DNA from: Candidatus Polarisedimenticolaceae bacterium
GTDB taxonomy: Bacteria; Acidobacteriota; Polarisedimenticolia; Polarisedimenticolales; DASRJG01
NCBI GenBank assembly: GCA_036376135.1
Contig: DASVAW010000081.1
Location: 1 to 38,281 of the forward strand
Reading direction: 5' to 3'
DNA: 38,281 nt
The notes under the pieces: model-generated
The model's database searches: none
Seen by the model: the letters and a program-made list of their open reading frames with translations, nothing else
What the model was told of the DNA's origin: nothing
Shown here: positions 1 to 38,281 of the stretch, one piece after another
Numbering within the stretch: position 1 is the stretch's first letter
How the letters are laid out: every line of letters begins with the position of its first letter
Made by a program: the position numbers and the translations under genes

Positions 1-579
1 GAGAACGGGGTTCTTCAGGAGCCGTTCTACTTCCGCACCTGGGTGGAGCGGTACCACATCCCGCCGCGCGATCCCGCGAACCCGGAGCGCGAGGAGCATC
101 CGGTCGTCGACTCGCCCAACGGCGGCTACGACGGGTTCCCCGAGCGTTACCCCGAGGGCGACGGCTCGAAGAACTTCTTCGTTCCGAAGATGTGCAACCA
201 CTGCCACAACTCGCCGTGCGTGCAGGTCTGCCCCGTCGGGGCGACGTTCGACAGCCCCGACGGCGTCGTGCTCGTCGACAAGTCGTATTGCCTGGGCTGC
301 CGCTACTGCGTGCAGGCGTGCCCCTACGGCTGCCGCTACATCGATCCGCGCACCAACACCGTCGACAAGTGCACGCTCTGCTACCACCGGATCACGAAGG
401 GTCTGACGACCGCCTGCTGCGAGTCGTGCCCCACGGGGGCGCGCCTGCTCGGCGACCTCCGCGACCCGGCCGACCCGATCCACGAGCTGCTGCGCACGAA
501 CAAGGTGCAGGTGCTCAAGCCCAACCTCGCCACCGGGGCGAAGCTCTACTACTCCGGCCTCGACGGCCAGGTCCGCTGA
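1..579 (+). CDS. 4Fe-4S dicluster electron-transfer subunit (5' partial)
   Basis: This is the electron-transfer (DmsB/PsrB/HybA-like) subunit of a membrane oxidoreductase, shuttling electrons between a catalytic or cytochrome partner and the quinone-binding NrfD protein encoded next. The reading frame is open from base 1, so the N-terminus lies upstream; the GTG at 43 is only an internal codon. Three ferredoxin-type cysteine groups are visible in the 192 residues: CNHCHNSPCVQVCP, CLGCRYCVQACP and a CTLC...CCESCP group. The family normally has four clusters, so the missing cysteines are expected upstream of the window. The stop is 12 bases before the next ATG, so co-transcription and probably complex formation with the NrfD protein are expected. 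The substrate cannot be told from this subunit. The family call is solid; the specific complex is not identified. Confidence 0.9.
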   Translation, partial: ENGVLQEPFYFRTWVERYHIPPRDPANPEREEHPVVDSPNGGYDGFPERYPEGDGSKNFFVPKMCNHCHNSPCVQVCPVGATFDSPDGVVLVDKSYCLGCRYCVQACPYGCRYIDPRTNTVDKCTLCYHRITKGLTTACCESCPTGARLLGDLRDPADPIHELLRTNKVQVLKPNLATGAKLYYSGLDGQVR

Positions 580-591
580 GGGGAGCGCGCG

Positions 592-1776
592 ATGGAACAT
601 CTCCTTCACGGCGTCGAAGGCTTCATGTACCCCAACGAGATCGAGCTCCAGTGGAGCGTGCTGATCGTGCTCTACCCGTTCATCACGGGGCTCGTCGCGG
701 GCGCGTTTATCCTCGCTTCGCTGCTGCGCGTCTTCAACGTCGAGGCGATCAAGCCGACCTACCGGCTCGCGCTGCTGACCGCCCTCGCGTTCCTCATCGT
801 CGCGCCGCTCCCGCTGCAGATGCACCTCGGCCATCCCGAGCGCTCGTTCGAGATGTACCTCACCCCGCACACCACCTCGGCGATGGCGATGTTCGGGTTC
901 GTCTACCTCTGGTACCTGCTGGCGGTGCTGGTCATCGAGATCTGGCTGGACTTCCGCCCGGAGATCGTTCGATTCGCGCAGGAGTCGACGGGCTGGAAGC
1001 GGCTGTTCTACCGGGCGCTGACGCTCGGGTCCTACAACGTGAGCCCGCGGGCGCTCGAGATCGACGACAAGGTGGGGTGGTTCATCACCGTCGTCGGCAT
1101 CCCGTCGGCGTTCCTGCTCCACGGCTACGTCGGGTTCATCTTCGGCTCCATCAAGGCGAACCCCTGGTGGTCCACGCCGCTGATGCCGATCGTCTTCCTG
1201 TTCTCCGCGATCGTCTCGGGGATCGCGGCGGTGCTGTTGATCTACATCGTCTACTGCGTCACGAAGTCGATCAAGCTCGACATGCGCTGCCTCGACGCGA
1301 TGGCGAAGTTCCTGTTCTTCGCCTTCCTGATCGACTTCACGCTCGAGTCCCTGGACCTGATCCACCGCATCTACGAGTCGGACGAGTCGTTCAAGACCCT
1401 CGACTTCATGGTGAAGACGAAACTCTACGGCTCGCACATCATCGTGCAGCTGATCCTGGGCACCCTCGCGCCCTTGGGGCTTCTGGCCCTGACCCAGATC
1501 CTGAAGCTGACGGAGAGCGCGCGGCGCAGCCTCTACACGATCGCGGCGGTGCTGACGCTCGTCGGGATCTTCGCGATGCGCTGGAACGTCGTGATCGGCG
1601 GACAGCTGTTCTCCAAGAGCTTCCTCGGATACACGACCTACAAGATGGGATTCGCCACCCGCGAGGGTCTGCTCCCGGCGATCGTGCTCATGATCCTGCC
1701 GTTCCTCATCCTCTGGGTGCTGGTCCGGCTGTTCCCCCCGATGAAGGAGACCTCATGCGCGGAATCTGGCTCCTGA
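592..1776 (+). CDS. NrfD/PsrC-family polytopic membrane subunit (first copy)
   Basis: This 394-residue, strongly hydrophobic protein has about eight to ten predicted membrane spans and belongs to the NrfD/PsrC family, which binds quinone in the membrane and exchanges electrons with a four-cluster ferredoxin subunit. That partner is encoded immediately upstream. Family-like features are the early LYPFITGLVAGAFILASLLR helix and a charged LGHPERSFEMY segment after the third helix. The ATG at 592 follows a GGGGAG Shine-Dalgarno-like sequence. The 3' end runs 22 bases into the next gene in another frame, which implies translational coupling to the pentaheme cytochrome. It differs clearly in sequence from the second NrfD protein at 4356-5567, so the two are not a recent duplication. 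Direction of electron flow (menaquinol oxidation or quinone reduction) is unknown. Confidence 0.9.
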   Translation: MEHLLHGVEGFMYPNEIELQWSVLIVLYPFITGLVAGAFILASLLRVFNVEAIKPTYRLALLTALAFLIVAPLPLQMHLGHPERSFEMYLTPHTTSAMAMFGFVYLWYLLAVLVIEIWLDFRPEIVRFAQESTGWKRLFYRALTLGSYNVSPRALEIDDKVGWFITVVGIPSAFLLHGYVGFIFGSIKANPWWSTPLMPIVFLFSAIVSGIAAVLLIYIVYCVTKSIKLDMRCLDAMAKFLFFAFLIDFTLESLDLIHRIYESDESFKTLDFMVKTKLYGSHIIVQLILGTLAPLGLLALTQILKLTESARRSLYTIAAVLTLVGIFAMRWNVVIGGQLFSKSFLGYTTYKMGFATREGLLPAIVLMILPFLILWVLVRLFPPMKETSCAESGS

Positions 1777-2861
1777 TCGGCGCGATCGCGGCCATCCCGT
1801 CCCGGGCGGCGATGCCCCAGCCCGCGAGCGCGGAGATCTGCGGGGACTGCCACCGGGCCATCGCCGAGGGTTGGAAGAAGTCGGCCCACGCCCGTGCGAT
1901 GGAGAGCCGCCTCTTCCAGGAGGCCCTCCGGAAAGCCGGCGAGGACTTCGGCACGGACGCGAAGAAGGTCTGCCTCGGCTGTCACGCCCCGCTCGCGGTG
2001 AAGCTCGGCGACTTCGAGCTCGTGAAGAAGGTGAGCTGGGAAGGGGTCACCTGCGACTTCTGCCACTCGATCCGGTCGGTCGACGTGTCCGGCCCGAATC
2101 CGAAGGCGACCGTCGAGGTCTCGAACCTGAAGAGCGGACCGTCGAAGGACTCCGTCTCGCCCGCCCACGCGACGGCGTATTCGAAGGTGCACACGGAGTC
2201 CGAGACCTGCGCCGTCTGCCACGAGTACAGGAACGCGGGCGGCTTCGCCGTCGTCACCACCTACAGCGAGTGGAGGGAGAGCCCCGCCGGCAAGGGCGGC
2301 ATCCCGTGCCAGGGGTGCCACATGTACCTCGTCCAGGGACAGGTCGTCGATCCGCGCGTGCGGCGGGAGTCCTCGCACCAGGTGAACCTGCACGAGATGC
2401 CCGGCAGCCACTCGATCGAGCAGCTCAACAAGGCGCTCAAGGCGTGGATGACGGTCAAACGCGACGGGAACACGCTGCGCGTGAACGTGCGCCTCTCCAA
2501 CGACGGCGCCGGACACTACCTCCCGACCGGATCGCCGATGCGCCAGATCGTCCTCGAGGTCCGGGCGGCGCCGTTCGGGATCGACTCGATGCGCCAGGAG
2601 CGCAAGCTCACGCGCGCGCTGAAGGACGCCTCGGGCGCTCCGATCCAGCAGGAGCACGTCGCCTTCCTGAAGGCGGCCTCCGTGGCCTCCGACACGAGGC
2701 TGGCCCCGGACGAGACGCGGACGGAGACCTTCGCCTTCGAGGTGCCGAAAGACACGAAGACACGGGTGGAGACGAGGCTCTACTACGTCCACTCCCCCGC
2801 CGCAGGGAGCGATCTCGCGCGCCGGGTGAAGTTCATCGAGCTGGTGCAGATGGCTCCGTAG
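1755..2861 (+). CDS. pentaheme c-type cytochrome (cytochrome c-554-like)
   Basis: This is a secreted 368-residue multiheme cytochrome. The ATG at 1755 lies inside the end of the previous gene and gives a short signal peptide (MRGIWLLIGAIAAIPSRAA) before the mature protein. Five CxxCH haem-binding motifs begin near residues 29 (CGDCH), 73 (CLGCH), 100 (CDFCH), 152 (CAVCH) and 185 (CQGCH). All lie in the N-terminal half, with extra histidines that could be distal ligands. From about residue 230 there is a haem-free beta-rich domain. The spacing resembles the cytochrome c-554 and related multiheme group, but I cannot assign a catalytic role. Its place between two Fe-S/NrfD pairs suggests that it passes electrons in the periplasm to or from the membrane modules. 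The haem motifs are certain; the substrate is not. Confidence 0.88.
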   Translation: MRGIWLLIGAIAAIPSRAAMPQPASAEICGDCHRAIAEGWKKSAHARAMESRLFQEALRKAGEDFGTDAKKVCLGCHAPLAVKLGDFELVKKVSWEGVTCDFCHSIRSVDVSGPNPKATVEVSNLKSGPSKDSVSPAHATAYSKVHTESETCAVCHEYRNAGGFAVVTTYSEWRESPAGKGGIPCQGCHMYLVQGQVVDPRVRRESSHQVNLHEMPGSHSIEQLNKALKAWMTVKRDGNTLRVNVRLSNDGAGHYLPTGSPMRQIVLEVRAAPFGIDSMRQERKLTRALKDASGAPIQQEHVAFLKAASVASDTRLAPDETRTETFAFEVPKDTKTRVETRLYYVHSPAAGSDLARRVKFIELVQMAP

Positions 2862-2885
2862 GAGTCTTCGCAGGGAGGGCCGACC

Positions 2886-3443
2886 ATGACCGCGTCGCAG
2901 CGCCCGCTCGCCACGACGTGGCTCGTCGCGGCGCTCGCCGCAGGGGCGGCGGCGGCGGACCCCCCGCAGCTCGTCGAAGCCAAGGCGCCGCCCTTCAGCG
3001 AGGGGATCTTCCCCTGCAAGCAGTGCCACGACGGTCCGGGAGACCGCACGCGGCGGTCGCTGGGCTTCCACGAGGAGATCCAGGCCGCGTTCGACCACGA
3101 TGCGGAGCACCGCTGGTGCCTGGATTGCCACGACAACGCGGACCGGGACGTCCTGCACCTGTCGAACGGCGATCCCCTCCCGTTCACCGAGTCCTACCGA
3201 CTCTGCGGCCAGTGCCACGGCGACAAGTACCGGGACTGGCGGGCGGGGGTGCACGGCAAGCGCGTCGGCCGCTGGGACGGCGAGAAGACCTACTTCCTCT
3301 GCGTCAACTGTCACAACCCGCACTCCCCCCGATTCAAGGGCGTCGTGGAGATCGAGGTCGGGGGCGTGAAGACGACCGCGCCGACGTCCGAGAATCTGAA
3401 GCCCGAGCCGAGGCCACGCCGGCCCGGGGAGATGCGGCGATGA
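2886..3443 (+). CDS. tetraheme c-type cytochrome
   Basis: This is a 185-residue exported cytochrome with an N-terminal signal peptide ending near AAGAAAADPP. It has four CxxCH haem sites starting near residues 44 (CKQCH), 78 (CLDCH), 107 (CGQCH) and 139 (CVNCH). The size and motif spacing suit a small electron-transfer cytochrome of the NrfB or doubled-CXXCH kind, probably a soluble or complex-bound carrier rather than an enzyme. The C-terminus is proline- and arginine-rich. The ATG at 2886 is 24 bases after the pentaheme gene and is preceded by GGGAGGG. Its stop overlaps the start of the next Fe-S gene (ATGA at 3440-3443), so it is translated with that gene and is probably part of the same complex. 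Confidence 0.87.
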   Translation: MTASQRPLATTWLVAALAAGAAAADPPQLVEAKAPPFSEGIFPCKQCHDGPGDRTRRSLGFHEEIQAAFDHDAEHRWCLDCHDNADRDVLHLSNGDPLPFTESYRLCGQCHGDKYRDWRAGVHGKRVGRWDGEKTYFLCVNCHNPHSPRFKGVVEIEVGGVKTTAPTSENLKPEPRPRRPGEMRR

Positions 3444-4342
3444 GCGCCGGGCGGACGAATCCGGGACACGACCCGGTGCGCCGCAACCTGCTCAAGATGG
3501 CCGGTGCGGGAGCGGCCGTCGCCGCCCTGTCGGGCTGCCGTATCGAGGAGTTCTTCCGGGCCCACTTCCGGGAGCTGTCGAAGGCCGACCTCGACGCCGC
3601 GCTCCGGGGCATCGAGCGGTCGAATCTCGAGCGGTTCGGGAAGCGAACGACCGTGGACGCCACCGGGGCGCGCCCGGGCGTCGAGTTCGGTTACGGCCTC
3701 GACCTTTCGCGTTGCGTGGGCTGCCGGCGCTGCGTGTACGCGTGCGTGAAGGAGAACAACCCGTCCCGCGAGCACCCGCAGATCCACTGGATCCGGGTCC
3801 TGGAGATGGACAAGGAGCACGGCGTCGATCTGATGCACTCGGAGATCTACTACGAGCCGGAAACGGTTCCGCAGCCCGGCAAGTTCTACTTCCCGGTCCA
3901 GTGCCAGCAGTGCCGCGACGCGCCCTGCGTGAAGACCTGCCCCACCGGCGCCACCTGGCAGGAGCCCGACGGCATCGTGGTCATCGACTACGACTGGTGC
4001 ATCGGTTGCCGCTGCTGCATGTCGGCCTGCCCCTACGGCGCACGACACTTCAACTGGGCCGAGCCGACGCTGCCGGCGGAGGAGCTGAACCCGGACCAGC
4101 ACTACCTCGGCAACCGCCCGCGCCCCAAGGGCGTCGTGGAGAAATGCACCTTCTGCATCCAGCGGACGCGCAAGGGGCTCTACCCGGCGTGCGTCGAGGT
4201 CTGCCCCGTCGGCGCGCGGAAGTTCGGGAACCTGCTCGACCCCGAGAGCGAGGTGCGCAAGGTCATGGACACCAAGCGCGTCTTCATCTTCAAGGAAGAG
4301 CTCGCGACCCACCCGCGGTTCTTCTACTTCTACGCCACCTGA
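3440..4342 (+). CDS. Tat-exported 4Fe-4S ferredoxin subunit (DsrO/HmcB-like)
   Basis: This 300-residue iron-sulphur protein begins with a twin-arginine motif (RRNLLK, Arg 14-15), a hydrophobic Ala/Gly stretch and LSGC with Cys33. It is therefore folded in the cytoplasm, exported by Tat and perhaps lipid-anchored at Cys33. Four ferredoxin-type cysteine groups follow: CVGCRRCVYAC, CQQCRDAPCVKTCP, CIGCRCCMSACP and CTFC...CVEVCP. It should hand electrons between periplasmic cytochromes and the NrfD-like membrane protein encoded next. The pair resembles DsrO/DsrP or HmcB/HmcC of sulphate reducers in layout and size. No dsrM, K or J gene is visible, so this is a structural analogy, not an assignment. 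The start overlaps the tetraheme cytochrome stop by four bases. Confidence 0.88.
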   Translation: MSAGRTNPGHDPVRRNLLKMAGAGAAVAALSGCRIEEFFRAHFRELSKADLDAALRGIERSNLERFGKRTTVDATGARPGVEFGYGLDLSRCVGCRRCVYACVKENNPSREHPQIHWIRVLEMDKEHGVDLMHSEIYYEPETVPQPGKFYFPVQCQQCRDAPCVKTCPTGATWQEPDGIVVIDYDWCIGCRCCMSACPYGARHFNWAEPTLPAEELNPDQHYLGNRPRPKGVVEKCTFCIQRTRKGLYPACVEVCPVGARKFGNLLDPESEVRKVMDTKRVFIFKEELATHPRFFYFYAT

Positions 4343-4355
4343 GGCCGGAGCGACG

Positions 4356-5567
4356 ATGCGCGGATTTCTGGAGTTCGTCCGCGGATGCGGCCGCCAGGTC
4401 GTCCGGGGGGACCGTGCGTACTGGGCGTGGCTCGCGGGGCTCGGGATCGCCATCGCGATCGGGGCCTTCGCCTACGCCAACCAGTTCCGGAGCGGCCTGA
4501 TCGCGACGAACATGCGCGACCAGGTGTCGTGGGCCTTCTACGTCGGCAACTTCACGTTCCTCGTCGGCGTGGCCGCGGCGGCGATCCTCCTGGTCATCCC
4601 CGCCTACGTCTACCAGTGGAAACCGATCAAGGAAGTCGTCCTCCTGGGGGAGCTGCTCGCGATCTCGGCGCTCGCGATGTGCCTGCTGTTCGTCGTGGTC
4701 GACGTCGGGCGCCCCGACCGGCTGCTGCACATGGCGCCGTTCCTGGGAACGCCGAACTGGCCCGCCTCGCTCCTCGCGTGGGATGCCCTCGTGCTCAACG
4801 TCTACCTCGCGCTCAACCTCGTGCTGGTGGTCTACATCCTGTTCAAGGCGTATCGGGACGAGCCGGCGGACATGCGCATCCTCGTCCCGCTCGTGCTCCT
4901 GTCGATCCCCGTGGCGATCTCGACGCACACGGTGACCGCGTTCCTCTACAACGGCATGGCGTCGCGGCCGTACTGGAACGCCTCGATCCTGGCGCCGCGC
5001 TTCATCGCCTCGGCGTTCTGCTCGGGCCCCGCGGTGATGCTGATCCTCTTCCAGATCCTGCGCCGCACGGTGAAGCTCCCCATCAGGGACGAGGCGATCT
5101 GGAAGATCGCCGAGCTGATGGCCTACGCGATGTTCCTGAACCTGTTCCTGCTCGGCGCCGAGGTGTTCAAGGAGTTCTACTCGGCGACCGAGCACACCCT
5201 CTACACGCGCTACCTGTGGTTCGGCATCGGCGAGCACACGGCGCTCGTGCCGTACGCCTGGCTGTCGCTCGCCTGCAGCGTGGTCGCGTTCGTCCTCTTC
5301 CTGGTCCCCGCGACCCGTCGCAATTTCAAGACGCTGAACCTCGGGTGCGTCCTGATCTGGGCGGGGGTCTACATCGAGAAGGGGATGGGGCTCGTCATCC
5401 CCGGGATGACCCCGGACACGCTCGGCGAGATCTACGAGTACCGACCGACCCTCAACGAATGGTGCATCGCCGCGGGGATCTTCGGGATCGGGTTCCTCGT
5501 CTTCACGATCCTCGTGAAGATCTCCGTCCCGATCCTGTACGGCACCTTCCACGCCAGGCACGAGTGA
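4356..5567 (+). CDS. NrfD-family membrane subunit (DsrP/HmcC-like, second copy)
   Basis: This 403-residue protein has about ten predicted membrane helices and is the quinone-binding partner of the Tat-exported Fe-S subunit encoded 13 bases upstream. Segments such as DVGRPDRLLHMAPFLGTPNW and SLLAWDALVLNVYLALNL are of the type seen in DsrP/HmcC and related NrfD proteins. The second conserved histidine region is ISTHTVTAFLYNGMASRPYW. It is the last gene of the operon; the next gene follows after 25 bases and has its own promoter-like hexamer. The very different sequence from the first NrfD protein means that the operon carries two distinct quinone modules rather than one duplicated module. Confidence 0.9.
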   Translation: MRGFLEFVRGCGRQVVRGDRAYWAWLAGLGIAIAIGAFAYANQFRSGLIATNMRDQVSWAFYVGNFTFLVGVAAAAILLVIPAYVYQWKPIKEVVLLGELLAISALAMCLLFVVVDVGRPDRLLHMAPFLGTPNWPASLLAWDALVLNVYLALNLVLVVYILFKAYRDEPADMRILVPLVLLSIPVAISTHTVTAFLYNGMASRPYWNASILAPRFIASAFCSGPAVMLILFQILRRTVKLPIRDEAIWKIAELMAYAMFLNLFLLGAEVFKEFYSATEHTLYTRYLWFGIGEHTALVPYAWLSLACSVVAFVLFLVPATRRNFKTLNLGCVLIWAGVYIEKGMGLVIPGMTPDTLGEIYEYRPTLNEWCIAAGIFGIGFLVFTILVKISVPILYGTFHARHE

Positions 5568-5580
5568 GGGTCGGGCCCCG

Positions 5581-5586
5581 TATACT
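5581..5586 (+). promoter_or_regulatory. putative -10 box of a leaderless promoter (phosphoesterase)
   Basis: TATACT lies six bases before the GTG at 5593. Transcription from this hexamer would begin on or next to the start codon. No Shine-Dalgarno sequence or convincing -35 hexamer is visible. Confidence 0.55.
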
Positions 5587-5592
5587 CGCGCC

Positions 5593-7008
5593 GTGCGCCG
5601 ACGCGACTTCCTCCACCTCGCCGCCGCCTCGGCGGTGGGCGCGCTCGTTCCCTCCCGCCCCGCGCGTGTGCGGGGTGTCGTCCGCTCCGCAGGGAAGGGG
5701 ATCGCCGGCGTCGCGGTCAGCGACGGACGGACGGTCGTCGGGACGGCGTCCGACGGCACGTTCGAGCTCGTCACCACCTCCGAGCGCGAGTTCGTGCAGA
5801 TCGCCGTTCCCTCCGGGTACCGCATCCCGACGCATCCGTGCGGGACCGCCCGCTTCTACGCGCCGGTCGCGCCGGAAGCGGTCTTCGACCTGGAGCCCCT
5901 TCCGGTCTCCGACGAGCGACACACCCTCCTCGCGCTCGGCGACATCCAGACGGAGGACCGGGAGGAGATGGGCTGGTTCCACGAGCGGAGCGTTCCGGAC
6001 CTGCTGGAGACGATCGGCCGGCAGGAAAACCGGCACGTCGTGGGGCTCGCCCTCGGCGACCTGATGTTCGACGACCTGTCGCTGTATCCGAGGTACGAGG
6101 AATCGGTGCGGCGCATGGGGGTGCCGTTCTTCCAGGTGATCGGGAACCACGACCTCGACCAGGAGGCGGCGGTCGACGAGGACTCGACGCGGACCTTCAC
6201 CCGGCACTTCGGGCCCCGCTACGCCAGCTTCGATCGCGGGGCCGTCCACTACGTGATCCTCGACGACGTCTTCTGGAACGGCGAGGGATACCTCGGCTAC
6301 CTCGACGCCGACCAGCTGGCATGGCTCTCGGCCGACCTCGCGCTCGTCGAGAAGGGGCGCACCGTCGTCGTCGCCACGCACATCCCCCTGCAGGGAAGCC
6401 ACGACGTCCGCCAGGGAAGGAAGAAGCCGACGCCGACGATGTCGGTCACGAATCGCGAGCTCCTCTTCCGGCTCCTCGAGCCGTACCGGGTGCACGTCCT
6501 CGCGGGACACACGCACGAGAGCGAGCACCTCTTCCATCACGGCCTGCACGAACACGTCGCCGGGGCGATCTGCGGCGCGTGGTGGAGCGGGCCGATCTGC
6601 GCCGACGGCACGCCGAACGGCTACGCCGTGTACGACGTGAAGGGAGAGGAGGTCACCTGGCGCTACAAGGCGGTCGGCCGGCCGGAGGACCACCAGATCC
6701 GCGTCGAGCGGGCCGACGACGGCGAGATCGTCGCGAACGTGTGGGACTGGGACCCGAAATGGGAGGTCGTCCTCTACGTGGACGGGGCCCGGCGGGGGGC
6801 GATGGAGCGGCGGAACGGCCGCGACCCGCTGAGCGTGCGGCTGCACCGGGGTCCGGACCTTCCCGAGCGCCGGAAGTGGGTGGAGCCGTACGTGACCGCG
6901 CACCTGTTCTTCGCGAAACCCCCGGACGGCGCGCGCGACGTCCGGGTCGAGGCGACGGATCGGTTCGGGCGCGTGTCGACGGCCTCCATCGCCGTTGGCC
7001 CCGCCTGA
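5593..7008 (+). CDS. secreted calcineurin-like metallophosphoesterase
   Basis: This 471-residue exported phosphoesterase starts at GTG 5593. The N-terminus MRRRDFLHLAAASAVGALVPS is a twin-arginine signal. A small beta domain (about residues 30-105, MetallophosN-like) precedes the calcineurin-like catalytic domain. Metal-ligand motifs are all present: GDIQTED (Asp117), GDLMFDD (Asp156), GNHD (Asn185), VVATHIPL and GHTH (His306). A beta-rich C-terminal domain of the MetallophosC kind (about residues 340-470) completes the three-part layout known from secreted bacterial phosphoesterases. The likely action is hydrolysis of a phosphate mono- or diester outside the cytoplasm; the substrate is unknown. 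It is separate from the electron-transfer operon that ends 25 bases upstream and has a leaderless-type promoter. Confidence 0.88.
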   Translation: MRRRDFLHLAAASAVGALVPSRPARVRGVVRSAGKGIAGVAVSDGRTVVGTASDGTFELVTTSEREFVQIAVPSGYRIPTHPCGTARFYAPVAPEAVFDLEPLPVSDERHTLLALGDIQTEDREEMGWFHERSVPDLLETIGRQENRHVVGLALGDLMFDDLSLYPRYEESVRRMGVPFFQVIGNHDLDQEAAVDEDSTRTFTRHFGPRYASFDRGAVHYVILDDVFWNGEGYLGYLDADQLAWLSADLALVEKGRTVVVATHIPLQGSHDVRQGRKKPTPTMSVTNRELLFRLLEPYRVHVLAGHTHESEHLFHHGLHEHVAGAICGAWWSGPICADGTPNGYAVYDVKGEEVTWRYKAVGRPEDHQIRVERADDGEIVANVWDWDPKWEVVLYVDGARRGAMERRNGRDPLSVRLHRGPDLPERRKWVEPYVTAHLFFAKPPDGARDVRVEATDRFGRVSTASIAVGPA

Positions 7009-7017
7009 TCCTTCGGC

Positions 7018-7023
7018 TACGAT
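7018..7023 (+). promoter_or_regulatory. putative -10 box of a leaderless promoter (trkA operon)
   Basis: TACGAT ends seven bases before the ATG at 7031. This favours ATG 7031 over an upstream in-frame start at 6995, which would overlap the phosphoesterase gene. Confidence 0.5.
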
Positions 7024-7030
7024 TCGCGGG

Positions 7031-8407
7031 ATGCGCGTCCTCATCGTCGGCGGTGGACAGGTCGGCTCCCTGATCGCCCAGCGCCTCACCCGCGAGGGGA
7101 ACGAGGTCACCGTCGTCGAGGCCGGGCACGAGCGGTGCCTCGAGCTCGAGTCGCAGCTCGACGCCAAGATCGTCGAGGGGAACGCCGTGCGCGTGCGCAC
7201 GCTGCGCAAGGCCGGGATCCGGGACGCCGAGATGCTGATCGCCGTGACCGACCAGGACGAGATCAACGTCCTGGCCTGCCTCATCGCCCAGGCCGAGTCG
7301 AACGTCCGGGTGAAGATCGCCCGGATCCGCACCCACGAGGTCGACCACTGGAGGCGCATCACGGCGGCGACCGGCCTCCGGATCGACATGATCATGCACC
7401 CCGAGAGCGCGATCGCGGAGCGGATCATGCGCGTGATCCGCGTGCCCGGCGTCTCCGACGTCTTCGACTTCGCCGACGGGAACGTGCGGCTGTTCGGGAT
7501 GAACGTCGAGGCCGGAAGCCCGGTGGAGGGGAAGACCCTCGAGGAGCTCGACCGCGCCGGGCCGCCGCGGGACTCGCTGATCGCGATGATCTTCCGCGGC
7601 ACCCAGGTGATCATCCCGCACGGGGCGGAGCGGCTGCGCGAGGGGGACCACGCCTACGTCGTCACGACGCGGGAGAACTGGTCCGAGGTCCTGAAGTTCA
7701 TGGGGCTCGCGGAGCAGGCGCCGGTGCAACGCGCCTTCATCGTGGGCGGGAAGCAGATGGGGATCACCTGCGCGGAGCTGCTCGAGGCCCAGGGGGTCGA
7801 CGTCAAGCTGTTCGAGCCGGACGCGGGGCGCGCGACCCGGATCGCCGAGATCCTGAGGAAGTCGATCGTCGTCCACGCCGACGGGACCGACCAGAAGGTC
7901 CTCGAGGACGAGAACGTGGAGGGGGTCGACGTCTTCCTCGCCCTGACCGGCCACGACGAGGACAACATCATCGCCTCCCTGCTCGCCCGCCGACTCGGCG
8001 TGCGCAAGGTCGTCGCGCTCATCAACCGCCCGAACTACATCCCGATGGCCCAGCGCCTCGGGGTCAACACCACGGTCAGCCCGCGCCTGGTCGCCGTGGA
8101 CCGGATCCTCCAGTTCGTGCGGAAGGGGAGCGTCCTCTCCGTGACGACGTTCCGGGAGGAGGAAGCCGAGGCGATCGAGCTGATCGCCCCCGAACGGTCC
8201 CGTCTGATCGGGCGCAAGCTGCGCAACGTGAAGCTCCCCGAGGGGGCGATCGTCGGCGCGATCGTGCGTCCCGACGGCGAGGTCCGCGTTCCCCGGGGCG
8301 ACGTCGAGATCCACCCCGGCGACCGGGTGATCTTCTTCGCGCTGGAATCGGTCGTCCCGAAGCTCGAGTCGGCGTTCCTCGTGGAGCTCGGGAAGCGGCG
8401 TCCGTGA
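7031..8407 (+). CDS. trkA: Trk potassium uptake regulatory protein TrkA
   Basis: This is the cytoplasmic NAD-binding regulatory subunit of the Trk K+ transporter, 458 residues long as expected for a two-lobed TrkA. It has two RCK_N Rossmann domains, each followed by an RCK_C domain. The first begins MRVLIVGGGQVGSLIAQRL with a normal GxGxxG loop. The second begins AFIVGGKQMGITCAELLE, where the third position of the loop is Lys, so its nucleotide binding may be altered. The start codon chosen directly precedes the first beta strand. The gene overlaps trkH by GTGA (8404-8407), and the two proteins assemble as one transporter. It is first in a three-gene operon with trkH and a kinase fusion. Confidence 0.95.
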   Translation: MRVLIVGGGQVGSLIAQRLTREGNEVTVVEAGHERCLELESQLDAKIVEGNAVRVRTLRKAGIRDAEMLIAVTDQDEINVLACLIAQAESNVRVKIARIRTHEVDHWRRITAATGLRIDMIMHPESAIAERIMRVIRVPGVSDVFDFADGNVRLFGMNVEAGSPVEGKTLEELDRAGPPRDSLIAMIFRGTQVIIPHGAERLREGDHAYVVTTRENWSEVLKFMGLAEQAPVQRAFIVGGKQMGITCAELLEAQGVDVKLFEPDAGRATRIAEILRKSIVVHADGTDQKVLEDENVEGVDVFLALTGHDEDNIIASLLARRLGVRKVVALINRPNYIPMAQRLGVNTTVSPRLVAVDRILQFVRKGSVLSVTTFREEEAEAIELIAPERSRLIGRKLRNVKLPEGAIVGAIVRPDGEVRVPRGDVEIHPGDRVIFFALESVVPKLESAFLVELGKRRP

Positions 8408-9855
8408 TCCGGGTCCGCGCGCTCGCGCACGTGCTGGGTCCCCTGCTCGTGGCCCTCGCGGCGTTGTTCCTGGTCCCGCTCGGCTGGGCCGTCTGGAGGC
8501 GCGATCCCGGCATCGACGAGCTCGGCGTCTCGACGGCGATCACCCTGGCGGCCGGCGCGGCCCTCTGGACCTGGGGAAAACGCCCCGACCGCGCGCTCGG
8601 CGGCCGCGAGGCGACGCTCCTCGTGGCGGTGGCGTGGCTCGCCGTCGTCCTGTTCGGGGCGCTTCCGTTCGCCTTCGACCCCGCCTTCCCGACCTTCGCC
8701 GACGCCTTCTTCGAGTCCGCCTCCGGGTTCACGACGACCGGCGCGACCGTGCTGGAGAAAGTCGAGGTCCTCGACGCCCCGATCCAGTTCTGGCGCTGCT
8801 TCACCCACTGGATCGGCGGGATGGGGATCGTGCTCCTCGGCATCGCGATCCTCCCGCTCGTCGGCCACGGCGGCATGAACCTCTACCGCGCCGAATTCTC
8901 GGGGGCGCGCTCCGAGAAGATCCGGCCGCGCATCGCGGAGACGGCGCGGTCGCTCTGGAAGGTCTACCTCGCCCTGACGATCGCGCAGTACGTGGCCATG
9001 CGCCTGGCGGGAGTGTCGCCGTTCGAGTCGCTCTGCCACACCTTCGGGACGCTGGGGACCGGCGGCTTCTCGACGCGGACCGCGAGCGTCGGCGGGTTCG
9101 AGAGCCCGGCCGTGGAGTGGATCGTCATCACCTTCATGTTCCTGTCCGGGATGTCGTTCGTGCAGCACTACCGCTGGCTCGTCGAGCGGCGGGTGGGAAG
9201 CGTCTGGCGCGACGTCGAGTTCCGCGGGTACGTCGCCGTCGCCCTGGCGGCGACGGCGCTGATCGTGCCGTTCCTCATGCGGTACTCCGGCTACGACCTC
9301 GAGCGGGCGATCCGCGGCGCCGCGTTCCAGGTCGTCTCGATCCAGACGACGACCGGGTTCATGTCCGAGGACTTCGAGTTGTGGCACCCGCTTCCGCAGG
9401 TCCTCCTCCTCAGCCTCATGTTCATCGGAGGCTGCACCGGCTCGACCGCGGGCGGGCTGAAGGTGGCGCGCGTGATGCTGCTGGGCGGGGTCGTCTACCG
9501 CGAGTTCCGGCGGATGGTGGAGCGTCGGGGCGTCTTCGCCGTGCGCCAGGGGGGGAAGGTCGTCCCCGAGGAGACGATCCAGGGGCTGCTCAGCCTCGTC
9601 TACCTCGCCTTCCTCGTGAACTTCGTCTCGGTTCTCGCGCTCGCGGCGGCCGGCGTGGACGTGTTGACCGCGATCTCCGCGGTCGCCGCGTGCATGTTCA
9701 ACGTCGGCCCCGGCCTCGGCACGGTCGGCCCCGCGGAGTACTACGGCCACCTCCCGCAGTTCGTGAAATGGGTGTTGTCCGGGTGCATGATCGCGGGGCG
9801 TCTCGAGTTCTACACGACGATCGTGATCCTGACCCCCGCGTTCTGGAGGCGTTGA
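8404..9855 (+). CDS. trkH: Trk/Ktr potassium transporter membrane subunit TrkH
   Basis: This is the 483-residue K+-conducting subunit. It has the four membrane-pore-membrane repeats typical of the family, with selectivity-loop sequences visible in order: FTTTGATV, GTGGFS, IQTTTGFM and FNVGPGLG. The GTG start overlaps the trkA stop. Further family markers are the HWIGGMGIVLLG segment after the first pore and FIGGCTGSTAGGLKVAR after the third. It acts in the inner membrane with TrkA on the cytoplasmic face. A gene for a cNMP-binding kinase begins two bases after the stop, which suggests that K+ uptake is linked to kinase signalling. Confidence 0.95.
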   Translation: MIRVRALAHVLGPLLVALAALFLVPLGWAVWRRDPGIDELGVSTAITLAAGAALWTWGKRPDRALGGREATLLVAVAWLAVVLFGALPFAFDPAFPTFADAFFESASGFTTTGATVLEKVEVLDAPIQFWRCFTHWIGGMGIVLLGIAILPLVGHGGMNLYRAEFSGARSEKIRPRIAETARSLWKVYLALTIAQYVAMRLAGVSPFESLCHTFGTLGTGGFSTRTASVGGFESPAVEWIVITFMFLSGMSFVQHYRWLVERRVGSVWRDVEFRGYVAVALAATALIVPFLMRYSGYDLERAIRGAAFQVVSIQTTTGFMSEDFELWHPLPQVLLLSLMFIGGCTGSTAGGLKVARVMLLGGVVYREFRRMVERRGVFAVRQGGKVVPEETIQGLLSLVYLAFLVNFVSVLALAAAGVDVLTAISAVAACMFNVGPGLGTVGPAEYYGHLPQFVKWVLSGCMIAGRLEFYTTIVILTPAFWRR

Positions 9856-9856
9856 G

Positions 9857-11086
9857 ATGCGGACGGCCCTCGACGCCAGCGCGCCCTTCCGGGCGCTCCC
9901 CCCGGCTCTCCTCGACCTCGTCGTCGCGAAGGCGACGCTTCGGGACTTCGCGGCGGGGGAGACGATCATCGCGCAGGGCGCCGCGGCGGGTGCGCTCTAC
10001 GTCCTCTCGGCGGGGGAGGCGCGGGTCGTCCTCCACGATCACGGCGTGGCGCGCTCGCTCGCGACGGTCGGCCGCGGCGCCGTGCTCGGCGAGATGGCGC
10101 TCCTCACCGCGGGTCCCAGCACCGCGGAGGTCGTCGCCGCGACCGACGTTCGGGCGCTCGAGCTGCTTCCCGCCGACTTCTTCGCCCTCGTCGCGGATCA
10201 CCCCGACCTCGCCGTCGTCCTCACCCATCTCGTCGCGGAGCGGCTGGGGAGCGCGCGCGGCGACGGCCTCGGCGGGAAGGTCCTCGAGGGGTACCGCATC
10301 GGCCGGCCGGTGGGTCGCGGCGCGATGTCGGTCGTCTACGAGGCCGAAGAGGTCGCGAGCGGCCGTCGCGTCGCGTTGAAGATGATGAGCCACCGCCTCG
10401 TCCATCGCGCCGACGCGATCGCGCGGTTCGAGCGGGAAGCCCGCGTCCTCCGATCGCTCGATCACCCGGGCATCGCACGTCTGATCGGCGACTTCCCGGC
10501 GTTCGGCACGCGGTTCCTGGTGCTCGAGTTCGTCGAGGGGGAGTCGCTCGACCGCCGCCTCGAGCGCGACGGCGCGCTTCGCACCGCCGACGCCCTGAAG
10601 TTGCTCGCCCGGATCGCCGACGCCCTCGCCCACGTCCACGCGCGAGGGGTCGTCCACCGCGACCTGAAGCCCGGGAACGTGATGCTCCCCAACGCGGGGG
10701 GCGTGAAGCTCCTCGACTTCGGCCTCGCCGACACCGGCGTCGAGCACGTGATCGCGGGGAGCGTCCTCTACATGCCCCCCGAGCAGATGGAGGGGAAGGA
10801 CTCCGGTCCGGCGGCCGACGTCTACGCCTTCGCCTGCATGGCGATCGAGATGCTCTCGGGGCGCCTGCCGTTCGAGGGGCGCACCCCCGAGCGGCTCCAC
10901 GAGGAGAAGCTCCGCTACGTCGTCCCGCAGGCGGAACAGATCGCGCCGCGACTGCCGGCGAAGGTGCACGCGTTCCTGGCCGCGGCGATGCTCCCGGAAG
11001 CGGAGCGGCGGCCGGCGATGAAGGCGACCGTGTTCGTGCGGTCGCCGCTTCGGTTCTTCGGGCGGTGGAACCGCGCCACGCACTGA
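9857..11086 (+). CDS. cyclic-nucleotide-binding domain fused to Ser/Thr protein kinase
   Basis: This 409-residue protein joins two signalling modules. Residues of about 5-130 are a Crp-like cyclic nucleotide-binding fold (LRDFAAGETIIAQGAAAGALYVLSAGEARV..., then GRGAVLGEMALLTAGPSTAEVVAATD). The GEMALL...A segment matches the phosphate-binding cassette, although the usual Arg is replaced by Ser/Thr-type residues, so true cNMP binding is uncertain. From about residue 145 comes a Hanks-type kinase: glycine loop GRGAMSVVYEAE, Lys175, HRDLKPGN (Asp269), DFG and MPPEQ. No transmembrane helix is evident, so it is cytoplasmic. It is the third gene of the trk operon, two bases after trkH. The context suggests phosphorylation of the transporter or a sensor of its activity; that is inference. 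Confidence 0.88.
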   Translation: MRTALDASAPFRALPPALLDLVVAKATLRDFAAGETIIAQGAAAGALYVLSAGEARVVLHDHGVARSLATVGRGAVLGEMALLTAGPSTAEVVAATDVRALELLPADFFALVADHPDLAVVLTHLVAERLGSARGDGLGGKVLEGYRIGRPVGRGAMSVVYEAEEVASGRRVALKMMSHRLVHRADAIARFEREARVLRSLDHPGIARLIGDFPAFGTRFLVLEFVEGESLDRRLERDGALRTADALKLLARIADALAHVHARGVVHRDLKPGNVMLPNAGGVKLLDFGLADTGVEHVIAGSVLYMPPEQMEGKDSGPAADVYAFACMAIEMLSGRLPFEGRTPERLHEEKLRYVVPQAEQIAPRLPAKVHAFLAAAMLPEAERRPAMKATVFVRSPLRFFGRWNRATH

Positions 11087-11161
11087 GGCGCGGGTCGGGG
11101 GAGCGCGGGGCGCGCGGAATCGCGCGGCGATCGGCCGAAGGTGGATCGAGAGGGATTCGTC

Positions 11162-11770
11162 CTACCGGAAGGCGGCGAGTACGCCCAGGGTCAGGTACGT
11201 GGCGGCGCCGAACCGGTGCACCCAGCGATCCGTGCCCGGCCGATCCCGCCACCAGGCGCCGAGCGTTCCCGCCGTCATCGCCCACAACGCGTCGGTCAGG
11301 AGGCCCAGCCCGACGAAGATCAGTCCGAGGACGAGCAGCTGGCGTTGGGCCTCCCCCTTCGCCGGATCGACGAACTGGGGAAGGAAGGCGAGCAGGAAGA
11401 GCGCGGACTTGGGGTTGAGCAGATTCACGATCACGCCATCGCGGAATACCTGCAATAAGGATCGTTCGGAGTGGGCAGCGTCTCGCGCGTCGCTGCCGTT
11501 CGCGGTACGCAGGGCGCGAACGCCGAGAACCACGAGGTAGGCGGCTCCCGCGATCTGCACCCCCCGCAGCGCCCCCGGTCGGGCCAGCAGGAGCGCCGAC
11601 ACCCCCAGCCACGCGAGCATCACGTGGGTCACTCCCCCGATCGACAACCCCAACCCCGAGACAAACCCGGCGAGCCGCCCTTGTCGAATCGCGGTCGCCA
11701 CGATGTAGAGGACCGCCGGGCCGGGGGTCACGAGGATGGCGAGGGCGGCGAGGAGGAACAGCGCGGACAC
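11162..11770 (-). CDS. LysE/RhtB-family amino-acid exporter
   Basis: This 202-residue inner-membrane protein has about six helices and belongs to the LysE/RhtB translocator family, which exports amino acids or similar small metabolites. Diagnostic segments are ILVTPGPAVLYIVATAIRQGR near the N-terminus, GLSIGGVTHV, and LNPKSALFLLAFLPQFVDP. I place the start at GTG 11770 instead of an upstream ATG at 11845. Homologues begin just before the first hydrophobic helix, and a TACCAT hexamer lies six bases upstream of that GTG. The extra 25 residues of the longer form would be hydrophilic and would overlap the divergent promoter region. The substrate is not identifiable. The gene converges on the trk operon kinase, with 75 bases between the ends. 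Confidence 0.88.
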   Translation of the reverse strand: MSALFLLAALAILVTPGPAVLYIVATAIRQGRLAGFVSGLGLSIGGVTHVMLAWLGVSALLLARPGALRGVQIAGAAYLVVLGVRALRTANGSDARDAAHSERSLLQVFRDGVIVNLLNPKSALFLLAFLPQFVDPAKGEAQRQLLVLGLIFVGLGLLTDALWAMTAGTLGAWWRDRPGTDRWVHRFGAATYLTLGVLAAFR

Positions 11771-11776
11771 CGCGGC

Positions 11777-11782
11777 ATGGTA
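11777..11782 (-). promoter_or_regulatory. putative -10 box of a leaderless promoter (LysE exporter)
   Basis: On the minus strand TACCAT ends six bases before the GTG at 11770. It supports the shorter start of the exporter. Confidence 0.5.
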
Positions 11783-11840
11783 CGGCGAATACCTCCGCGG
11801 AGTCAGGAACTCCCTTACACCGCGCCCCGGCGCGGCCGCG

Positions 11841-11846
11841 TACAAC
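11841..11846 (+). promoter_or_regulatory. possible -10 box of the receiver-protein gene
   Basis: TACAAC lies ten bases before the ATG at 11857, with no Shine-Dalgarno sequence between them. The mRNA leader would be only a few bases long. It diverges from the LysE promoter across an intergenic region of 86 bases. Confidence 0.35.
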
Positions 11847-11856
11847 AGCGGCCGAC

Positions 11857-12306
11857 ATGAGCGAGCGCAGCCGCCCCCTGAGAATCCTGCTGGTCGACGA
11901 CAACGAGATCTTCCTCACGGCGGCCGGGGGCTGGTTGTCCCGGCAACCGGGGCTCGACCTCGTGGCGACGGCCGGCGACGGCGAGGAGGCGCTGGCCGTC
12001 CTCCCCACGGCGAAGCCCGACCTCGTCGTCATGGACACCTTCATGCCCGGGATCGGCGGACTCGAGGCGACACGCCTCATCAAGTCCGCTCCCGGGGCCC
12101 CGTACGTCGTGATGGTCAGCGTGCACGAGGGGCCGGCGATCGAACGGGAAGCGTGGGCCGCCGGGGCCGACGGCTTCGTCACGAAGGCGGAGCTTTACGC
12201 GCACCTTCCGGCGCTGATTCAGGAGCTCTTCGCGACGAAGCCGCCGAGCCGCGGCGTGTCGCGATCGAAGTCTTCGGCAATTCAAGGCGAACAAGGAGGA
12301 CAGTGA
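11857..12306 (+). CDS. stand-alone response-regulator receiver protein
   Basis: This 149-residue CheY-like receiver has no output domain. The acidic pocket LLVDDNE, the phosphorylation site VVMDTFMPG (Asp60), the Ser of VMVSVHEG (the usual Thr/Ser position) and Lys of FVTKAE are all present, so it should be phosphorylated by a histidine kinase. After about residue 130 the tail is a short polar, low-complexity stretch with no HTH. Such proteins act by protein contact or as phosphate sinks. Its partner kinase is not adjacent; the nearest is the propeller kinase at 16399. Its stop is one base before the next gene, and the ribosome-binding site of that gene is inside its last codons. Confidence 0.85.
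   Translation: MSERSRPLRILLVDDNEIFLTAAGGWLSRQPGLDLVATAGDGEEALAVLPTAKPDLVVMDTFMPGIGGLEATRLIKSAPGAPYVVMVSVHEGPAIEREAWAAGADGFVTKAELYAHLPALIQELFATKPPSRGVSRSKSSAIQGEQGGQ
12293..12299 (+). promoter_or_regulatory. strong Shine-Dalgarno sequence for the HAF-like protein
   Basis: AAGGAGG lies eight bases before the ATG at 12308, inside the 3' end of the receiver gene. It contrasts with the many genes here that lack any Shine-Dalgarno sequence and suggests that this gene is translated from an internal position on a longer mRNA. Confidence 0.6.
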
Positions 12307-12307
12307 G

Positions 12308-13375
12308 ATGCGTTTCGAGAATTCGATGAAGACGGTGGTCGCGGCGATCGCGATCGTGACGGCGGCGACGGTGGCCCTGGCGGCCCCTCCCGGGAAGCCC
12401 CGGTTCGTCCCGATGGGCGAGACCTACCTCGTCCCGATGGACATGAACGGCGACGGCTCGGTGATCGTCGGTCGCGGGTACTTCGGCCTCCCGACCTTCC
12501 GCTACACGATCGCGGGGGGCGTCGAGAACCTCGGCGGCGGGTGCGGCGCCGGGACGGCGTCGGTCTCCGAGGACGGCAACACCGTCCTCAGCTGCATCAC
12601 GCGCCCCGACGGCGTCGAGGCGGCGGCGGCGTGGACCGGCAGCGACTGGCAGGACCTCGGCTCGGTGGCGGGCGCGGTCAACTGCGACGCCAGCCTGAGC
12701 AGCGGCTGGGATCTCTCCGGTGACGGGCGGACCGCGGTCGGTCTCGTCTGGCTCGCACAGATCTGCCGGGCCCACGCGGGTTCGTGGGACCTCGAAAACG
12801 GCGGTCCGGCGACGGACCTGGGCTCGCTCGTCGAGGGGCGCGCCACACGGGCGAACGCCGTGAACTTCGACGGCACCATCATCGCCGGCTGGCAGGACGA
12901 TGAGGTCGGTCAGCGCGCGGGGGCGATGTGGGTGAACGGGGTCGAGTCGCCCGTTCTCACCGAGGCCGGCGAGAGCGTCGGCGAAGTCCAGTTCGTGAAC
13001 GGAGACGGCTCCGTGATGGTCGGCAACAACTACCCGTACGGCACCCCGAACTCGTGGGTCTGGACCGCGAAGCGCGGCTTCACCACGATCGACGCGCCGA
13101 GCACCCTCTTCCAGCTCTTCGCGATCGACGCCGCCGACGACGGCTCCGTCGTCGTGGGCCTCGGCCGCGATCGTCAGGGGAACCCCAAGGGGTTCATCTG
13201 GACGCTGAACGGCTCGAAGTTCACGTGGATGGACGACTACCTCGCCAAGAAGGGCCTCGCCCCCGGCTGGAAGATCGGCTCCGTGAGCGCGATCTCCGGG
13301 GACGGCAGGACCCTCGCCGGGTACGGGATCAACCCGAACGGCGACGTCGAAGGGTTCGTCCTCGAGAACTTCTGA
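12308..13375 (+). CDS. secreted HAF-like repeat protein
   Basis: This is a 355-residue exported protein with a clear Sec signal peptide (MKTVVAAIAIVTAATVALAA) followed by a single repeat-built beta domain. At least seven copies of a DGxxxVG/AG turn mark the blades: DGSVIVG, DGNTVLS, DGRTAVG, DGTIIAG, DGSVMVG, DGSVVVG and DGRTLAG. This pattern is that of HAF-repeat extracellular proteins. The first methionine gives a short MRFENS extension; Met7 would give a more usual signal-peptide start, but the Shine-Dalgarno spacing fits Met1. The function is unknown, probably surface or secreted. A strong intrinsic terminator follows 28 bases after the stop, so it appears to end its transcription unit. 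Confidence 0.8.
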   Translation: MRFENSMKTVVAAIAIVTAATVALAAPPGKPRFVPMGETYLVPMDMNGDGSVIVGRGYFGLPTFRYTIAGGVENLGGGCGAGTASVSEDGNTVLSCITRPDGVEAAAAWTGSDWQDLGSVAGAVNCDASLSSGWDLSGDGRTAVGLVWLAQICRAHAGSWDLENGGPATDLGSLVEGRATRANAVNFDGTIIAGWQDDEVGQRAGAMWVNGVESPVLTEAGESVGEVQFVNGDGSVMVGNNYPYGTPNSWVWTAKRGFTTIDAPSTLFQLFAIDAADDGSVVVGLGRDRQGNPKGFIWTLNGSKFTWMDDYLAKKGLAPGWKIGSVSAISGDGRTLAGYGINPNGDVEGFVLENF

Positions 13376-13378
13376 TCC

Positions 13379-16363
13379 GTGGCTGCTTCGGGGAGGTCAT
13401 GGAAGAGGGGAGCCTCCGGGCTCCCCTCTTTCTTTCTGACGGCGGTCCTGCTGGCGTCCCCCGCGCTCGGCGCGCCGTACCGCGTCCGCGAGATCGCGGC
13501 TCCCGCGACGGTCGGCTCGTCGAACCCGTCGGGGTTCGTCCCCCTCGCCGGTTCCGTGCTCTTCTCCGCCTGCGACCCGTTCCACGGCTGCGAGCTGTGG
13601 AGAAGCGACGGCACCGCGGCGGGCACGACCCTCGTGAAGGACATCCAGCCCGGTCCCGGCGGCTCGGGCCCGCAGGGGCTCACCCGCGTCGGGGCGTCGG
13701 TCTTCTTCGGCGCCGACGACGGCGCCTCCGGCGCGGAGCTGTGGCGAACCGACGGCACGTCGTCCGGCACCGTCCGGGTCCGGGACATCGCCCCCGGCAG
13801 CGGCGCTTCTTCCCCCCAGCAGCTCGTCGATCTCGGCGGAACCCTCCTGTTCACGTCGACGACGCCGTCCGAGGGGCGCGAGCTGTGGAGGTCCGACGGC
13901 ACCGAAGCGGGGACGGTTCTCGTGAAGGACATCCGCCCCGGTGCTTCGTCCTCCTCGCCGTCGGAGGTCCGGGTCTACCTCGGCGCGTTGTTCTTCGGGG
14001 CCGACAACGGCACGCAGGGTCGCGAGCTGTGGAAGTCCGACGGGACCGCGGCGGGGACGGTCCTCGTCAAGGACATCGATGCGGGGACCGGGTCGTCGCG
14101 GCCGTCATGGCCGATCGTCGTCGGGACGACGATGTACTTCGCCGCCGCCACCGCCGCCGACGGCGAGGAGCTCTGGAAGACCGACGGCACGACCTCCGGC
14201 ACCGTTCTCGTGAAGGACATCCAGGCGCGGGAGTTCTCCTCCTCCCCCACGTCGCTCGCCGCCTTCGGCGGAACCGTCTACTTCGCCGCCGACGACGGGC
14301 AGGACGGCGCGGAGCTCTGGCGCAGCGACGGGACCGCCGCGGGGACCGTCCTCGTGAAGGACGTCCGGTCCGGTGCGACGGGGTCGTTTCCCGCGAGCCT
14401 CGTCGTCTCGGGCGGGCGGCTGTTCTTCACCGCCGACGACGGCACGCACGGCGTCGAGCTCTGGCGCAGCGACGGCACCGCCGCCGGAACGACGCTCGTG
14501 CGCGACATCGTCGCGGGGGCGGGGGATGGAATCCCGTCGCTGCTGACGGACCTTTCCGGCACCCTCGTCTTCCGCGCCGACGACGGAATCTCGGGGAGCG
14601 AGCCGTGGGCGAGCGACGGGACGCCCACCGGGACGGGGCGGATCGTCGATCTCGCGCCGGGAGCGGCGGGCTCGTCGCCGACGGCGCTCGTCGCGATCGC
14701 GGGAACGCTCTGGTTCGGCGCGGACGACGGCACCTCGGGACGCGAGCCATGGCGGACCGACGGGAGCGCAGGGGGGACCGCGAAGCTCGACGACCTGCAC
14801 GGCGGAGCGCGGGACGCGGGGATCCGCGTGCCGGTCGACCACGCGGGTTCCCTCGTCTTCGCGGCGGACGACGGCGTCTCGGGCTCGGAGTTGTGGAGCT
14901 CCGACGGGAGCGGCGCGGGGACGGCGCTCGCGGCGGACGTGCGGGTCGGCTCCGACGCCTCGACCCCCGATCGCACGCGCGCGACGGCGGGCCGGACGTT
15001 CTTCACCGCCGACGACGGTGTCTCGGGTCGCGAGTTGTGGAGCTTCGCCGGTTCGGCGTCGCGCGCGAAGGACATCCGCCCCGGCGCGCCCGGTTCCGAC
15101 CCGCAGAACTCGAGGGCGTTCTCCGGCGCGTTGTGGTTCAGCGCCGACGACGGAACTTCCGGCCGGGAGCTGTGGAGGAGCGACGGCACGGAGACGGGGA
15201 CCACGCGGGTGAAGGACATCGCACCGGGAGCGACCGGCTCGGTCCCGTTCGCACTCGCGGAGCTTTCAGGCCGTCTGTATTTCAGTGCGACGGACGGCGC
15301 CCTCGGCACGGAGCTCTGGACGAGCGACGGCACGGAGGCGGGGACGTCGCTCGTGAAGGACGTCAATCCGGGATCCGGCTCCTCGGGTTCCGACGCCCTC
15401 ACCGCGGTCGGCGGGACGCTCTTCTTCACCGCCTACACGTCGGCGGCGGGGCGCGAGTTGTGGAAGAGCGACGGCTCCACCGCGGGAACCGCGCTCGTGA
15501 AGGACATCCGCGGCGGAAGCGTGGACTCGACGCCGGGGCAGCTCACCGCGCTCGGAAGCACGCTTCTCCTCGCCGCGAACGACGGGGCGACCGGTCTCGA
15601 GCTCTGGCGCAGCGACGGAACCGACGCCGGGACGACGCTCGTCGCGGACCTGCGTCCCGGAAGCGCGTCGTCGGCGCCGAGATCGTTCGCGGCGGCGGCG
15701 GGAGGGATCGTCCTCTTCGCGGCGGACGACGGCGCGCGCGGCGCGGAGCTGTGGCGTACCGACGGCACCCCCGCGGGGACGGCGCTCGTCGCCGATCTCC
15801 TCCCGGGCACGGGGGGCTCCTCGCCGGCCTCGCTCGTCGCGGTCGACGGCGTCGTGTACTTCGCCGCGACCGACGCGACCCACGGCCGGGAGCTGTGGCG
15901 CAGCGACGGTTCGGCCGCGGGGACCCGGCTCGTCGAGGACCTCTCCACGGGCTCGGCCTCGTCGAGCCCGACGGAGCTCGCCGTCTCGGGAGGCCGCCTC
16001 TATTTCTCGGCGAACGGGAACGGCGCGAAGGGGGAGATCTTCGACCGGCAGCTCTGGGCGCTCGACCTCGACTGTCTCCCGGGGGAGGTCGACGGCCTGA
16101 CGCTCGCCCGCAACGGGGCCTCGGCGGAGCTCGCCTGGAACGCCGTCGGCGGGGCCACGGGCTACGACGCCGTCCGGGCCACGTCGCCCTCGGGCTTCGC
16201 CTCGGGAGCGGTCTGCCTTCCCGCCGCCGGAACGACGGCGAGCGACCCGGCGGTGCCGTCGGGGACGTTCTACTACCTCGTCCGCGCGAGGAATGCCTGC
16301 GGCGCCGGGACCGCCGGGCTCACGAGCTCCGGGGGCCCGCGCAGCGTGGTCGACTGCCCCTGA
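13379..16363 (+). CDS. secreted ELWxxDGT-repeat protein with C-terminal FnIII-like domain
   Basis: This 994-residue exported protein consists almost entirely of about 48-residue repeats of the known ELWxxDGT type. I count 17 ELW or EPW copies, of general form ELWRSDGTxAGTxLVKDIxPG...LxFxADDGxxGxELW, from about base 13591 to 15920. Copy 11 (ELWSFAGSAS) has lost the DGT-AGT part. Copies 8 and 9 read EPW. The repeats probably build one or more propellers. The last 100 residues or so (LTLARNGASAELAWNAVGGA...YYLVRARNACG) resemble a fibronectin III-like domain, a common surface-protein ending. The GTG start gives a signal peptide with a long n-region and core FFLTAVLLASPALGA. That region contains a terminator hairpin, so the true start or expression mode is uncertain. 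The function is unknown. Confidence 0.82.
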   Translation: MAASGRSWKRGASGLPSFFLTAVLLASPALGAPYRVREIAAPATVGSSNPSGFVPLAGSVLFSACDPFHGCELWRSDGTAAGTTLVKDIQPGPGGSGPQGLTRVGASVFFGADDGASGAELWRTDGTSSGTVRVRDIAPGSGASSPQQLVDLGGTLLFTSTTPSEGRELWRSDGTEAGTVLVKDIRPGASSSSPSEVRVYLGALFFGADNGTQGRELWKSDGTAAGTVLVKDIDAGTGSSRPSWPIVVGTTMYFAAATAADGEELWKTDGTTSGTVLVKDIQAREFSSSPTSLAAFGGTVYFAADDGQDGAELWRSDGTAAGTVLVKDVRSGATGSFPASLVVSGGRLFFTADDGTHGVELWRSDGTAAGTTLVRDIVAGAGDGIPSLLTDLSGTLVFRADDGISGSEPWASDGTPTGTGRIVDLAPGAAGSSPTALVAIAGTLWFGADDGTSGREPWRTDGSAGGTAKLDDLHGGARDAGIRVPVDHAGSLVFAADDGVSGSELWSSDGSGAGTALAADVRVGSDASTPDRTRATAGRTFFTADDGVSGRELWSFAGSASRAKDIRPGAPGSDPQNSRAFSGALWFSADDGTSGRELWRSDGTETGTTRVKDIAPGATGSVPFALAELSGRLYFSATDGALGTELWTSDGTEAGTSLVKDVNPGSGSSGSDALTAVGGTLFFTAYTSAAGRELWKSDGSTAGTALVKDIRGGSVDSTPGQLTALGSTLLLAANDGATGLELWRSDGTDAGTTLVADLRPGSASSAPRSFAAAAGGIVLFAADDGARGAELWRTDGTPAGTALVADLLPGTGGSSPASLVAVDGVVYFAATDATHGRELWRSDGSAAGTRLVEDLSTGSASSSPTELAVSGGRLYFSANGNGAKGEIFDRQLWALDLDCLPGEVDGLTLARNGASAELAWNAVGGATGYDAVRATSPSGFASGAVCLPAAGTTASDPAVPSGTFYYLVRARNACGAGTAGLTSSGGPRSVVDCP
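13403..13437 (+). terminator. intrinsic terminator of the HAF-like gene, inside the next ORF
   Basis: An 11-bp perfect stem (AAGAGGGGAGC at 13403-13413 and its complement at 13420-13430) encloses the loop CTCCGG and is followed by TCTTTCT. It lies 28 bases after the HAF-like stop codon and within codons 9-20 of the ELWxxDGT ORF. It may stop or attenuate read-through into that gene. Confidence 0.75.
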
Positions 16364-16378
16364 GCGACCGCGCGCTGG

Positions 16379-16384
16379 TACGAT
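16379..16384 (+). promoter_or_regulatory. possible -10 box of the sensor-kinase operon
   Basis: TACGAT ends 14 bases before the ATG at 16399, in the 35-base gap after the ELWxxDGT gene. The predicted leader would be about seven bases, too short for a normal Shine-Dalgarno sequence, and none is seen. Confidence 0.4.
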
Positions 16385-16398
16385 CCGTCGCGCCCGTC

Positions 16399-19300
16399 AT
16401 GAGAATCCCCGCCGCGCTCCTCGCGATCGCCCTCGCCGCTTCCGTGGAGGGGCACGCATTCGAGGGGCTCGACCTCGAGACGGCGACCGCACTCCACCAG
16501 GACCGCGCGGGGTTCGTCTGGGTCGGGACGCGCGAGCGGCTGATCCGTTACGACGGATACGAGTCGATGACCTACGAGCACGACCTCGGCGACCCGCGGT
16601 CGATCTCCGACAACGACATCCGCAGCTTTTTCGAGGACCGGGCCGGGAACCTCTGGGTCGCGACGAACACCGGAGGGCTCAATCGACTGGACCCCCTCCG
16701 CCGGGGGTTCACGTCGTACCGCCACGACCCCGCCGACCCGCGATCGCTCGTGCACGACAGCGTGTACGCCGTCGCGGAGGACCGGGACGGGAAGATCTGG
16801 GTGGGAACCCAGGGCGGCCTCTGCCGGCTCGACCCGGTCTCGGGGAGCTTCGATCGTTTTCCCGCAGGGGCCGGGGGGCCGGCCCACGACTGGATCATCG
16901 ACCTGCTCGTGGACCGCGACGGGGTGCTGTGGGTCGGCACGAACGGAGGCGGTCTGAACCGCCGCGATCCGGCGACCGGGACGTTCCGCGCGTCGGGGGG
17001 GCCGTTCGCCTACGGACTGGTCGAGGGGGACGACGCGACGCTGTGGGTGGCGAACGACGTCGGAGTCTACCGGTTCGATCGTGCCCTGGGGACCGTAACC
17101 CCCATCCCGTTCGAGGACGGCGGCGCGCGCGTCGTGACCACGCTTTCGAGGGAGACGGACGGCACCCTGTGGGCCGGGACCTTCGACACGGGGATCTGGT
17201 ACCTCGCTCCCGGCACGCGCGCGCTCCGGCGCCAGCCGATCCCGGGGGACGGAACTCCCCCTGTGGTGAACCGGATCGTGGACCTGATGGTCGACGCCGG
17301 CGGGACCGTCTGGGTCGGGTCGTGGGGGACGGGACTCCACCGTGTCACCCGCGGAGCGCGACAGTTCCGCGAGGCGGGAGCGAGCCTCGGCCGAGCCGAC
17401 GTCACCGCGGTCTTCGAAGATCGTCGGGGAAGCCTGTGGTTCGGGGGCGGGGAAGGGGGTCGGGGCGGGAACCTCCGCCGGGTCGACGCAGACGGGCGCG
17501 TCACCAGCTACTCCATCGACGGAGCGCCGCTCGCGCTCCTCGATCGCGGCGGCGGCCGCTTGTGGGTCGGCACCACATCGGGGCTCCGATCGCTCGACGC
17601 TCGAACCGGGCGCCACGACACCGTCGAGGGCGTCGGTGCGACCTGGGTCTGGGACCTGATCGCCGACCGCGGCGGTTCCGTGTGGATCGCCGCCGGGGAG
17701 CGCGGCCTGCTGCGCCGCAGCGCCGACGGGACCTTCGAGCGGTTCGTGCCGGACCCCGCCGATCCGGGAACGATCAGCGACTCCTACCCGATCTCGCTCC
17801 TCGAGGACCGCGAGGGGACGATCTGGATCGGGACGCGCTCCGGAGGTCTGAACACGTGGAGTCCAAGGACTCGGGCGTTCACGCGTCACCTCCCGGACCC
17901 CGCCGACCCGGAGTCGCTGCGGCACCACAACGTCACGGCGGTCGTGCAGGATCGGACGGGGAGCGTGTGGGTGGGCACCTCGGGGGGCGGACTTCACCGG
18001 GCCTTCCGCCGGACCGCGGACGGGCCGATCCGCTTCCAGCGCTTCGGCGAGGCGGAGGGGCTCGTCGACGACAACGTCGTGAGCCTCGTCGAGGACGACG
18101 ACGGGTCGCTTTGGATCGGCACGCGACGCGGTCTCTCGCGGCTGGACCCGGCGCGGAAGGCGTTCGCCAACTACGACCTGCGCGACGGGTTGCCGAGCCC
18201 GGAGTTCAACGTCGGTGCGGCCGCGGCGGCGGGGCCGCGGCTGGTCTTCGGCACGCGCCGCGGCGTGTTGTCGATCGACCGGGCGACCTCGTTCCCGCCG
18301 CGCGAGCCCTCCCCCACGGTCCTCACCTCGATCCGCACCCTCGAGGGCCCGCTCGAGCCGGCGGCGTCGCTCGAGGTCCGCTGGGGGGAGGCGCTCTCCT
18401 TCGAGGCCGCGGTCCTCGACTTCGGCGAGCGCGGACGTCATCGGTACACCTATCGCCTCGAAGGGCTCCAGGAAGCCTGGGTCGAGCTCGGGACCCGCCG
18501 CGAGATCACCTTCACGCATCTCGACCCGGGGACGTACGTGCTCCGGGTCCGCGGCCGGAACGATCAGGGGGTCTGGAGCGAGATCCCCGAGCCCCTGCGG
18601 ATCCGGATCGTCCCACCGTTCTGGATGACGCTCTGGTTCCGCCTGCTCGTCGTGTCGTCGGTCGTGGGGCTCGCGTGGGCCTGGCACGTGAGGCGGACGG
18701 GGAGCCTCGAGCGGCGCAACCGCGAGCTCGAGCGGCTGCAGAGCGAGCTGCGCGTGGCCTACGGCCGGCTGCGCGGGCTCACCCGGCGCCTCGAGGCGGC
18801 CAAGGAGGAGGAGCGCAAGCACATCGCCCGGGAGTTGCACGACGAGATGGGGACGGCGCTCACCACGATGAAGCTCAACCTGCAGCTGCTCGGCGGCTCG
18901 GCTCCCGAGGAGGGGACGCGACGGGTCGCCGACTCGATCGGCCTGATCGATCGGATGATCGGCCACGTCCGCGAGCTCTCCCTCGACCTCCGGCCGCCGC
19001 TGCTCGACGAGCTCGGCCTCGCCGCCGCCCTGCGTGGATACCTCGAGGCGCTCTCGCGCCGATCGGGGATCGGGATCGAGCTGCGCGCGGAGGGGGTTCC
19101 GGCGGCCCTCCCCGACGACGTCGCGATCGCCGCGTTCCGCGTCGCGCAGGAGGCGGTGACCAACGTCCTCCGGCACGGGGGAGCCGGCCGGGTGGAGGTC
19201 GATCTGGGCTACGATCGCGCCGGGCTGGAGCTGACGGTCGTCGACGACGGCCGGGGGTTCGACGTCGCCGCCGCCTTCGAGCGCGCCGGATCGGGCCGCC

Positions 19301-19428
19301 ACCTGGGTCTGCTCGGCATGCGCGAGCGTGTGGAGGCGATGGGCGGGAGCCTCGCGGTCGAGTCGACCCCGGGGAGCGGGACGCGCGTGCACGCGCGGCT
19401 TCCGCTCGAGGACGGAGCGACGCCGTGA
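16399..19428 (+). CDS. propeller sensor histidine kinase (Reg_prop, Y_Y_Y, HisKA_3)
   Basis: This 1009-residue membrane sensor has a signal peptide (MRIPAALLAIALAASVEGHA). About a dozen Reg_prop blades follow, seen as repeated EDRxGxxWVGTxxGGLxRLDP strings over residues 25-640. Next are a Y_Y_Y beta domain ending at LRIRIVPPFW, one membrane helix (LLVVSSVVGLAWAW) and a coiled linker. The cytoplasmic kinase core is of the NarL-partner class: HisKA_3 with KHIARELHDEMG (His814), then HATPase_c with EAVTNVLRHGG, VVDDGRGF and LGLLGMRERVEAMGG. The periplasmic propeller architecture is like that of the carbohydrate-sensing hybrid systems of Bacteroidetes, but here the regulator is a separate protein. 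The stop overlaps the start of the LuxR-type regulator gene (GTGA), a clear cognate pair. The ligand is unknown. Confidence 0.9.
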   Translation: MRIPAALLAIALAASVEGHAFEGLDLETATALHQDRAGFVWVGTRERLIRYDGYESMTYEHDLGDPRSISDNDIRSFFEDRAGNLWVATNTGGLNRLDPLRRGFTSYRHDPADPRSLVHDSVYAVAEDRDGKIWVGTQGGLCRLDPVSGSFDRFPAGAGGPAHDWIIDLLVDRDGVLWVGTNGGGLNRRDPATGTFRASGGPFAYGLVEGDDATLWVANDVGVYRFDRALGTVTPIPFEDGGARVVTTLSRETDGTLWAGTFDTGIWYLAPGTRALRRQPIPGDGTPPVVNRIVDLMVDAGGTVWVGSWGTGLHRVTRGARQFREAGASLGRADVTAVFEDRRGSLWFGGGEGGRGGNLRRVDADGRVTSYSIDGAPLALLDRGGGRLWVGTTSGLRSLDARTGRHDTVEGVGATWVWDLIADRGGSVWIAAGERGLLRRSADGTFERFVPDPADPGTISDSYPISLLEDREGTIWIGTRSGGLNTWSPRTRAFTRHLPDPADPESLRHHNVTAVVQDRTGSVWVGTSGGGLHRAFRRTADGPIRFQRFGEAEGLVDDNVVSLVEDDDGSLWIGTRRGLSRLDPARKAFANYDLRDGLPSPEFNVGAAAAAGPRLVFGTRRGVLSIDRATSFPPREPSPTVLTSIRTLEGPLEPAASLEVRWGEALSFEAAVLDFGERGRHRYTYRLEGLQEAWVELGTRREITFTHLDPGTYVLRVRGRNDQGVWSEIPEPLRIRIVPPFWMTLWFRLLVVSSVVGLAWAWHVRRTGSLERRNRELERLQSELRVAYGRLRGLTRRLEAAKEEERKHIARELHDEMGTALTTMKLNLQLLGGSAPEEGTRRVADSIGLIDRMIGHVRELSLDLRPPLLDELGLAAALRGYLEALSRRSGIGIELRAEGVPAALPDDVAIAAFRVAQEAVTNVLRHGGAGRVEVDLGYDRAGLELTVVDDGRGFDVAAAFERAGSGRHLGLLGMRERVEAMGGSLAVESTPGSGTRVHARLPLEDGATP

Positions 19429-20060
19429 AGGTCGTGCTGGCCGACGATCACACCCTCTTCCGCGAAGGGGTGCGCTCGCTGCTCGAGCGGATTCCCGGGG
19501 TCGAGGTCGTCGCGGAGTACGGCGACGGCCGCGAGGCGCTCGACGGGATCGAGCGCCACCGCCCCGACGTGGCGCTGCTCGACATCACCATGCCGGGGCT
19601 GAACGGCCTCGAGGTCGCGACCCGCGTGATGCGCGCCTCGCCGGGGACGCGCATCCTGCTCCTCTCGATGCACGCGAACGAGGCGTACGTCTCCCAGGCG
19701 CTGCGCGCCGGCGTCGCGGGGTATCTCCTCAAGGACGCGGCGGCGGCCGAGCTCGAGCTCGCCCTGCGCGCCGTCGTTCAGGGGAACCGTTACCTCAGCC
19801 CCGCGATCTCGAAGCAGGTCGTCGACGGGTTCGTCGAGGGGCGCACGCTCGAGGCGGACCCCCTCGCCGGGATTCCGGCGAGGCAACGCGAGATCCTCCA
19901 GCTCATCGCGGAGGGGAAGAACACCAAGGAGATCGCCGCGATCCTCGGCGTGGGGATCAAGACCGTCGAGACCCACCGATCGAGGCTGATGGACCGGCTC
20001 GGCATCCACGACGTCGCCGGACTCGTCCGTTTCGCCATCCGCGCGGGGCTCGTGCAGTAG
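19425..20060 (+). CDS. LuxR/NarL-family response regulator
   Basis: This 211-residue DNA-binding regulator has a receiver domain (ADDHTLF, phosphorylation site LLDITMPG with Asp53, LLSMHANE, LLKDAA) and a C-terminal LuxR-type HTH (PARQREILQLIAEGKNTKEI, then VKTVETHRSRLMDRLGI-type recognition helix). The GTG start overlaps the sensor kinase stop, so it is the natural partner of that kinase. On phosphorylation it should activate or repress target promoters. The neighbouring secreted repeat proteins and glycoside hydrolase are candidate targets by position only. Its TAG stop doubles as the first half of the TAGACT hexamer before the next gene. Confidence 0.93.
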   Translation: MKVVLADDHTLFREGVRSLLERIPGVEVVAEYGDGREALDGIERHRPDVALLDITMPGLNGLEVATRVMRASPGTRILLLSMHANEAYVSQALRAGVAGYLLKDAAAAELELALRAVVQGNRYLSPAISKQVVDGFVEGRTLEADPLAGIPARQREILQLIAEGKNTKEIAAILGVGIKTVETHRSRLMDRLGIHDVAGLVRFAIRAGLVQ

Positions 20061-20063
20061 ACT
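20058..20063 (+). promoter_or_regulatory. putative -10 box of a leaderless promoter (AlkD-like gene)
   Basis: TAGACT contains the stop codon of the response regulator (TAG at 20058-20060) and ends six bases before GTG 20070. No Shine-Dalgarno sequence is present. Confidence 0.5.
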
Positions 20064-20069
20064 GCCTTC

Positions 20070-20693
20070 GTGACCCTCACCGACGTGTTGTCCGCCCTCG
20101 ATGCCGCCGACCAGGAGCCGCCGAAAAAGCGCGTCTCCCGCCTCGCCGCCCTGAAGAAGTCGATCGGGACCGACGACGCGCTGGCGCGCGCGCTCTGGGA
20201 GACCGGCCGCCGGGACGCCCGCGTCCTGGCGACGACGGTCGCCGATCCCGGTCACGTCGATCGCTCCACGCTCGACGCGTGGGCCGGCGCGGTCGACGAC
20301 GCCGCGCTCGTCGAGTCGTTCTCGCGTCTCGCGGGAGCGGTCCCGGGCACCGAGGTTCTCGCGCGGACGTGGATCGATGCGCAGGCCGAGTGGACCCAGG
20401 CCGCGGGGTGGTCGACGCTCGGCCAGTTCGTCGGGAAGGGAGGCGTCCTCACCGACGCGGAATGCGTCGTCCTTCTCGCGAGGATCGACGCCGGCCTGCG
20501 CGACGCGACGCCGGGGGTCCGGGACGCGATGAACGGCGCGCTGATCGCCATCGGCGCTCGCGGCGGCTCCCTCCAGAAGAAGGCGCTCGTCGTCGCCAAG
20601 CGGATCTCGAAGATCCTCGTCGGATCCGACGCGGTGGAGCAGATCCACCGGCTCGGCGACCGCGCGAACGTCGAGAAGTTCTGGTCGAGGTAG
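20070..20693 (+). CDS. AlkD-like DNA alkylation repeat (HEAT) protein
   Basis: This 207-residue soluble, all-helical protein resembles the DNA alkylation-repair HEAT-repeat family. The segment ALARALWETGRRDARVLATTVADPGHV matches the second repeat of AlkD-like proteins, and TQAAGWSTLGQFVGKGG and LIAIGARGGSLQKKAL fit later repeats. AlkD glycosylases remove N3- and N7-alkylated purines. This protein may do the same, or be a family member of unknown role; I cannot confirm the catalytic Asp or the aromatic DNA-contact residues. It is slightly shorter than the usual 220-240 residues. The GTG start is set by the promoter-like TAGACT. It ends five bases from the convergent glycoside-hydrolase gene. 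Confidence 0.7.
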   Translation: MTLTDVLSALDAADQEPPKKRVSRLAALKKSIGTDDALARALWETGRRDARVLATTVADPGHVDRSTLDAWAGAVDDAALVESFSRLAGAVPGTEVLARTWIDAQAEWTQAAGWSTLGQFVGKGGVLTDAECVVLLARIDAGLRDATPGVRDAMNGALIAIGARGGSLQKKALVVAKRISKILVGSDAVEQIHRLGDRANVEKFWSR

Positions 20694-20702
20694 GCGGCTA
20701 CC
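20689..20702. other. palindrome containing both convergent stop codons
   Basis: GGTAG-GCGG-CTACC is a 5-bp inverted repeat in which TAG is read as the stop of the AlkD-like gene on the plus strand (20691-20693) and of the glycoside-hydrolase gene on the minus strand (20700-20698). It could form a short hairpin but has no T tract. Confidence 0.4.
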
Positions 20703-23574
20703 GGGATAAGTCGCACGCGTGCGCCACCCGCACGAGGTAATAGACCCCTTCGCCCGGTGCCGGGTCCGGCCGCGCGTCGTCCCAGTACGGCGTCGCGAGC
20801 TCCGAGGCGAGCACCGTCGCCGCGCCGCCCAGATCCCCGCCGAGCACGTCATAGGCGGCGCTCGCCTGGGCGCTCCAGCTCACCCGCGTCGGCGGTCCCT
20901 TCGCGACCGCGACCCCCGAGACCTCCACCGCGACGACCCAGGCGTCCGGATCGGCCGGCGCGCAGTCGCAGGCGTCCCCCGCGGGATCGCCGTCGGCGTT
21001 CGTCTGGCCGGGGTTCGCGAGCAGGGCGCAGTTGTCGTCGGGGTCGAAGACCCCGTCGCCGTCGGGATCGGGGCGGCGGACGTCGAGGTACACCGCCGAC
21101 TGGGGGATCAGCCGCGTGGCGAGGTCGAGGGCGCCGTCGGTCACCGTGTGACGCGCGGGGGGAAACGTCGGCGCGATCGCGTGCGCCGCGAGCAGCGGCG
21201 CGACCTCGGCGGGGGAGTAGAGCCCCGTCGACGGGTCCTTGAGCGGCAAGGCGTCGAGGGCGAGCTTCGCCGGGTGGTTGCGGTCGATGCGGTACTCGAG
21301 GACCTCGACGACCGGGAAGCGCAGGTTGCGCAGGCGCAGGGTCGCATCCCACCCGCCGGTCTCCGCGCATCCCGTGTCCTTCGGGTCGTGTGCGTAGACC
21401 AGCAACCGGTCGGCAGCCGGCTCCACGCTGCGCCATCCCGCGAACACGACCCCCGCGTCCTGCACGGCCGGGATGGAGCGCAGGTCGTGCGACATCCGGG
21501 CGGCGAGCGCGGCGAAGTGGAAAAACGGCGTGCGCACCGCTTCGACGCGGTCCTGCGTCCCGTTCCCGTCCTCGTCGATGCGCATGAGCCCCGCGAGCGA
21601 GGTTAACCCTTCGAAGTTGTAGTTGAACGGCCAGGCGGTGAGGACCGACTCGCCCCCGGCCTTCCGCGGATCGGCGACCGCCTCGTCGAGCAGGCGGCGG
21701 AAGTAGTCGCCGCCCCAGGCGGGAAGGTACGCGCCCCAGCGGTACATGACCCTCGACGCCGGGTCGCGCCTCGGGACCCAGTCGGGGGTCGTCTCGTGGC
21801 TGCTGACGAGCAGGTCGGCGTAACCGGCCGGGTCGAGGGCGAGCGCGCGGTTGCGCGCGAGGCGGATCGTCTCCGCGGCCCCCGCGGCGTCGTCGTACGT
21901 GTGCACCGAGAGGAAATCGAGCGGGCACCCCTCGTTCGCGTGGTCGGTGCAGAAACGCTCGACGCGCGCGGCGCGCCGGCCGGCGAACGCCGGATTCGCG
22001 CAGACGAAGTTGACGTCGGTGTAGGCGCCCGGGTTGGGCGAGTCGGCGACCGGGGAGCAGTGGTAGAGGATCTGCCCCTCGTACCCGGGAAACAGCCCGG
22101 TCGCCTCGAGCCCGCCGATGCGGATCGACGCCGTGTCGATCGCGCGCTCCTCGAAGGCGCGCAGGATCGCGTTCGTCGTGTAGTCGTAGTATTCGAGGAA
22201 CTCGTTGTCGGTCCCCACCCAGAAGATCGGGAGGTCCGGCTCGTTCCCCACCGACCAGGTCCACGTCGCCGTCTGCGTGCCGTAACGGTCGATCAGATGC
22301 CCGACGAAGGTCCGCACGAAGAGGTCCCACTGGTCGTAGTCCTTCGGACGGTCCGGACAGGCGCCGCCGTATTCGTTCTCTCCCGTCGCGATCCGGCAGA
22401 GGTCGTAGGGGGTGCCGTGGAAGGTGACGAGCGGCTTCCGCCCGTGCGCGACGTGCCGGTCGAGCTCGTCGTGGACGCGGTCCCACCAATAGACCGGGGT
22501 CCCGACCGGGGCGAACTTGCGCACGGCGCCCAGCGGCAGCGTGAAGTTCCCCGGCGTCGTCGGATTGTCGTCCCGGTACGCCTGGGGGTAGTCGAGCACC
22601 CAGCTGGCGGGAGGACCGACGAGGCCGGCGACCTTCAGGGTGCCGTTGCCGTCGTTCACCGCCTGGACGGTCGCGAGCTCGGATTTGAACCGGTCGCACA
22701 CGAGGACCCGGTCCCCCTTCGCGTAGTCGAGGGAAAGCGGGCGGTCCGGCTCGATCCCGTAATACGGCCCCTCGACGAGGTCGGCGAGGTGGAGGACCGT
22801 CGACGCTCCCTGCACGGACATCGCCACGATCCGCCGCGTCTCCCGCTCGCGCACGACGTTCGCGTTCCCGTCGAAGGCGCCGAGCCCCGCCTGCCAGTAG
22901 TCGCCCAGGAGCGGGAAGTCGCGCTGCTGCTCGAAGAACTCCGGCGCCTCGGCCCGCGCCTGGTCGATCAGCGCGTAGACCGGCTCCTGATCGTAGGTGA
23001 CGCTGGAGTCGAAGTTGACCTTCACCTCCCCCGCGAACCACCGCCCCGTCCAGTGCACCGTCGGGAGCGCCGTGTCGATCGTCCACCCGACCGAGGCGCC
23101 GTCGAGCGCGCGGCGCGTGGTGAACGACCAGCTCGACGCCGCGGGGTTGATCGCGACCCCGTCGAGGGTCCGGGTGAAGACCGTGACGGTGTAGCTCCAC
23201 GACGGGGCGAGCGGGGTCGCGCGGGTCACGTGCACGCCGGTCCCCGAGCTCGTTCCGTCGTTGAAGTCGTGGAACGTGCCGGAGTAACCGGGGCGCCACG
23301 CGCGCCCGGCGCCCAGGACCTCCTCGGAGCCGCCGCTCCAGCTCAGCGTGACCGTCATCGCGTTCGGGTCGAGCGCTCCCGCGGGGAGATTCGATACCGG
23401 AACGACCACCTCGAACCAGAGGGTGGTCGGCGTCGGCACGTTCGCGGCCGCGCTGCACGGACGGGGTGAGGGATGAACCGGCGCGCAGTCGGAGACGAGG
23501 GCGGGGGCGGTCGAGGCCGCCCCCGCGGGAAAGGCGAAGGTCAGGAGAAGCGGAGCCCATCCCCGTGCGCGCAC
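20698..23574 (-). CDS. secreted GH39-like glycoside hydrolase with TSP3 repeat
   Basis: This is a 958-residue exported protein with signal peptide MRARGWAPLLLTFAFPAGAAS. An N-terminal beta domain (about residues 30-165) precedes a (beta/alpha)8-type domain of glycoside-hydrolase clan A. The acid/base motif WSVGNEPDLPIFW places Glu445 in the typical NEP position. SSHETTPDW (Glu594) after a beta strand is the candidate nucleophile. FLSVHTYDD and TAWPFNYNFEG fit the GH39 family fold. A calcium-binding thrombospondin type-3 repeat (DPDGDGVFDPDDNC, then NADGDPAGDACDC) and a FnIII-like tail ending YYLVRVAHACD follow. It probably acts on an extracellular polysaccharide. GH39 includes beta-xylosidases and iduronidases, but the substrate is unknown. 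It starts at GTG, seven bases after a TATCCT hexamer. Confidence 0.75.
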   Translation of the reverse strand: MRARGWAPLLLTFAFPAGAASTAPALVSDCAPVHPSPRPCSAAANVPTPTTLWFEVVVPVSNLPAGALDPNAMTVTLSWSGGSEEVLGAGRAWRPGYSGTFHDFNDGTSSGTGVHVTRATPLAPSWSYTVTVFTRTLDGVAINPAASSWSFTTRRALDGASVGWTIDTALPTVHWTGRWFAGEVKVNFDSSVTYDQEPVYALIDQARAEAPEFFEQQRDFPLLGDYWQAGLGAFDGNANVVRERETRRIVAMSVQGASTVLHLADLVEGPYYGIEPDRPLSLDYAKGDRVLVCDRFKSELATVQAVNDGNGTLKVAGLVGPPASWVLDYPQAYRDDNPTTPGNFTLPLGAVRKFAPVGTPVYWWDRVHDELDRHVAHGRKPLVTFHGTPYDLCRIATGENEYGGACPDRPKDYDQWDLFVRTFVGHLIDRYGTQTATWTWSVGNEPDLPIFWVGTDNEFLEYYDYTTNAILRAFEERAIDTASIRIGGLEATGLFPGYEGQILYHCSPVADSPNPGAYTDVNFVCANPAFAGRRAARVERFCTDHANEGCPLDFLSVHTYDDAAGAAETIRLARNRALALDPAGYADLLVSSHETTPDWVPRRDPASRVMYRWGAYLPAWGGDYFRRLLDEAVADPRKAGGESVLTAWPFNYNFEGLTSLAGLMRIDEDGNGTQDRVEAVRTPFFHFAALAARMSHDLRSIPAVQDAGVVFAGWRSVEPAADRLLVYAHDPKDTGCAETGGWDATLRLRNLRFPVVEVLEYRIDRNHPAKLALDALPLKDPSTGLYSPAEVAPLLAAHAIAPTFPPARHTVTDGALDLATRLIPQSAVYLDVRRPDPDGDGVFDPDDNCALLANPGQTNADGDPAGDACDCAPADPDAWVVAVEVSGVAVAKGPPTRVSWSAQASAAYDVLGGDLGGAATVLASELATPYWDDARPDPAPGEGVYYLVRVAHACDLSR

Positions 23575-23581
23575 GGGCGGA

Positions 23582-23587
23582 AGGATA
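23582..23587 (-). promoter_or_regulatory. putative -10 box of a leaderless promoter (GH39-like gene)
   Basis: On the minus strand TATCCT ends seven bases before GTG 23574, with no Shine-Dalgarno sequence. It lies only a few bases from the stop codon of the upstream NmrA-like gene. Confidence 0.5.
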
Positions 23588-23593
23588 CGGCGA

Positions 23594-24526
23594 TCAGGCG
23601 ATCCGGGACGCGTTCTCCTCCAGCCACTGCGCGAACGTCCGGAGCTTCGGGTTCAGCGAGCGGGAGAACGCCGTATCGCGCGCGCCGCAGAAGGCGTCGG
23701 AGAACTCGGCGTTGAACTGGAACATGTTCCCGAGGTCGTCCGCACCGGGGAAGCCGAGCCCCCGGTAAGCGTCGAAGGGGATCGCCTGGTAGGCGACCTC
23801 CTTCCCCAGCGCCTTCGTCAGCCCCGCCGCCATCTCGGCGCCGGTCAGATGCTCTCCGGCGATCCCGACGCGACGGCCGATCCACTCCGGCCGCTGGAAG
23901 ATCCCGTAGGCGCACGCGCCGATGTCCGCCGCCGCGATCCCGGGGAGCTTGCGGTCCATCATCGGGAGGCCGAAGACCAGCCGGCCGTCGGCTCCGGGCT
24001 TCGGCCCCATCCCGAAGTGGATCAGGTTGTCCCAGTAGAACGACGTCAGCAGCCACGTCGTCGTCTTCGGATCGAAGTAGGCGTCCGCCTCCCCCTTGCC
24101 GTCGAAGTGGGGGACCTTGTATTTGCCGTGCAGCGTGGGCATCCGCGGGTCGGACAGCGGGACGAACTTGCGCGTGTCCTCGAGGGTCGACCAGATGAAG
24201 TGCGCCACGCCCGCCGACTTCGCGGCCTCGGCGAGGTTTCTCGCCTGGGCCATCTCCTTTTCCGCGGAAAAGTGCTCCCAGAAGTTCGTGACGCCGTAGG
24301 CGCCGTAGGCTCCGGCGAACGCCCGCTTCAGGCTCGAGACGTCGTCCAGGTCGGCGGCGACGACCTCCGCACCGAGCGCCTTCAGCGCCAGCGCCTTCTC
24401 GGAGCCGGGGTTGCGCGTGATCGCGCGCGCGGCGAAGCCGCCCGCGGGGTCGGCGAGGATCGAACGGACGAGACCGCCGCCCTGCGCACCGGTCGCGCCC
24501 GTGACCGCGAGGATCTTCTTGCTCAT
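23594..24526 (-). CDS. NmrA-like NAD(P)-binding protein
   Basis: This 310-residue cytoplasmic Rossmann-fold protein belongs to the atypical short-chain dehydrogenase group. The N-terminal nucleotide-binding motif is VTGATGAQGGGLVRSIL. RAITRNPGSEKA and VVAADLDDVSSLKRAF follow, as in NmrA/HSCARG proteins. The usual Tyr-x-x-x-Lys catalytic pair of classical SDRs is not obvious, although HGKYKVPHF contains a Tyr-Lys segment, so it may be a redox sensor or a reductase of unknown substrate. Unlike most genes here it has a clear AGGAGG Shine-Dalgarno sequence five bases before the ATG (24532-24537). It lies between the kinase array and the glycoside hydrolase with no evident functional link to either. 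Confidence 0.85.
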   Translation of the reverse strand: MSKKILAVTGATGAQGGGLVRSILADPAGGFAARAITRNPGSEKALALKALGAEVVAADLDDVSSLKRAFAGAYGAYGVTNFWEHFSAEKEMAQARNLAEAAKSAGVAHFIWSTLEDTRKFVPLSDPRMPTLHGKYKVPHFDGKGEADAYFDPKTTTWLLTSFYWDNLIHFGMGPKPGADGRLVFGLPMMDRKLPGIAAADIGACAYGIFQRPEWIGRRVGIAGEHLTGAEMAAGLTKALGKEVAYQAIPFDAYRGLGFPGADDLGNMFQFNAEFSDAFCGARDTAFSRSLNPKLRTFAQWLEENASRIA

Positions 24527-24544
24527 GATGGCCTCCTGCTCGGA

Positions 24545-24550
24545 ATCCTA
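24545..24550 (-). promoter_or_regulatory. putative -10 box of the NmrA-like gene
   Basis: TAGGAT within TATAGGATT lies just upstream of an AGGAGG Shine-Dalgarno sequence on the minus strand. The implied start of transcription, near 24538, would give a leader of about 12 bases containing only the Shine-Dalgarno sequence. Confidence 0.4.
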
Positions 24551-24665
24551 TACGCACCCGGACCGGCGTGTGGGTGTCTGCGTCGGGGTGCGCGACCGCG
24601 AAGATCCGTGGGGGAAGCTGGACGTCGGGGTCGGGGTCGTGCGGGTGCGCTAGGTCCGGTGCGTA

Positions 24666-27299
24666 TCACCGCTCGAGCCGCCCGGCGAACCCGAGGTCGA
24701 GGTGAACCGTGCGCCGCGAGCCGATCCCGTCCGGGGCCCGGAAGGTGAAGATGCGCTGCCCGTCGGGGCTCACGCCGAAGGAATTGAAGACGAGGTTCAT
24801 CGCCACGCGATCGAAAAGCCGCTCGGGCCGGCCGGCGTCGAACCCGCGGCTCGTGTCGATCCGCACCACGTAAAGGGCGCCGTCGCTCCGGTAGAACAGC
24901 TCCTTTCCGTCGGCGCTCCAGTGCGGCTCGACGCCGAAGGGAGCCGAGACCTGCCAGCGCCCCGGGCCGTCCGGGAACGGGCGAACGTAGACCCCCGATT
25001 GCCCGCCCTCCCTCGAGACGTACGCCACCCAGCGCCCGTCCGGGGAGACGACCGCGCCGTCCTTCGAGAACGGTCCGCCGACGAGAACGCGGGGCTCGCG
25101 TTTTCCCTCCAGCGGCAGCAGCCAGATGTCGCGTTTGTCCGGGGAATCGTCGAGCCGGTCGTAGAGCAAGGCCTTGCCGTCGGAGGTGAAGGAGCTGGGA
25201 AGGTGCCCGCGCGTCCCCTCGAACAGGACCTCCGGGTCCCGGCTGCCGTCGGCGTCCTTCCAGAGGATCTGCCAGAGGTTCTGGCTGCCGCGGGGTAGGC
25301 GCATCGCGTAGGCGATCTTCGTCCCGTCGTGGGTCCAGACCGGGCTCTGCACCGTCTGACCCGAGGTCAGACGGGAGACCGACCCGCGCTCGAGATCGTA
25401 GACCCACAGATCGGCGTTTCCCCCTTCGCCGCCGGTGAGGGCCACGCGCCTCCCGTCCGGGGAGAGCGCCGCCTCGTTGTAGGTCGCTCTCGGAACGGCC
25501 GCCGGAGTCTCCCTTCCCGCGCGATCGATCCAGACGAACCGGTAGGCGACCTCCGTCGAGCCCGGGACCCACAACGCGCTGCCGGACTCCGAGATCGAGA
25601 AGTTGACCGCCCCCGAGCTGACGTCGGTCGCGACCCCCTGGACCGCGGGCTTCGCCGCGCCCCGAACCTCGAGCGACTGCGGGTCGATCGGCACCGCGAA
25701 CAGCGATCCCCCGCGGGCGACGACGAGGTGGCCCGCGGCGTACCGCGCCTGGCTCGCCCCTTCGAACAGCACCTTCCGCTCGCCGGTGGCCGGGCGCACC
25801 GCTTCGATGCGGGCGTCGTCGTAGTACTCGGTGGACCCCGCGTCGTCGCAGGTGAAGAGGACCGCGCTTCCGTCCGGGAGAGCCGACGGCCACCGGTGGG
25901 TGCGCTCGTTGCGTCCCTCGTCGAGCGTCGTGACGACTTGCACCGGGCCGCCCTTCTCCGAGACGCGCGACAGCCCGCCCTCGGAGTCGGAGGTGAAGTA
26001 GAGGTGGCCGTCGCGGCTCCAGGTCCCTCCCCGGATCTGGCTCCCGGTGGGAGCGATCCGGATCGGGGCCCCGCCGGTGGTCGGGATCTTGAACAGGCCT
26101 CCGTCGCGGAAAAAGGCGATCCACAGGCCGTCCGGAGAGAAGAACGGCGCCGTCGCGCGCTCGGTGTCGGGGAGGAGCGTCGGCTCGAACGCCTCGTCGC
26201 TCCTCAGAAGCAACCGCGGCACCGTGTCCGAGCCGACGGCGACGACCACCTGCCGGCGCCCGTCGGACGAGATCGCGATCTGGGGAAACTCCGTGTTCGA
26301 CACGTTCAGCCCGTCGGGGAGCGACAGCGCGTACCGCTGCGTGGCCGCGGGCGGCGCGGAGGTGCGCGGCCAGAAGCCCGCGACGACCGCGAGGGCGAGA
26401 GCCGCGGCGGCGACGATCCAGGGGGCTCGGGACGGCGTCGAGGACGCCGCCTTCGTTCCGGCGGGCCGCTCGAGCGCGATCCTGGCCTCCCCGATGTCCC
26501 GCAGGCGCAGCTTCGCGTCGCGCTCGAGGCAGCGCTTCCACAACGAAGCATAGGGGAGGGCGTCGACCTCGATCGGCCGCGTCAACACGCCGGCGATCGT
26601 GTCGGAGACCGTCTCGCCCTCGAAGAGCCGCCGGCCGGTGAGCATCTCGACGGCGACCACGCCGAACGCCCAGATGTCGGCGCGCTTGTCCACGGGACGG
26701 CCGCGCGCCTGTTCGGGGCTCATGTACGCCGCGGTGCCGAGGATCATGCCGACCGCCGTCCCCGCGCTCGTCAGCGTCGGCAGGATCGTCGGCGTCGACA
26801 CCGGTCCCGACATCGTCGGATCCCCGACGATCGCCTTCGCGAGGCCGAAGTCGAGGACCTTCACGGGTCCGTCGGGGGTGATCCGGATGTTCGCGGGCTT
26901 GAGATCGCGGTGGACGATGCCGCGCTCGTGGGCGTATTCGAGCGCCTCGGCGATCTTGAGCGCGATCCCCTTGGCTTCTTCGGTCGGGATCGGGCCACGG
27001 GACATGCGCTGGTCGAGCCCCTCGCCCGGGACCATCTCCATGGCGAGGAAGCGGACGCCTTCGGCCTCGTGGAACCCGTGGATCGCGGCGATGTTCGGGT
27101 GGTTCAGCGACGCGAGGACCTTGGCCTCGCGGTCGAATCGTGCGAGGCGCTCGGGGTCGGCGGCGAACTCCGGCGGGAGAATCTTGATCGCGACATCGCG
27201 GCCGAGGGTCGAATCGGTCGCCCGCCAGACCTGGCCCATCCCTCCCTCGCCGATCTTCTCGGCGAGGCGGTAGTGGAGCAGCGAGCTTCCGGACAGCAT
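24666..27299 (-). CDS. membrane Ser/Thr kinase with TolB/PD40 propeller (kinase 1)
   Basis: This 877-residue Hanks-type kinase is fused through one membrane helix (PWIVAAAALALAVVAGFWP, about residue 300) to a large extracytoplasmic beta-propeller. Kinase motifs are intact: glycine loop GEGGMGQVW, catalytic Lys in VAIKI, HRDLKPAN, DFGLAK and AYMSPEQ. The activation loop is long and Ser/Thr-rich. The propeller carries TolB/PD40 signatures such as FFSPDGLWIAFF, VVSPDGRWVAYVS and PHWSADGKELFY. The kinase domain is nearly identical to those of kinases 2 and 3, whereas the propeller differs. I start at ATG 27299 instead of an upstream in-frame codon at 27353, because homologues begin at LLHYRL and a TACAAT hexamer lies six bases upstream. 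The likely role is sensing an external signal and phosphorylating cytoplasmic targets. Confidence 0.9.
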   Translation of the reverse strand: MLSGSSLLHYRLAEKIGEGGMGQVWRATDSTLGRDVAIKILPPEFAADPERLARFDREAKVLASLNHPNIAAIHGFHEAEGVRFLAMEMVPGEGLDQRMSRGPIPTEEAKGIALKIAEALEYAHERGIVHRDLKPANIRITPDGPVKVLDFGLAKAIVGDPTMSGPVSTPTILPTLTSAGTAVGMILGTAAYMSPEQARGRPVDKRADIWAFGVVAVEMLTGRRLFEGETVSDTIAGVLTRPIEVDALPYASLWKRCLERDAKLRLRDIGEARIALERPAGTKAASSTPSRAPWIVAAAALALAVVAGFWPRTSAPPAATQRYALSLPDGLNVSNTEFPQIAISSDGRRQVVVAVGSDTVPRLLLRSDEAFEPTLLPDTERATAPFFSPDGLWIAFFRDGGLFKIPTTGGAPIRIAPTGSQIRGGTWSRDGHLYFTSDSEGGLSRVSEKGGPVQVVTTLDEGRNERTHRWPSALPDGSAVLFTCDDAGSTEYYDDARIEAVRPATGERKVLFEGASQARYAAGHLVVARGGSLFAVPIDPQSLEVRGAAKPAVQGVATDVSSGAVNFSISESGSALWVPGSTEVAYRFVWIDRAGRETPAAVPRATYNEAALSPDGRRVALTGGEGGNADLWVYDLERGSVSRLTSGQTVQSPVWTHDGTKIAYAMRLPRGSQNLWQILWKDADGSRDPEVLFEGTRGHLPSSFTSDGKALLYDRLDDSPDKRDIWLLPLEGKREPRVLVGGPFSKDGAVVSPDGRWVAYVSREGGQSGVYVRPFPDGPGRWQVSAPFGVEPHWSADGKELFYRSDGALYVVRIDTSRGFDAGRPERLFDRVAMNLVFNSFGVSPDGQRIFTFRAPDGIGSRRTVHLDLGFAGRLER

Positions 27300-27305
27300 C
27301 GACGG

Positions 27306-27311
27306 ATTGTA
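27306..27311 (-). promoter_or_regulatory. putative -10 box of a leaderless promoter (kinase 1)
   Basis: TACAAT ends six bases before ATG 27299 on the minus strand, within CCCCTTACAATC, a sequence shared with the kinase 3 promoter. It overlaps the tip of the inverted repeat that starts at 27310. Confidence 0.6.
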
Positions 27312-27378
27312 AGGGGTCAAGTCTTCACCCGCGCGTTTTTCCCACGCCTGCAACCGTCGGTGAAGACCCGACCCCTTA
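27310..27378. repeat. REP-like imperfect inverted repeat between kinases 1 and 2
   Basis: Two 20-base arms, 27310-27329 and 27359-27378, match at 18 of 20 positions as inverted copies. Each reads TAAGGGGTC, two variable bases, then GTCTTCACC from its outer tip. The 29-base centre is not palindromic. The right tip supplies the TAA stop of kinase 2 (27378-27376) and the left tip overlaps the kinase 1 promoter. It resembles short REP elements mobilised by RAYT-type transposases, but no transposase is in the window. It may also end kinase 2 transcription. Confidence 0.65.
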
Positions 27379-30003
27379 ACGCGACCGCTCGTCCCGCCGG
27401 CCCTGAATCAGGTGGAACGGCGGCTCCTCGAGGGCCCCGGGCTGGACCACCGCGAGGAATCGCGAGTGATCGGGGGCTGCATCGATGGCCGAGACCTCCG
27501 CCGTCGCGGGAAACAGAAGGACAGGATCGCCGATCGAAAGTCCGTCCGCCGAGGGCGCGATCGACACCGACCACGTCCCGCGACGGTCCTGCGGGCCCCC
27601 GAAGAACAGGAGCTCCCCGCCGTCCCGGCGCCAGTGGGGCGGCCCGCCCCCCTGCGTGGACACCTGGATCTTCCGCTCGAGATCGGGGAAGGAGCGGAGG
27701 TACACCTCGAGGCGCCCGGACTCGTCGGAGACGTACGCGAGCCACCGTCCGTCGGGGGACAGCACCGGTGTTCCGACGTTGTAGTCCTCCGCGATCCACG
27801 CGCGCGCCTTGCGCTCGCGCTCGTCGTAGATCCAGATCTGCGAGCGCACGACCCCCTGGCGAGGGCGTCCCGTGAACAGGAGGTAGCGGCCGTCGGCGCT
27901 CCAGTCGTACAGCACGGTGTCGACGTCCTCCGCAATCCAGAGCCGCTCCTTCGGCCGCGTTCCCGCGGCCGACATGACGTAGAGGTCATCGACGCCCGAG
28001 TCCCGATTGTTGAACGCGATCCGCGTGCCGTCGGGGGACCAGACCGGGGCCAACGAGTCGTTCTGGCTGCGCGTCAGGCGCGTGAGCGTGCCGCGCCCGA
28101 GCTCCCCGACGGAGATCTCCGTCAGCCCGTTCGCGTCGTCCATGGCGGCGGCGAAGCGGGTGAGGTCGGGGGAGATCCGGATCGACATCACGTCCTGCGA
28201 CAGCGCCATCACGGGGGTCGCCGCGCCCTTGCGATCGAGCCACTCTATTCTCGGCTGCGGGCGCGGATTGGGACCCAGGAACACGATGTCGCCGTCGCGG
28301 CTGGCGCTCACTGCCGCGATCCCGGAGTTCGGCGAGTAGCGGATCCCGGGTGCGACCACCGTCGACTGCGATCCGATCGCGAACGTCCGCGGGTCGAACG
28401 GCACGGCGAGCAGGTTCCCTTCCCGGTGAAACAGCAGCCTCGAGCCGGTCAGGACGAACGAGCCCGTGTCCCGCGTGAGACGCCGGGGCTCCCCGCCGCC
28501 CACCGAGGCGAGATAGAGACCGCCGACCTCGGCGACCGCCTTCGCGTTGTTCGACCAGACCGAGAACAGGAAGTGCTCGCCGTCCGGAAGCCAGATCGGC
28601 AGGCGATGGGAGCCGTCCACGATCGCGGGGTCGAGCGTCGTCACGCGTTCGGGCGTTCCCCCCGTGGCGGGGACGCGCCAGAGCGCGGAGTTCGCGCTCG
28701 GCGCGTAGAGGATCGTGCCGTCCTTCCCCCAGCTCGCGCCGCGCGGCCCGACCCCTTCGGGGAGGATCGTCTCCACGACGCGGCCGGAGAGGTCGAGCCG
28801 TTTCAGCCCGCCTTCGGCGATGAAGCCGAGATTCGTCGAGTCCGGCGACCAGAAGGCATAGACGGATCCCTCCGTGCCCTCGAGCCGCTCGTAGTTGAAC
28901 CCGTCGAGCGAGCGAACGAGCAGGTGCGAGAGTCCGGCCGCGTCCACGCCGACGACGGCGAGGTGACGGCCGTCGGGAGAAAGCGCCGGCGGTGCGAAGC
29001 CGTCGGCGCGATAGTCGGAGGGAAAGGCGATCTCGACGCGTCGCTCGGGGATGGAGGGCGCTTCCTTGCGGGGGAGCCAACCCCAGATCGCGGCGACCGC
29101 CAGAATGCCGATCGCCGCGATGAGGGGCCACGAGGCGCGCGCCGCCGGCTTCGGCTTCGACTCCGCCGGCCGTTCGAGCGAGATGCGCGCCTCTCCGATG
29201 TCCCGCAGGCGCAGCTTCGGATCGCGTTCGAGGCAACGCTTCCAGAGCGAGGCGTACGGAAGCCCGTCGAGCTCGAGCGGTCGGGTGAGCACGCCCGCGA
29301 TCGTGTCGGAGACCGTCTCGCCTTCGAAGAGACGCTTGCCGGTGAGCATCTCGACCGCGACCACGCCGAACGCCCAGATGTCCGCGCGTCGGTCGACGGG
29401 TTTCCCTCGAGCCTGCTCGGGGGACATGTACGCCGCGGTGCCGAGGATCATCCCGGCCGCCGTGCCGGCGCTCGTCACGGTAGGGAGGATCGTCGGCGTC
29501 GACACCGGCCCCGACATCGTCGGGTCCCCGACCATCGCCTTCGCGAGGCCGAAGTCGAGGACCTTGACGGTTCCGTCGGGGGTGATGCGGATGTTCGCGG
29601 GCTTGAGATCGCGGTGGACGATCCCGCGTTCGTGGGCGTATTCGAGGGCCTCGGCGATCTTGAGCGCGATCCCCTTCGCCTCGTCGGCGGGGATCGCCCC
29701 GCGGGAGATCTTCCGGTCGAGCCCCTCGCCCGGGACCATCTCCATCGCCAGGAACCGCACCCCTCCGGCCTCGTGGAATCCGTAGATCGCGGCGATGTTC
29801 GGGTGGTTGAGGGCAGCGAGCACCTTGGCCTCGCGGTCGAAGCGGGCGAGGCGCTCGGGGTCGGCGGCGAACTCGGGGGGGAGGATCTTGATCGCGACGT
29901 CGCGGCCCAGGGTCGAGTCGCTCGCCCGCCAGACCTGGCCCATCCCTCCCTCGCCGATCTTCTCCGCGAGGCGGTAGTGGAGGAGCGAATCGCCGGCCTT
30001 CAT
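27376..30003 (-). CDS. membrane Ser/Thr kinase with TolB/PD40 propeller (kinase 2)
   Basis: This 875-residue paralogue of kinases 1 and 3 has GEGGMG (residues 17-22), Lys39, Glu58, HRDLKPAN (Asp132) and DFG (150-152), all intact. One membrane helix near 290-310 (WPLIAAIGILAVAAIWGWLP) leads to a propeller with blades such as ALSPDGRHLAVVG, PVWSPDGTRIAFN, YDWSADGRYLLF and VLSPDGRWLAYVS. The true start is ATG 30003 (MKAGDSLLHYRL). It overlaps the TGA of kinase 3 as ATGA (30000-30003), so kinases 3 and 2 form a translationally coupled pair. A much longer upstream reading frame in the same phase is only the antisense of conserved kinase 3 sequence and should be ignored. The stop is TAA from the adjacent inverted repeat. 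Confidence 0.9.
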   Translation of the reverse strand: MKAGDSLLHYRLAEKIGEGGMGQVWRASDSTLGRDVAIKILPPEFAADPERLARFDREAKVLAALNHPNIAAIYGFHEAGGVRFLAMEMVPGEGLDRKISRGAIPADEAKGIALKIAEALEYAHERGIVHRDLKPANIRITPDGTVKVLDFGLAKAMVGDPTMSGPVSTPTILPTVTSAGTAAGMILGTAAYMSPEQARGKPVDRRADIWAFGVVAVEMLTGKRLFEGETVSDTIAGVLTRPLELDGLPYASLWKRCLERDPKLRLRDIGEARISLERPAESKPKPAARASWPLIAAIGILAVAAIWGWLPRKEAPSIPERRVEIAFPSDYRADGFAPPALSPDGRHLAVVGVDAAGLSHLLVRSLDGFNYERLEGTEGSVYAFWSPDSTNLGFIAEGGLKRLDLSGRVVETILPEGVGPRGASWGKDGTILYAPSANSALWRVPATGGTPERVTTLDPAIVDGSHRLPIWLPDGEHFLFSVWSNNAKAVAEVGGLYLASVGGGEPRRLTRDTGSFVLTGSRLLFHREGNLLAVPFDPRTFAIGSQSTVVAPGIRYSPNSGIAAVSASRDGDIVFLGPNPRPQPRIEWLDRKGAATPVMALSQDVMSIRISPDLTRFAAAMDDANGLTEISVGELGRGTLTRLTRSQNDSLAPVWSPDGTRIAFNNRDSGVDDLYVMSAAGTRPKERLWIAEDVDTVLYDWSADGRYLLFTGRPRQGVVRSQIWIYDERERKARAWIAEDYNVGTPVLSPDGRWLAYVSDESGRLEVYLRSFPDLERKIQVSTQGGGPPHWRRDGGELLFFGGPQDRRGTWSVSIAPSADGLSIGDPVLLFPATAEVSAIDAAPDHSRFLAVVQPGALEEPPFHLIQGRRDERSR

Positions 30004-32630
30004 CGCGCCAGCCCCGACTTCCAGTCGCTCACCACGACGAGGGTCGGCGGGGGCGGCGCGGGGAGCGGCGTAGCGACGAGAAAGCGATCCCGCGCCGGGA
30101 CGTAGGCGAGGAGCTGGTACCCCTCGGGGAGCACGCGTCCGCCGAGGAGCGCACCGGGCGTCTCGACGTCGACGTCGTCGCCGACGACGCGGAAGGTCAC
30201 CGTCTGGAGCCTGCGCTCGGGGTCGACCCACCAGATCTCCCGGGGCGACAGCCAGCCCCACCGCTTGTAGGCGGCCGGGGTGGGGGTGATGCGCCAAACC
30301 GCGCCGGCGTCGGGGAACGAAGCGATCGACACCGACGTGCGCACGAGCCCATCGTCGCCGGTGCCCTCGAACGCCGCGAACCGTCCGTCCGGGGAAAGCT
30401 CGGGGCCGTAGTACCCGCGCGGGGACGAAAGGTACGGGCGCGACGGGTGGTCGCCGCCGAGCGTCATCACCTTGAGCTCGCCGATCTTCCCTCCGCCCCG
30501 GCGCTCTTCGTAGAGGAGCTGGCGTCCGTCCTCGGTGAACGATCCGGGCTCGAACTCGGATCCCTTCGACGAGGTGACGATGCGGATCTCCTCCTCGCGC
30601 ATCGTCGACTTGAGCGCGAGCTGGTTGCCCTGCTTGCCGTACAGCGACAGCGCGAGCGTGCGCCCATCGGGGGACCACGACGAGCTGTAGATGTAGAACG
30701 TCGATCCGACCGGACTCGACGTTCCACGCTCGAGGTCCGCGAGGGTCAGACGTGCCTCTCCGTGGTCGTCGAACGTGTGCAGGGCGGCGCGCCGGCCGTC
30801 ACGGCTCACCGAGGCCGAGCGCACCGAGCTGGGTCCGAGGGGGATCGGCGTTTCGTTCCCGGCGCGATCGATCCAGATCAGGCGACGCTTTTCCGCCGGC
30901 TGGACCTCCTGGTACACGAGGCGCCCGCCGGCCGAGATCCCCAGGTTCAGGAAGTTCCGGTTGACGTCGTACTGCGCCCGGCTCGCCAAGGGAGTCGGGG
31001 CTCCGGCGAGCTGCAGCGTCGAGAGGTCGAACGGCTGAAGCATCAGGTTGGCGTCGCGGACGAACGCGAGAAACCCCGGCTCGACGTAAAAGGCCTCCGT
31101 CTCGCCTTCGAGGATCTGCTTCGAGGTGCCGCTCGCGGGGTCGAAGACCCACGCGCCGGACTCGCTCGGCTGCTCCCTGCCGCCGGAGTAATACAGGACG
31201 CGCCGGCCGTCGGGGAGGAACTGCGGCAGGCGCTGGGTCTCTCCCTCGCTCGCGAGCTTCGTGAGCGGCGTCGACGTTCCTCCTCCGTCCGCGACCTCGT
31301 GGAGGACGCCGAAGGCGCCGGGCGCGAAGACGATCTTCCCGTCGCGCCCCCAGGCTCCACCGCGTCCCTGCGGGGCGTCGGCCAGAACGCTCACGATCCC
31401 GTCGGCGATACCGATCCTCTTCAGCTTCCCCTCGGCGAAGAACCCGAGGTTCTTCCCGTCCGGGGACCAGAACGGGTAGGTCGCCCCCTCCGTTCCCTGC
31501 AGCGACTTCACCTCGAGCCGCGAGAGATCGCGCAGGAAGATCCGCGTGGTCTTGGCCTCTTGGTCGCCCGCGACGAGCGCCAACGTCGTTCCGTCGGGCG
31601 AGAGCGCGACCGATCGATCGTAGGTGACGAGCTCGAGCGTGGGCGGAAGGGCGAGCGTCGCGCGGATCGGAGGCGCCGGGGGAGGGGCGCTCGCCGGTCG
31701 CCAAAAGAAGGCGGCGACGGCGAGCATCGCCGCGACCGCCGCGACGATCCAAGGGAGCCTCGACGGCTTCGACGCCTCCCGGCGCTCCACCGGGTTCTGC
31801 TCGAGGGCGATCCGCGCTTCCCCGATGTCGCGCAGGCGCCTCTTCGGATCACGCTCGAGGCAGCGCTCCCAGAGCGAGGCGTACGGGAGCGTTTCGACCT
31901 CGATCGGTCGGGTGAGCACGCCCGCGATCGTGTCGGAGACCGTCTCGCCGTCGAAGAGCCGCTTGCCGGTCAGCATCTCGACCGCGACGACGCCGAACGC
32001 CCAGATGTCCGCGCGCCGGTCGACGGGTTTTCCTCGCGCCTGCTCGGGGGACATGTACGCCGCGGTGCCGAGGATCATCCCGACGGCGGTGCCGGCGCTC
32101 GTCACGGTTGGGAGGATCGTCGGCGTCGACACCGGCCCGGAGATCGTCGGATCTCCCACGATCGCCTTCGCGAGGCCGAAGTCGAGGACCTTGACGGTTC
32201 CGTCGGGGGTGATGCGGATGTTCGCGGGCTTGAGGTCGCGGTGGACGATCCCGCGCTCGTGGGCGTATTCGAGGGCCTCGGAGATCTTGAGCGCGATCGC
32301 CTTCGCCTCGTCGGCGGGGATCGGGCCGCGGGAGATGCGCTGGTCGAGCCCCTCGCCGGGGACCATCTCCATCGCCAGGAACCGGACGCCGCCGGCTTCG
32401 TGGAACCCGTGGATCGCCGCGATGTTCGGGTGGTTGAGGGCCGCAAGGACCTTGGCCTCCCGGTCGAATCGCGCGAGCCGCTCCGGGTCGGCGGCGAACT
32501 CGGGGGGGAGGATCTTGATCGCGACGTCGCGGCCGAGCGTCGAATCGCTCGCCCGCCAGACCTGGCCCATCCCGCCCTCGCCGATCTTCTCGGCAAGGCG
32601 GTAGTGCAGAAGCGAAGCGCCGGGTACCAT
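30000..32630 (-). CDS. membrane Ser/Thr kinase with TolB/PD40 propeller (kinase 3)
   Basis: This 876-residue kinase has an N-terminal catalytic domain with all Hanks motifs (GEGGMGQVW, VAIKI, HRDLKPAN, DFGLAK, AYMSPEQ). A membrane helix (PWIVAAVAAMLAVAAFFW) and an extracytoplasmic propeller follow (ALSPDGTTLALVA, PFWSPDGKNLGFF, SWSPDGRTLALS, ELSPDGRFAAFEG). It is the first gene of a two-gene unit with kinase 2. ATG 32630 is preceded at six bases by TAGAAT. The gene is divergent from the cupin gene, with only 25 bases between their start codons. The kinase half is nearly the same as in kinases 1 and 2, with a different propeller, so the paralogues probably share downstream targets but respond to different signals. 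Confidence 0.9.
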   Translation of the reverse strand: MVPGASLLHYRLAEKIGEGGMGQVWRASDSTLGRDVAIKILPPEFAADPERLARFDREAKVLAALNHPNIAAIHGFHEAGGVRFLAMEMVPGEGLDQRISRGPIPADEAKAIALKISEALEYAHERGIVHRDLKPANIRITPDGTVKVLDFGLAKAIVGDPTISGPVSTPTILPTVTSAGTAVGMILGTAAYMSPEQARGKPVDRRADIWAFGVVAVEMLTGKRLFDGETVSDTIAGVLTRPIEVETLPYASLWERCLERDPKRRLRDIGEARIALEQNPVERREASKPSRLPWIVAAVAAMLAVAAFFWRPASAPPPAPPIRATLALPPTLELVTYDRSVALSPDGTTLALVAGDQEAKTTRIFLRDLSRLEVKSLQGTEGATYPFWSPDGKNLGFFAEGKLKRIGIADGIVSVLADAPQGRGGAWGRDGKIVFAPGAFGVLHEVADGGGTSTPLTKLASEGETQRLPQFLPDGRRVLYYSGGREQPSESGAWVFDPASGTSKQILEGETEAFYVEPGFLAFVRDANLMLQPFDLSTLQLAGAPTPLASRAQYDVNRNFLNLGISAGGRLVYQEVQPAEKRRLIWIDRAGNETPIPLGPSSVRSASVSRDGRRAALHTFDDHGEARLTLADLERGTSSPVGSTFYIYSSSWSPDGRTLALSLYGKQGNQLALKSTMREEEIRIVTSSKGSEFEPGSFTEDGRQLLYEERRGGGKIGELKVMTLGGDHPSRPYLSSPRGYYGPELSPDGRFAAFEGTGDDGLVRTSVSIASFPDAGAVWRITPTPAAYKRWGWLSPREIWWVDPERRLQTVTFRVVGDDVDVETPGALLGGRVLPEGYQLLAYVPARDRFLVATPLPAPPPPTLVVVSDWKSGLAR
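32625..32630 (+). promoter_or_regulatory. possible -10 box of the cupin gene
   Basis: TACCAT on the plus strand covers the kinase 3 start codon and lies 25 bases before the cupin ATG. Transcription would start near 32637, just before the AAGGGGAGG Shine-Dalgarno sequence at 32642-32650. It overlaps the opposing kinase promoter. Confidence 0.3.
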
Positions 32631-32636
32631 CCGGGG

Positions 32637-32642
32637 ATTCTA
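32637..32642 (-). promoter_or_regulatory. putative -10 box of a leaderless promoter (kinase 3)
   Basis: TAGAAT ends six bases before ATG 32630 on the minus strand, within CCCCTTAGAATC, which matches the kinase 1 promoter at all but one of these 12 positions. It lies between two divergent start codons 25 bases apart. Confidence 0.6.
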
Positions 32643-32655
32643 AGGGGAGGCCCGC

Positions 32656-33153
32656 ATGGAACAGCCCAGAATCGTCAACCTCAACGAGCTCCCGCCCGCG
32701 ACCGACCGCGAGCACGGGGAGAAATTCGCTTCGAGCCACGTTCCGATCGGTGCCCCGCTCGGCGCGAGGAAGCTCGGTTACAACCTGACCGAGATCCCTC
32801 CCGGCAAGCGCGCGTTCCCGTACCACTTCCACCACGTCAACGAGGAGTTGTTCCTCATCCTCTCGGGGACCGGGGAGCTGCGCTGGCCCGGCGGCACTGC
32901 TCCGCTGAAAGCCATGGACCTGATCTGCTGCCCTCCGGGACCCGACAGCGCGCACCAGATCTTCAACAACGGGAGCGTGCCGCTCCGTTATCTCGCGTTG
33001 AGCACCACCGAAGACCCCGAGGTCGTCGAGTACCCCGACTCCGGCAAATACGGCGTCACCGTCGGTCGCAAGCTCGGCGGCACACCCGCGGAGTCGAAGT
33101 TCCGGGTGATCGCGTTCAAGAAGGACCAGGTCGACTACTTCGCCGGAGAGTAA
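32656..33153 (+). CDS. cupin-domain protein
   Basis: This is a small single-domain cupin of 165 residues. The first cupin motif is FPYHFHHVNEELFLILSGTG, with clustered His and Glu metal-ligand candidates. The second is CPPGPDSAHQIFNN, with the usual His. It is probably a metal-binding cytoplasmic enzyme or sensor of the cupin_2 group. Such domains serve as isomerases, dioxygenases or sugar binders, and I cannot choose among them. A good Shine-Dalgarno sequence (AAGGGGAGG, five bases before ATG) sets the start. It is the only plus-strand gene in the kinase block and is convergent with kinase 4. Its TAA stop is the tip of the long inverted repeat. Confidence 0.85.
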   Translation: MEQPRIVNLNELPPATDREHGEKFASSHVPIGAPLGARKLGYNLTEIPPGKRAFPYHFHHVNEELFLILSGTGELRWPGGTAPLKAMDLICCPPGPDSAHQIFNNGSVPLRYLALSTTEDPEVVEYPDSGKYGVTVGRKLGGTPAESKFRVIAFKKDQVDYFAGE

Positions 33154-33283
33154 ATGGGGACAGCAACCTATTTCGGAGAATAGGGACAGTCCTTCATCTC
33201 TCGATCCCGCAGTGCTTGCTTCGGGTTCGGGGGATGAAGGACTGTCCCTATTCTCCGAAATAGGTTGCTGTCCCCATTTACTC
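33148..33283. repeat. perfect 51-bp inverted repeat between cupin and kinase 4 genes
   Basis: Arms 33148-33198 and 33233-33283 are exact inverted copies around a 34-base centre. From each outer end the sequence reads GAGTAAATGGGGACAGCAAC and continues through CTATTTCGGAGAATAGGGAC to CTTCATC. The TAA at each tip is the stop codon of the flanking gene: the cupin at 33151-33153 and kinase 4 at 33280-33278. It would form a very stable cruciform or RNA hairpin in both directions, so it can act as a shared terminator. The GGGGACAG...GGGACAG style is like RAYT-associated REP elements; that comparison is from memory, not from a search. Confidence 0.85.
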
Positions 33284-35938
33284 CAGCGTCAGCATCCAGA
33301 TGTCCCCCTCCGCGATCGACCGGTTGAGGACGAGGGTGCGACCGTCGGCGGAGAGGTCCATATCGGACGGGCCGGGAAGCGCGGGAAGATCCAGGATTCG
33401 GCGGGCCTCCGCGTCCCAGAGGATCGCCACGTCGCGTCGGTCGTCCCACGAGAGGACGCGCCGTCCGTCGGGGAGCCACACCGCCCCGCCGGCCCAGTGG
33501 CCGAAGTCCCGGCCCTCCGGGTCGCGCTGCAGTTCGAGCCGGTCGGTCGCCGGGGTGTAGACCGCCGCCACGTTCCCTCGCGGGGTGATCGAGAACCCGG
33601 TGATCCGGCTCCCGTCCGGCGACCACGCCGCGGGATAGAACGGTCCCGCCGAGGTCTCGATCTCGAGCGAGACGGCCGGCGGGGTGTCGCCGAACCACGC
33701 GTCGTCCACCGTGGCGATCGCCAGCTGCGTCACGCCGACGTCCGGGTGAACCACCATCGCGACGCGCTTCCCGTCGCGGGAGACCGCAGGGACGTTGATC
33801 CCGGAGCCCGTGTCGGTCTTCAGCTGCCGCAGGTCGGTCCCGTCGCGGCGCACGAGCCACAACGCGTAGTCGCCGCCGCGGTTCGAGTAGAAGAGGATCC
33901 AGTCGGTCCCCTTCATCCAGACCGGCCCGCGGTTCCGGAAGGCGTCGTCGGTGAGGCGCCGCCGCCCGGTTCCGTCGGCGCGCATCACGAACACGTTCTC
34001 GACCGGGGAGGTCGTCCGGTAGGAGATCCAGGAGCCGTCGTCCGAGATGTCGGTCTGCGTGAACGGCCTCGCCGAGGAGAAGAGCGTCACCGGCTCCCCG
34101 ACGATCTTTCCGGCGACGGGATCGAACGCGGCGCGCAGGAGCTCCCCGCGCGAGGTGTCGATCGTCAGCGCGATGCGGCGGCCGTCGGCGGAGATGCATC
34201 CCTGCATCGGCCGGGCGACACCGGTCGTGACCGGCTCCGGCTCGCCCCGCGCGGTCCCTTCGGCCTCGTCGACGGCGATCCGCCAGAGGTCCGGACCTCC
34301 GCGCCGGTCGCTGAGGAAGTAGAGCCACGCGCCGTCGGGGGACCAGAACGGATCCCAGTCGGCCGGGGTGTCGTTCGTGATCGACGCGAAGGGACCTCCT
34401 TCGGCCGGGATCGTCCGCAGGTCGCGCTGTCCGGCGTCGGCGGACCAGAACGCGATCCGTCGCCCCGAAGGAGACCACACCGGCTGCACCGCGTCGCCGT
34501 CGTAGATCTTCGTCTTCTCTCCGGACGCGACGTCGACCACGAAGAGGCTGGCCGAGGTGTTCCGCGCGAACGGATTCGGCACGCGTTCGGTCGTGTAGAC
34601 GAGCTTCTTCCCGTCGGGGGACCACGCGGGGTGCGCCCCTTCGTTCGCGACCTTCCTCGGCGACTCTCCCGTCGCGCCCATCACGAAGATGCCTCCGCCC
34701 TCGCGGTCGGATCCGAAGGCGATGCGCTCGCCGTCGGGGGAGAACGCGGGGTCGAAGTCGTTGGAGCGCGCCGACGCCGTGAGGTTGACGGCGTTCTCGC
34801 CTCCCACGCGAAGGAGGAAGATGTCCTCGTCGCCGTCGTCTCCCGCGACGAACAGGAGACTCTTCCCGTCCGGGGAGAGGCTCGGCGCGTGTTGCGGGCC
34901 GGGGATGTCGGTCAGCTGGGCCATCGCGGCGACGTGCGAGCCGGACGCGAGGGCCCTCGTGGCGGGCGCCGGGCGCCCGATCCAGTTCGATCCTCCGAGC
35001 GCGCCGAGCACGAGGCAGATGACGCCGACCGCCGCGACGAAGCGCCAGGGGCGGTGCGTCGGAGCCGTCCCCGCGACGGGGGCGCCGCGATCGGCGCCGA
35101 TCTCGCGCAGGAGGATCGCGACGTCCGCCAGGTCGCGCACGCGCTCGCGCGGGTCCTTCGCGAGGCAGCGCTTGAGCGCGCGCTCGAGGCGCGGCCGCGC
35201 GGCGGCGGGGAGCGCGTTCCAGTCGGGGTCGTTGTGGACGATCGCGACGAGGACGTCGGTGACCGTCTCCCCGGGGAAAGCGACGCGTCCGGTGAGCATC
35301 TCGTAGACGAGGCAACCGAACGCCCAGACGTCCGCGCGTTTGTCGACGGGTTTGCCGCGCGCCTGCTCGGGGCTCATGTACGCCGCGGTGCCCAGGATCA
35401 TCCCCGCCGCGGTCCCTGCGGAGGTCCGCGTCATCGACGCGCCGGAGCCGGAGGCGATCATCGCCTCGGAGGTCTTCGCGAGGCCGAAGTCGAGGACCTT
35501 GATCGTCCCGTCGGGGAGGATCCTCACGTTCGCGGGCTTCAGGTCGCGGTGCACGATCCCGCTCTCGTGCGCGGCGTGGAGCGCCGCCGCGACCTGGCGC
35601 GCCGCTTCGAGGGCCTCGTCGAAGGGGAGCGGGCCGCGGCCGATGCGTGTCGAGAGGTCGTCCCCGGCGACGAGCTCCATCGCCAGGAAGCGGACGCCCC
35701 CCGCCTCGTGGAAGCCGTAGACCGCGGCGATGTTCGGGTGGTTGAGGGAGGCGAGGACCCTGGCCTCGCGCTCGAACCGCGCGAGCCTCTCGGGGTCGAG
35801 GGCGAACTCGGGGGGAAGGATCTTGATCGCGACCTCGCGGTCGAGGGTCGTGTCCCTGGCGCGCCAGACGACGCCCATTCCCCCTTCGCCGATCTTGTCG
35901 ACGAGGCGGTAGTGAAGGAGGGAATCGCCGGGACGCAT
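33278..35938 (-). CDS. membrane Ser/Thr kinase with TolB/PD40 propeller (kinase 4)
   Basis: This is the most divergent kinase of the four, 886 residues. Motifs are intact: GEGGMGVVW, VAIKI, HRDLKPAN, DFGLAK and AYMSPEQ. The activation loop (TSEAMIASGSGASMTRTSAG) is shorter and different from the others. A membrane helix (WRFVAAVGVICLVLGALGG) precedes a propeller with many clear PD40 blades: SLSPDGKSLLFVA, AFSPDGERIAFG, AWSPDGKKLVYT, VWSPSGRRIAFW, FWSPDGAWLYFLS and AWSPDGSRITGFS. It ends in DIWMLTLE. It is transcribed alone from a TAGAAT promoter six bases before ATG 35938. The stop codon is in the 51-bp inverted repeat. It probably senses a different extracytoplasmic signal. Confidence 0.9.
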   Translation of the reverse strand: MRPGDSLLHYRLVDKIGEGGMGVVWRARDTTLDREVAIKILPPEFALDPERLARFEREARVLASLNHPNIAAVYGFHEAGGVRFLAMELVAGDDLSTRIGRGPLPFDEALEAARQVAAALHAAHESGIVHRDLKPANVRILPDGTIKVLDFGLAKTSEAMIASGSGASMTRTSAGTAAGMILGTAAYMSPEQARGKPVDKRADVWAFGCLVYEMLTGRVAFPGETVTDVLVAIVHNDPDWNALPAAARPRLERALKRCLAKDPRERVRDLADVAILLREIGADRGAPVAGTAPTHRPWRFVAAVGVICLVLGALGGSNWIGRPAPATRALASGSHVAAMAQLTDIPGPQHAPSLSPDGKSLLFVAGDDGDEDIFLLRVGGENAVNLTASARSNDFDPAFSPDGERIAFGSDREGGGIFVMGATGESPRKVANEGAHPAWSPDGKKLVYTTERVPNPFARNTSASLFVVDVASGEKTKIYDGDAVQPVWSPSGRRIAFWSADAGQRDLRTIPAEGGPFASITNDTPADWDPFWSPDGAWLYFLSDRRGGPDLWRIAVDEAEGTARGEPEPVTTGVARPMQGCISADGRRIALTIDTSRGELLRAAFDPVAGKIVGEPVTLFSSARPFTQTDISDDGSWISYRTTSPVENVFVMRADGTGRRRLTDDAFRNRGPVWMKGTDWILFYSNRGGDYALWLVRRDGTDLRQLKTDTGSGINVPAVSRDGKRVAMVVHPDVGVTQLAIATVDDAWFGDTPPAVSLEIETSAGPFYPAAWSPDGSRITGFSITPRGNVAAVYTPATDRLELQRDPEGRDFGHWAGGAVWLPDGRRVLSWDDRRDVAILWDAEARRILDLPALPGPSDMDLSADGRTLVLNRSIAEGDIWMLTLE

Positions 35939-35944
35939 CCGCCG

Positions 35945-35950
35945 ATTCTA
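35945..35950 (-). promoter_or_regulatory. putative -10 box of a leaderless promoter (kinase 4)
   Basis: TAGAAT ends six bases before ATG 35938 on the minus strand. The surrounding CCCGTAGAATC resembles the promoters of kinases 1 and 3. Confidence 0.6.
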
Positions 35951-36224
35951 CGGGTGTCGCAGCGCGGCGCGTTCAGGAATTCGCCGTTCTCGCAGGATTC
36001 GAGAGACGATCCGGGCCCTCCCCGCCCTCGTCCCTGAAGGAATCCGCGACAAACGCCCGTGAATAGTTCCGAGCGCCGATGCGGCGCGGCCCGTACGGTT
36101 GAGAAGAGGCGATCGCGGCGAAAGGAGTGACCTCGCCGCGCGCCGCCCCGGGCCGGGACGCGTGGGTCGTGTCCCGCGGGTGCCCTCCAGACAAACGCGC
36201 GGTTCGCCGCCGAGGGGGAAACTC
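35951..36224 (+). other. longest intergenic region, with two stable hairpins
   Basis: No gene is visible in this 274-base gap between two divergent genes. It can fold two hairpins on the plus strand. One is an 8-bp stem CGCGGCGA/TCGCCGCG (36114-36121 and 36133-36140) with loop AAGGAGTGACC. The other is a 9-bp stem CGGGACGCG/CGTGTCCCG with one G-U pair (36154-36162 and 36168-36176). They would lie in the 5' leader of the Asp-box gene if transcription starts upstream. TACGGT at 36094-36099 is a weak -10 candidate. I recognise no known riboswitch class. Confidence 0.4.
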
Positions 36225-38281
36225 ATGCGTGTGCTTCGATCGGCCGTGGCGTTGTTCGGTGTGTCCGTCGTGGCGGCGTCGCTCCCCGCGAGGAGCGCGG
36301 CGTTCGGCGAAGCGGCTCGAGCACAACCGCCGCGCAGGGTTTCGAGCGCGGACACCGCCGTCGCCGGCGGAACCGACGCCGCGCCGTTCACCAACCTCGC
36401 GATCGCGGAGATCCCCATCGCGGCCGCGCTGCCGACCGTCGGCAATCGCGATCTCGTGCCGCGCGTCTTCGGGCTGGCGACGGGCGAGATCGCGGTCCTC
36501 GGTCTCGACGATTTCCGGCTCTGGTCGAAGACCTCGGTGAACGGGGGCGTGACCTTCGGCTCCGAGGTCGCCGTCGGCGGCGCCGGCGTTCCGGACACGC
36601 ACGATTTCGACGCACGGCTCTCGGCCGACGGGAAGCTCTACGTCGCGATGCTCGTCGTGGGAACCGCCGGCGGCATCGAGCTGCGGACCACCCGCAGCGA
36701 CGACATGGGCGCGACGTGGACGCCCCCCGTCGTCGTGGTGGCCGAGGGGTCGGAGGCGTTCAGCGTCTTCCGCGTGCGCCTCGCGACCGGTCCCGCCGGC
36801 AGGGCGGCGGTACTCCTCCAGGGGCACGACGGCACGCGGCTCTACGTGTGCGCCACGATCGACTCCGGCGCGACGTGGACCTCGCCGAGTCGGATCGATT
36901 CGGGCGCGCCCGCCGGGGCCTATTTCCCCCCCTACGGCGGCACGATGGACGTGGCCGTGGACAACTCCAACCGCATCCTCGCGGCGTTCGCCCAGAACCG
37001 GGGCGGGGGGAACACGGTCTTCTTCACGCGCTCGACCGACGACGGGGCGACCTTCGCCGCGGAGACGGCGGTGGCGCTGGCGTCGCACGGGAACTCCGCG
37101 AGCCCCGATCTCGAGATCGCCAACGACGGGAACGGCCTTCTGGCGCTCTGGGACGACGCGGGGAACGACCACGTGTACGTGCTCCGCTCCACGACCGGAG
37201 GATCGAGCTGGACGACCGTGCTGGATCGCCTCGCCGCCTCCGACACCAACATCCCGCTCGTGCCCCGGATCGTCGCCGATCCGGCGACCGCGACCACCTT
37301 CCTGCTCTACGCGGACATGAACTCCGCCGTCTCCCTGTCGCGATCCGCGAACTCCGGGCTGACCTGGGGCGCCGCGGTCAGCCTGGCGGGCGCCGTCGCG
37401 GGGAACGGGTTCGACCGGCCGTTCGGACGGATCGAGATGAAGCGCACCACGACGAACACGTGGGTGGTCGCGTGGGAGGACCGGCGCACCGACACCTACG
37501 CGCAGCTTCGAACCGACGTCTACGCCCGGGCCTCCTCGACCGACGGCACGTCGTTCGGGGCGGAGGTCCGGGTGGACGCCGGTTCGACCGCGGGATCGAG
37601 CGCGTCGGAATTCGGCGGGATGACCGCGCACTCCGCGAACAACGTCTACCTCGTCTACGCGGACGGACGCGACGAGTCGGGACGCAGCACGAACGTCTAC
37701 GGGAACCGCTCCACGGTTCCGCTGGCGTTCGCCGCCGACGTTCGGCTCGACACGGACGCCGCCACGCGGCAGCCCTCCTCGGGGTGGGACCGTACCGTGG
37801 CGGCGGACGGAGGCACGCACGCGTACGTCGCGTTCCGCTCGCGGACGGCGGGCCCCTTCGCCGACATCTACGTCGCCGCGAGCTCGGACTCCGGCCAGTC
37901 GTTCGGGTCCCCGGTGCGCGTCGGCAACACGACGGCGGGCTCGCGCATCAACGTGGGCCCGGTGCTGCGTGCCTTCCCGGACGGGCGGGTCTACCTCGCC
38001 TACACGAGCGACAACGGCACGGCCCTCGAGATCCGGTTCAATCGTTCGACCGACTTCGGCGCGACCTGGCAGGCCGCGGACGTCGTGATCGCGACACCTC
38101 CGCGGACCGGAATCGACTACGACAACCCTCAGGATGCGCAACGTCTCGAGGCGACCGCCGACGGGACCGTCTACGTGGCCTGGTCGGGGGACAACAACGT
38201 GAAGCTCCGGAAGTCCTCCGATTTCGGCGTGACGTGGGGGACGGAGACGGACGTGGATCAGTCGTCCCTCTTCTGCGCCTA
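36225..38281 (+). CDS. secreted Asp-box (BNR) repeat protein, 3' partial
   Basis: At least 685 residues are visible and the window ends two bases (TA) into the next codon, so the gene may stop there or continue. ATG 36225 follows a GAGGGGG ribosome site. The N-terminus MRVLRSAVALFGVSVVAASLPARSAA is a Sec signal peptide. Nine Asp-box-like motifs of form SxDxGxTW/F mark propeller blades: SDDMGATW, TIDSGATW, STDDGATF, STTGGSSW, SANSGLTW, SSTDGTSF, SSDSGQSF, STDFGATW and SSDFGVTW. The fold is sialidase-like, but the catalytic Arg triad and Tyr/Glu of sialidases are not evident, so I call it a secreted propeller of unknown function. It diverges from kinase 4. Confidence 0.82.
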   Translation, partial: MRVLRSAVALFGVSVVAASLPARSAAFGEAARAQPPRRVSSADTAVAGGTDAAPFTNLAIAEIPIAAALPTVGNRDLVPRVFGLATGEIAVLGLDDFRLWSKTSVNGGVTFGSEVAVGGAGVPDTHDFDARLSADGKLYVAMLVVGTAGGIELRTTRSDDMGATWTPPVVVVAEGSEAFSVFRVRLATGPAGRAAVLLQGHDGTRLYVCATIDSGATWTSPSRIDSGAPAGAYFPPYGGTMDVAVDNSNRILAAFAQNRGGGNTVFFTRSTDDGATFAAETAVALASHGNSASPDLEIANDGNGLLALWDDAGNDHVYVLRSTTGGSSWTTVLDRLAASDTNIPLVPRIVADPATATTFLLYADMNSAVSLSRSANSGLTWGAAVSLAGAVAGNGFDRPFGRIEMKRTTTNTWVVAWEDRRTDTYAQLRTDVYARASSTDGTSFGAEVRVDAGSTAGSSASEFGGMTAHSANNVYLVYADGRDESGRSTNVYGNRSTVPLAFAADVRLDTDAATRQPSSGWDRTVAADGGTHAYVAFRSRTAGPFADIYVAASSDSGQSFGSPVRVGNTTAGSRINVGPVLRAFPDGRVYLAYTSDNGTALEIRFNRSTDFGATWQAADVVIATPPRTGIDYDNPQDAQRLEATADGTVYVAWSGDNNVKLRKSSDFGVTWGTETDVDQSSLFCA

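Follow-up and report, generated by a model that had tools for sequence, protein, structure and literature searches.

Why do the TAA stop codons of one contig lie only where two inverted repeats meet the ends of genes? The window, by which we mean the whole stretch of DNA analyzed, comprises 38,281 nucleotides and is the entire contig C81 of a 4.38-Mb draft genome. The public relatives that match it best are metagenome assemblies of Acidobacteriota, so the source genome is apparently acidobacterial. Gene ends were predicted with a dicodon (codon-model) gene caller written for this analysis and trained on the genome; its calls are model-based. The caller reproduced the gene ends listed in a preliminary description of the window, namely 24 complete ends comprising 16 TGA, five TAG (2861, 11162, 20060, 20693, 20698) and three TAA (27376, 33153, 33278). 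As that description had also stated, all three TAA codons form the outer tips of the two inverted repeats, and they are identical to the three gene ends that touch an element. The features concerned are as follows.

27310 to 27378, no strand: family B palindromic element with TAAGGGGTC tips, between two tandem kinase genes
27376 to 30003, reverse strand: serine/threonine kinase gene with PD40 repeats, upstream tandem neighbor of the family B element
27376 to 27378, reverse strand: TAA stop of this kinase gene, where the family B element has its outer tip
32656 to 33153, forward strand: cupin-domain protein gene (165 aa), left convergent neighbor of the family A element
33151 to 33153, forward strand: TAA stop of the cupin gene, composed of a host T and the AA of the family A tip
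33152 to 33279, no strand: family A palindromic element with AAATGGGGACAGCAACCTATTTC tips on both sides, between the convergent pair
33278 to 35938, reverse strand: serine/threonine kinase gene with PD40 repeats (protein kinase / beta-propeller), right convergent neighbor of the family A element
33278 to 33280, reverse strand: TAA stop of this second kinase gene, at the opposite tip of the same family A element

The two elements belong to different families. In the family A element, the arms carry an inner GGGACAG unit and are separated by a 6-nt gap. With a mirror-matching flank, GAGT, included, the inverted repeat spans 33148-33283 and has arms of 65 nt (94%). The element folds into a single hairpin of -122.9 kcal/mol (z -23). 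An Rfam search of this hairpin returned no match above the gathering score; the microRNA-precursor matches were all below that threshold, and such an identity was rejected as spurious. The family B element is a shorter inverted repeat at 27310-27378 (arms 20 nt, 90%). It is located upstream of the kinase gene ending at 24666, 10 nt from that gene's probable ATG (27299; read from the sequence), and may affect translation initiation there. Four serine/threonine kinase genes with PD40 propeller repeats occur in this one stretch of the window (24666-27320, 27376-30003, 30000-32630, 33278-35938); three are in tandem, and they share stretches that are about 90% identical at the DNA level.

Both families are dispersed in the genome. 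The family A pattern (AAATRGGGACAGCAACCTATTTC) has 66 tip matches and the family B pattern (AAGGGGTCARGTCTTCACC) has 20, against none for either reversed control. Copies of family A are near-perfect palindromes of about 50-180 bp. Some are nested, with a younger element within an older one and the gene stops at the outer tips (L053:11773-11956, L057:3760-3939, L082:16153-16293, L087:8537-8676). The conserved tip of family A is AAATRGGG; it is preceded by T in 22 of 46 tips, with a G-T preference outside the tip and flanks that are otherwise diverse. Family B has AA or GA followed by GGGGTC, and the preceding base is variable. The TAA tip that the two elements were proposed to share is partly coincidence, since the T is often host sequence.

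Within the window, the chance that three TAA codons coincide with the three element-touching ends is 1/C(24,3), or 1 in 2,024 (5e-4). To place this in a wider context, we analyzed another 80 stretches, each no longer than 20 kb, from the same genome; 40 of them were chosen without regard to repeats. Including the window, the sample spans 1.30 Mb and 1,055 complete stops, 89 of which are TAA. Elements were scored by their tip patterns, and the catalog is partial. The suggestion that TAA occurs only at repeat elements does not survive this comparison: 58 of the 89 TAA stops (65%) are at no catalogued tip across the 1.30 Mb, and 32 of 36 in the repeat-blind stretches have no catalogued element. 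The association itself holds genome-wide, with TAA at 31 of 82 tips (38%) versus 58 of 973 stops elsewhere (6.0%; Fisher p = 4e-15). Thus TAA is too frequent at genes lacking repeats for exclusivity, but not frequent enough there to undo the enrichment. The proportion of TAG is also raised at tips (38% versus 25% elsewhere). The genome has a GC content of 70.7% and rarely uses TAA.

Might the pattern in the window merely reflect a small sample? If 6% of the stops away from elements are TAA, the remaining 21 genes of the window would contain none with probability 0.28, so that this part of the pattern is expected 28% of the time. The enrichment of 38% against 6% over 1,055 stops is a different matter, and it is seen again in G001, a genome from another genus of the same family, where TAA accounts for five of 11 stops at tips versus 48 of 677 elsewhere (p = 7e-4). 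The tip variants of G001 differ (TAAGGGGACAGCTACC, TAACCAGAGGGGACAG), yet five of its six placed copies are between convergent genes and show the same gene-end habit. Coincidence is accordingly an exceedingly improbable account and is already refuted for the TAA association, though it stands for the claim of exclusivity.

The placement of the elements is as distinctive as their stops. Counting both transposase-bearing parents described below, 42 copies could be placed: 27 between convergent genes, 13 between tandem genes and two between divergent genes. That the elements sit at gene ends, as proposed from the window, is borne out, with a stop no more than 15 nt from a tip in 39 of 42 copies and on both sides in 22 of 42; random points in the intergenic space of the same genome give 11% and 0.6%, respectively. 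In 12 of the 13 tandem copies, no more than 10 nt separate the tip from the stop of the upstream gene. Convergent genes are packed tightly in this genome (40 + 41 stretches), with a median gap of 9 nt; in their commonest arrangement (14 of 126), the two stop codons overlap by 4 nt.

It is somewhat unlikely that this distribution results purely from retention, whereby elements insert anywhere, only those that leave genes and promoters intact survive, and the AT-rich tips simply happen to hold stops. Such an account would fit the near absence of copies from divergent gaps, which hold promoters, and the position of most tandem copies away from the downstream start. It would also fit the alteration of some gene ends by up to 14 residues, which indicates that insertion is not exact. 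However, wide convergent gaps should be equally safe, and nevertheless neither stop is more than 15 nt from the tips in 22 of the 27 convergent copies. Gaps of up to 20 bp make up only 4.8% of convergent intergenic bases, and passive survival in harmless space would not cluster copies there. This clustering exceeds passive tolerance and argues against retention alone.

Three arrangements account for how the tips provide stops. With the tips aligned on TRGGG and positions reckoned from the AAA tip, stops end at +2 (T + AA = TAA), at +6 (AAA TAG, in the TAGGG variant, as in several genes) or at 0, where a host TGA or TAG lies directly outside. Comparison with related genomes supports the prediction that the element supplies the stop of the gene. 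For genes that end in a tip TAA here, the G001 orthologs end in TGA (six) or TAG (one) at almost the same codon, and the sole ortholog with TAA has an element of its own. As orthologs elsewhere use TAA in only about 7% of cases anyway, finding TGA or TAG in them carries little weight by itself; altered final codons are the better evidence. The cupin ortholog in G001 has the same last residue followed by TGA rather than TAA. For genes outside the window that were named by reading their sequences (Rho, SMC, aminotransferase, fumarate hydratase), several ends are derived. The Rho gene ends in GGG TAA here and in AGC TGA in G001, G002 and G004, the closest three of the relatives examined, while the SMC gene has a Leu codon, CTC, in the same three genomes and ends in GTC TGA here. 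An apparent ornithine aminotransferase has lost its last three residues and ends in the element's AAA TAG; it is about three residues longer in most relatives examined. Displaced gene ends, ranging from -14 to +7 residues, were also found at L084, L062, L058, L092 and L077, so exact targeting of stop codons is not required.

Two convergent pairs are conserved without an element in G001, the nearest relative, which represents another genus. At the pair corresponding to C104:15590, the empty junction is a 4-nt overlap and both proteins have the same length in the two genomes. At the pair corresponding to L084, the empty junction is an 11-nt overlap and the proteins here differ by -14 and +7 residues. 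Taken with the ortholog ends, these pairs indicate that the element replaces gene ends, often without change of length and sometimes by trimming or extending them. The cupin junction was dropped as an orthologous empty site because the facing gene in G001 is only a 26% propeller match. We also rejected insertion exactly into 4-nt overlapping stops (YTAR) as a general rule: under such a rule the host T should follow C or T, but G dominates at that position (29 of 46), and a 4-nt stop overlap was seen directly only for the C104:15590 pair. Different palindrome families occupy the same convergent junctions in the two genera (L236 of G001 versus L078:16066, and L255 versus L082:16187), which we read as repeated insertion or replacement at one site.

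The sequences flanking the elements have an unusual symmetry. Beyond the AAA, the two flanks of a copy match when read inward, as with GAGT in the window and AGAAGT, GTCTGA, GCGTGA and ACGGT elsewhere. The mean run of these mirror matches is 2.2 nt versus 0.6 nt in shuffles, none of 5,000 of which was as high. Target-site duplication was sought as direct repeats of at least 3 nt; whichever of four assumed tip positions was used, no more than one of 23 copies had any. With mirror-symmetric flanks in place of a direct target-site duplication, a target-duplicating MITE (DDE-type) was rejected. Natural palindromes at convergent ends were likewise rejected as the source of the symmetry, since the codons before the stops show none at convergent junctions without elements. 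The symmetry would arise either because short palindromes are targeted or because template switching on the palindrome copies one flank onto the other.

The first of these options belongs to a broader reading that is possible, if tentative: true target-site specificity, in which the transposase would recognize a feature of convergent ends (short palindromes or stop-codon sequence) and insert at its center. Both the concentration of copies in tight convergent junctions and the mirror-symmetric flanks speak for it, as do gene ends that hold different elements in the two genera (L078/L236, L082/L255, L054/L242, L089/L241). Against this, some insertions are several codons off the stop, the flanks are diverse save for the G-T preference, and the two orthologous empty junctions in G001 are not extended palindromes. 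The second option, in a form that we consider unlikely, holds that after or during insertion the flank of one gene end is copied mirror-wise onto its convergent neighbor, giving it the same last codons and stop, with the same ending in the same phase. The changes in two genes, and two only, would agree with flank copying: in SMC the conserved CTC TAG/TGA gave way to GTC TGA, which is also how the facing gene ends, and in Rho the conserved AGC TGA gave way to GGG TAA, which matches the GGGTAAA that faces it.

A further reading is that positive selection keeps the hairpins as insulators or terminators that act in both directions where genes converge tightly; the strong hairpin, the convergent bias and the fact that the same junctions are occupied repeatedly in both genera would fit it. 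We regard such a function as quite unlikely to explain the pattern. The sequence after the family A hairpin contains no U-tract, copies occur between tandem genes too, and most tight convergent junctions have no element, as 126 convergent gaps lack a catalogued one and 64% of these are no wider than 20 bp.

Candidates for the enzymes that move these elements are encoded in the same genome. There are two Y1 (HUH) tyrosine transposase genes, on contigs C179 and C30. The former sits between two family A tips and the latter between perfect 27-bp repeats, AAAGGGGTCAGGCCCCTTTTTCTTTCA, which represent a third dispersed family. Both proteins score above the cut-off of Pfam Y1_Tnp (PF01797). With the NCBIfam model for REP-associated tyrosine transposases (NF047646) they reach 70.7 and 77.7 bits, slightly under the cut-off of 80, compared with 22 bits against a cut-off of 55 for the IS200/IS605 model (NF033573). 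The motifs NHVH / NHAH and YVELNP / YVERNP are visible in the sequences. About 100 residues extend beyond the Y1 domain, and a search for a C-terminal HTH domain found no HTH family in Pfam at E <= 0.001. The GGGGWSAS motif is present as GGGGACAG in family A and GGGGTCAG in the C30 family; family B carries GGGGTCAA or GGGGTCGG, which fit it only partially, and a search for a transposase copy with family B ends found none. Dispersed, non-autonomous copies of the same repeats without a transposase gene are present. The two complete TIRtrons (L059:11557-12447, L092:11440-12340) both lie between convergent genes, and that on C179 gives AAA TAG to both neighbors, an apparent fumarate hydratase and the apparent ornithine aminotransferase, again named by reading the sequence.

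Taken together, these results make it very probable that mobile palindromes of the TIRtron kind lie at gene 3' ends and supply stops there, the window repeats being copies of miniature non-autonomous palindromic elements of the TIRtron/TIRYT kind. The elements would presumably be mobilized by the putatively REP-type Y1 (HUH) transposases (TIRYT) that the genome encodes. They occur almost exclusively at gene 3' ends, mostly where two genes converge with hardly any space, and insertion trims or lightly rewrites the last codons of the neighbors. The AT-rich tip then gives the stop, which is TAA after a host T and AAA TAG with the TAGGG variant; elsewhere the tip comes after a TGA or TAG left intact. 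Stops given in this way stand out as TAA because a genome of 70.7% GC seldom uses that codon. The clustering in tight junctions suggests an insertion preference (or benefit) on top of selection against gene-spoiling insertions. These findings provide a case, measured in two genomes, of mobile palindromes that reset protein ends and shift the use of stop codons in a genome rich in GC; the orthologs reveal the earlier ends. To our knowledge, the integration mode of TIRYT-type elements is not established; mirror-symmetric flanks without target duplication offer a testable lead.

Several known systems resemble these elements in part. The YPAL palindromes of Yersinia (De Gregorio, Di Nocera and colleagues) are long palindromes closely downstream of stop codons, with targets that overlap terminator-like sequences and with target duplications. 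Our elements, likened to YPALs by description, differ in that no target duplications were found. YPALs are named as a MITE in PMC3733652, and no stop-supplying MITEs at convergent genes turned up in a search of the literature. The same paper describes TIRYT/TIRtrons (Di Nocera et al. 2013) as transposase genes between inverted repeats with GGGGWSAS and with dispersed copies, an acidobacterial group included; most TIRYT have been placed in TnpA-Y1 subclass 2.1 (PMC6006769). The present elements are alike in having a putatively REP-type Y1 gene between terminal inverted repeats, GGGGWSAS, gene-less dispersed copies and an apparently acidobacterial source. Unlike the TIRtrons of PMC3733652, whose consulted text neither states stop supply by TIR repeats nor mentions mirror-symmetric flanks, they have tips that give TAA or AAA TAG and flanks that mirror each other, and family B departs further in being without a transposase copy.

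The closest parallel in habit is with GTAG REPs and their RAYTs. According to PMC3733652 and PMC2817692, convergent GTAG REPs lie no more than 20 bp from both 3' ends and tandem copies lie near the upstream 3' end; the former source adds that REP termini often provide a TAG stop (PMC3733652). Our elements share all three features, with convergent copies near both 3' ends, tandem copies near the upstream one, and tips that give stops. In contrast to GTAG REPs, they are long near-perfect palindromes, and the GTAG tetranucleotide was not found at the hairpin foot, where the family A tip consensus stands instead. The habit of supplying stops is thus already published for GTAG REPs, and the same habit is found here in TIR-type elements, with TAA and AAA TAG replacing GTAG. 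Direct ortholog evidence of the earlier gene ends comes in addition, and only the mirror-symmetric flanks might in principle be new.
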